DNA of 42,006 nucleotides from assembly GCA_024638965.1 (NCBI GenBank), contig JAHEJI010000024.1, positions 1-42,006 on the forward strand, written 5' to 3'. The translations under genes were made by a program, and so were the position numbers. A model generated the notes under the pieces. It was not told where the DNA came from. It saw only the letters and a list, made by a program, of their open reading frames with translations, and did no database searches. This DNA comes from Planctomycetaceae bacterium (GTDB taxonomy: Bacteria; Planctomycetota; Planctomycetia; Pirellulales; Pirellulaceae). Below, piece by piece: positions 1 through 42,006 of this stretch; the first letter of the stretch is position 1, and the number at the start of each line of letters is the position of its first letter.

Positions 1-1428
1 CGAATGCAACAATTATTGGACGAGGGTAACATTGTGATTGCCGCCGGGTTTCAGGGAATCGACGAAGATTACAATATTACGACGCTCGGACGCGGTGGCA
101 GCGATACGACCGCAGTTGCGCTCGCGGCCGTTCTGAGAGCCGATCAATGTGAGATTTACACGGATGTGGACGGAGTCTATACGACCGATCCTCGCGTCCT
201 TCCGGAAGCTGCACTGATCCAGCGGGTCTGCTATGACGAGATGCTCGAACTGGCGAGTCTGGGAGCTGGTGTCATGCACAGCCGTTCCATTGAATTTGGC
301 AAGAAGTTTGATGTGCCCATTCATGTTCGGTCCAGCCTCAGCGATAATCCCGGTTCTCTCATCGTGGAAAAGTCGGCGACCGAGACTTTGCCTGTCAGTG
401 GTGCCGCGCTGACCAGAGACGAAGCTCGCATTTCAATTATTCGCGTGCCCGACATTCCAGGGACCATTTACAAAATCTTCGCACCCATCGCCGCGATGAA
501 AAACACGATCGACATGATCGTCCAAAACGTTGGCGACGATGGTCAGGCCGACATTTCTTTTACGGTCCCACGCGCCGAGTTTGAGCAGACCTACGAATCA
601 ACAAAACGGATTGTCGAGGAACTGGGAGGCGAACAAGTTACTTGCGGGACAGAAGTTTCAAAAGTCTCTGTGGTTGGACTCGGCATGGCGGAGCAGGCGG
701 GTGTTGCCAATCGAATGTTCCGCGCACTCGCGGACGCTCAGATTAACATGCAAATGATTACCACCAGCGAAATCAAGATCTCAGCGCTGGTGGATCGCGA
801 GCACGCACTCGCGGCCCTGCGGACGGTTCATCATGAATTCAGTCTCGAAAAAATTGACGCAGTTTTTGACAAGAATTCAGAGCTGCCACATCGGCGAGAT
901 TCGCCGATTAGCATTATTGACGTTGTCTCCCGATTACAGGAAGTCGGGATGGAGTCGTTAATGATTGACGATATCTCTCTCGATCAGTCGCAATCGCGAG
1001 TCACAGTATCGGGTGTGCCTAATCAACCTGGAATCGCGGCGGGGCTGTTTGAGCGAGTAGCAAAGGACGGGATTTTCGTCGACATGATTGTGCAAAGCTA
1101 TGCCAGCGAGGATTTTGCCGATATTAGTTTCACGGTTCAGCGAGAACAGTTCGATCAAAGCGTCGAAGTTGCCAAGCGGATCAGTGATGACTTCGGATGC
1201 TCTGGGGTCGAGCACAAGGAGATGATTGCAAAGCTGGCAGTTTCGGGAATCGGACTACGGAGTCATACGGCGGTCGCCCTGGGAATGTTTCGCGCGCTTG
1301 CGGATGCTCAGATTAATGTTGACATGATTAATACCAGTGAAGTCAGAGTGACCGTCGTTGTTGATGGTACCGAAGGTCCGCGAAGCCTGGACTGCCTGAG
1401 AGACCAGTTTTCGATGGCATTGCATTAA
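1..1428 (+). CDS. lysC: Aspartate kinase, four-ACT type (5' end outside window)
   Basis: Phosphorylates L-aspartate, the first step towards lysine, threonine and methionine. The frame is open from base 1, so the N-terminus is missing; about 125-130 residues are probably lost, including the KFGGTS nucleotide-binding motif. What remains starts in the kinase domain: the GFQG and [12 protein letters not shown] substrate-binding segments are in the first 40 residues, followed by [11 protein letters not shown]. The C-terminal part holds four ACT-like units in two pairs, at about residues 140-215, 220-290, 325-395 and 405-474. Units 2 and 4 share near-identical [11 protein letters not shown] stretches, which shows that the pair was duplicated. 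The four-ACT layout is known from cyanobacterial aspartokinases; ordinary LysC has two. Allosteric feedback by lysine and/or threonine is expected for the family but cannot be assigned to a unit by eye. A hairpin at 1483-1511 follows the stop codon. Confidence 0.96.
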
Positions 1429-1478
1429 TGGCCGTGGTCATGTGGCTAAACGCTGAATACAGGCGGTACCAAGACATT

Positions 1479-1515
1479 AAAAAAAGCCAACCGTGCGCCA
1501 CGGTCGGCTTTCGTT
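1479..1515. terminator. Bidirectional intrinsic terminator between lysC and the PEP-CTERM gene
   Basis: The arms AAAGCCAACCGTG (1483-1495) and CACGGTCGGCTTT (1499-1511) pair over 13 positions with one mismatch around a 3-base loop. The A-run at 1479-1485 becomes a T-run on the minus strand, so the signal is strongest for the convergent minus-strand gene. It can also serve lysC. Confidence 0.85.
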
Positions 1516-1536
1516 ATCCGTTGTTAGTAACGTCGG

Positions 1537-2523
1537 TCAGGATCGTTTCCTGCGTGCCAGGCCTAGTAGCCCAATACCGATCAACACTACCGCCGAGCTT
1601 GGCTCTGGAACTCTGAAGAAGAAGATCGGAGGCTGACCGTTACTCCATTTAATAACTCCGCCGCCGAATTCGACGTTGTCGATTCCTACAATTCCAAATC
1701 CGACGTCCCTCATGCTCCACAAAGTCGTATTGGTAAGAAATTTGTCTGGAATTACAATTTGCCCTTCAGATGTGACCGTGTTGATCGAGCCAATCATGTA
1801 GTCCGCCAGAAACCTCGTTTCTGTTTGATTGAACAAGTTACCAGGTACAAAGTCGGGGAACCCGTCGCCATCGGTGTCGAACATCCCATCTTCCCAGTGC
1901 GCGCCAGCCGTACCGGCGCCGCCTTCCATTTCAACTGGCACCGAAGCAGCCAAAAGATCTCCCGTTTCGCGACGATAGGCTTCCAATGCAAAGCCGTCGT
2001 TATAGTTTCCGTCAGCGCCAATCAAATCGTTTTGCTGCCACAAAGCGCCGAATCCCAAAGCATGCGCCATTTCGTGAATGACGATGTCACCCAATTGTTG
2101 TGCCGTAAATTGGCCGCTTTGGAAGTCGGCGAGGTCGAAGTTCATCATCCCGTGCTGAGAAACCGCATAATTTTCTTCCTCACCAAACGGTCCATTGTCT
2201 TGGGAGTAGGTGGCAACCACATCGGGGGCGGCTGAACCCAAGATACCGCCTGGGCCATCTTGTGGTACCAAGAAAGCTTGCAGCGTCACGTTAGGAAGCA
2301 AGCTTTGTCTAAACAATCGAGGGAGATGGTCACCGTAGCCGTTAATGTGACCGTTCCAGAAGTCTTGAGCTCCGGTAAAAAATTTTCGGAATCCCTGCGG
2401 AACGCCACTTACGTCGAGTCTGATAAAGTCGTCCGCAACGGCGACCGTTGGCGCGTGAAAAACTGGCATTGCCATCATCGTGGCTGCTACCACCAGCAAC
2501 GTCCGGGTACAAAGTCTATTCAT
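1537..2523 (-). CDS. PEP-CTERM-sorted leishmanolysin-like zinc metalloprotease
   Basis: Predicted exported, surface-attached metallopeptidase. A signal peptide lies at about residues 1-31, ending near VAVADD. The zinc motif HEMAHALGFG is at residues 150-159, with H150, E151 and H154 as ligand/catalytic residues; the surrounding sequence resembles proteins that carry a leishmanolysin-type (M8) HExxH. The C-terminus has a textbook PEP-CTERM anchor: VPEPSS, a hydrophobic segment, then the basic tail ARRKRS, which marks it for exosortase/EpsH-type processing. I chose ATG 2523 because GGGAG sits 6 bases upstream; an in-frame start 33 bases further upstream would give an implausible extension. A DTDGDGFPDF stretch may bind calcium. 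It is divergently transcribed from the barrel gene at 2837. The substrate is unknown. No exosortase gene is in the window. Confidence 0.88.
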   Translation of the reverse strand: MNRLCTRTLLVVAATMMAMPVFHAPTVAVADDFIRLDVSGVPQGFRKFFTGAQDFWNGHINGYGDHLPRLFRQSLLPNVTLQAFLVPQDGPGGILGSAAPDVVATYSQDNGPFGEEENYAVSQHGMMNFDLADFQSGQFTAQQLGDIVIHEMAHALGFGALWQQNDLIGADGNYNDGFALEAYRRETGDLLAASVPVEMEGGAGTAGAHWEDGMFDTDGDGFPDFVPGNLFNQTETRFLADYMIGSINTVTSEGQIVIPDKFLTNTTLWSMRDVGFGIVGIDNVEFGGGVIKWSNGQPPIFFFRVPEPSSAVVLIGIGLLGLARRKRS

Positions 2524-2836
2524 CGGCATCTCCCAATGTTGTTCCAACAGAATCAATAATGGTAATAATCGAAAAGTTCGATGTCATCATGTTAATCAGC
2601 ACATGTGGGCAATGCAACGATTAGAAAAAGCAGGGGTTTAGGGCTCATGCAGGCAGTTTGGGAAGAGCTTTTGCTGGCAAAGTTGGCCCAGTAGACACGA
2701 AATACCGATATGTTCGTCAAATTTTGACTTTCTTATTCAACCCACACAAACCTGACACCCGATAAATCCATCGAACAGCTTCCTTCGGATAGTTCTGACA
2801 GGGCTGATTTGCAACTGCAATCGCAGGAAATGAACG
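2524..2836. promoter_or_regulatory. Divergent intergenic region
   Basis: These 313 bp separate two genes read outwards, so promoters for both must lie here. I could not pick a convincing -35/-10 pair or operator by eye, and saw no gene or strong hairpin. Small reading frames in it have no family resemblance. Confidence 0.5.
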
Positions 2837-3880
2837 ATGGCTTTGAAAAAATTGTTGCTGATATTTGCGTTGACCTCCAGTTTGTTCACTGGGGAAGTCG
2901 TTATGGGACAGCTCGAAATTCCGGGTCCGCGGTTTAGACACCAAGAGATCGAGGAAACCGGAGCGACTCGTCCGTTTGCCCAGCCGGGCATCTTTGATTA
3001 CGACGCACAGATGTTCGCGCCGGTGGAGTTTTCCAACAACAAAGAACTAGCTCCGAACACGGGTTTCTTTTTTGCATATGAGAGAGGTTATACCAGCATC
3101 TCTCGAGCCGGAAATATTGGAACCACAGACACCACCCAAGTTTCACTTGGAAGTAATTGGATATGGGGTAACCGCTTCGAAGGTGGTTGGATGAGCGAAG
3201 CCGATCGTGGCTGGGATATCGTTTACCAAAAGGCTGCCGGTGCTGATTTTGCCTTTGGTACCAGCAGTTTGATCGCAACTCCGCTGTTGGTTAACACTGA
3301 TTTCAGCCAATTGGAAATCAACAGAGTTTTTCGTCAGGCGTTATCAAACGGTGATTATTTTGAACCTTATCTTGGCCTGCATTACTACAGCCTTTCCGAT
3401 AACACGCTGGAAGACACGACTCGAACGATCAATGGTGCACTCTCTTCGAACCGATTCACGCAAAACGCGACCAACAGTGCTCCAGGTTTTCAGTGCGGGG
3501 GTCGTTATAATGCTCGACGAGGCCGCTTCCGCTATACGTGCGATATAGCATTGGTCGCAGCCTATAACCAACAGCGACTGCATACAGCCGACTTTCCGAC
3601 GATTGGAGGTGCCGTTGGAACCTCGGAACAGTACTTCACTTCTCAATCCTTTATGCCGGCCTTCGACGGGCAGATCGAACTTGCCTACAGCATTAGCCGC
3701 GATATCGCTTTTAGAACTTCGTTTCAACTGGATTATATTTGGACCGGCGTAACCCGGACCAACAATCTGACGACCAATATCAATCCCAACTCAGTTTTTG
3801 GAACCGGGGATGATTTCGGAATCCTTGAAACCGACTTTATCGCAGCCGGATTCACATTCGGTTTTGAGTGGGCAAGGTAG
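2837..3880 (+). CDS. Secreted outer-membrane beta-barrel-like protein, planctomycete type
   Basis: A 347-residue protein with a short signal peptide (MALKKLLLIFALTSSLF, cleavage probably near VVMGQ). The mature part has alternating aromatic/polar strands, frequent Gly and Asn, segments such as FEPYLGLHYYSL, FRTSFQLDYIWTG and a final FTFGFEWAR strand ending in an aromatic and a basic residue. This pattern suggests a transmembrane beta-barrel inserted in the outer membrane, similar to the BBP7/Lpg1974-type barrels found in many paralogues in planctomycetes. No enzymatic motif is visible. AGGA about 8 bases upstream supports the start. It is a monocistronic unit with its own terminator at 3903-3935. 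Function (porin, adhesin or other) is not determined by the sequence. Confidence 0.8.
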   Translation: MALKKLLLIFALTSSLFTGEVVMGQLEIPGPRFRHQEIEETGATRPFAQPGIFDYDAQMFAPVEFSNNKELAPNTGFFFAYERGYTSISRAGNIGTTDTTQVSLGSNWIWGNRFEGGWMSEADRGWDIVYQKAAGADFAFGTSSLIATPLLVNTDFSQLEINRVFRQALSNGDYFEPYLGLHYYSLSDNTLEDTTRTINGALSSNRFTQNATNSAPGFQCGGRYNARRGRFRYTCDIALVAAYNQQRLHTADFPTIGGAVGTSEQYFTSQSFMPAFDGQIELAYSISRDIAFRTSFQLDYIWTGVTRTNNLTTNINPNSVFGTGDDFGILETDFIAAGFTFGFEWAR

Positions 3881-3898
3881 ATTTGTTTTCTTAGCCAT

Positions 3899-3936
3899 CG
3901 AGAAAAGAGCCGACTGAAACCAGCCGGCTCTTTTTG
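3899..3936. terminator. Bidirectional intrinsic terminator
   Basis: GAGCCGACTG (3907-3916) and CAGCCGGCTC (3921-3930) form a 10-base stem with one mismatch and an AAAC loop. TTTTT follows on the plus strand and AAAA precedes the stem, giving a T-run on the minus strand. It therefore fits both the barrel gene and the aceF transcript arriving from the other side. Confidence 0.88.
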
Positions 3937-4052
3937 TTGCGTTCGTTCTTGCCGCATTTCTCGACTGTTCAAAACAAACGACGCGGGTCAAGAAGTCGTT
4001 CTTCACTTAATCCTAAGAGAGATGCTCCACGACGATTCAGCGGAATCTGATT

Positions 4053-5345
4053 CTATAACGCCAGCAATAATCGGCTGGGCGCTTCTAGATATCCAATCAC
4101 TTCGTTCAAGAATCTTGCCGCAGCGCCGCCATCGATCAAGCGATGATCGTAGGACAGGCTGAGGGGCATCATTAATCGGATCTTGACCTCGTTTTCCACG
4201 ACAACGGGTAGTTTGCGACTCCGCCCGACGAGCAGAATTGCTGTTTCCGGAACGTTAATAATTGGTGTCGAGTAGGTTCCGCCGATCGCGCCGAGATTGC
4301 TGATGGTAAAAGTTCCCCCGCGAAGGTCGTCGATCGAGAAGTTGCTTTCGCGAACGTTTTCAGCCATTTCGCCAAGTTGTCGAGCCATCTCGGGGATGCC
4401 GATTTTGTCAGCATCACGCATGTTCGGCACGACCAGTCCTCGATCGGTGTCGACCGCAATTCCGATGTTAATGTATTCCTTGTAAATGACTTGTCCGTTG
4501 TCCACGTCGACTGCAGCGTTTATCAACGGGTGGGCTTTGAGCGCCATTGCGACGGCCTTGATTACGAAGGGCATGGAAGTCAATTTAATGTTCTGCGCCT
4601 CATATTGTTTTTTGCTGCTCTGGCGGATTTCCTCCAAATCGGTGATATCTGCATCATCAAAGTTCGTTACTCGAGGAACGGTCGACCAGGACTCATGCAT
4701 CTTGCGCGCAATTGTCTGGCGGATTTTGGGCATTTTTTCGATGCGCACAGGACCGTGTCCATCGGTTTGCCCGGTAGAACTTGAGTCAGCAAAACGGTGT
4801 CCATTACGAACGACGGCCAATACATCTTCACGACGAATGCGTCCGTGTTTTCCCGTGCCGGTCACGGTTCTCAAATCGATTCCAACCTCGCGGGCGAATC
4901 TTCTCACCGCCGGTCCGGCAGCAACCTCACTCTGGCTTTTTTCAGCAGCAGCCGTGGTCGGCGCCGTTGGCGGCGGGGGAGTCGTTGGCTCGGGTCCCGG
5001 TTGCACTTCTTGGACAGGCGGGGAAGCGGATGCGGGGGGGGCAGGTGTTGGTTCAGGCACTGCCGCTTCCGGAACTGCCGCTTCAGAACTTGCCGGAGAG
5101 GCGCTCTCGCTCGGTTCAAGAGTCAAGATGACTGCTCCAACCGGCACGTTATCGCCTTCTGCGAAGTTAATTTTGGTGACCACTCCAGCGTAATCAGACG
5201 GCACGATCACAGTCGCTTTGTCCGTTTCGAGTTCAACGATCCCCTGATCCTTTTCGATGGTATCGCCTTCCTTGACCAGCACTTCGAGGACATCACCCGA
5301 ATCGACGCCGTCGCCAAGCGCCGGTAATTTTATTTCAACAGCCAT
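4053..5345 (-). CDS. aceF: Dihydrolipoamide acetyltransferase, E2 of pyruvate dehydrogenase
   Basis: Core enzyme of the pyruvate dehydrogenase complex; its swinging lipoyl arm takes the acetyl group from E1 and transfers it to CoA. Domain order: one lipoyl domain (residues 1-78, lipoylated lysine K43 in ETDKA), a Pro/Ala/Glu-rich linker (about 80-145), the peripheral subunit-binding domain (about 150-188, RRFAREVGIDL and GRIRREDVL), and the catalytic acyltransferase domain (about 205-430) with the active-site motif SYDHRLIDGG near the C-terminus. The start at 5345 gives the expected MAVEIKLP beginning; an upstream in-frame extension lacks family similarity. It lies 72 bp downstream of aceE on the same strand, so the two are almost certainly one operon. 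Only one lipoyl domain is present, compared with three in E. coli AceF. A gene for E3 is not in the window. Confidence 0.96.
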   Translation of the reverse strand: MAVEIKLPALGDGVDSGDVLEVLVKEGDTIEKDQGIVELETDKATVIVPSDYAGVVTKINFAEGDNVPVGAVILTLEPSESASPASSEAAVPEAAVPEPTPAPPASASPPVQEVQPGPEPTTPPPPTAPTTAAAEKSQSEVAAGPAVRRFAREVGIDLRTVTGTGKHGRIRREDVLAVVRNGHRFADSSSTGQTDGHGPVRIEKMPKIRQTIARKMHESWSTVPRVTNFDDADITDLEEIRQSSKKQYEAQNIKLTSMPFVIKAVAMALKAHPLINAAVDVDNGQVIYKEYINIGIAVDTDRGLVVPNMRDADKIGIPEMARQLGEMAENVRESNFSIDDLRGGTFTISNLGAIGGTYSTPIINVPETAILLVGRSRKLPVVVENEVKIRLMMPLSLSYDHRLIDGGAAARFLNEVIGYLEAPSRLLLAL

Positions 5346-5417
5346 GATTGATTCAAAATCCTGTTCGTAACGAACAAATAAAAACAATGTTGTTTGATCG
5401 AATTGAGGTCCGGCATG

Positions 5418-8141
5418 TCAGGCGTAAAGCGCACTGACTTTGTCAGGATCGATACCCAGATCTTTGATCGCTTGTTCAACATCCTGCGGATTAAGTTTGC
5501 CCTGTTCAAATAGCTTGTAGAGCGTCGCAACTGTAATACATTCCGCGTCGACTTCAAAATGGCGTCTCAACGCTTCACGAGTTTCGCTACGTCCCATGCC
5601 ATCGGTACCCAACGCCAAAAAATCGTTCGGCAACCAGGGGGCAACTTGTTCACTGTGAGCTCGTACGTAATCGCTAGCGGCGATAAACGGTCCTTCGGAG
5701 CCTTCGAGCACCGTTTCCAGATAACTCTTTCTTGATGGCATTGTCGGATGCAACATGTTCCACCGGCGGAATTCCTGTGCTTCGCGGCGAAGCTCGGTGT
5801 AGCTGGTCACGCTCCAAACGTCACTGGCGATTTTGTATTGTTCAGCCAAAATCTCCTGGGCTTTGAGCACGCAATTCATGATCGCACCGCTTCCCAAGAG
5901 CTGAACCCGGAATTTCGCACCCTTGACTTCCTTGCTGCGGAATTTGTACATGCCCTTGATAATGCCTTCTTCAACTCCCTCGGGCATCGCCGGCATAACA
6001 TAGTTCTCATTGCCAACCATGATGTAATAGATGGCGGTTTCATCTTTCGCATACAGCTTTTCCAGGCCGTCAAAAATGATGACGGCTGTTTCGTAGTGAA
6101 ATGCCGGATCATACGAACGTACGGTTGGAAAGGCGATCGCATTCAACAAACTATGTCCGTCCTGGTGCTGCAGTCCTTCACCGTTGAGCGTTGTTCGCCC
6201 GGCAGTTCCACCCAACATGAACCCTTTGGCTCGCATATCAGCAGCGGCCCAGACGGAGTCGCCGATTCGTTGAAATCCGAACATCGAGTAGTAAATAAAG
6301 AACGGAATCATATTCACGCCGTGAGCACTATAGGCCGTACCGGCCGCTGTGAATGATGCCATCGACCCGCATTCTGAAATGCCTTCTTCGATCAACTGAC
6401 CGTCTTTTGCCTCCTTGTAAAAGGCAATCTTGTCCGTGTCGACAGGTTCATACTTTTGTCCGGCGTGAGCGTAGATGCCGACTTGTTTGAACATGCCCTC
6501 CATGCCAAACGTGCGTGATTCGTCGGGAACGATTGGCACAATGTACTTGCCGATCTTTTTGTCTTCGCAAAGCTTGCTGAGCAAGCGAACGAATCCCATC
6601 GTCGTCGACATGGGCTTTCGCTCGCTGTCCCGGTCAACAATTTTCTTGTAGTCTTTGAACTCGGGAACGTCCATGGTCGGATTTTTCGTTGGACGCGATG
6701 GGACCGGACCACCGAGCGCCGCTCGACGTTCCTTCATGTACTTGATCTCGACGCTGTCCTCAGCCGGTCTATAAAACGGCGTTTCGACAACATCTTCATC
6801 TGAGATGGGAATGCCAAATCGACTGCGGAACTGAATCAATTCGTCTTCGTTTGCTTTCTTTTTGTTGTGCGCAATATTGCGGCCTTCGCCTTGCTCGCCA
6901 AGACCGTAACCCTTGATCGTCTTGGCTAAAATGACGCTTGGTTTTCCTTTGCATTCTTCTGCTGCACGGTAAGCCGCATAAACCTTTTCGGGATCGTGTC
7001 CGCCCCGCCGCATCCGGCTGAGCCTATCGTCGGAATAGTTTTTGACCATCTCCAGCAGCTCTGGGTACTTACCAAAGAAATTTTCCCGGATGTATCCGCC
7101 GGGCATCGCAACGTATTTTTGATATTCGCCGTCAACGACTTCGCCCATGCGTTTAACCAGCAGTCCCAGTTCGTCTCTTTCCAGTAGCGGATCCCAGTCG
7201 TTGCCCCAGATCACTTTGATGACGTTCCAACCAGCGCCCCGAAAGATTGCTTCCAACTCCTGAATAATGTTGCTGTTACCACGTACCGGGCCGTCGAGAC
7301 GTTGCAAATTGCAATTGATGACGAATTTGAGATTATCAAGATTCTCTCTTGCAGCGAGCGTAATCGCGCCCAGCGTTTCGGGTTCGTCACACTCACCATC
7401 GCCCAGGAACGCCCAAACACGTTGGTTCGTAGTATCTTTGATACCGCGGTCGAGTAGATACTCATTAAACCGCGCTTGATAAATCGCACTGATCGGACCC
7501 AGCCCCATCGAGACGGTCGGGTTTTCCCAGAAATCAGGCATGAGCCATGGATGCGGATAAGAGGCGAGTCCCGGGCCATCTTTTTGCAACTCACGTCGAA
7601 ATCTTTCCAGGTGATCTTCGTCGAAGCGTCCTTCCATAAAAGCCCGCGAATACATACCAGGTGAACTGTGGCCTTGAAAGTAGATATGGTCTCCGTCGTA
7701 ACCTGATTCTCCACGTCCTCGAAATATGTGATTGAAGGCAACCTCGTAAAGCGTTGCCGACGACGCGAATGTGGAAATGTGACCGCCGAGCCCTTCGAAG
7801 TTTTTGTTTGCTTTCACCACCATCGCAAAAGCATTCCAACGAACAATGCTCTTGATTCGGCGTTCAATCTCGCGATCACCAGGATACTGGGGTTGTTCCG
7901 AGAGAGCGATCGTATTGATATACGGCGTGTTGGACTTAATCGGAAGGTCGACGCCTTCAACGCGCGCACGCGCTTCCAATACCGACAAGAGATACTTGGC
8001 TCGATCCTGACCACGGCTGCTGATAATGTACTCAAGCGAGTCGAGCCATTCCTGGGTTTCTGCCGGATCAACATCAACTGTCTGCTGAATGTACGGTTCC
8101 GCTTGCTCAAGTGGATTTGTCGACTTAATCACGTCTGACAT
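5418..8141 (-). CDS. aceE: Pyruvate dehydrogenase E1 component, homodimeric type
   Basis: Thiamine diphosphate-dependent decarboxylation of pyruvate and reductive acetylation of the E2 lipoyl arm; cytoplasmic. At 907 residues it matches the single-chain AceE family (887 residues in E. coli), not the alpha/beta E1 type. The ThDP/Mg motif is visible as GDGECDEPE (residues 247-255) with the closing NCN at 276-278. Other conserved stretches are GGHISTFASSATLYEVAFNH, YFQGHSSPGMY, and the C-terminal WSVTSYTELRREAQ. AAGGCG upstream of ATG 8141 is a good ribosome-binding site. It ends in TGA, as several other genes here do. It is the first gene of the aceE-aceF pair; the promoter should be in the 8142-8646 gap. 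Confidence 0.97.
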   Translation of the reverse strand: MSDVIKSTNPLEQAEPYIQQTVDVDPAETQEWLDSLEYIISSRGQDRAKYLLSVLEARARVEGVDLPIKSNTPYINTIALSEQPQYPGDREIERRIKSIVRWNAFAMVVKANKNFEGLGGHISTFASSATLYEVAFNHIFRGRGESGYDGDHIYFQGHSSPGMYSRAFMEGRFDEDHLERFRRELQKDGPGLASYPHPWLMPDFWENPTVSMGLGPISAIYQARFNEYLLDRGIKDTTNQRVWAFLGDGECDEPETLGAITLAARENLDNLKFVINCNLQRLDGPVRGNSNIIQELEAIFRGAGWNVIKVIWGNDWDPLLERDELGLLVKRMGEVVDGEYQKYVAMPGGYIRENFFGKYPELLEMVKNYSDDRLSRMRRGGHDPEKVYAAYRAAEECKGKPSVILAKTIKGYGLGEQGEGRNIAHNKKKANEDELIQFRSRFGIPISDEDVVETPFYRPAEDSVEIKYMKERRAALGGPVPSRPTKNPTMDVPEFKDYKKIVDRDSERKPMSTTMGFVRLLSKLCEDKKIGKYIVPIVPDESRTFGMEGMFKQVGIYAHAGQKYEPVDTDKIAFYKEAKDGQLIEEGISECGSMASFTAAGTAYSAHGVNMIPFFIYYSMFGFQRIGDSVWAAADMRAKGFMLGGTAGRTTLNGEGLQHQDGHSLLNAIAFPTVRSYDPAFHYETAVIIFDGLEKLYAKDETAIYYIMVGNENYVMPAMPEGVEEGIIKGMYKFRSKEVKGAKFRVQLLGSGAIMNCVLKAQEILAEQYKIASDVWSVTSYTELRREAQEFRRWNMLHPTMPSRKSYLETVLEGSEGPFIAASDYVRAHSEQVAPWLPNDFLALGTDGMGRSETREALRRHFEVDAECITVATLYKLFEQGKLNPQDVEQAIKDLGIDPDKVSALYA

Positions 8142-8646
8142 CTATTCGCCTTTTATCTAAGGGGGCTTGTTCGGGGTTTGCCCGGTGGATTCGCGTTGAG
8201 AATCTGCGGACAAAACTCGTCTGCCACGACCTGTATCTCGGACTATCTTGGCGATGCCAAGGTTCTTCCTTGAGGAATTTTCGGCAATTTTACCGTATTG
8301 CCCGATAAAGAATTTCGAATCGCTCGAATCGTCATTATTCTCTTAAAAAAAAGCCTCCGCGTAAAGATCTTGGAGAATTTGAGCAGATACGAGTGTCAAA
8401 CGCCCAGCAGGTGCCTGTAGTGGTTGACAATATTACACTGCAGCCAAGGGGATTGGGAAGTTTGTCGAAATTCGATGAAGACACTTGCGGTCTGCAGCAA
8501 CCGGACCGAATCTGCGAGCGATTCTACTCGTGCGCGTCGCACGGACGTATGGCGGTTGGGGCGCTCTGATCGTCGGTGAAACCGACGAAATGACGCCAAA
8601 CTGAAACCAAACGCGTTCTGACGGTGAAGTTCGACGAGAGAGGCAT
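8142..8646. promoter_or_regulatory. Intergenic region upstream of aceE
   Basis: About 500 bp between aceE and the terminator of the next minus-strand gene. No coding potential that I believe. It should contain the aceE promoter. I found no convincing regulator box or riboswitch. Confidence 0.4.
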
Positions 8647-8675
8647 AAAAAAAGCGAGCGTCAAATGACGCCCGC
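8647..8675 (-). terminator. Intrinsic terminator of the Cys-rich protein gene
   Basis: On the minus strand GCGGGCGTCA (8675-8666) pairs with TGACGCTCGC (8663-8654), one mismatch and a 2-base loop extendable to 4, followed by seven T residues (8653-8647). It lies 22 bases beyond the stop codon. Confidence 0.87.
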
Positions 8676-8696
8676 GGAAAAACCTGCTTCGTGGAA

Positions 8697-9845
8697 TTAC
8701 CATTCGACGGTTTCCCAACCGGCGTTAACCTTGCGAGGTTGGCTGGCTGTTCTGTTTTTCGCTGGAACTGGGGGCTGGTATTCGCCCGTAATTCGGATTG
8801 GGCCACTCGATTCTGATTCGACCTGAGTGGTCGTGTAACTAGCCAATCGAACCGGAGTGTAGCTCCAACGCTTGCGAACGGGAGATTGAGCTGTCAAATC
8901 CTCGGGTGGCGTGTATCGCGGAGCCGAATTCATCCAGCCTTCATTCACTGATGAATCGACCGCAGGTTTGGAAACGGATCGAATGCCAGAATCGTTTTGG
9001 ATTTCCGCTCGCGTTTCCAACGGTCCTTCCACACGCGGCCCTGACGAGGTCGTGTCTTCGGTATCAAATCGGTTGATGACCGGACGCTGCGATTTCTGAG
9101 GATTAAATGACGAGTCAATGGCCGGAACGGTTTCCGCAGGAACCTGAAATCCGCCGTTGGTGTCAATCGATCCGTTGCCGGGATTTGTATAGTAAGTACC
9201 GGGAGGATCGGTGTTGTTTCCAGGCGTAATCACACTTTGCCCGGCGCCAGGGTTAATGATCTGTGCCGTTGTCGGGCATGTTGGACACGTTGAGGTTGGG
9301 TAAGTCGGCGTAGGGCAAGTGTTGCAGGCACCTGTAGCGCAGTCGTTCGTGATCGTCGTAACCGGAACGGTATAGTTTTCTTGACGATATACGGGTCGAT
9401 AAGTCGTATAAGGTTCTCGCTTCATCTGCCAAGTGTAGGTCGTACAAGGTCGCATGCAAGTTACCGTACAGCCGGTGCAAGGATCCGAGTTAGTCACCGG
9501 TTTGTATTGTGTAACGGGCACTCGACTCCAGGCTGTTCGATAAGCTGTGCACGGAACGTAATTAACAACCGTGCGCGAGCAAACCTGATTACAAGTTTTC
9601 ATGCACTGTCCGGGCTGAAGTCCGGCAACATTTGGGACTTGCAAGCTTGTGTTGACAACTGGTGGCGTGGGGCAGGTCGAACAGTTTTGATTGACGCTGG
9701 CCAAGCGAGCGTTTTGCCGCGCTTCTCGACGGCATCTGATTCCTTTAAACCAGTCCATCAGCGGACCGGCTTGGGCGTCTTGAGGACACGCAGACAATGT
9801 GACTGCGACTGCCAAAGCGATAATTAATGATTTGGAACGTGACAT
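8697..9845 (-). CDS. Secreted Cys/Thr/Tyr-rich protein of unknown function
   Basis: A 382-residue protein with a signal peptide (residues 1-26, cleavage near AQAG; the Cys in LSACPQ could alternatively suggest a lipoprotein). The N-terminal half is rich in Cys in CxxC spacing (CSTCP, CMKTCNQVC, CTGCTVTC, CNTCP, CPTCP), about 20 in total, interleaved with tyrosine/threonine-rich strands such as YTTYRPVYRQENYTVPV that contain a YTV motif like those described in planctomycete secreted proteins. The C-terminal half is Pro/Ser/Thr-rich and probably disordered. No catalytic motif. Cysteine abundance suggests disulfide cross-linking in the cell envelope, which is characteristic of planctomycete walls, but this is inference. 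GGAG lies 9 bases before the start. Monocistronic, with its own terminator. Confidence 0.8.
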   Translation of the reverse strand: MSRSKSLIIALAVAVTLSACPQDAQAGPLMDWFKGIRCRREARQNARLASVNQNCSTCPTPPVVNTSLQVPNVAGLQPGQCMKTCNQVCSRTVVNYVPCTAYRTAWSRVPVTQYKPVTNSDPCTGCTVTCMRPCTTYTWQMKREPYTTYRPVYRQENYTVPVTTITNDCATGACNTCPTPTYPTSTCPTCPTTAQIINPGAGQSVITPGNNTDPPGTYYTNPGNGSIDTNGGFQVPAETVPAIDSSFNPQKSQRPVINRFDTEDTTSSGPRVEGPLETRAEIQNDSGIRSVSKPAVDSSVNEGWMNSAPRYTPPEDLTAQSPVRKRWSYTPVRLASYTTTQVESESSGPIRITGEYQPPVPAKNRTASQPRKVNAGWETVEW

Positions 9846-10437
9846 CTTGGTAGACTCCAGAAGGGCGTCAGTCTCTTGTTTAGTTATTTTGATTGCGCAC
9901 AGCGAAACGGATGCCCTCCTGGCCTCTGTAGTGCAACGTTCAAAAATAGATCAATATTAAGAATTGAAAAGTCGAAACCGTGAAATTATTATGCGAATCC
10001 GGCAATTCAAATCGGGTTTTAACGGCGAGCAAAAATGGCTGAAGTGAGGAGTTTAGGCCGATCGTCAATAATTGGCGAGAAATTCGCGAACGCGCGTTAA
10101 ACTGTTTCGATTGTTACGAATAAACGGGTCAACACGCATGCACGAATGTGCCTTCAACCAAGGCAATCCCATGCAGATATTTGCGTCACCATCTTTACGA
10201 ACAAGTTGTTATGATGGTTCACGCGAATCTTATTCCGTTCCCGTTTCATGTCCAGTCGCTTGCTTGTTTCACAATTGCAGGACGACTGGTGGACAATTAA
10301 ATCGCGAAAGTTTCTGGACGCATCTGCAAAGATACCCATGCTCGTAAATTTTCAGTGGGCCTCTGCGGCTAGCACAAGTCACTTTGTAGATCGTTGAGCG
10401 GCATTTCCAATTTGCTTTTTTTATAGACCTACCATTT
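9846..10437. other. Intergenic region between Cys-rich gene and tmk
   Basis: This stretch of 592 bp is A/T-richer than the neighbouring genes and lies between divergent genes, so it should hold both promoters. Short frames in it (for example 10072-10347) lack recognisable features. No clear hairpin, repeat or RNA gene was seen. Confidence 0.4.
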
Positions 10438-11073
10438 ATGTTTTTTGTTTTTGATGGCGTCGATGGCGCAGGGAAATCGACGCAGCTCGATCTATTTGTT
10501 GAGTGGTTGCGAGATTTGGGGCGCGCCGTTGTCACCTGCAAAGATCCGGGCAGCACTGAATTGGGCGAGCAGCTTCGTGCGCTCCTGCTAGGCAAGCACG
10601 AAACTCCGATACATATGCGGACTGAAATGATGATGTTCACCACTGCGCGAACTCAATTGGTCCAGCAAATCGTGAAGCCTTCGTTGGCGAGAGGTGAATT
10701 CGTCGTCTTGGATCGGTACATTCTTTCCACCGTGGTTTACCAGGGGCACGCCGGCGATCTTGATCCGGACGAGCTTTGGACCGTTAATCGAATTGCAACC
10801 GAAGGTCTACTGCCTGACAAAACTTTTATCCTGGATCTGCCCGTCGAAGTTGCGATGCCGCGTCTCGGCCAATCACTTGATCGAATGGAATCGAGAGGTG
10901 CCGAGTACATGCACCGAGTTCGAGATGGGTTCTTGTTTGAAGCCCGACGCAACCCAGATAGCGTGGAGGTCGTGGACGCCAATCGGGAAATCGGCGTCAT
11001 TCAAAAAGAAATTCGCGAGACAACCGGGAAATATATGGCCAGAAAGAGCTCCGCTCGGTCGCGTTTTCTTTAG
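10438..11073 (+). CDS. tmk: Thymidylate kinase
   Basis: Phosphorylates dTMP to dTDP with ATP for DNA synthesis; cytoplasmic. The P-loop is FDGVDGAGKST at residues 5-15. The usual REPGGT substrate motif appears as KDPGSTELGEQ, a mild deviation. VLDRYILSTVVYQG is the DRY/DRF-type motif, and LDLPVEVAMPR and the lid region follow. At 211 residues it has the normal family length. No good ribosome-binding site precedes the ATG. It is followed about 200 bp later by holB; tmk-holB proximity is common in bacteria and supports both assignments. The last 12 residues are basic and not conserved. Confidence 0.95.
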   Translation: MFFVFDGVDGAGKSTQLDLFVEWLRDLGRAVVTCKDPGSTELGEQLRALLLGKHETPIHMRTEMMMFTTARTQLVQQIVKPSLARGEFVVLDRYILSTVVYQGHAGDLDPDELWTVNRIATEGLLPDKTFILDLPVEVAMPRLGQSLDRMESRGAEYMHRVRDGFLFEARRNPDSVEVVDANREIGVIQKEIRETTGKYMARKSSARSRFL

Positions 11074-11127
11074 CAGAATCGAGCCTGGGGGTTTTTCGCG
11101 GACCGCCAATTGTGTTCAATGAGCATG

Positions 11128-11232
11128 GTTAGTTGGACAGCGCTTCTTTCTATGAGCGGCCAGGCGCTCACCGCTGCGTGAAACATCGTGTTTTTCCGCG
11201 TGAGAGACCGAATAGGGCGCTGTCCAATTAGC
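11128..11232. repeat. 105-bp element with inverted ends between tmk and holB
   Basis: The left end GTTAGTTGGACAGCGC (11128-11143) and right end GCGCTGTCCAATTAGC (11217-11232) are inverted copies with 14 of 16 matches, including 11 consecutive bases. Inside is a smaller hairpin (GAGCG, 11154-11158, with CGCTC, 11165-11169). No gene is within. It may be a miniature inverted-repeat element or a structured leader of the holB transcript. Confidence 0.55.
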
Positions 11233-11280
11233 ACGTTGTCGGAACTAGCTCACGCTCGCAACCCCTTTGAATTCTGAAAT

Positions 11281-12372
11281 ATGAGTTGGAATGAAGTCTT
11301 AAATCATCAGTCGGCCCAGGAACGGTTTCGTCGCAGCGTTGAAAGAAATCGCCTGGCCAGCACCTACTTGTTCGTCGGACCTCCCGGCGTCGGAAAAAGG
11401 ACGTTTGCGCTGAAGCTTGCGGAGGGTCTGCTTTGCGAAGCAAATGGTGCGAATGATATGAATCCTTGTGGCGGTTGTCCGGCATGCCAACAGGTTCGAG
11501 CTCAAACTCACCCGGATTTGCTGCTCGTTTCACGCCCGAAAGACAAGAACTTCATTCCCGTCGAAACGTTTATTGGTGATCGGGAGCATCGTCGGCGAAG
11601 AGGACTATGCCACGATATTGGACTCAAGCCATTTCGAGGTGGGAGAAGAATCGCAATCATCGATGACGCGGATTTTCTCAACCAGGAAAGCGCCAACTGC
11701 CTGTTGAAAACTCTTGAAGAACCGCCACCAAAGTCGGTGCTGATTCTGATCGGCACCAGTGAACAGCGACAACTGCCGACGATCGTTTCACGAAGCCAAG
11801 TTGTTCGGTTTGGTGCGTTAACCACGGAAGAGATCAAACGAATTCTGGTGCAAAATTCAATCGTTGAAACGGAGGTGCCCATTGATCAGTTGGCAATCGC
11901 CAGTGAAGGCAGTGTTGATTTGGCGATCATGATCGCGGAGCAGGACGTTTATGATTTTCGACAGGCCCTCTTCGGGCAGCTGAGTACACATGATCCGGGA
12001 GCGAACGAATTTGCAAAGTCGGTTGTGACGTTTGTCGATGGTGCCGGAAAAGACGCCTCCGAGAAACGAAAACGGCTGATCCTGGTGGGCGATTTTGCCA
12101 TTTCGTTTTATCGCCAATGGAATCATCTTCTTTGCGGAGGCCAACAGACGGGCGAACATGGTCTGGATCAGGAAATTCAAACGGCGACGGAACGATTTCA
12201 AGGCGAAGTCAACCCAGGCTGTCAAATTGCGTCATTTTGTATTCAACGAACAATGGACATGCAACGCCACGTCGCGGCCAACGTGAGCAGTGCAAATGCC
12301 GTGGCTTCATGGCTTACCGACATCGGACGAATTTGCCGCGAGCAACCAGTCGAAAGTGTCGAAATGCTTTGA
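11281..12372 (+). CDS. holB: DNA polymerase III clamp-loader subunit delta prime
   Basis: Stator subunit of the replicative clamp loader. Walker A-like GPPGVGKRT at residues 33-41; zinc-binding cysteines C52, C63, C66 and C69 in the C-x10-C-x2-C-x2-C pattern typical of DnaX/HolB; IAIIDDADFLNQESANCLLKTLEEPP is the Walker B region and sensor-1 is LIGTS. The SRC arginine-finger motif of DnaX reads SRSQ here, so a Ser replaces the Cys while the Arg is kept. Residues about 95-125 (DREHRRRRGLCHDI) form a basic insertion where the family normally has a motif such as I.IDQIREL. The intact P-loop means it could also be read as a short DnaX, but length and the single domain favour HolB. It ends in TGA and converges on rdgB with a 122-bp gap. 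Confidence 0.88.
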   Translation: MSWNEVLNHQSAQERFRRSVERNRLASTYLFVGPPGVGKRTFALKLAEGLLCEANGANDMNPCGGCPACQQVRAQTHPDLLLVSRPKDKNFIPVETFIGDREHRRRRGLCHDIGLKPFRGGRRIAIIDDADFLNQESANCLLKTLEEPPPKSVLILIGTSEQRQLPTIVSRSQVVRFGALTTEEIKRILVQNSIVETEVPIDQLAIASEGSVDLAIMIAEQDVYDFRQALFGQLSTHDPGANEFAKSVVTFVDGAGKDASEKRKRLILVGDFAISFYRQWNHLLCGGQQTGEHGLDQEIQTATERFQGEVNPGCQIASFCIQRTMDMQRHVAANVSSANAVASWLTDIGRICREQPVESVEML

Positions 12373-12494
12373 TAACATCTGATCGGTTGCTGTCCTATCG
12401 TGGTTCGCCAACCAAAACTCGGCGATCGTTGCACTCGGGTGATCGTTCCTCCCGATGGGTTTAAGCCGTCCACGGCAGCCGTTGACGGAAGCCG

Positions 12495-13118
12495 TTACGC
12501 CGTGGCGAGGTCACGTACGAGCATCAGCAGTTTTGGTACGAACAGACGGTTGGCTCGTGCTCGATGGCTCAAAACGGACTTCACGGCGTCACCGAGCTGC
12601 CCGAAAGTCAGGCCGTACTCGACAATTTCAAACAATGGGTCGTAGCCGAATCCTGCTTCACCTTGTTGCTCGGTTAAGATGCGTCCGTAGCAGCGCCCTT
12701 CACAGTTGAGTCGTATGTTTCCATCCGGATCGGACAAAGCCATGTGACAGGTGTACCATGCGGTTCGCTGTTCCATCGGAAAGCCGTGTAGTTTTTCCAG
12801 CAGCAACGCGTTGTTTTTTTCGTCGGTTGCATCTGGATCAGAAAAACGAGCCGAATGAACTCCCGGAGCTCCATCCAAGGCTGCGACGCTGAGTCCACTG
12901 TCCTCGCCGAGCACCCACTGGCCGAGATTTCTGGCTTGTTGAGAGGCCTTCAAATTGGCGTTTTCTTCGAACGTAGAACCCGTTTCCTCGACCTCAATCG
13001 CGTGTGCGAACTCATCGAGTGTTTTGAGTTCTATTTCGTGATAGCGCGAAAGAAGGTACTCCAACTCTTTTCGTTTCTTTGTGTTTCGCGTTCCGAGGAC
13101 CAAAACAAACTTGGACAT
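12495..13118 (-). CDS. rdgB: RdgB/HAM1 family non-canonical purine NTP pyrophosphatase
   Basis: Hydrolyses dITP/XTP to monophosphates, cleaning the nucleotide pool. The N-terminal nucleotide motif is LVLGTRNTKKRKEL (family SGNxxKxxE); FEENANLKA, GEDSGLSVAALDGAPGVHSARFS and GFGYDPLFE are the conserved family signatures in the right order. About 207 residues, normal length. I start at ATG 13118, where AAGG lies about 10 bases upstream; a TTG seven codons earlier is less likely. A basic C-terminal segment SHRARA contains the SHR motif that binds the base. It converges with holB. Confidence 0.94.
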   Translation of the reverse strand: MSKFVLVLGTRNTKKRKELEYLLSRYHEIELKTLDEFAHAIEVEETGSTFEENANLKASQQARNLGQWVLGEDSGLSVAALDGAPGVHSARFSDPDATDEKNNALLLEKLHGFPMEQRTAWYTCHMALSDPDGNIRLNCEGRCYGRILTEQQGEAGFGYDPLFEIVEYGLTFGQLGDAVKSVLSHRARANRLFVPKLLMLVRDLATA

Positions 13119-13456
13119 GACGCCGTTACCTTTCGACAAAAATACCGTCGATCAGATTGGACCGGCACAAGCGATGGACATCAAGTGCTGATTTCCTGCG
13201 ACTCATATCCAAGACGCTGTTTGATCGCTTTGTCGACGCCTGGTGTCTGTTTGGGAAAACGAGGCTGGGGGACTTCCAATGGCTTTTAGCATGTTTGATC
13301 GATGAGAATGCCTGAATCTGTTTTAGCCGCGTCATGATGAACACCCTTGCAATTCGTAAAATCACAGATTTACTCCCGTAAATTTTTGAATGATTTAGAT
13401 GCGGATCAACCGTATATTAGTTCAGATTTGATATTAACTGCCTTTAAGGAACTTGG
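13119..13456. other. Intergenic region upstream of rdgB and the DUF457-like gene
   Basis: These 338 bp lie between divergent genes. A small perfect hairpin, ATTTAC (13368-13373) with GTAAAT (13378-13383), is followed by a short T-run and could be a weak terminator or leader element. No gene was recognised. Confidence 0.35.
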
Positions 13457-13459
13457 TTG
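13446..13459 (+). promoter_or_regulatory. Ribosome-binding site deciding a TTG start
   Basis: AAGGA (13446-13450) sits 6 bases before TTG (13457). No in-frame ATG gives a better start, so this non-ATG initiation codon is well supported. Confidence 0.7.
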
Positions 13460-14059
13460 AACACTCCATCACATTGGTTAATGACGGTTACGATTGGCAA
13501 AATCGGGCCATGGAAAAACAAGGTCCCGAAATGGTCCTTGGGACTTGGATCACTGGCCCCGGACCTTCCGCTTTACTTAATGTCCCTGGGCGGGATTGTT
13601 TATTTTTCGGTTTGGAAACAATGGCCGGCCAAAGATACGTTTCCGCATATGTACGACCCGAGTGGTTTGTTTTTCAACGATCCGGGATGGATTGCATTTC
13701 ACAACCTATTTCACTCGCCAACCAGTTTGCTGATTCTGTTTTCGATGAGTCGACTGGTTCGAACGCGTTGGCCCCGGTTCTGCGGGTGGTTTCAGTTTTT
13801 CCTTGCCGCCTGTGCTTTGCATTCGTTCGTCGATATCCTCACGCATAACGATGACGGGCCGCTTCTGTTCTTTCCGTTTGAGTGGACGACGAGGTTTATT
13901 AGCCCGGTCAGCTACTGGGATTCCGATCATTACGGATTTGCCTTCATGCGATTTGAGGTTGTGTTGGACGTTGTTCTTGTTGTCTTTCTGGTTTGTGCCT
14001 TGTTTGCTAAATCAAAAAATAAACGCTCTTTTTTCAGTTCTCGACAGGACGCCCTATGA
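13457..14059 (+). CDS. Membrane protein of the metal-dependent hydrolase type (DUF457/YdjM-like)
   Basis: A 200-residue integral membrane protein with about four hydrophobic segments (roughly residues 37-52, 85-100, 110-128 and 165-185). Polar residues typical of the DUF457/phospholipase-C-like metal-dependent hydrolases are present: H6-W7, A34-P35-D36, H82 and H86, and H122-S-F-V-D126 with H130. These suggest a metal site near the membrane, but the family is poorly characterised and the activity here is unknown. The TTG start is supported by AAGGA 6 bases upstream. The stop codon overlaps the trpC start by 4 bp (ATGA), indicating translational coupling. A longer overlapping frame at 13453-13848 lacks membrane segments and is rejected. 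Confidence 0.78.
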   Translation: MNTPSHWLMTVTIGKIGPWKNKVPKWSLGLGSLAPDLPLYLMSLGGIVYFSVWKQWPAKDTFPHMYDPSGLFFNDPGWIAFHNLFHSPTSLLILFSMSRLVRTRWPRFCGWFQFFLAACALHSFVDILTHNDDGPLLFFPFEWTTRFISPVSYWDSDHYGFAFMRFEVVLDVVLVVFLVCALFAKSKNKRSFFSSRQDAL

Positions 14060-14835
14060 CCTCCATTCTTGAAAAGATTGTTAAACACAAGAAGCTGGAA
14101 ATTGAACAAGCCAGGAACAGGATTTCGCTTGAGCAAGTTCGTCGCACTGCTTCTGACGCCCCTCCCCCACTCGATTTCTTGGCCGCGCTGAAACGACCGG
14201 GCGTATCGCTGATTGCCGAAGTCAAAAAAGCGAGCCCATCGAAAGGTTTGATCCTGGAAGATTTTGATCCTCCGACAATTGCGAAATCGTACGAGGCGGG
14301 AGGAGCCAGTTGCATCAGTGTGTTGACCGATGAGCATTTTTTTCAGGGGCATCTTGATTACTTGCGAGCAGTCCGAGCGGCTGTAGGAATTCCGATCTTG
14401 CGCAAAGATTTCATTCTTGATCCGTATCAGGTACTTGAGGCGCGCGCGGCGGGCGCCGACGCAGTATTGTTAATTGCCGAGTGCCTTGAGCCCCGTCAAA
14501 TGAAGGAACTGCATGAACAAATTATTGAACTTGGTATGACACCGCTGGTTGAACTCTACGATGCGGTGAATGTCGATGCAGTTTTGGCCTGCCAGCCCTC
14601 GCTGGTCGGGATCAACAATCGCGATTTGAACAACTTCGAGATTGATCTTCAGCATACCGTCCGCATGCGGACCAGAATTCCGGCTGATATTTTGCTCGTC
14701 GGCGAAAGCGGAATCTTCACCCGGCAAGACGTGTTGATCCTGGAAAACGCCGGGGTCGACGCAATATTGGTGGGCGAATCCTTGATGCGTTCGGACGATA
14801 TCAAACTGGCGACCAGGGAACTAGTTGGCCGTTGA
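14056..14835 (+). CDS. trpC: Indole-3-glycerol phosphate synthase
   Basis: Converts CdRP to indole-3-glycerol phosphate in tryptophan synthesis. A single TIM-barrel of 259 residues. Signature segments in order: LIAEVKKASPSKG (beta-1 with the catalytic Lys), ILRKDFILDPYQ (second catalytic Lys), GADAVLLIAE, LVGINNRDLNNFEID, LLVGESGI and AILVGESLM (phosphate binding). It overlaps the upstream membrane-protein gene by 4 bp. No other trp gene is in the window, so the pathway appears dispersed, as is common in planctomycetes. Confidence 0.97.
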   Translation: MTSILEKIVKHKKLEIEQARNRISLEQVRRTASDAPPPLDFLAALKRPGVSLIAEVKKASPSKGLILEDFDPPTIAKSYEAGGASCISVLTDEHFFQGHLDYLRAVRAAVGIPILRKDFILDPYQVLEARAAGADAVLLIAECLEPRQMKELHEQIIELGMTPLVELYDAVNVDAVLACQPSLVGINNRDLNNFEIDLQHTVRMRTRIPADILLVGESGIFTRQDVLILENAGVDAILVGESLMRSDDIKLATRELVGR

Positions 14836-15057
14836 TTTTTCGGAGAGTTTTTTGTCTGCTCGGCAAGAAATGAGGCTGTCCAGCGAATCCCTCTGAATGG
14901 CCTTTTACGAAAGTGACGATCGCGGAATCATCGTAAAATGACGAGATTTGCCAATCCTGATTGGCTAAATCGCCGATTCGAAATATAAACTCGGTGGCCA
15001 TGCAACATTTAAAATGCAGACTGGCGAGCTCTTTAACTTTGTTTGGATTGGAAAAAC

Positions 15058-15837
15058 ATGAGTGACGTAGTGACCAGCGTTAAAACAGTCAATAGTGTCG
15101 TGCGAACGTTGCTGATGGTGACTGTTGCTGGGGGTGTCGGTTACGGCGGATGGTTTGGATATAACAACTATGTAAAACCTAGTCGCGACGCCAAACAGGC
15201 CATTGCCGATCTGGCTGAACTGCAAGTGAAATATGAAACTCAGAATCAGGAACTTGCTAATGTCAAAAAGGCCAAGGAAAGACTTGAGACTTCGCTGAAG
15301 CTGATCAAAGTTGATCGACGGATGGCAAACGTCCAGGTTCTTGAAAAAGGATTCGACGAAGAAGATACGCCCTACTTGCTGGTCCGTTTTACGGAGATTG
15401 ACCGCAACGGCAACATTGTCGGTGCTCCACGTGATTTTACGCTGTCCGGTGAAAAGCTGTTCGTGGACTGCTGGATCGTTTCTTTTGAAGACAAATATGT
15501 CGAACGGGCCGATGCTCTGCGTTCCGCATCGTTATGTGTTTTTAAAAGTATCTATGGCGAAATCGACGGTCCAACCGGTGCGCTGTCACTTGATCAAGAA
15601 ACCGTTGGCCTGGGGACGCCCCCTGGAATCTACAATGACGATGCCAAGAACGAATTCGAACGGCAGATCTGGAGCGACTTTTGGAGCGTTTCCAACGACC
15701 CGCAGAAACAAAAAGAACTTGGCATTCGTGCAAGCTACGGCCAGGCGAATTACGTGCTTGCTGAAGAAGGACGAACCTATCAAGTTCAACTGCGTGCCAG
15801 CGGCGGAGCGAGTCTGAAACCTCTGGAGTTGCCGTAA
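15058..15837 (+). CDS. Membrane-anchored coiled-coil protein of unknown function
   Basis: A 259-residue protein with one N-terminal membrane segment (about residues 15-35, VVRTLLMVTVAGGVGYGGWFGY), then a charged, heptad-like region (about 40-78, AIADLAELQVKYETQNQELANVK...) consistent with a short coiled coil, then a mixed alpha/beta domain of about 170 residues. No known motif is recognised. The domain is probably periplasmic. I chose ATG 15058; a TTG 15 bases upstream is possible. It is followed by a convergent FG-GAP gene after 36 bp. Alternatives cannot be judged without a profile search. Confidence 0.75.
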   Translation: MSDVVTSVKTVNSVVRTLLMVTVAGGVGYGGWFGYNNYVKPSRDAKQAIADLAELQVKYETQNQELANVKKAKERLETSLKLIKVDRRMANVQVLEKGFDEEDTPYLLVRFTEIDRNGNIVGAPRDFTLSGEKLFVDCWIVSFEDKYVERADALRSASLCVFKSIYGEIDGPTGALSLDQETVGLGTPPGIYNDDAKNEFERQIWSDFWSVSNDPQKQKELGIRASYGQANYVLAEEGRTYQVQLRASGGASLKPLELP

Positions 15838-15873
15838 AGTCGGAGTTGAATCCCAGCGAATGCATCGTTCGAT

Positions 15874-17040
15874 TCACTTCTGTAACAACAGCCAAGTGCC
15901 GTCCTTTCCGGCGACCGCGATGTCGATTTTCTGATCGCCGTTAAGATCGGCTGAACGAATCTGTAACCCGGTTCCAATATGTCCTTCATCAATGATGTGC
16001 CTGACAAAAGCGAATTCGATCGAATTCCATTTGTAGTAATACAAGCAAGGTTTTTCATTGCCGCCGGGGTCATTTCCGTTATGGGCCCGCAGTCGTTTGC
16101 CAGCGATTAGCTCGTCGAGCCCGTCGCCATCGAGATCGGCAAAGTGAATCGTGTGCACTTGCGAATAGCGATCATCAATTAAGTGCTCAATGAATTTGAG
16201 TTTTCCGTTCTCCGTTTTTTCGCCGGTGCCTTGCCACCAGTACAAACCGTAGTCGTGTCCTTTGCCCCAAATCATGTCGGTGAAGCCGTCGCCGTTGAGA
16301 TCGCGAACGAGAATCGGACTTGTTTGACCCATTTCCCAATCCGCGTGACGTTTCCATTGTCTGGCCCAAATGTCGCCTTGGGGGCGTTCATACCAGCCAT
16401 TGCCGAATAAAATGTCTTCTCGTCCATCGTTGTTAACGTCGCCAAATCCCATTCCGTGAAACTGTCCTGCGTTTCCAATCAAATGCCGCATCAATGTCGG
16501 ACGACCGTTTTCCGACTCACCAAAACTCCACGCTGTGACCGGCGTGTCCGCGGCCCAACTGTTGGTGACCCACTCCGGTGTGCCGTCACCGTCCAGATCG
16601 TGAAGAAAGCTGCCTTCATTTTTGCTGATCTTGGTGTCACGGAGCACGTGTTGTTTCCATAGTTGTCCCAAGTTCAGTCCCTCTTTGCCCGGATTCTCAT
16701 ACCAGTGCACTACGGTTGGCAAAAATGAGCCGGCGACAACATCTGGAAAGCCATCACCATTGAGGTCGTGAGTGAAATCGCCATTGGATTCAACATAGCC
16801 GTTCCAGTCAGCAATTTGGCGAATGGGTCGCGGAGCAAAATCGGGAGCGGGATACCAATTGCGACCAGCCACAACGTCGAGCTTGCCATCCTTGTTAATA
16901 TCAGCCAAGTCAATTCCTTCGTTGGCGTCAACGGTTAACAACCTCGCGTCAAATCGAACCGAATCATCAGTGTTTCGGTTACCTCCGTGGGTGACAACAA
17001 TCGTTGAAAGGACAAAAATAACTATCGGTGCAAAATTCAT
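15874..17040 (-). CDS. Secreted FG-GAP/VCBS-repeat beta-propeller protein
   Basis: A 388-residue exported protein with a signal peptide (about residues 1-19). Seven FG-GAP-like repeats each carry a calcium-binding loop of the D-x-[ND]-x-D-G type: DINKDGKLD, DLNGDGFPD, DLDGDGTPE, DVNNDGRED, DLNGDGFTD, DLDGDGLDE and DLNGDQKID. Seven repeats agree with one seven-bladed propeller. Such proteins are abundant in planctomycetes, often beside sulfatases; here a sulfatase starts 282 bp away on the other strand. Function is probably ligand or carbohydrate binding, but the sequence does not reveal the ligand. AAGGA about 10 bases upstream supports the ATG. Confidence 0.9.
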   Translation of the reverse strand: MNFAPIVIFVLSTIVVTHGGNRNTDDSVRFDARLLTVDANEGIDLADINKDGKLDVVAGRNWYPAPDFAPRPIRQIADWNGYVESNGDFTHDLNGDGFPDVVAGSFLPTVVHWYENPGKEGLNLGQLWKQHVLRDTKISKNEGSFLHDLDGDGTPEWVTNSWAADTPVTAWSFGESENGRPTLMRHLIGNAGQFHGMGFGDVNNDGREDILFGNGWYERPQGDIWARQWKRHADWEMGQTSPILVRDLNGDGFTDMIWGKGHDYGLYWWQGTGEKTENGKLKFIEHLIDDRYSQVHTIHFADLDGDGLDELIAGKRLRAHNGNDPGGNEKPCLYYYKWNSIEFAFVRHIIDEGHIGTGLQIRSADLNGDQKIDIAVAGKDGTWLLLQK

Positions 17041-17087
17041 GATTGAATAATCCTTTCGTCAAGGCTTCGACGGATGGCCTGCGAAGT

Positions 17088-17265
17088 AAATCTTAGTCGT
17101 AATCGTAATCTTAATCTTAGTCTTTTTGTTCGGGCCAGCTCAAAAGACTACGAGTACGACTAGGAGTACGAGTAGGAGTACGAGTAGGAGTACGAGTAGG
17201 AGTACGAGTAGGAGTAAGAGTAAGAGTAAGAGTAGGAGTAAGAGTAGGAGTAAGACTAAGATTCT
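17088..17265. repeat. Palindromic array of GANTAN hexanucleotides
   Basis: The right arm (17146-17259) consists of 19 consecutive hexamers on the plus strand, mostly GAGTAC, GAGTAG and GAGTAA, with GACTAC/GACTAG near the start and GACTAA at the end, followed by GATTCT. The left arm (17088-17127) carries the same hexamer family on the minus strand: GACTAA, GATTAA, GATTAC, GATTAC, GACTAA, GATT. Both arms begin with AAAAGACTA next to the 14-base centre (17128-17141) and end in GACTAAGATT, so the whole can fold into a long imperfect hairpin. It fills the region between the divergent FG-GAP and sulfatase genes. Confidence 0.9.
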
Positions 17266-17322
17266 TCAAATTGTATCAACTTCTCAAGCGGTGATTTGTT
17301 AACAAATGTTTGAAAGAAAACT

Positions 17323-18663
17323 ATGAGAATACTGGCTTTGATTCTTGTTTTCGTCAACAGCGGGTTTTTGACTGCTGCTGACCAGCCCAACATTGTGTTG
17401 ATCATTTCGGATGATCATGCTTGGACTGACTATGGATTTATGAAGCACGAGCACGTAAAGACGCCCCGGATCGACAAGCTCGCCTCCGAATCAGTCGTTT
17501 TTCGGAGAGGCTACGTGCCGACGGCCCTTTGTCGGCCTTCATTAATGACTCTGATCACCGGACGATACGCCAGTGTTCATGGTGTTACCGGCAATGATCC
17601 TTTTGGAGACGGTCTGAATCCGCAAAACTCGGATTTGAGAGAATCACTGATTTCGAAGATCGACAAACTGGAGACCTTGCCAAAACTCCTTGGCGAACAA
17701 GGATATCTGAGTCATCAGAGTGGCAAATGGTGGGAGGGGAATTATTCAAGGGGCGGGTTTACCCATGGAATGACTCGCGGATATCCGCAAAAAGGCGGAC
17801 GCCACGGCGACACTGGACTCAAAATTGGTCGCGAAGGAATCAAAGAAGTTGAAGACTTCGTTGATTTGGCAATCGAACAGGACAAGCCATTTTTTCTGTG
17901 GTATGCGCCGTTTTTACCACATTCGCCGCATACACCACCCGAAAGGATTCTCAAGAATTACCGGGGCAAGGGTCTGCCGGACAGTGTCGCCAAATATTAT
18001 GCCATGTGTGAGTGGTTTGATGAGACTTGCGGGCAAATCGTCGACATGATCGAAGCCAAAAAACTCCGAGATAACACATTGATCGTGTACGTTTGTGATA
18101 ATGGCTGGATTCAGGATCCCCAATCAAGAAGATATGCGCCTCGTTCCAAACAGACGGCGTACGAAGGCGGAGTCAGAACTCCCATCTTTTTTTCATGGCC
18201 ATCCAAATATCAACCTGCGGACCGACAAGAACTCTGTAGCAGCATTGATATTTTCCCGACGATCGTCGCCGCTGCGGGTGCCCGAATGCCGACGGATCTT
18301 CCCGGTCTGGATTTGAATAAGAGTCTCGCTGAAGGTCACGCAATTAAGCGAGAAGCGATTTATGGCGAGGCCTTTGGACACGATATTCTCGACATCAATA
18401 ACCCCGAAGAGACATTGCTTTTTCGCTGGTGCATCCAGGGAAAGTGGAAGCTGCTGCTGACGTATGACGGAAGGGTGACCAAGAGATATGAATCAACTCA
18501 TCCTCGTACAGAAAAGCGACCCCAGTTATTTGATCTGCTGGCCGACCCGCATGAGAATATTAATCTTGCCAGAGATAATCCTGAAGTTGTGGCAAAACTG
18601 GTGGAAAAGATTAATCAGTGGTACCCGGTACGAAAACGCAAAACCATAACCGAGTTTGACTAA
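17323..18663 (+). CDS. Secreted sulfatase with CRPSL active-site motif
   Basis: Arylsulfatase-superfamily hydrolase, exported (signal peptide about residues 1-18, ending LTAAD). The metal site is IISDDHAW (D30, D31). The active-site sequence is ALCRPSLMTLITGR: Cys70 is the candidate formylglycine residue, but the canonical CxPxR has Leu74 in place of Arg. The lysine of the GKW motif is present (SGKWWEGN), although the usual GKWHLG is altered. CDNGW and a later C-terminal beta domain are present. Length 446 is within the family. The CRPSL variant occurs, to my knowledge, in some planctomycete sulfatases, so it may define a subfamily and not a defect. Substrate unknown; sulfated polysaccharides are likely. 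Confidence 0.92.
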   Translation: MRILALILVFVNSGFLTAADQPNIVLIISDDHAWTDYGFMKHEHVKTPRIDKLASESVVFRRGYVPTALCRPSLMTLITGRYASVHGVTGNDPFGDGLNPQNSDLRESLISKIDKLETLPKLLGEQGYLSHQSGKWWEGNYSRGGFTHGMTRGYPQKGGRHGDTGLKIGREGIKEVEDFVDLAIEQDKPFFLWYAPFLPHSPHTPPERILKNYRGKGLPDSVAKYYAMCEWFDETCGQIVDMIEAKKLRDNTLIVYVCDNGWIQDPQSRRYAPRSKQTAYEGGVRTPIFFSWPSKYQPADRQELCSSIDIFPTIVAAAGARMPTDLPGLDLNKSLAEGHAIKREAIYGEAFGHDILDINNPEETLLFRWCIQGKWKLLLTYDGRVTKRYESTHPRTEKRPQLFDLLADPHENINLARDNPEVVAKLVEKINQWYPVRKRKTITEFD

Positions 18664-18841
18664 GTGGACGCGCCATGTTCTCGATTAACCGCGTGCCCAT
18701 CGAGCCGCGCGGGGGGCGTTGCCCACGCGTTTAAACAATTTTGCTTTATGGGTTGATGACAGAGAATTTGCCAAAAGTGAATTCTGCTTGGCCCACATGC
18801 CATTTCAACTGGCTGATACAAACGGTATAGCGATTCCCCAA

Positions 18842-19936
18842 CTAAGGGTTGGCTTGCAGCTTCGACAGTCTGTTTGCGATCTCTCTTCCGGTCACACTCA
18901 TCGGCAATTGGTTCAGTTCTTTTGCTGACCGCCATTTCATTTCTGCTTGACGGGTCCGTTTTATGCTGCCGCAGATTTCATCGGCCACGAAACAATCGAG
19001 GGTGATTCGAAATCGAGTTACCGCATGCTTGATTGTTTCGTTGGTATTTCGCAGTTTCGTCGAAAGTCCGGTGAGTTTGTTGAGCTCGATTTCCAGTGAA
19101 GATTCTTTGTTCTGAGTCTGCGTTTTGAAACGGGGGAAATCCCAAAGGCCAGTCCAGCGTTCGCCTTCACCGCACAGTCTTACGAGATATTTTGCGCGGC
19201 GGCAAACAATCACCACGGCCTCGTTGATATCTTCATAGTTCATTTTCTTTGCCGGTACCGGTATTTCGGTTTGTAATCCTTGGAGGAACGTTGGGCAAAG
19301 CCGTTGCAGTGGGCATCTTTTGCACTTGGGCGATTTCGGCTGGCAGATTTCGCTACCCAATTCCATCAGGGCTTGATTCAAGTCACCGCAGCGCCTGTCG
19401 GGCAATAGAGAAGTTGAAAACTCCCAAAGTACTTTCTGGTTAGCCGTTGTTCGCGGATTGCCTTTCATCGCCAGCAACCGCGCGAACAGACGAATCGTGT
19501 TACCTTCCAGGATAGGTAATTTTTGCTCTTGGGAGATTGAAAGAATCGCGCCCGCCGTATATCGCCCAATTCCAGGCAGGGCTAGTACCGATTCATAATC
19601 GGATGGAAAGTTTCCGCCATGTTCGTCAACGATCAATTGAGCCGCGGCATACATTTGACGGGCTCGGCGATAATATCCCAATCCCTCCCAGAGTTTGAGG
19701 ACATCCTCTTGATCGGCGGCAGCCAGAGCCTTGACGTCGGGAAACTGCTTCAGAAACCGTTTGTAGAATTCGACAACAGTTGCAACTTGCGTTTGTTGCA
19801 ACATGATTTCGCTGACCCAGATGCGATATGCTGATTTATTCGCTCGCCAGGGTAAGTCTCGTTGGTGGTCGTCGAACCATTTGAGCAATTGACGGCGCAG
19901 TCTCGATCTCCATTTGGCGTCGTGCATGGAATTCAT
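18842..19936 (-). CDS. mutY: A/G-specific adenine glycosylase
   Basis: Base-excision repair enzyme that removes A opposite 8-oxoG. Catalytic E43 (VSEIMLQQTQV), helix-hairpin-helix LPGIGRYTAGAI (120-131, with the conserved Tyr/Ser position as Tyr126), and four [4Fe-4S] cysteines C198, C205, C208 and C214 in C-x6-C-x2-C-x5-C spacing. The C-terminal NUDIX-like domain (about 235-365) recognises 8-oxoG. Unusually, the residue matching the essential catalytic Asp (E. coli D138, in PILDGN) is Glu144 (PILEGN). The start is uncertain between GTG 19939 and ATG 19936; ATG is given here. It follows leuS directly (2-5 bp apart, depending on the start), so the two are probably cotranscribed and coupled. 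Confidence 0.95.
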   Translation of the reverse strand: MNSMHDAKWRSRLRRQLLKWFDDHQRDLPWRANKSAYRIWVSEIMLQQTQVATVVEFYKRFLKQFPDVKALAAADQEDVLKLWEGLGYYRRARQMYAAAQLIVDEHGGNFPSDYESVLALPGIGRYTAGAILSISQEQKLPILEGNTIRLFARLLAMKGNPRTTANQKVLWEFSTSLLPDRRCGDLNQALMELGSEICQPKSPKCKRCPLQRLCPTFLQGLQTEIPVPAKKMNYEDINEAVVIVCRRAKYLVRLCGEGERWTGLWDFPRFKTQTQNKESSLEIELNKLTGLSTKLRNTNETIKHAVTRFRITLDCFVADEICGSIKRTRQAEMKWRSAKELNQLPMSVTGREIANRLSKLQANP

Positions 19937-19941
19937 CACAG

Positions 19942-22779
19942 CTAATTGGCAACGATATTCACCAGCCGATCTGGAACCACAATCACCTTACTGACTTGTT
20001 TGCCGACGAGCTGTTGCACGATTTTCTCGTTTGCCATGGCTGCCGCTTCCAGATCATCTTTGGAGAGGCCACGTGGAACCATGATTTTCGATCGAACTTT
20101 GCCGAGAATTTGAATTGGAATCTCAACGTTTGAGTCGACGGTGAGCGCTTCGTCATATTTCGGCCACGATTCATGGGCAAGCGTATCGGTTCCCCCCAAG
20201 AGTTTCCAAATCTCTTCGGCGATATGCGGCGCGAACGGGGAGAGCAGCAGCATAAACTGACTCATCAGCTCGCGTGGGCGCGTCGCTTCTTTCGTAAAGT
20301 AGTTAACGAATTCCATCATCCGGGCAATGGCGGTATTAAAGTCAAGTGAGTGAATATCGTCGGTCACGGCCTTGATCGTCTTATGCAACATCCGCAGCTG
20401 TGCATCTGAGGGTTCGTCGTCAGTAATGGCTGGGTTGACCACGAAGTCTTCGTTTTTCTCGTCGACGACCATTCGCCAGACACGATCAAGGAAGTTCCGT
20501 ACTCCGTTGACACCTGCCATGCTCCATGGCTTGGCTTGCTCCAGCGGCCCCATGAACATCTCGTAGAGCCGAAGTGAATCAGCACCGTAGTCGGCGACAA
20601 TTTCATCCGGGTTCACAACATTGCCCCGGCTTTTGGACATTTTGTAAGCGCGACTATCGATTCGAATCGTAGGGTCCGACTTCAGCACGAACCCGTCATC
20701 TTGTTTTGCCGCTTGTTCTGGATCAAGTTTGACCAGCTGCACGGGTGAATTGTCGATCGCCAGCACAAATTTTTTGTTTTCGTCTTCGCTGACCTGGTCA
20801 GCCGAAACCCACTTTTCATCTGTATTTCGATAGCCAGTAAACTCGACATCGCCCAGAATCATGCCTTGATTGACCAGTTTCTGAAACGGTTCGGTGGTGT
20901 GCAGGTAGCCGCGATCATACAGCACTTTGTGCCAGAAGCGGGCGTACAACAGGTGCAACACGGCATGTTCGGCACCGCCGATGTACAGGTCGACGGGCAT
21001 CCACTGCTTCTCAAGCTCCGGATCGACAAAAGCCTGGTCGTTGTGCGGATCGATAAAACGAAGGTAGTACCAGCAGGAGCCAGCCCATTGGGGCATGGTA
21101 TTGGTTTCGCGTTTGTATTTGACGCCATCGATAATCGGATAGAGCCAATCGTCATCCGCTTTTTCAAGCGGCGGTTCCGGCCGCCCATGCGGCTTGAAGT
21201 CTTCGATATCCGGGAGGTCGATGGGAAGTTCTGTAACATCGACCGCTCGCATCATTCCAGTCTTGATTCCGTGGTCGTCAATCTCATGCAGGATCGGAAA
21301 CGGCTCACCCCAAAAACGTTGTCGACTGAACAGCCAATCTCGCAGTTTGTAGTTGACCGCTGCGCGACCGACACCACTTTGTTCAAGATCTGCAGTGATC
21401 CTGGTTTTGAATTCTTGTGTTTCAAGACCGTCATATTGGTTCGAGTTGATTCCGGTTCCGCTGCCGAGGAAACATTTTTTCCCGGCCAGCACCGCCTCGA
21501 CGTCAACGTCCGCTTTGGCTAGTGGCTTGATTACAGGCGTGATTTCGAGCTGATACATTTTTGCGAACTCGAAATCGCGCGCGTCGTGGGCAGGAACAGC
21601 CATGATGGCTCCAGTTCCATAACTGGCGAGCACGTAATCGGCAATCCAGATCGGAATTTGCTTTCCATTGATTGGATTGATTGCAAAACTACCGGTAAAC
21701 ACACCGGTCTTCTTCCGTTTCTCGTCTTGCCGATCACGATCACTTTTTATCGCGGCGGCTTCACAGTACGCGTCGGTAGCGGCTTTTCGATCTGTCGTTG
21801 TCAGCGATTGGACCAGTTCATGCTCAGGCGAGATGACCATGTAGGTTGCACCAAACAGTGTGTCGGGTCGGGTCGTGTAAATCCGGAGCACTTCGCTCGA
21901 TGGCTTTCTGGGAAATCCAGTCTGACCTCGAACGGCTTTCCAGTCACTCATGTCATCTTCGGATCCCACAAAGAAGTCAACTTCTGCGCCCGTGCTGCGA
22001 CCGATCCAATCCCGTTGCAGTTTCTTGATCCCATCGGACCAGTCGAGATCGTCGAGGTCTTTTTCCAGCCGATCTGCGTAAGACGTAATTCGCAGCATCC
22101 ATTGCCGCAGAGGCATTCGCTGTACCGGATGCCCACCAATTTCGCTGAGGCCGTCACTGACCTCTTCGTTGGCAAGTACGGTTCCAAGTGCGGGGCACCA
22201 ATTAACCAGCGCGTCGGATTGATACGCGAGTCTGAATTCGTCCTGGTACTTGCGAATGGCTGTTTCGCCTTCCGCTTTTACGTCCTCCGGAATCGGAAGC
22301 TCGGCGATGGGACGACCTTTTTGTTGTTCGTGATCAAACCAGGTGTCGTAGAGAACAAGAAAAATCCATTGCGTCCATTTGAAATAGGCAACATCGGTTG
22401 TTGAAACCTCGCGGTCCCAGTCGTAACTGAAGCCGAGCATTTTGAGTTGCCGCACGAAGTTCTTGATGTTGCGTTCGGTGGAGACGCGCGGGGGCGTGTT
22501 CGTTTTGATGGCGTGTTCTTCTGCGGGAAGTCCAAACGCGTCAAAGCCGATCGGGTGAAGAACGGATTTGCCCTCCATGCGAGCCTGACGGGTGACGATA
22601 TCAGTCGCAGTATAGCCTTCCGGGTGACCGACATGCAGGCCATCGCCACTGGGATAGGGGAACATGTCTAGCACGTAAAGCTTTTCCCCGGTTGCTTCCT
22701 CCGGTGTTTTGAACGTTTTGTTGTCTGCCCAAAAACGTTGCCATCTCGGCTCAATCTCGGCAGGGTTATACTTCGGCAC
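19942..22779 (-). CDS. leuS: Leucyl-tRNA synthetase
   Basis: Charges tRNA-Leu. Class I motifs are visible: HVGH at residues 49-52 ([16 protein letters not shown]) and KMSKS at 713-717. The CP1 editing domain lies between, with [14 protein letters not shown] and the [12 protein letters not shown] editing motif. About 945 residues, slightly longer than bacterial LeuRS (860), with insertions between the catalytic segments. I start at GTG 22779 ([11 protein letters not shown]), which has AAAGGA about 9 bases upstream and matches the family N-terminus; a TTG 54 bases upstream would add a non-conserved extension. Gene order leuS-mutY on the minus strand. Confidence 0.96.
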
Positions 22780-23293
22780 AGTTAATATTCCTTTGCGTCG
22801 GATCGCCGACAATTTTTGATCGAAGATTTCCAAAGAAGTCGTTACGGCAAACCGAACATCTTACCAAAAGACCCATCCTTCGGCATGACCGCACCCGAGG
22901 ATGAATGGTTCACGTGCACGGTGCAAGTTGACGGGGATTCAGCACTTTCTGGCCAGGTGTCATGATCAAAACTGCGCAGATTGCCTCATTCGGTCTTCAT
23001 GTCAAATACATCGAAGTCGGGAGATTTTTGAGATCAATTGGGGTTGTTGAGACTTATGAGGTAGGTTTTGCAGAGTCGGTTTGGTAGACTTTTTAATTAG
23101 TGAGAATGCGAAACTCTTGCACCGGCAAATTCCAAAGAAGTTCACAAATTGAGCCGACGGCGCCAGCCCTCGGGACTTCCCGAAGCTGGCGCTTTCGGCT
23201 CAACCCAAAGAGTGGGCTTCACAGGCAGGTCTTCACGTCGGGTGAAATTGGCGCAGACGGCCACTTTTTTCGAAATACAAGTTTGTAGTTTTT
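22780..23293. other. Intergenic region between leuS and map
   Basis: These 514 bp are flanked by divergent genes and should hold the promoters of leuS and map. The only obvious structure is the hairpin at 23151-23201. I did not find a convincing T-box, although leuS genes often have one in other phyla. Confidence 0.45.
23151..23201. repeat. Compound palindrome, REP-like
   Basis: GAGCCGACGGCGCCAGC (23151-23167) and GCTGGCGCTTTCGGCTC (23185-23201) are inverted copies with two mismatches in 17. Within the loop, TCGGGA and TCCCGA (23170-23183) form a second perfect 6-base stem. The absence of a T-run and its distance from gene ends argue against a simple terminator; it resembles a dispersed intergenic palindrome. 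Confidence 0.75.
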
Positions 23294-24130
23294 TTGGACG
23301 ATGCGGAATTGATTCGACGCCGACCACGAATTCGACTGATTGAAGAAGAGCGCGATTTGATGCGTGAGGCTGGACGTTTCAACGCCCAGTTGATGGATTT
23401 CATCCGGCCCCACGTGCGTGCGGGTGTGAAAACAGAAGAACTTGATCGCTTGCTTCATGAGTACACGCTCGATCATGGTCACACTCCGGCCTGCCTGGGA
23501 TATCCGGGCGAGAAGTACCCGTTTCCAAAGAGCTGTTGCATCAGTGTTAACGAAGTTATTTGTCACGGGATCCCGGATTCGTATGAACTTCAACCTGGCG
23601 ATATCGTGAATCTTGACGTAACGACAATCGTCGATGGCTGGCATGGTGATCAGTCTGAGACCTTTATGCTGGGCGACCGAGAGGAAATGAGTGGAGAGGC
23701 GATTGATCTCGTCCAGTGCGCGTTTGATTGTTTATATTTGGCGATCGATGCGATCACTCCAGGCTGTCCGATTTCGATCGTCGGACAAACGATCGTTCAT
23801 CATGTCTCTCAAAACTATGATTTTGGCGTTGTCGATAAGTACGTTGGCCATGGAATTGGCACCAAATTTCATCAACGGCCTAACGTTCCACACGTTCCCA
23901 CTCGACAGTCGCAACAAGAACGACTTCATCCCGGAATGTGTTTTACCATCGAGCCGATGGTCAACGGCGGAACAGCCAAGACCAATTGTGATCGTCGAGA
24001 CGGTTGGACGGTTCGGACACAGGATCTTCGCTTGTCAGCACAATTCGAACACACCGTGTTAATGACCGAGGAAGGCCCCGAAATTCTGACGCTGACCGAT
24101 AACGGCCCCCAGCAAGGGCACAAATTTTAG
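23294..24130 (+). CDS. map: Methionine aminopeptidase, type I
   Basis: Removes the initiator methionine from nascent proteins; cytosolic. Metal ligands are visible at D108 and D119 (VNLDVTTIVDGWHGDQ), H186 (GHGIG), E220 (TIEPM) and E252 (FEHTV), and H91 (CHGIP) matches the substrate-binding His. 278 residues. The first codon is TTG: the frame contains no ATG or GTG start between the upstream in-frame stop (TGA 23243) and the conserved region, and no strong ribosome-binding site is seen, so the exact start is uncertain. The GWTVRTQD segment corresponds to the DGW motif before the last Glu. Confidence 0.93.
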   Translation: MDDAELIRRRPRIRLIEEERDLMREAGRFNAQLMDFIRPHVRAGVKTEELDRLLHEYTLDHGHTPACLGYPGEKYPFPKSCCISVNEVICHGIPDSYELQPGDIVNLDVTTIVDGWHGDQSETFMLGDREEMSGEAIDLVQCAFDCLYLAIDAITPGCPISIVGQTIVHHVSQNYDFGVVDKYVGHGIGTKFHQRPNVPHVPTRQSQQERLHPGMCFTIEPMVNGGTAKTNCDRRDGWTVRTQDLRLSAQFEHTVLMTEEGPEILTLTDNGPQQGHKF

Positions 24131-24364
24131 AGCCGGATTTCACGGTCGCTGGGAAACGAGGTCAAACTGGGATTGGATTGGTGCAACTGACAGCAAATGG
24201 CTGACAGCATTCATTTCCTCTTATTCCCAACGTTCTAAGGCTGACTTGCCTGTTCGTATTGAGGCAGTATCTCAATTTCGGTAAGTATTCTCTCGGTTAA
24301 CCATCATGCGCGCCGATGACGCGGCCTTGGCTCCGCTCGGTGCTCCAGAATCAAGGATGATTCT

Positions 24365-26041
24365 ATGAAGCGACTATTCATTGCGGTACTTTTTACGTGT
24401 CTGACGGCACACGAAGTTTTCGCTGCTCAGGAATTGGTTGGGGATGAATTGCAATTCCCTTACGAGGCATTGGTGCTGCGCGATGATGCTCCCGTAAGAA
24501 GCGGACCAGGAACGGTTCACTATGCCACAGACAAACTATCGGCCGGCACAGTGCTTGAAGTTCATCGTCACGATCCAGGTGGATGGTGTGCGATTCGACC
24601 CCCTGCAGGAAGTTTCAGCCTGATTCCCGAGTCGTCGATCGAGTTCGTTGAAGATAATGTTGGTCGAGTCGTTGCCGGGTCGGCGCAAACCTGGGTTGGA
24701 ACTCGTTTGGGTGTCGTTGAAAACCCACTTTGGCAAGTAAAGCTCAGAGAAAACGAACTGGTTGAAATCCTGGGCGAAGTCAGTTGGCCCAACCCGGAAG
24801 GGCATTCCACTATCTGGTACCAAATCTCCCCACCCGCAGGAGAGTTTCGCTGGATTCAAATTTCGGATTTGCAACTCCCCGATGACTCGACAAGGCTACC
24901 TTCGTTGTCTCAGCCGCAGTCGTTCACGCAACAAAGTGATTTGCTTGATTCGCCGTCGGCAACGGTCAATCCAGCTGGCACACAGATCTTGATGTCCAAT
25001 CCAGCCAGAATTGCTGAGTCCCCTGCACCAACGATCATCCCACAAACTCAAACGACTCTTACGCCCGCTAACGCCGCTCCGCCGATTTTGGCAACTCCGA
25101 TTGAGGATGTAAACGTGCAACCTGCAATTTTGCAGACCAATGTTCAACACGATTCAATGCCCGATACCAGCGCCAAGTCGATCAACAGCGGTTGGCGTCC
25201 GGTAAGTCGAAAAAACAATCGAAATTCAGGGATTGGAAAACACATTTCTAACCAACCGCCGAATCAATTTACGGCCCCAGCAATACCTTCACTTGGAGCA
25301 CCATCCACAATCAACCAATTCGCGGATTCGCGATCCGGTTTTGGTCAAGATCAACACTCGTCAGCAGCTCGAGTGGCGAGCGCCAACATGGAATACAACG
25401 CCACAATGCAGCCCGCACCGATGGAGGCAGATGCCATTCGGCTTCCTGCCAACAGCGAATTCGGAAACACCGCCGCCATCGATCTAAACGTCGTCCATTC
25501 CAATTCGATTCGAATGAACCAACTTGAAATGGCCCTCACGAATGAAATGTTGAAACAACCGTCGAGTTGGAGGCTGGATGATCTTTTGCTGCAAACGGAA
25601 GCCGCCATCGAAACGTCGACCGATCCGACCGTAACTCAGCACGGAAATCGGTTGCTGGAAAAAATTCGTCGTTGCCAGAGCATTCGGTCCAAATATCGTT
25701 CGAACTACAATGACGACCCCATGGCAAACACGGGAAACAATGTCAGCTTAAAAGGCCCAGTCGGAACCGGAGTTGATACGGAGGTCGAATTCGGCGCAAC
25801 TTATGATGCCTACGGCTGGTTAAACGAACTCGTACGGGACAGCGGTTCGAGCCCATCGACTTACGTATTGCAAGACGAAAAGGGAAAAATAACTCATCAT
25901 ATTACCGGCGCTCCCGGATTGAACTTGCACCGCTATTTGAAATCAAAAGTCGGTGTTGTGGGTCAACGCGGATACCATCAGGCACTCAATCTTGACCACG
26001 TTACGGCCGAACGCATCGTCGAGTTGCGTCAGCGAAGATAA
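24365..26041 (+). CDS. Secreted SH3-like domain protein of unknown function
   Basis: A 558-residue exported protein; signal peptide about residues 1-20 (MKRLFIAVLFTCLTAHEVFA). Residues about 30-95 and 100-175 form two bacterial SH3-like units (VRSGPGTVHYATDKLSAGT, GWCAIRPPAGSFSLIP; IWYQISPPAGEFRWIQ), which in other proteins bind peptidoglycan or ligands. A long Pro/Thr/Asn/Gln-rich, probably disordered stretch follows (about 180-370). The C-terminal portion (about 375-558) has a helical segment and a compact domain ending in GVVGQRGYHQALNLDHVTAERIVELRQRR-like sequence. AAGGA 7 bases before the ATG is a clear ribosome-binding site. No catalytic residues are evident; a structural envelope role is inferred. 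Confidence 0.8.
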   Translation: MKRLFIAVLFTCLTAHEVFAAQELVGDELQFPYEALVLRDDAPVRSGPGTVHYATDKLSAGTVLEVHRHDPGGWCAIRPPAGSFSLIPESSIEFVEDNVGRVVAGSAQTWVGTRLGVVENPLWQVKLRENELVEILGEVSWPNPEGHSTIWYQISPPAGEFRWIQISDLQLPDDSTRLPSLSQPQSFTQQSDLLDSPSATVNPAGTQILMSNPARIAESPAPTIIPQTQTTLTPANAAPPILATPIEDVNVQPAILQTNVQHDSMPDTSAKSINSGWRPVSRKNNRNSGIGKHISNQPPNQFTAPAIPSLGAPSTINQFADSRSGFGQDQHSSAARVASANMEYNATMQPAPMEADAIRLPANSEFGNTAAIDLNVVHSNSIRMNQLEMALTNEMLKQPSSWRLDDLLLQTEAAIETSTDPTVTQHGNRLLEKIRRCQSIRSKYRSNYNDDPMANTGNNVSLKGPVGTGVDTEVEFGATYDAYGWLNELVRDSGSSPSTYVLQDEKGKITHHITGAPGLNLHRYLKSKVGVVGQRGYHQALNLDHVTAERIVELRQRR

Positions 26042-26116
26042 CCGATGATGTAGACTGGATTGGCGATCCATCCTGTGTACGCGCAGTGAACGCCGGGCGC
26101 TTTCGACAACGAATAC

Positions 26117-27598
26117 TCATGCCGCCTGGTTTCCGTTAATCTCGTCCGATTCGGCTTGTTCGTCAGCGGATTTCTCCGAATCGCCTTCCGCAGGTTCAGG
26201 TGCCTCTCGATCCTCCTCATCATTCGACGGCGCTGAGACCTCGGGCAAGGCCGGCACTTCAGGCATCTCCGGCATTTCGGGAGCGTCTGGCTCTTCAACG
26301 ATTTGTGATGCGTTTACGGCAGACTGCTCTTCTTCCGTTAACTCGTCAAACGATTTTCCAAACACTGTTTGCGACCACAATTCCTCGGCCGATTCAAACG
26401 TCTCGCTTTCAAGCCAGGAATCGAAAATGGGTGAGAAAGGACTCAGGATTCTTATCTTGGCTTGAACGGTTTCTCCATTGACGGTGCCTGTTCCAACCAA
26501 CCGAGCATCCCTGCCCTTTCCCGGTTCCTCAATCCGAAGATCGGTGAACCGGTTTTTTCCAAACATGAATGAACCGTCACTGTTTACATTGATGGGACCT
26601 TCACCCGTTTTTTCACCGTATTCCAATCTTAAATTGACTTCCGAAGGTTGAAGTTGCCCTGTTTTGAGATCGATAAAGTCGACGGGAGAAAATTCGTTGT
26701 AGCTAAGGCTTTTGTCATCTGGCGTTTGCACAAACTGAAGTTTGTCGTTAAAGGTGTTGGCTTTCAATAACAGCCTTAATTCGTCGTCGATGGCAAAATC
26801 AACGACGAAGGGCATATCCTCTGTAAGTCGATGATCCACCTGCGCACGTAACGTTCCTTCGAACCGTTGAGAATTTTTCATGTCGGCGAACTCAACACTT
26901 GGCACTGACACCAAATCCACTTGGCTGGATTTAATAAATAGTTCGCCCATACTCACGAGTTCACCCTTGAGCATTTGAAAACCATCGAACTTGATTTCGT
27001 CAAGCGTAATTTCAAGTTGTGTCGTGGGATTTACGATTTTGAGGTTTGCGACTCGAACCAAGTCAATTCTGATTTCTCGAATCGCAGGTGACTGCCCAAA
27101 TTCGTCTCGCATTTCATCGCCGAATTCATCGAATTCATCACCAAGTTCGTCAAATTCGGATGCGATGTCAGAGTCGAAATCAAATTCGCTAGTTTCAGGA
27201 TCCCAATCTGCATAAATAGTCCCGCCATTGATCGAAAGTTCTTCAATGATCAAACGATCTGAACCAAAGATCGAACTTCCGCCTGAATATTTGAATTTGA
27301 TGTCGGTCAAGTTTGACCATTGGTCGTTATCAGCTTTGAACCTCACTTCGTCAGCTGTAAATCCGGACACCAGATTACCCTTGAGGCCTTCGATTTCGAT
27401 CTCGCCATCTTCCTCGAGAGCCGCTTCGATCAGTTTGAGCGGAAGGCTACTGTAAAATACTCCGTAGAAGCCTCCGCCACATAGCGTGAGAAACAACACG
27501 ACGATGCCGGCGCAGCCGATGGCCCAGCAGCCCATGCCACAGCCGCTTTTTGGATTGTCGAATTGAACGTACTGTTTTGGATCGGGTTTTTGAATCAA
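26117..27598 (-). CDS. AsmA/TamB-like membrane-anchored protein with acidic repeats
   Basis: 493 residues. One N-terminal membrane segment (about 23-48, including three Gly/Cys-rich patches), followed by a sequence such as IEIEGLKGNLVSGFTADEVRFK that is reminiscent of the AsmA/TamB/DUF748-like N-terminal beta repeats. Then an acidic patch (about 140-165, repeats of the form DEFDE[LF]GDE), a long beta-rich region (about 170-400), and a very acidic Pro/Glu-rich tail (MPEMPEVPALPEV and DEE-rich sequence). Start is TTG 27598 with AAGGG about 9 bases upstream; the first internal ATG would remove the head of the protein. AsmA-like proteins act in envelope lipid transfer; this one is short for the family and the homology is inferred from pattern only. 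Confidence 0.7.
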   Translation of the reverse strand: MIQKPDPKQYVQFDNPKSGCGMGCWAIGCAGIVVLFLTLCGGGFYGVFYSSLPLKLIEAALEEDGEIEIEGLKGNLVSGFTADEVRFKADNDQWSNLTDIKFKYSGGSSIFGSDRLIIEELSINGGTIYADWDPETSEFDFDSDIASEFDELGDEFDEFGDEMRDEFGQSPAIREIRIDLVRVANLKIVNPTTQLEITLDEIKFDGFQMLKGELVSMGELFIKSSQVDLVSVPSVEFADMKNSQRFEGTLRAQVDHRLTEDMPFVVDFAIDDELRLLLKANTFNDKLQFVQTPDDKSLSYNEFSPVDFIDLKTGQLQPSEVNLRLEYGEKTGEGPINVNSDGSFMFGKNRFTDLRIEEPGKGRDARLVGTGTVNGETVQAKIRILSPFSPIFDSWLESETFESAEELWSQTVFGKSFDELTEEEQSAVNASQIVEEPDAPEMPEMPEVPALPEVSAPSNDEEDREAPEPAEGDSEKSADEQAESDEINGNQAA

Positions 27599-28114
27599 CG
27601 GATGCTGCCCTTCTTAATCGCGTCGGTTTTCGCCAAGTGAACTATTCGGCGAGTCTTCCGGAATATTGGATTAGAAAATCGAGAATTACGAGAGGTTTAA
27701 TGTTACTTCATGTTTCAAAGTCGGATGTTTTCGGCCAATTCTGGACGACAGAAACATCTCGACAGGCCGATACCATGGCTCACTGTCCGTTTCCTCGTCT
27801 GCTGCCGGATCAAGGCGAACTGGGCAGAACGATTATCGAGCGGATGATCGAGACTACCTCCGTGTCCTATTTTTACTCGATTGAGGTCTGCTGTGATAGC
27901 AGTTTTCTAAGCTACGTAAGATTTAGAAACAGGGCAGCGGGAAGCTGCTGCTTTGATGGGTTATCAGCCGAAAAAAATTGACCACTTTGAGGGAATACGA
28001 CCGAATAACCAATCTAAGTGGTAACTCGTCGCGTAATACGTCTGCGCGAGAGCTGGCCGGATGAAGCCTCCCGCATCCGCACCCGGTCATTTTATCGTTA
28101 CGGAATTTTATTAG
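27599..28114. other. Intergenic region between AsmA-like and secreted unknown genes
   Basis: A divergent gap of 516 bp. A frame from ATG 27700 to 27981 (93 residues) has a marginal GAGAGG-type ribosome-binding site, but shows no signal peptide, motif or plausible composition, so I do not call it a gene. Promoters for both neighbours should be here. Confidence 0.35.
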
Positions 28115-29353
28115 ATGAGTCATCGACCCAAATATGGTTTGGTTAGCAGACGTCTGCTTACATTTTCGGTCATCGCCGTGATGGTTGGCGGTGTCTGGAA
28201 CGGGAGTTTTGCGGAAGAACTGACTTCCGGAACCAGTTCCCGACAGGCCAAACAGCAGGCTTTGCAATCGATTCCTTTTCAGGAATTGAATCAACAAACG
28301 CAAATCAAGATACGGGACGTCCTGCAAAAGCCGAGTATTTATCGCCGTTTACCGGTGACCATAATCGATATTGATCCCGATTATTTTGTCTTCCTGGCCC
28401 GCCATCCAGAGGTCGTTGTCAATATTTGGAAGATTATGGGCGTCACCAGAATGACCACGACCCGAACCGGTCCGTTTACCGTTTCGACGAATGATGGTGT
28501 GGGTACGGTCAGCAATGTTGAACTGGTGTACGGAACCAACAACCAACATATTTTCTACGGCGAAGGGACCTACGAGGGGCCGGTGCTGAAACGAAAACTC
28601 CGCGGCGAATGTGTAATGGTGTTGAATACCAACTATCAGAAATCTGCTACGGGAAAACCAACTGCAACCAGCCAGCTAGACGTATTTTTGAAAGTTGAAA
28701 ACGCCACGGCAGGATTGATTGCCAAAACGCTCACTCCGATTGTCGGCACCACCGCAGATCATAACTTTGTGGAATCACTTAACTTTCTGCAGCGGCTGAA
28801 CGAAACGACAGTCAAAAATGGCGTTGGCGTGCAACGAATGGCTAATCGCTTGACAGACATTAATAACGAAACCCGACAAAAATTTGTTGATGTTGCCGGA
28901 CTTGTTTCCAACCGTTCGGGTGGCAAGCCTTATTCGCGAAACGCGACCCCTGCTCGTTCGAGTTACGAAATCCCTGCGTATCCACCGAGTAGCTATCCGA
29001 GTCAGAGTTCAAGCCAACCGTTAAACACGGCGCCGGTTACGGTGTCGTTTGGACGAGGCGAGTACAATTATGGTCAACCTGACGGAACGCAGAATTATGG
29101 GGCGGCCCAGGCGGGATACATGACCCAACCGCAGCCATCTGCATATCCTTATCCGCCTCGGGAAAACAATGCGAGCCAGGGACATCAACAGAGCTATCCG
29201 GTTCATGGCATGTACTATCAGCAACCACAAAACGTGAATCGCTCCAACAACAGGGCAATGCCAGGATTTTCAAACAACCGAATCAGGACGATTCAAGCGG
29301 TGCCGACGTACCAAGCACCCACCTATCCAGCCCAGAACTACTACCAACGTTGA
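28115..29353 (+). CDS. Secreted protein of unknown function, Pro/Tyr/Gln-rich tail
   Basis: 412 residues with a signal peptide (about 1-33, ending GSFAEE). The folded part (about 45-270) contains conserved-looking segments such as RRLPVTIIDIDPDYFVFLARHPEVVVNIW and GTYEGPVLKRKLRGECVMVL, and resembles planctomycete-restricted hypothetical secreted proteins, but I cannot name a family. Residues about 285-412 are a low-complexity Pro/Tyr/Ser/Gln/Asn stretch. It ends in TGA and meets the TPR gene tail-to-tail with 8 bp between them. No transcription terminator is visible in that short gap. Confidence 0.75.
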   Translation: MSHRPKYGLVSRRLLTFSVIAVMVGGVWNGSFAEELTSGTSSRQAKQQALQSIPFQELNQQTQIKIRDVLQKPSIYRRLPVTIIDIDPDYFVFLARHPEVVVNIWKIMGVTRMTTTRTGPFTVSTNDGVGTVSNVELVYGTNNQHIFYGEGTYEGPVLKRKLRGECVMVLNTNYQKSATGKPTATSQLDVFLKVENATAGLIAKTLTPIVGTTADHNFVESLNFLQRLNETTVKNGVGVQRMANRLTDINNETRQKFVDVAGLVSNRSGGKPYSRNATPARSSYEIPAYPPSSYPSQSSSQPLNTAPVTVSFGRGEYNYGQPDGTQNYGAAQAGYMTQPQPSAYPYPPRENNASQGHQQSYPVHGMYYQQPQNVNRSNNRAMPGFSNNRIRTIQAVPTYQAPTYPAQNYYQR

Positions 29354-29361
29354 ACGCGCCC

Positions 29362-29691
29362 TCAATGTCCGTGGCTTCTGGCCAAGGCCTCTTCTGCTTT
29401 TTGAATGTAGATCGGATCTCGCGTTCCTTCAAAAGCGCGTTGATACGTCACGCTCAGCGCCGCCATGTTGAACGGATCGTTCGGCTCAAGCTCGACGGCT
29501 TTTTCGGCGTGCTCGCAGGATTTTGCGTAGTCTTCCATTTTGTGATAGAGCACCGAAAGGGCCAAATGAGCGCGAGCGAAACTCGGATCGATGTTTAAAG
29601 CTTCCTGTAACTTGGCGATTGCCTCCGGATATTTGCCTTCGACTTTCAATTGATCCGATTCTTGTTCAAGTGCCAATACTTGTTCGTTCAT
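29362..29691 (-). CDS. Small TPR-repeat protein
   Basis: 109 residues with two to three tetratricopeptide repeats: YPEAIAKLQEALNIDPSFARAHLALSVLYHKMEDYAKS and a second CEHAEKAVELEPNDPFNMAALSVTYQRAFEG unit, showing the characteristic A8, Y/L11, A20, P32 pattern. No signal peptide, so probably cytosolic and a protein-protein interaction module. It lies downstream of ppdK on the same strand, but a strong terminator (29719-29757) separates them, so it is probably transcribed on its own or by readthrough. Confidence 0.86.
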   Translation of the reverse strand: MNEQVLALEQESDQLKVEGKYPEAIAKLQEALNIDPSFARAHLALSVLYHKMEDYAKSCEHAEKAVELEPNDPFNMAALSVTYQRAFEGTRDPIYIQKAEEALARSHGH

Positions 29692-29718
29692 CCGTCTCTT
29701 TCGTGTCTAGTATTTCAA

Positions 29719-29757
29719 TAAAAAAAGAAAGCCAAGCCCATTATTCAATGGCTTGGC
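29719..29757 (-). terminator. Intrinsic terminator of ppdK
   Basis: On the minus strand GCCAAGCCATT pairs with AATGGGCTTGGC (one bulge), followed by TTTCTTTTTTTATT. It is about 100 bases beyond the ppdK stop codon and upstream of the TPR gene. Confidence 0.88.
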
Positions 29758-29855
29758 GTTTAGAGCAACGGTTAATCTAACGAGGTAACAAAGTCGTCTC
29801 CCGACTTGCAAAACTCACGACTTACGACTGTCTGGGACCGCCCGACCACCCGTGC

Positions 29856-32609
29856 TTATTTTTTGCCGTTACTTTCGATCGCCGCTTGAGCCGCGGCCAA
29901 TCGGGCGATTGGAACTCGGTAAGGCGAACAGCTCACATAATCAAGTCCTGCGCGAACGCAGAATTTGACCGAATTGGGCTCGCCACCGTGTTCACCGCAA
30001 ATGCCGCATTTGAGTCCCGGACGAGTTTTGCGGCCATTATTAACGGCCAATTCAACAAGTTGGCCAACGCCACTCTCGTCAATCTGTGCAAACGGATCGA
30101 CTTCAAGCATTTTCTTTTCCAGGTAGTCCGGCAAAAACGTAGCGACGTCATCGCGGCTATATCCGAATGTCATCTGAGTTAAGTCGTTGGTGCCAAAGCT
30201 GAAAAACTCCGCCGACTCAGCAACTTTGTCGGCGGTCAACGCCGCGCGAGGAATCTCGATCATCGTGCCGACGAGATATTTAACTTTTGAGTTTTCCTTT
30301 TTTAGAATCTCGTCAGCGACTCGGCGAACGATTTTCTCCAGGTAGTCCAATTCGGCTTTCGTTCCGATCAGGGGAATCATGATTTCCGGAATGACCTTGA
30401 TCCCTTTTTTGCTGACCTTTACAGCCGCCTCGATGATCGCCCGCGTTTGCATTTCACAAAGCACAGGAAAGGTAATACTCAAGCGGCAACCGCGATGGCC
30501 AAGCATCGGATTGAATTCATGAAGTGCCTCCACTCGTTCCTTGATCTTCCTGAGTGGGACATCCATTTCGGCAGACATCTTTTTCAGGTCTGCCTCAGTT
30601 TGCGGCAAAAACTCATGCAGCGGAGGATCAAGCAGGCGTACGGTAACCGGTTTGCCGTCCATCGCTTTGAAGATCCCTTCGAAGTCCTTTCGTTGATGCG
30701 GAAGAAGTCTCTTGATCGCTTTATTTCTTTCTTGATCCGTATTGGCAAGAATGAAACGACGAACATCCGTGATGCGATCACCTTCAAAAAACATGTGCTC
30801 CGTTCGGCAGAGTCCTATGCCTTCGGCACCAAACGCAATCGCCGCCTTCGAATCGTTGGGCGAATCGGCATTTGTGCGGACGTTGATCTTGCGAAACTTG
30901 TCTGACCAATCAGAAACCGTCTGGTACAACTTGAAAATCCAGTGCTTCTGAGCGGATTTGCTGCCTTCAACCAAGGCGGCGACGACAGGCGATGACTCGG
31001 AAGGAATTGTGCCTGCATAGACTTTTCCGGTAGAACCGTTGAGTGAAATGACGTCGCCTTCTTTGAACGTTTGTGAGCCAACCGAAACGATTTTTTTTGC
31101 GTAGTCGATCTTTAGATCGCCCGCTCCGCAGATGCAGCACTTGCCCCAGCCACGGGCAACAACGGCTGCGTGCGAAGTCATTCCGCCGGTGCTGGTGAGG
31201 ATTCCTTCGGCAGCGCTCATCCCCCCGACGTCTTCCGGCGAGGTTTCGTGTCGAACCAGGATGAGCTTCTTTTCGGGATGCTTGCTTTTGATTTTCTCTG
31301 CTTTCTTCGAATCAAAGACAATTTCACCGACGCCAGCGCCAGGGCCGGCAGGCAGACCCGTACAAATCGGATTTTTCTGGGCTTCGATTTTGGCATCAAA
31401 AATCGGGAACAGCAATTGTTCGAGGTCGTGCCCGGTTACCGTTTGCAAAGCGGTCCTGGAATTGAGCAACTTGGGCAACTTCGCGCCGGTGATTACATCG
31501 AAACCTGTTGCCATTTCGACTGCCCACCGAACGCCAGCTATTCCAACTCGCTTGGCATGTCGCGTTTGCAGCATGTACAGCTTGCCCTGCTGGATCGTGA
31601 ACTCGACATCTTGCGGATATTTGTAGTGTTTCTCAAGCATAGCCATGGTCTTAAACAACTGCTTGCCCGCTTTGACAAGTCCCGGATCGGATTCGCTGAT
31701 AAGTTCGTCAAGGTTCCGAGGGGTGCGAATACCGGCAACCACATCTTCGCCTTGAGCGTTGACCAGATATTCACCCATCGGTTTAGCTTCGCCCGTCGAG
31801 CCGTCTCGGGTAAAGGCAACTCCAGTCGCACAGTCATTGCCCATATTGCCGAAGACCATGGTTTGAACGTTGACGGCGGTACCGAGCAAGCCCGTGATCT
31901 TGTTGATGATTCGATATTTGACCGCTCGCTCCGTTTGCCATCAATCGAAGACGGCATGGACCGCGTGCTCAAGTTGCTTCATTGGGTCTTGCGGAAAGTC
32001 GGAACGAACGTGCTTTTTGTAAATCTTTTTGTATTGACCGACGAGCTCTTCAAGCTGTTCTGCGGTGAGATCCGTGTCTTCGGCGGCTTTGTACTTTTTT
32101 TTGATCGTGTGCAGTGCTTGCTCAAAATGTTCGTGATGGAGTCCAGAACTTGGGCCCATCACGACGTCGCCGAACATGTCGATGAATCGCCGATAGCAAT
32201 CCCAGCCCGCTCGTGCGTTTCCGGTTTGTTTGATGAATCCGTAAACTGATTTGTCATTCATTCCAAGATTCAAAACGGTGTCCATCATTCCCGGCATTGA
32301 TTGAGCCGCACCTGAACGGACCGAAACGAGTAACGGATTTTTGCCGTCACCCAGCTTTTTGCCTTCGAGTTTTTCGAGTTTGCTCAATTCCTTTTTGACT
32401 TGCTGCATCATCTCTTTTGGGTACGCACCTGTCTTTTCGTAGATCCCGCAGGCCTCGGTTGAAATGGTGAAACCAGGAGGAACCGGGACGCCTGCGTTTG
32501 ACATTTCTGCAAGGTTAGCGCCTTTGCCGCCGAGCAATTCTCGCATTGAGCGATCACCATCGGTCATGTTCTTGCCGCCGCCATAAAAATAGACGTATTT
32601 CTTAGCCAT
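29856..32609 (-). pseudogene. ppdK: Pyruvate phosphate dikinase interrupted by an in-frame TGA
   Basis: Interconverts pyruvate + ATP + Pi and PEP + AMP + PPi. The frame spans 918 codons including stop, and everything except codon 223 looks intact: N-terminal ATP-grasp domain (KGANLAEMSNAGVPVPPGF, RSGAAQSMPGMMDTVLNLG), phosphohistidine domain with catalytic H480 (GGMTSHAAVVARG), and the PEP/pyruvate barrel (FFSFGTNDLTQMTFGYSRDD, GICGEHGG). Codon 223 is TGA (31943-31941). The frame is the same on both sides, reading ...AVFD-stop-WQTERAVKYR...; the family has FxSW there, so a Ser codon TCA has probably become TGA by one transversion. Start ATG 32609 with AAGG about 9 bases upstream. The gene may be a recent pseudogene, a sequencing error, or read through; downstream reinitiation looks weak. 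Confidence 0.9.
31941..31943 (-). other. In-frame TGA within ppdK
   Basis: The only lesion found in ppdK. The bases on both sides keep the protein frame and the conserved FxSW-like context. TGA also serves as the normal stop for aceE, holB, trpC and the aminotransferase in this window, so a reassigned code is unlikely. Confidence 0.85.
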
Positions 32610-33257
32610 CTTTTCTTGCCTTTTCGTTGAATCAAATGTGATGTAGCCGTCATGCCAGCCGCGCAAAATTGATGCAGAATCCCAGCAGTTTGGGCAGCCT
32701 GGCTTAAATATTTAACCCGCAGATGCGATACTCGATCATTTAGAGTCGGTGGACCGAGCCAAAGAGATTTCCGACGCCACACAGCCTATCATTTTGCTGA
32801 TTTACGGTAAAGATAGCGTTCTTCAGCGCCGTCCGAACGATGACTGGTTGGATGTAACAGCCTTGATCCTGGGTATTTGCAGTTCAGTTCCTGCGAGTTA
32901 ACCAACAGCAGTTCCGTCCCAAACTAGCAACAGGCTGGGACAGCCTGCCCAACAGTGGTCGAGTCTGTCCCAGACTAACCGGCCGAAATAGACGCGCCGC
33001 TAGCGTTGAGATCAACGGCGTTAAGGGTGTTTAACGGCATTACTTAAATGCCGCAATTTGAAGAAACGTTTATGGATTCGTTTTGTGTCGAGATTTTAGT
33101 GCTGGCTGGAACGCACCCTGCGCTGATTGCCGAAGCGAACATTTTTGTCGCAGGACTGCATTTTTCTTCAAAAAAGAACCGGTAGTGGCAAGTCCTTGAA
33201 TGTCAAAGCATAATCAATTCCTAACCGGATGTTCGTTAGCTTGAGCAGGGCACACGG
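32610..33257. other. Intergenic region upstream of ppdK, with palindromes
   Basis: This divergent gap of 648 bp contains the cluster of hairpins at 32931-33029 and otherwise no gene that I can support. Promoters for ppdK and for the secreted gene at 33258 are expected. Confidence 0.45.
32931..33029. repeat. Cluster of short palindromes
   Basis: Three successive hairpins: CAGGCTG-GGA-CAGCCTG (32931-32947, perfect), AGTCTG-TCC-CAGACT (32962-32976, perfect) and a longer imperfect stem near 32996-33020 (CGCCG...CGGCG enclosing GTTGA/TCAAC). The first two share 3-base loops of complementary sequence, GGA and TCC, and a related (A/G)G(T/C)CTG core. No T-run follows them. Confidence 0.75.
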
Positions 33258-34202
33258 ATGCGTATCCCAACCAGATATTTTGTTTACTCGATCGCATTGA
33301 GCGTCAGCTGGTATTCTGCGCTCATTGCCCAATCGGCAGAAAAGAAATCAACACCCCCAATTCCTCCGGTGGTTCAGCTAGGCAGGATTGATTCTCCACT
33401 TATTTTGGAGAGTAGTGGACTGGCGATTTGCGCAACACGTGCGAACGCGATCTGGACACACAACGATTCGGCAAACGCCAGCACAGTCTATCTTCTTTCG
33501 ACAAGCGGCCAACTTCTTGCGAATGTTGCGGTTTCCGGCGTCAATAACCTGGATTGGGAAGCAATGTGTGGGGCCGTAATCAATGGTCAGCGTTATCTGG
33601 TGATTGGGGATGTGGGCGATAATCTCGAACGACGGACAAGCTGTTTCATTTATCTTTTTCCAGAACCAGATATCGCTGGGGAAACACCCGTCGTTCAAAA
33701 AGTCAATCCGATCATTTTGGAGTTTCGATACCCTGATGGGCCACATAATTGCGAGGCGATCGCATTTGATCAGTTGTCAAACAAGTTGTGGCTGGTCGAA
33801 AAAAGATATGTCGATGACGACCGCAGAACGAGACCGGGAGTATTTTCACTGCCGCTGCAGTTGACCGACACGAAAAAACCGATCGTAGCGAATCGGATTG
33901 GAAACTTCCCTGTCCGTAACGTCACTGGCATGGATTTTTCGCAGGATGGGAAACGACTAATAATTCGTAACTATCTCAACGCCCACCTGTACACCCGAAA
34001 GAACGAAATGACGTGGCGAGAAACGCTTACGTCTCAAAAGCCCAAGCCAGTTGTGTTGCCTATCCAGCGTCAAGGCGAAGCAATTTGTTTTACGGCAGAT
34101 TCAAAGTCTGTCATCGTAACCAGCGAAGTCAGCAGGCAACCGATCTGGCAAGTAAACCTGGACGCGAAAACACCGATTCCGGAAAATGGAAGAAATCAGT
34201 AG
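33258..34202 (+). CDS. Secreted beta-propeller-like protein of unknown function
   Basis: 314 residues; signal peptide about 1-27 (ending LIAQSAEKK). The mature part has repeated strand-turn units including WTHNDSANASTVYLL, LDWEAMCGAVINGQRYLVIGDVGDN and EAIAFDQLSNKLWLVEKR, typical of a secreted propeller such as esterase-like/SdiA-regulated-type proteins. No metal-binding or catalytic triad is obvious. AGGG lies before the ATG. The stop codon (34200-34202) abuts a perfect 24-base palindrome. Substrate and partners are unknown; co-location with a convergent sulfatase is probably coincidental. Confidence 0.75.
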   Translation: MRIPTRYFVYSIALSVSWYSALIAQSAEKKSTPPIPPVVQLGRIDSPLILESSGLAICATRANAIWTHNDSANASTVYLLSTSGQLLANVAVSGVNNLDWEAMCGAVINGQRYLVIGDVGDNLERRTSCFIYLFPEPDIAGETPVVQKVNPIILEFRYPDGPHNCEAIAFDQLSNKLWLVEKRYVDDDRRTRPGVFSLPLQLTDTKKPIVANRIGNFPVRNVTGMDFSQDGKRLIIRNYLNAHLYTRKNEMTWRETLTSQKPKPVVLPIQRQGEAICFTADSKSVIVTSEVSRQPIWQVNLDAKTPIPENGRNQ

Positions 34203-34277
34203 GTCAGTCCGCCGCGGCGGACTGACACCCCTTTCCGCGGTAAAGTCGCGGTAATTCCGAGTCTGGGGCAGACTCGG
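34203..34277. repeat. Pair of perfect palindromes between convergent genes
   Basis: A perfect 24-base palindrome occupies 34203-34226 (half-site GTCAGTCCGCCG), beginning directly after the stop codon of the secreted propeller gene. A second hairpin is CCGAGTCTG-GGG-CAGACTCGG (34257-34277). CGCGGTAA is repeated twice between them (34236-34254). The CAGACT/AGTCTG core is shared with the palindrome at 32962-32976, which points to a repeat family. Confidence 0.85.
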
Positions 34278-34300
34278 CTACTGTGGTTTTGAAACCGGCT

Positions 34301-35800
34301 CTAATCGATTTCCGGAATCGGATCGTCGTTACCGATCGGATTGCCTTGCCAAACTGCCTGGCCGTTTTGATAAGTCAATATCCTGTGTTTGCTGCCGACA
34401 GCCGGTTTGCGGTTTAGCTTTGGCAACCATTTTCGATGCTCGGCGATGATTTCCTGGAACTCAGTTTGGTCGGCCAGGTTGCTCCATTCGTGAGGGTCGT
34501 TGACGGTGTCGTAAAGTTCTTGGGATCCGTCGGCATAAACAATGTAACGCCAGTGCCTGCTACGAACACTGTGATTGCCCTGATTGTGAGTCGTGATGGC
34601 TGGCGATTGGCGAGACGCCGCTGGATCTTTTAGTTGGGCGGATAAACTACGGCCTTCCAAATTGTTGTTTTTGCTCAAACCACAGAGTTCAACCAGTGTC
34701 GGATAGATGTCGAGCAATTCCACAGGTTGTTCGCAATTTGCGCCAACTGCGATTCCAGGACCCGCAAAAATCAGTGGCACGTGAGTTGATCTTTCCCAAA
34801 GCGTATTTTTGCCGGTGATCAGTTTTTCGCCGAGATGAAAACCGTGATCGGACCACAACACGACGATTGTTTTTTCCAATTTGCCGCTTGATTCCAAGGC
34901 TGACAAGATGCGACCTACCTGCCCATCGACAAAACTGGTGCATGCCAGGTAGGAGCGAGTCAGGTTTTTGAACTGGTTGTTTTCATTTAGAAACTTCAGC
35001 CGAGGTTCTGGCAGCTGCCAATGGAGGTACCATGAGAAACGAGGTGTATCGTCGCGATCATCCAGTTTGATCGGCGGCGTCTGCAGCTCGTTTGGAGGAT
35101 AAAGATCAAACCACTTTTGCGTCGCGTAGCACGGAACGTGGGGCAGAAAGAACCCCACCGATAAAAAGAAAGGTTCTTCAATTTCAGCGGAGAGTTGATT
35201 AACGGCCCAGTCCGTCACCAACCAGTCGCCTTTCTCCTCATCTCGGTGCGGGAACGGTCCCCAATCCACCAGCGGATGTTTTGATGGCGTATTCACAAGT
35301 TTCTTATCAGGTTTGGCTCCGACGCTGGCGGCTGGGCCCAACAAATCAAACTCGCGATCGGTCTTTTTTCGCCCGTAGCCGCCATGATATAATTTGCCGG
35401 CGGAATACGTGCGGTAACCGGCTTTTGAAAAGGCTTGTGGGAGACTGATGAGTTCCTTGAATTCGTCCACGTTTCGAAACCAGGGAGCGAGTCCATAGAT
35501 CCCGGTCGTTGAGGGCCTGAGACCCGTCATCACGCTGGTTCTGGACGAGTTGCACAGCGGCGCTTGGCAATGGGCATTTGAAAACAGCGTTCCCCGTTTT
35601 GCTAACGCATTAATGTTGGGCGTTGTCGCGTTGGGATGGCCTTGGAGGCAACCGACCCAATCATTCAGGTCGTCGATCGCAATAAACAGAACATTCGGGC
35701 GTGGTGGTTTCGCTTCGGTAGAATTCTGGTCCAACGCGGACACGGGCAATACGAGAATTCCGAGACTCAGGCTGAACAGAACCGTCAGAATTAGTAACAT
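34301..35800 (-). CDS. Secreted sulfatase, iduronate-2-sulfatase-like
   Basis: Sulfate-ester hydrolase of the arylsulfatase superfamily. Signal peptide about 1-22 (ending PVSALDQ). Metal-binding D43-D44 (AIDDLNDW), active-site C83 in PLCNSSRTSVMTG, which satisfies C-x-S-x-R, so formylglycine conversion is expected. Later motifs GKLYHGGYG, FFLSVGFFLPHVPCY and LWSDHGFHLGEK match iduronate-2-sulfatase/choline-sulfatase-like members. 499 residues, usual length. It belongs to a different subfamily from the sulfatase at 17323. It converges with the secreted propeller gene across the palindrome pair. The likely substrate class is sulfated polysaccharide or glycosaminoglycan, but it cannot be fixed by sequence alone. 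Confidence 0.94.
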   Translation of the reverse strand: MLLILTVLFSLSLGILVLPVSALDQNSTEAKPPRPNVLFIAIDDLNDWVGCLQGHPNATTPNINALAKRGTLFSNAHCQAPLCNSSRTSVMTGLRPSTTGIYGLAPWFRNVDEFKELISLPQAFSKAGYRTYSAGKLYHGGYGRKKTDREFDLLGPAASVGAKPDKKLVNTPSKHPLVDWGPFPHRDEEKGDWLVTDWAVNQLSAEIEEPFFLSVGFFLPHVPCYATQKWFDLYPPNELQTPPIKLDDRDDTPRFSWYLHWQLPEPRLKFLNENNQFKNLTRSYLACTSFVDGQVGRILSALESSGKLEKTIVVLWSDHGFHLGEKLITGKNTLWERSTHVPLIFAGPGIAVGANCEQPVELLDIYPTLVELCGLSKNNNLEGRSLSAQLKDPAASRQSPAITTHNQGNHSVRSRHWRYIVYADGSQELYDTVNDPHEWSNLADQTEFQEIIAEHRKWLPKLNRKPAVGSKHRILTYQNGQAVWQGNPIGNDDPIPEID

Positions 35801-35909
35801 AACAAGCCGTTTCGATTAGGACGCAATCTGTTTTCGCCATTGTAGCAGTCAAACAGCGCGGATGATCCAAGGACGTCTTTTTCTTCCATAACCGACAAGG
35901 GAGCCCGTT

Positions 35910-37130
35910 ATCACCTCCGAATTTTATCCATTGTTGCCCCATCTGGATTGGCTTGACGGTCAGTACCAGTGGATGTTTGAACTGGTGCAAGAGTTGTGCA
36001 ATATCAACTCTGGAACTTACAACCTCGCGGGTCTCGAGCATGTAAAACGGCGGCTTGTTGAAGAGTTTTCGATTCTCGAAGGTATAACAAATGAACTTGA
36101 AATCGAACCTCAACAAAAGATCAATGATCGCGGAGAGGCGATTGAACAACCCTTAGGGCAGCTAATCCATCTCACCAAGCACGACGATGCTGCTCTTAAG
36201 ATTATGCTCTGCATCCACATGGATACGGTCTATTCCGCCGATCATCCATTTCAAGAATGCAAAATGCTTGAAAATGGCAACTTGAACGGGCCAGGGGTCG
36301 CAGATGCCAAGAGTGGCTTGGTGGTGATGTTGGCGGCGCTTCGGGCGTTGGAAAGAAGTCCATTGGCTGGCAACATTGGATGGGAAGTGATCATCAACCC
36401 AGACGAAGAATTAGGATCACCGGGAAGCGCACGATTTATCAAAAGCCGGGCAACCCACTGCGATTGGGGGCTCTTATTTGAACCTGCGTTTTCGGACGGC
36501 ACTTTGGTGTCGTGGCGAAAGGGAACGGGCAATTTCACATTTGTTATTCGGGGGCGAGCGGCACATTCGGGGCGGGAATTTGAAAAAGGACGCAATGCGA
36601 TCGTCGCGTTATCCCGGTTGATGAATCAAATCGATCAATTGAATATCAATTCCGAAGTGACTCTCAATGTTGGGCGAATTTCGGGTGGCGGACCACTCAA
36701 CATTGTGCCTGATTTGGCAATCGGTCGGGTCAATGTGCGTGTCAAAACACTCGAGCAGAAGTCTGAAATTGAAGCCGAACTTACACGACTCACAGACAGC
36801 GCTAATCGAGCAGACGGAATCAGTGTGGAAATGTCTGGTGGTTTTACCTCACCACCTAAAACCCTCGATGAACGTGCCTCGGCGCTTCAATCACGGATTG
36901 AACAGTGTGCTGCGGTTCTCGGCCAGAAGATCAGTTGGTGTGGCACGGGGGGGGCGAGCGATGGAAACAAATTCGCAGCCGCCGGGTTGGCGAATATTGA
37001 CACACTTGGGCCTCAGGGCGGAAATATTCACAGTCGTCAGGAATACTTGATTCTGGAGAGCCTCGTGCCTTGTGCAAAGCGAGCTGCGTTAATTTTGTTG
37101 AGCTTCGCAGCTGAAAACAACGGTAAGTAG
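35910..37130 (+). CDS. M20-family metallopeptidase-like amidohydrolase
   Basis: Zinc-dependent exopeptidase/amidohydrolase resembling glutamate carboxypeptidase (CPG2-type). Zn ligand and catalytic motifs: CIHMDTVY (H and the next Asp), GPGVADAKSG, INPDEELGSPGS (catalytic/bridging Glu pair), LFEPAFS, and the C-terminal GGNIHSRQEY. A dimerisation insert with RGRAAHSGREFEKGRNA lies in the middle. No signal peptide, so cytosolic. The conventional start TTG 35931 has no ribosome-binding site; an in-frame ATC at 35910 is preceded by AAGGGAG at a good distance and gives (M)TSEFYPLLPHLDW. I start there, with doubt. About 399-406 residues. Function could be N-acyl-amino-acid or peptide hydrolysis. 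Confidence 0.87.
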   Translation: MTSEFYPLLPHLDWLDGQYQWMFELVQELCNINSGTYNLAGLEHVKRRLVEEFSILEGITNELEIEPQQKINDRGEAIEQPLGQLIHLTKHDDAALKIMLCIHMDTVYSADHPFQECKMLENGNLNGPGVADAKSGLVVMLAALRALERSPLAGNIGWEVIINPDEELGSPGSARFIKSRATHCDWGLLFEPAFSDGTLVSWRKGTGNFTFVIRGRAAHSGREFEKGRNAIVALSRLMNQIDQLNINSEVTLNVGRISGGGPLNIVPDLAIGRVNVRVKTLEQKSEIEAELTRLTDSANRADGISVEMSGGFTSPPKTLDERASALQSRIEQCAAVLGQKISWCGTGGASDGNKFAAAGLANIDTLGPQGGNIHSRQEYLILESLVPCAKRAALILLSFAAENNGK

Positions 37131-37601
37131 GTGTTATAAAACGAGGCCGTTAATTTGTTACAACTTGTCAGTTTTGAAAGGCTGGGCAAAACAGATTGTT
37201 TTTCGGTATTTTTCGGATATTGGAACAATATCTGTGGTCCTGGTGTTGGTGATTTATCGGAAAAATTGTTTGTCCGAGACTGTTTTTCAAAACCGAGAAA
37301 TAAATGTCATTTGCGATTTGAAATTTCGCTCGTGATCAAAAACAATTAGAGTACGGCTGAGTGGACTGCGTTCCGCCCGTGGCATCCTTAGGTTGCAAAT
37401 CCGTGCAGCCCGAACTCGCTACAAACGTGTACAGGCGTGCGAATGTTATTTTGTGAAACGACAATTGCAACAGTTCAAAGAGGGTGCCAAATGGGAATCA
37501 GTCGCGAGTTAAGGCGCACGCCCTCTTTTGTCATGCGGCAAATAAAAGAGTAGATTGACTCGGCTTGGACCCGAATCCAAGAATTCAGGTTAGATTTTTC
37601 A
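37131..37601. other. Intergenic region upstream of desaturase, possibly structured
   Basis: These 471 bp carry no believable gene. The first half is A/T-rich. A hairpin (37477-37528) pairs AAAGAGGG with CCCTCTTT and ends in CTCTTTTG. A GC-rich segment at about 37351-37422 has conserved-RNA-like complexity (GGCTGAGTGG, GGTTGCAAATCC) but I could not fold it into a tRNA or a known riboswitch. Confidence 0.4.
37477..37530 (+). terminator. Hairpin with T-run upstream of desaturase (terminator or leader)
   Basis: AAAGAGGG (37477-37484) pairs with CCCTCTTT (37521-37528), with TGCC and GGCGCA partly extending the stem. TTTT follows. It lies about 70 bases before the desaturase ATG, so it could be an attenuator-type element as well as a terminator. 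Confidence 0.5.
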
Positions 37602-38696
37602 ATGAATGTGCAACCGAAAAATTCTCATCACCGAAGTTCAGCTGTATCGCAACTCTCGGAAGATAAACGCTTCTATTCTGAAGCACGGGTGATCGTAAAA
37701 GATCTATTTAGACCAAGTGCGAAATTGTACTGGATCGACTTAACGATGTCGGTCCTGTTTGCGTATGTCTTCGCGAGCATTTACCTCGCGTTACCGATGA
37801 CTAATGTCATTGCCTGGATCTGTTTTCCCGTTGCAGCCATATCGATCTATCGGGCTGCAATATTTATTCACGAAATCGTTCACTTGCCTAACGGAACGAT
37901 GAACGCGTTCAAGCTGTATTGGAATATCGTCGCTGGAATTCCCATGTTGGTCCCTTCCTTTACCTATGACAGCCACCTTCATCATCACAGCAGTCGTCAT
38001 TATGGAACCGTCCAGGATGGTGAGTACTTACCGCTAGGCCACGGCAGCATGTTTGGAATTCTGTTGTTTATGATGCAGGTTCTTTTCCAACCAATTCTTG
38101 TGTTCTTGCGTTATTTGATTGGAACGCCAATCTCGTTTCTGCATCCGAAACTTAGACAATGGTTTTACACGCATGCCACTTCACTTGTGATCAATTTCAA
38201 GTACGAGAAAGAAGTCGCCGCCGACACTTTCAAACGCTCCAATACGAACTTCGAACTCGCTTGTAGTTTTCTCGTGTGGTCGATGATCGTGTTGATCGTT
38301 GTTGGAATTATTCCGGAGGTTTACCTGCTGAAAATATTGTTGCTGGCCGTGGTTGTGTTGACGATGAACCATGTTCGCACACTCGTGGCCCATCGCTATC
38401 GAAGCGATGGCGGCACGATTTCGCATTTGGATCAATTCCTTGATTCAACCAATATCACCGGCAGCTGGTGGACCGAGTTTTTGTGTCCCTGTGGATTGCG
38501 TTATCACGCACTTCATCATTTATTTCCGGGCATTCCCTATCACAATTTGGGTATCGCGCATCGACGACTGATTGCTCAATTGCCGCCTCAATCGCCCTAC
38601 CATGAAACGGTGTATTCAGGTTTTACGCCGGTGCTGCGGGAGCTTTTGCAAAATGTGCGTCAGAATCCGGGGCTGCTTGGGCACCATCACCATTAG
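37602..38696 (+). CDS. Membrane fatty acid desaturase-like protein
   Basis: Di-iron membrane oxygenase family that introduces double bonds (or hydroxyls) into acyl chains. Three histidine boxes are seen: HEIVH (HxxxH), DSHLHHHSSRH (HxxHH-type) and HALHHLFPGIPYHN (HxxHH near the C-terminus). Four to five hydrophobic membrane segments occur, in about residues 45-95, 150-180 and 225-265. Length 364 is typical. An unusual C-terminal GHHHH ends the chain. The family also includes beta-carotene and sphingolipid hydroxylases, so the substrate is open. No electron donor gene is next to it. It is followed by the aminotransferase after about 250 bp. Confidence 0.9.
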   Translation: MNVQPKNSHHRSSAVSQLSEDKRFYSEARVIVKDLFRPSAKLYWIDLTMSVLFAYVFASIYLALPMTNVIAWICFPVAAISIYRAAIFIHEIVHLPNGTMNAFKLYWNIVAGIPMLVPSFTYDSHLHHHSSRHYGTVQDGEYLPLGHGSMFGILLFMMQVLFQPILVFLRYLIGTPISFLHPKLRQWFYTHATSLVINFKYEKEVAADTFKRSNTNFELACSFLVWSMIVLIVVGIIPEVYLLKILLLAVVVLTMNHVRTLVAHRYRSDGGTISHLDQFLDSTNITGSWWTEFLCPCGLRYHALHHLFPGIPYHNLGIAHRRLIAQLPPQSPYHETVYSGFTPVLRELLQNVRQNPGLLGHHHH

Positions 38697-38945
38697 TCAC
38701 ATTCACCTCAAATCAGTGGTCCATCGCCTAAACTGACAGGTTACGAATGGAGCTGGCTTGGCCATTTTGCTCATCGAGCCTCAGATTGGGATTTAACCGG
38801 TCCACTTCATCGATCGACTTCCGATCCACTCGTTATTTTGGCGTTTGAGAGGGCTTTGGTGGCCATGTGCGTGCGAAAAGCCTTTTTGAGATCAGGACAA
38901 GACCCTAGAATGGCGGCATCCCAGAAACTCAAAATGGAAACCAGA

Positions 38946-40349
38946 ATGTCCGCCACTGCCAATCAATCGGCTTTGATAGCCAATCAACTCAGAGATGACC
39001 CACGGCTTGCGGAGGCCAAAAGGCTGATTCTGGAAGCAGTCGCTGAGCATTCATCGAAAATCGACGAAATCAAACCACCCAACCCGCAATTGGCAGACGA
39101 CTTTCAAACATTGCTGGACGCGTTTGGCAGTATTCGGGGAGGAAATATTTACTTTCCGTATTTATCCAGTGGGATTGGCAATGGACCGTTTGTCGAACTG
39201 GCCGATGGCAGTGTCAAGCTGGACTTTATTACGGGAATTGGCGTTCATGGCTTTGGACACAGCCACCCTTTTGTTGTGGAAGCGGGCGTCGAAGCAGCGA
39301 CGAGTGATACGGTCATGCAAGGGAACTTGCAGCAGAACGTGAAAAGCTATGAAATCTTCAAACTGCTCACCGAAATTGCCTGCGAATCGGGGGCCGGTTT
39401 GAAGAATTGTATCATTTCGACAAGCGGCGCGATGGCAAATGAGAATTCGCTGAAGATCGCGTTTCAAAAACATCACCCCGCTAATCGGGTGATTGCGTTC
39501 GAGCACTGTTTCGCTGGACGTACATTGGTCCTCTCGCAAATCACGGACAAGCCTCAGAACCGCGTTGGACTACCTGATACAATTGAAGTCGACTATATTC
39601 CGTTCCTTGATCCAAACGATCCGGATGGAAGTACGGAGCGTTCGGTCACCCGTTTGAAAGAGCATATTGCCCGACATCCTGGAAAACACGCCAATCTCTG
39701 GATGGAGTTGGTTCAAGGCGAGGGTGGCTATTACGCCGGCAGCCACGAGTTTTTCAAATCTCTGATCGACGTGGCCCATGAGCACGACATCGCGGTGATC
39801 GCGGACGAGATTCAATCGTTTTGTCGCACCACCCGCCCGTTTGCTTTCCAACATTTCGGGCTCGACAAGATGGTTGACCTGGTGACGCTCGGGAAAATCA
39901 GCCAGGTTTGTGCAACGCTTTATACGGATGAATACCAGCCTGGGCCCGGCCTCATCAGCCAGACGTTTACGGCCAGTAGCTGGGCCATTGTCGCCGCGCA
40001 GCGAATGGTCAAAGGCTTGATCGAGAATGGTAATTTTGGCGAAAACGGACGCAACGTTCAACTCAACCACCATTTTGCGAAGGGCCTGAAAGCGATTGAC
40101 GACAAATATCCTGGTTGTGTTTCAGGTCCTTATGGCATCGGTGGCATGGTGGCGTTCACTCCTTTCAACGGCGAGTTTGAAGTTTCCAAAGACATGGTCA
40201 ACCGCATGTTCCACAAAGGCCTGATGTCATTTTTTGCAGGTCGCGATCCCACTCGCGTTCGATTCTTGATACCGATTGGCATTGTTGAAGAAAAGCACAT
40301 CGACTTGGCTTGCGGTATTATCGAAGATTGCGTTAAAGAAATGTCCTGA
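38946..40349 (+). CDS. Class III pyridoxal-phosphate aminotransferase (AstC/ArgD-like)
   Basis: Transfers the omega-amino group of a diamino acid (such as N-succinylornithine, ornithine or lysine) to 2-oxoglutarate or pyruvate. The fold-type I motifs are present: IISTSGAMANENSLKIAF, AFEHCFAGRTL, ADEIQSFCRTTRPFAFQHFGLDKMVDLVTLGKISQ, where the Lys in GKISQ is the PLP lysine and D of ADEIQ pairs with the pyridine nitrogen. The core differs from typical ArgD, lacking the usual KALGGG sequence. I start at ATG 38946, with GGA 7 bases upstream; longer in-frame extensions start with TTG or earlier ATGs without good sites. Next gene AstD-like is 39 bp away, consistent with a two-step transamination-oxidation module. 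Confidence 0.86.
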   Translation: MSATANQSALIANQLRDDPRLAEAKRLILEAVAEHSSKIDEIKPPNPQLADDFQTLLDAFGSIRGGNIYFPYLSSGIGNGPFVELADGSVKLDFITGIGVHGFGHSHPFVVEAGVEAATSDTVMQGNLQQNVKSYEIFKLLTEIACESGAGLKNCIISTSGAMANENSLKIAFQKHHPANRVIAFEHCFAGRTLVLSQITDKPQNRVGLPDTIEVDYIPFLDPNDPDGSTERSVTRLKEHIARHPGKHANLWMELVQGEGGYYAGSHEFFKSLIDVAHEHDIAVIADEIQSFCRTTRPFAFQHFGLDKMVDLVTLGKISQVCATLYTDEYQPGPGLISQTFTASSWAIVAAQRMVKGLIENGNFGENGRNVQLNHHFAKGLKAIDDKYPGCVSGPYGIGGMVAFTPFNGEFEVSKDMVNRMFHKGLMSFFAGRDPTRVRFLIPIGIVEEKHIDLACGIIEDCVKEMS

Positions 40350-40388
40350 CCTATTAACAATTGATATAATTCAATTTCATCGAATCAA

Positions 40389-41864
40389 ATGACATTTCAA
40401 CCGACCGCTAAAAACCTGGTTGGCGATCAATGGATCCCTGGAGATGGGTCCGAGCTTCAGTCGCTTTGCCCCGTCGACAATGGCGTCGTTTGGTCGGGCC
40501 TCGAAGCAACATCAGCTCAAATCGACTCCAGTTTCTCGGCGGCGCGCGATGCGTTTGGTCCATGGTGGGATCTTGGAGCTGACGCTCGAATCAAGATTTG
40601 TGAGCAATATGCTGAACACGTCAAACAAAACGGTGACGAACTTGCCCACTTGATCTCGCGTGAAACGGGCAAACCAATTTGGGAATCCAAAACGGAAGCC
40701 GCAGCCGTGGCGGGAAAGATCGCCTTGTCCATTGCCGCCTTTCGCGAACGTCGCGATACCAGGTCCTTTGAGTTGGGAGACCTCGACGCGGTCACTCGCT
40801 TCAAACCCTATGGAGTTTGCGGTGTTCTTGGCCCTTTTAACTTTCCCGCGCATCTGGCGAACGGACACATCGTTCCTGCAGTGATTGCCGGCAATACCGT
40901 TGTCTTCAAGCCGAGCGAACAATCGCCGGCCGTAGGTGAATGGATGATTCAGAAATGGATCGAAGCTGGATTGCCGTCGGGCGTTCTCAATTTGGTCCAA
41001 GGTTCCCGAGATGTGGGAGTCGCGATTGTTAATCATCCGGAACTCGATGGCCTGTTCTTTACCGGCAGTAGTGCGGGGGGAACGGCGATCCACAAAACGC
41101 TTGCACCGTTTCCACAAAAAATCCTGGCTTTGGAGATGGGTGGCAACAATCCTTTGATCGTACACGCCGCGAATGATCTCCGCGCCGCTGCGTACTTAAC
41201 CATCCTGTCGGCGTATTTCACGGCTGGTCAGCGTTGTACTTGTGCCCGCCGATTGATCCTGATTGACAATCAAGAATCCAGCAAGTTCATCGATGTCCTC
41301 GCAGAAATGATTGGTAAAGTCGAGGTTGGATTCTATACGGATCATCCAGAACCGTTTATGGGTACTGTAATCTCTTGGGAGCAAGGCCGTAAACTGCTTG
41401 CGGCACAAAGCGAACTGATTGCGTCAGGCGGCAAACCGATTATCGAAATGAAGTCACAGCGGGGATGCGATGCTTTGGTTTCGCCCGGTTTGATTGATGC
41501 GACTGAAATCCAGCGAAATGATGAAGAACTTTTTGGTCCGTTGTTGAATATTATTCGTGTCGACGATTTCGATGAGGCGATCGCAGAAGCCAATGATACA
41601 GCTTACGGTTTGTCCGCCGCATTGCTAAGCGATGATCGAGACTGCTACGACCATTTTATTCACCGCATTCGAGCGGGTATTGTGAACTGGAATCGGCAAA
41701 CAACGGGCGCGACGGGCCGAATGCCATTTGGCGGCTGTGGGAAGAGCGGTAACAATCGACCGTCTGCTTACTATGCAGCCGATTACTGCTCGTGGCCGGT
41801 TGCCTCGCTGGAAGCGACCACCCTGGAGTTGCCCGAAAAACCTGCTAACGGAATTGCTTTTTAA
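40389..41864 (+). CDS. astD: N-succinylglutamate 5-semialdehyde dehydrogenase-like
   Basis: NAD(P)-dependent aldehyde dehydrogenase. Family signatures are clear: LGPFNFPAHLANGHIVPAVIAGNTVVFKPSEQSP, EMGGNNP (catalytic Glu), AGQRCTCARR (catalytic Cys) and RMPFGGCGKSGNNRPSAYYAADYC, all close to AstD. About 491 residues. In the arginine succinyltransferase pathway it oxidises N-succinylglutamate semialdehyde to N-succinylglutamate, the step after an AstC-type aminotransferase, which is exactly the upstream neighbour here. AstA, AstB and AstE are not in the window, so use in another pathway cannot be excluded. The stop is 7 bp from the next start, pointing to an operon. Confidence 0.92.
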   Translation: MTFQPTAKNLVGDQWIPGDGSELQSLCPVDNGVVWSGLEATSAQIDSSFSAARDAFGPWWDLGADARIKICEQYAEHVKQNGDELAHLISRETGKPIWESKTEAAAVAGKIALSIAAFRERRDTRSFELGDLDAVTRFKPYGVCGVLGPFNFPAHLANGHIVPAVIAGNTVVFKPSEQSPAVGEWMIQKWIEAGLPSGVLNLVQGSRDVGVAIVNHPELDGLFFTGSSAGGTAIHKTLAPFPQKILALEMGGNNPLIVHAANDLRAAAYLTILSAYFTAGQRCTCARRLILIDNQESSKFIDVLAEMIGKVEVGFYTDHPEPFMGTVISWEQGRKLLAAQSELIASGGKPIIEMKSQRGCDALVSPGLIDATEIQRNDEELFGPLLNIIRVDDFDEAIAEANDTAYGLSAALLSDDRDCYDHFIHRIRAGIVNWNRQTTGATGRMPFGGCGKSGNNRPSAYYAADYCSWPVASLEATTLELPEKPANGIAF

Positions 41865-41871
41865 TGTAGTT

Positions 41872-42006
41872 ATGGATCAAAAGCTTATATCGGTCGTTTG
41901 TGCAGGATGCACTTGCTTGTGCGATGACATGGACCTGACGATTTCCGATGGCCAGATCCTCGAGTCGCCCGCTTGTCGACGGGCTCACCGTTGGTTTGAC
42001 CGGCTC
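41872..42006 (+). CDS. fhcB: Formylmethanofuran dehydrogenase subunit B, 5' part only
   Basis: The first 45 codons run off the window edge. The N-terminus shows a [4Fe-4S]/molybdopterin-oxidoreductase-type cysteine pattern, C10-x2-C13-x3-C17 with C35 following, in the context VCAGCTCLCDDMDL. This matches the start of FwdB/FhcB-type proteins, where VC..C..LCDDI is characteristic. Planctomycetes are known to carry this H4MPT-linked C1 gene set. Start ATG 41872 is 7 bp after the astD stop, with no obvious ribosome-binding site, so translational coupling is likely. With only 45 residues the assignment is tentative, and other molybdopterin-oxidoreductase relatives are possible. Confidence 0.72.
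   Translation, partial: MDQKLISVVCAGCTCLCDDMDLTISDGQILESPACRRAHRWFDRL

Follow-up and report, generated by a model that had tools for sequence, protein, structure and literature searches.

Pyruvate phosphate dikinase (PPDK) is represented by the protein family TIGR01828 and by solved structures such as PDB 1kbl and 1dik. Single-nonsense pseudogenes in bacteria consist of one stop codon in an otherwise intact gene, with intact copies in relatives. For bacterial selenoprotein genes, published practice is to look for Cys at the corresponding site in homologues and for a bacterial SECIS element whose small apical loop contains a guanosine (PMC1088965). The ppdK gene of the window (the whole analyzed stretch of 42,006 nucleotides) resembles each of these systems in part. 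Its two halves jointly span the PPDK family almost end to end, with the flanking motif and the frame kept, but where 1kbl has the aligned residue Ser213 it carries an in-frame TGA. It shares with selenoprotein genes an in-frame UGA in a genome with selenocysteine (Sec) machinery, but differs from them in that a SECIS-like hairpin is missing, the homologues read lack Cys at the site and the UGA is not conserved. Similar to single-nonsense pseudogenes, it contains one stop, is otherwise intact and has intact copies in relatives; in contrast to them, the decisive base is only putatively real, and there is no second lesion. A literature search on PPDK combined with pseudogene and premature stop revealed no planctomycete case, as judged by title.

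The interrupted ppdK gene

The window corresponds to contig C42 of a draft genome (G000) of 5,717,001 bases in 292 contigs, with a completeness of 88.57% and a contamination of 5.14%. ppdK was identified by its translation, its TIGR01828 matches and its solved relative 1kbl; it comprises 917 codons with one internal TGA and is located on the minus strand at positions 29,856 to 32,609, the ATG being 32,609–32,607 and the terminal stop ending at 29,856. The plus-strand TCA at 31,941–31,943 reads as TGA on the minus strand, in frame, at codon 223 (ATG = 1). The 222 codons before it (31,944–32,609, minus strand), i.e., the polypeptide made if the stop is obeyed, encode a portion of the AMP/ATP-binding domain and match positions 1–211 of the 865 positions of TIGR01828 (E 3.3e-83) as well as PPDK_N, a Pfam domain which the TGA splits in two. 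The intact 694 codons after it, together with the terminal stop (29,856–31,940, minus strand), match positions 213–865 and alone reach 960.5 bits, compared to a family cut-off of 843.45. Since the two halves match consecutive segments of TIGR01828, they constitute one interrupted gene and not two genes. The TGA is hence confirmed as real in the given sequence, in frame and set in an otherwise intact gene, as claimed in the original prediction, whose statement on the 694 intact downstream codons was equally borne out. The best solved relatives of the product are PPDKs such as 1kbl; a query with the nearest relative's uninterrupted frame places the stop site at Ser213 of 1kbl. The ribosome-binding site, previously described as good, is present but only modest (AAGG about 9 bases upstream of the ATG), and the proposed terminator was not recovered, as a simple scan of 29,300–29,856 downstream of ppdK found no terminator-like site on the minus strand.

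A DNA search of the draft genome found a single copy of the ppdK stretch and no second copy or strain variant, and only one full-length ppdK was present among the matches listed. The 20-base context of the stop was matched exactly in one of 244 loci, namely the window's own, which is a weak result since any other difference spoils the match.

Relatives, selection and origin of the stop

Loci were fetched for 29 of 59 other genomes searched (L002–L030). At the position of the stop, all 28 readable loci encode Ser, never Cys, and none has a stop; the remaining one, L024, was unreadable at the site, as neither of two motif patterns fits. The nearest relative (G024) is 97% identical over 677 query residues and carries TCA, although its locus (L002) shifts frame at a run of N. 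This agrees with the claims made from the window alone that the family has Ser here and that a single TCA-to-TGA change suffices. Some of the relatives' ppdK matches contain one stop (e.g., a TGA in G028), which was taken as the terminal stop lying inside the match. The closest named protein relative belongs to a metagenome-assembled genome of the Planctomycetaceae (87% identity; among the best 80 loci, with the own genome possibly left out).

Comparison with G024 over 895 codons yielded a dS of 0.168, a dN of 0.009 and a dN/dS of 0.055 (0.031 before the stop and 0.059 after it); the ppdK frame is under purifying selection relative to its nearest relative. Changes were polarised with 17 outgroup loci, 65 changes not being polarisable. 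Besides the stop, the G000 branch received 17 synonymous and 10 nonsynonymous changes, compared to 17 and 4 on the G024 branch (Fisher P 0.21), and this slight, non-significant excess fits a short time without constraint. The nonsynonymous share of the G000 branch (10/27) is below the neutral share, for which a value of 0.74 was assumed (P 6e-5). Because the frame is otherwise intact and subject to purifying selection, any loss is recent; the gene was thus constrained for most of its history, and the stop, if real, is a recent event.

All in all, the TGA most probably reflects a commonplace recent mutation or a mistake of the assembly, and not a special reading of the code. We put the chances at about even that codon 223, a conserved Ser codon, became TGA through a real and recent single-base change in this ppdK, the only one found, and that PPDK was lost. 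An in-frame stop together with intact homologues in close relatives, by which nonsense pseudogenes are recognized, is what was found here. Provided that the base is real and not a consensus error, and that the stop is obeyed, the change would have arisen recently in this strain and the ribosome would stop at the TGA and release 222 residues that form part of the AMP/ATP-binding domain. As the mobile (phosphohistidine) domain and the PEP-binding domain are missing from this fragment, PPDK activity would be lost. Pyruvate kinase, which is encoded on C156 with further matches within a longer frame on C278, would still link PEP and pyruvate and might so compensate.

The distribution of ppdK within the genus bears on such a loss. 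Among 27 same-genus genomes, 18 contain a full-length match with 81–97% identity to the gene of the window, two contain fragments only (82–84%), and in four a strong PPDK match is lacking. The ppdK of three further ones (G005, G011, and G027) shows an identity of only 58–59%, a level also seen in other families. The divergent or absent genes may reflect replacement, loss or old paralogy. One of the genomes with no strong PPDK match, G013, is 94% complete, so that ppdK may be dispensable in the genus and its loss may be tolerated. Against a real mutation speak the otherwise strong conservation of PPDK and the lower-than-neutral nonsynonymous share, which leaves little time as a pseudogene.

Outside the genus, the named ppdK relatives (L034–L045 and L047) show 66–71% identity and are, by title, mostly from Kiritimatiellae or other Verrucomicrobiota. 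The best matches in other planctomycete genera lie below this range (51–60%), and horizontal transfer is a possible source of the Verrucomicrobiota-like identity.

Only somewhat less probable than a real mutation is an error of the consensus or assembly, by which the organism would have the Ser codon and an intact ppdK, while a single base of the draft is wrong or stems from a minority variant. One base suffices for this, the rest of the gene is intact and constrained, and the draft consists of many contigs with measurable contamination. On the other hand, the site lies in mid-contig and outside any homopolymer, and the assembly shows no obvious accumulation of errors. The latter was judged on a sample of 25 stretches with 420,668 bases, window included (7.4% of the genome). 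An ORF-overlap filter yielded 76 pairs of same-frame neighbors, 72 from the sample and 4 from two control loci. These pairs were sorted by visual inspection, six of them, whose flanking frames are mostly long, being viewed in full; one pair was tested with a profile. In the sample, two interrupted genes were recognized by eye, namely ppdK and a gene on contig C3 (L178:1664-3475), and the stop of the latter, the sole other one within a single gene, is likely a Sec codon (see below). By eye, the assembly is therefore not littered with broken genes, although a sample of this size could miss rare consensus errors. From the assembly alone, real mutation and consensus error cannot be separated. The Ser codons of the relatives and the constraint data uphold the options listed originally, which were recent nonsense mutation, assembly error and readthrough.

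Reading of UGA in this genome

Among 183 stop-to-stop frames of at least 300 codons in the same 421-kb sample (frames, not checked genes), 60 are terminated by TGA. TGA thus functions as a stop here, and a genome-wide reassignment of UGA was rejected. No suppressor tRNA with a UCA anticodon was present among 63 tRNA genes identified by ARAGORN, with repeats left out; the program was run on loci covering 61 tRNA matches, and as 150 of 310 tRNA candidates were scored the set is incomplete. ARAGORN tRNA genes also form an array of 25 within about 7 kb (C162:41103-48035; L142:5104-12036), including a tRNA-Ile(UAU). Degenerate tRNA clusters with tRNA-UAU have been reported for planctomycetes (PMC4807772).

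Readthrough would mean that the UGA is mostly obeyed and that near-cognate decoding yields a small share of full-length PPDK. The intact and constrained 694 downstream codons are what it predicts; however, a recent change predicts the same, the stop is absent from all relatives read and no suppressor tRNA was seen in the incomplete set, from which tRNA-Sec is missing too. We regard tolerated readthrough as improbable, and as marginally more improbable still that the UGA is partly read by a near-cognate or a stray Sec-tRNA, giving a little full-length PPDK and otherwise the truncated product. If true, such partial reading would be an accident, or would represent a gene of central metabolism at the beginning of UGA recoding.

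Insertion of Sec at residue 223 by the organism's own SelA, SelB and SelD had been called unlikely in the original prediction, which named selA and selB as a check. This check turned out to point toward Sec. SelA is encoded on C181 (L145; E 3.6e-143) and SelB on C166 (L162), where its gene is cut by the contig end. Neighbors of selA are, from reading their translations, moaA/moaE-like and cysteine-desulfurase-like genes. selD on C267 (L170) and the formate dehydrogenase gene fdhA on C128 (L173) each contain one internal TGA, in the contexts SCAG-U and AAT-U-HAPTVAG, respectively, which we take to be Sec positions. No tRNA-Sec scored over the cut-off among the 150 of 799 candidates scored in this incomplete genome. 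Nevertheless, this organism very probably decodes UGA as Sec, and a Sec reading of ppdK therefore had to be tested and not dismissed. Selenoproteins, FdhA among them, have been described for two other planctomycetes (PMC4807772).

The place at which a bacterial SECIS element is expected in ppdK is the stretch directly 3′ of the TGA (31,878–31,940, minus strand). Hairpins were scanned for with a stem of at least 4 pairs, a loop of 3–8 bases starting 16–40 bases from the codon start and a G within the first three loop bases. Hairpins were found after the TGA of selD (TCGCACAGGTTGTGCGA, -8.2 kcal/mol), of fdhA (TGTCGCCGGTCTGGTGACG, -8.5 kcal/mol) and of the gene on C3 (GTTCACAGTTGGTGGAC, -5.0 kcal/mol), whereas the same scan detected no SECIS-like hairpin after the ppdK TGA. 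Across 896 codon positions of ppdK, an equally good energy was reached at 1.3% for selD and fdhA and at 8.3% for the C3 gene; as its hairpin energy is not rare, the case for the latter rests on conservation. Minimum-energy folds agree with the scan. The z-scores from shuffled sequences (selD -0.59, fdhA -0.74, ppdK +1.56) fail to separate even the likely Sec genes, and hairpin position and loop were therefore relied upon instead. RNAalifold returned a common fold of 0 pairs for 19 ppdK sequences.

The ppdK TGA thus shows neither of the two features used in published practice, as the homologues read have no Cys at the site and the SECIS-like hairpin is missing. With Ser in all 28 readable loci and 0 common-fold pairs, the Sec reading was rejected and is very improbable, in spite of a machinery by which UGA is very probably readable as Sec. 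The earlier verdict on Sec consequently stands, although the genes named as its check are present. Presumably, the residue at this position of PPDK is not a redox site.

Just as improbable as Sec is a split enzyme, assembled from two polypeptides after a downstream restart of translation: in-frame start codons exist (TTG at codon 241, ATG at codons 251 and 256), but no Shine-Dalgarno-like sequence was seen by eye upstream of TTG 241 or ATG 251, and the break lies inside the AMP/ATP-binding domain. Readthrough, Sec and restart are all without positive support.

A candidate selenoprotein family with DsbD_N and FG-GAP domains

The second interrupted gene of the sample (contig C3, L178:1664-3475, plus strand) encodes, according to a profile search, DsbD_N and FG-GAP domains in its halves, and its in-frame TGA is directly followed by a Cys codon and then by the SECIS-like hairpin given above; its relatives are L196–L211 and L215–L235. 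A first search gave matches in 26 of 40 genomes, and the TGA-Cys pair was present in all 16 loci fetched, own genome included. Class-wide, 86 of 198 genomes matched, many of them via the FG-GAP part only; 30 loci were fetched and 24 inspected. Of the 21 covering the site, 15 showed TGA-Cys (own genome included) and 6 Cys-Cys, and nothing else occurred. RNAalifold on 14 of the 16 sequences gave 11 pairs, just one of them with a change on both sides.

NCBIfam contained no family below E 0.1 for this gene, and a literature search on selenoproteins with FG-GAP or VCBS yielded nothing relevant by title. In the main text of a 2026 review of prokaryotic selenoproteins (PMC13188914), a term search found no Planctomycet, VCBS or FG-GAP. 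The family with TGA-Cys or Cys-Cys probably represents an undescribed selenoprotein family. A prior listing in the supplementary selenoprotein candidate table of PMC4807772 is possible.

By itself, the ppdK stop, a single codon of a single draft genome, matters little. Its use is as a caution: an in-frame UGA is not a Sec codon just because selA and selB are encoded in the genome, and the genome's own likely Sec genes serve as controls. Of greater importance than the ppdK stop is the DsbD_N/FG-GAP family, whose gene ordinary gene calling would split in two.
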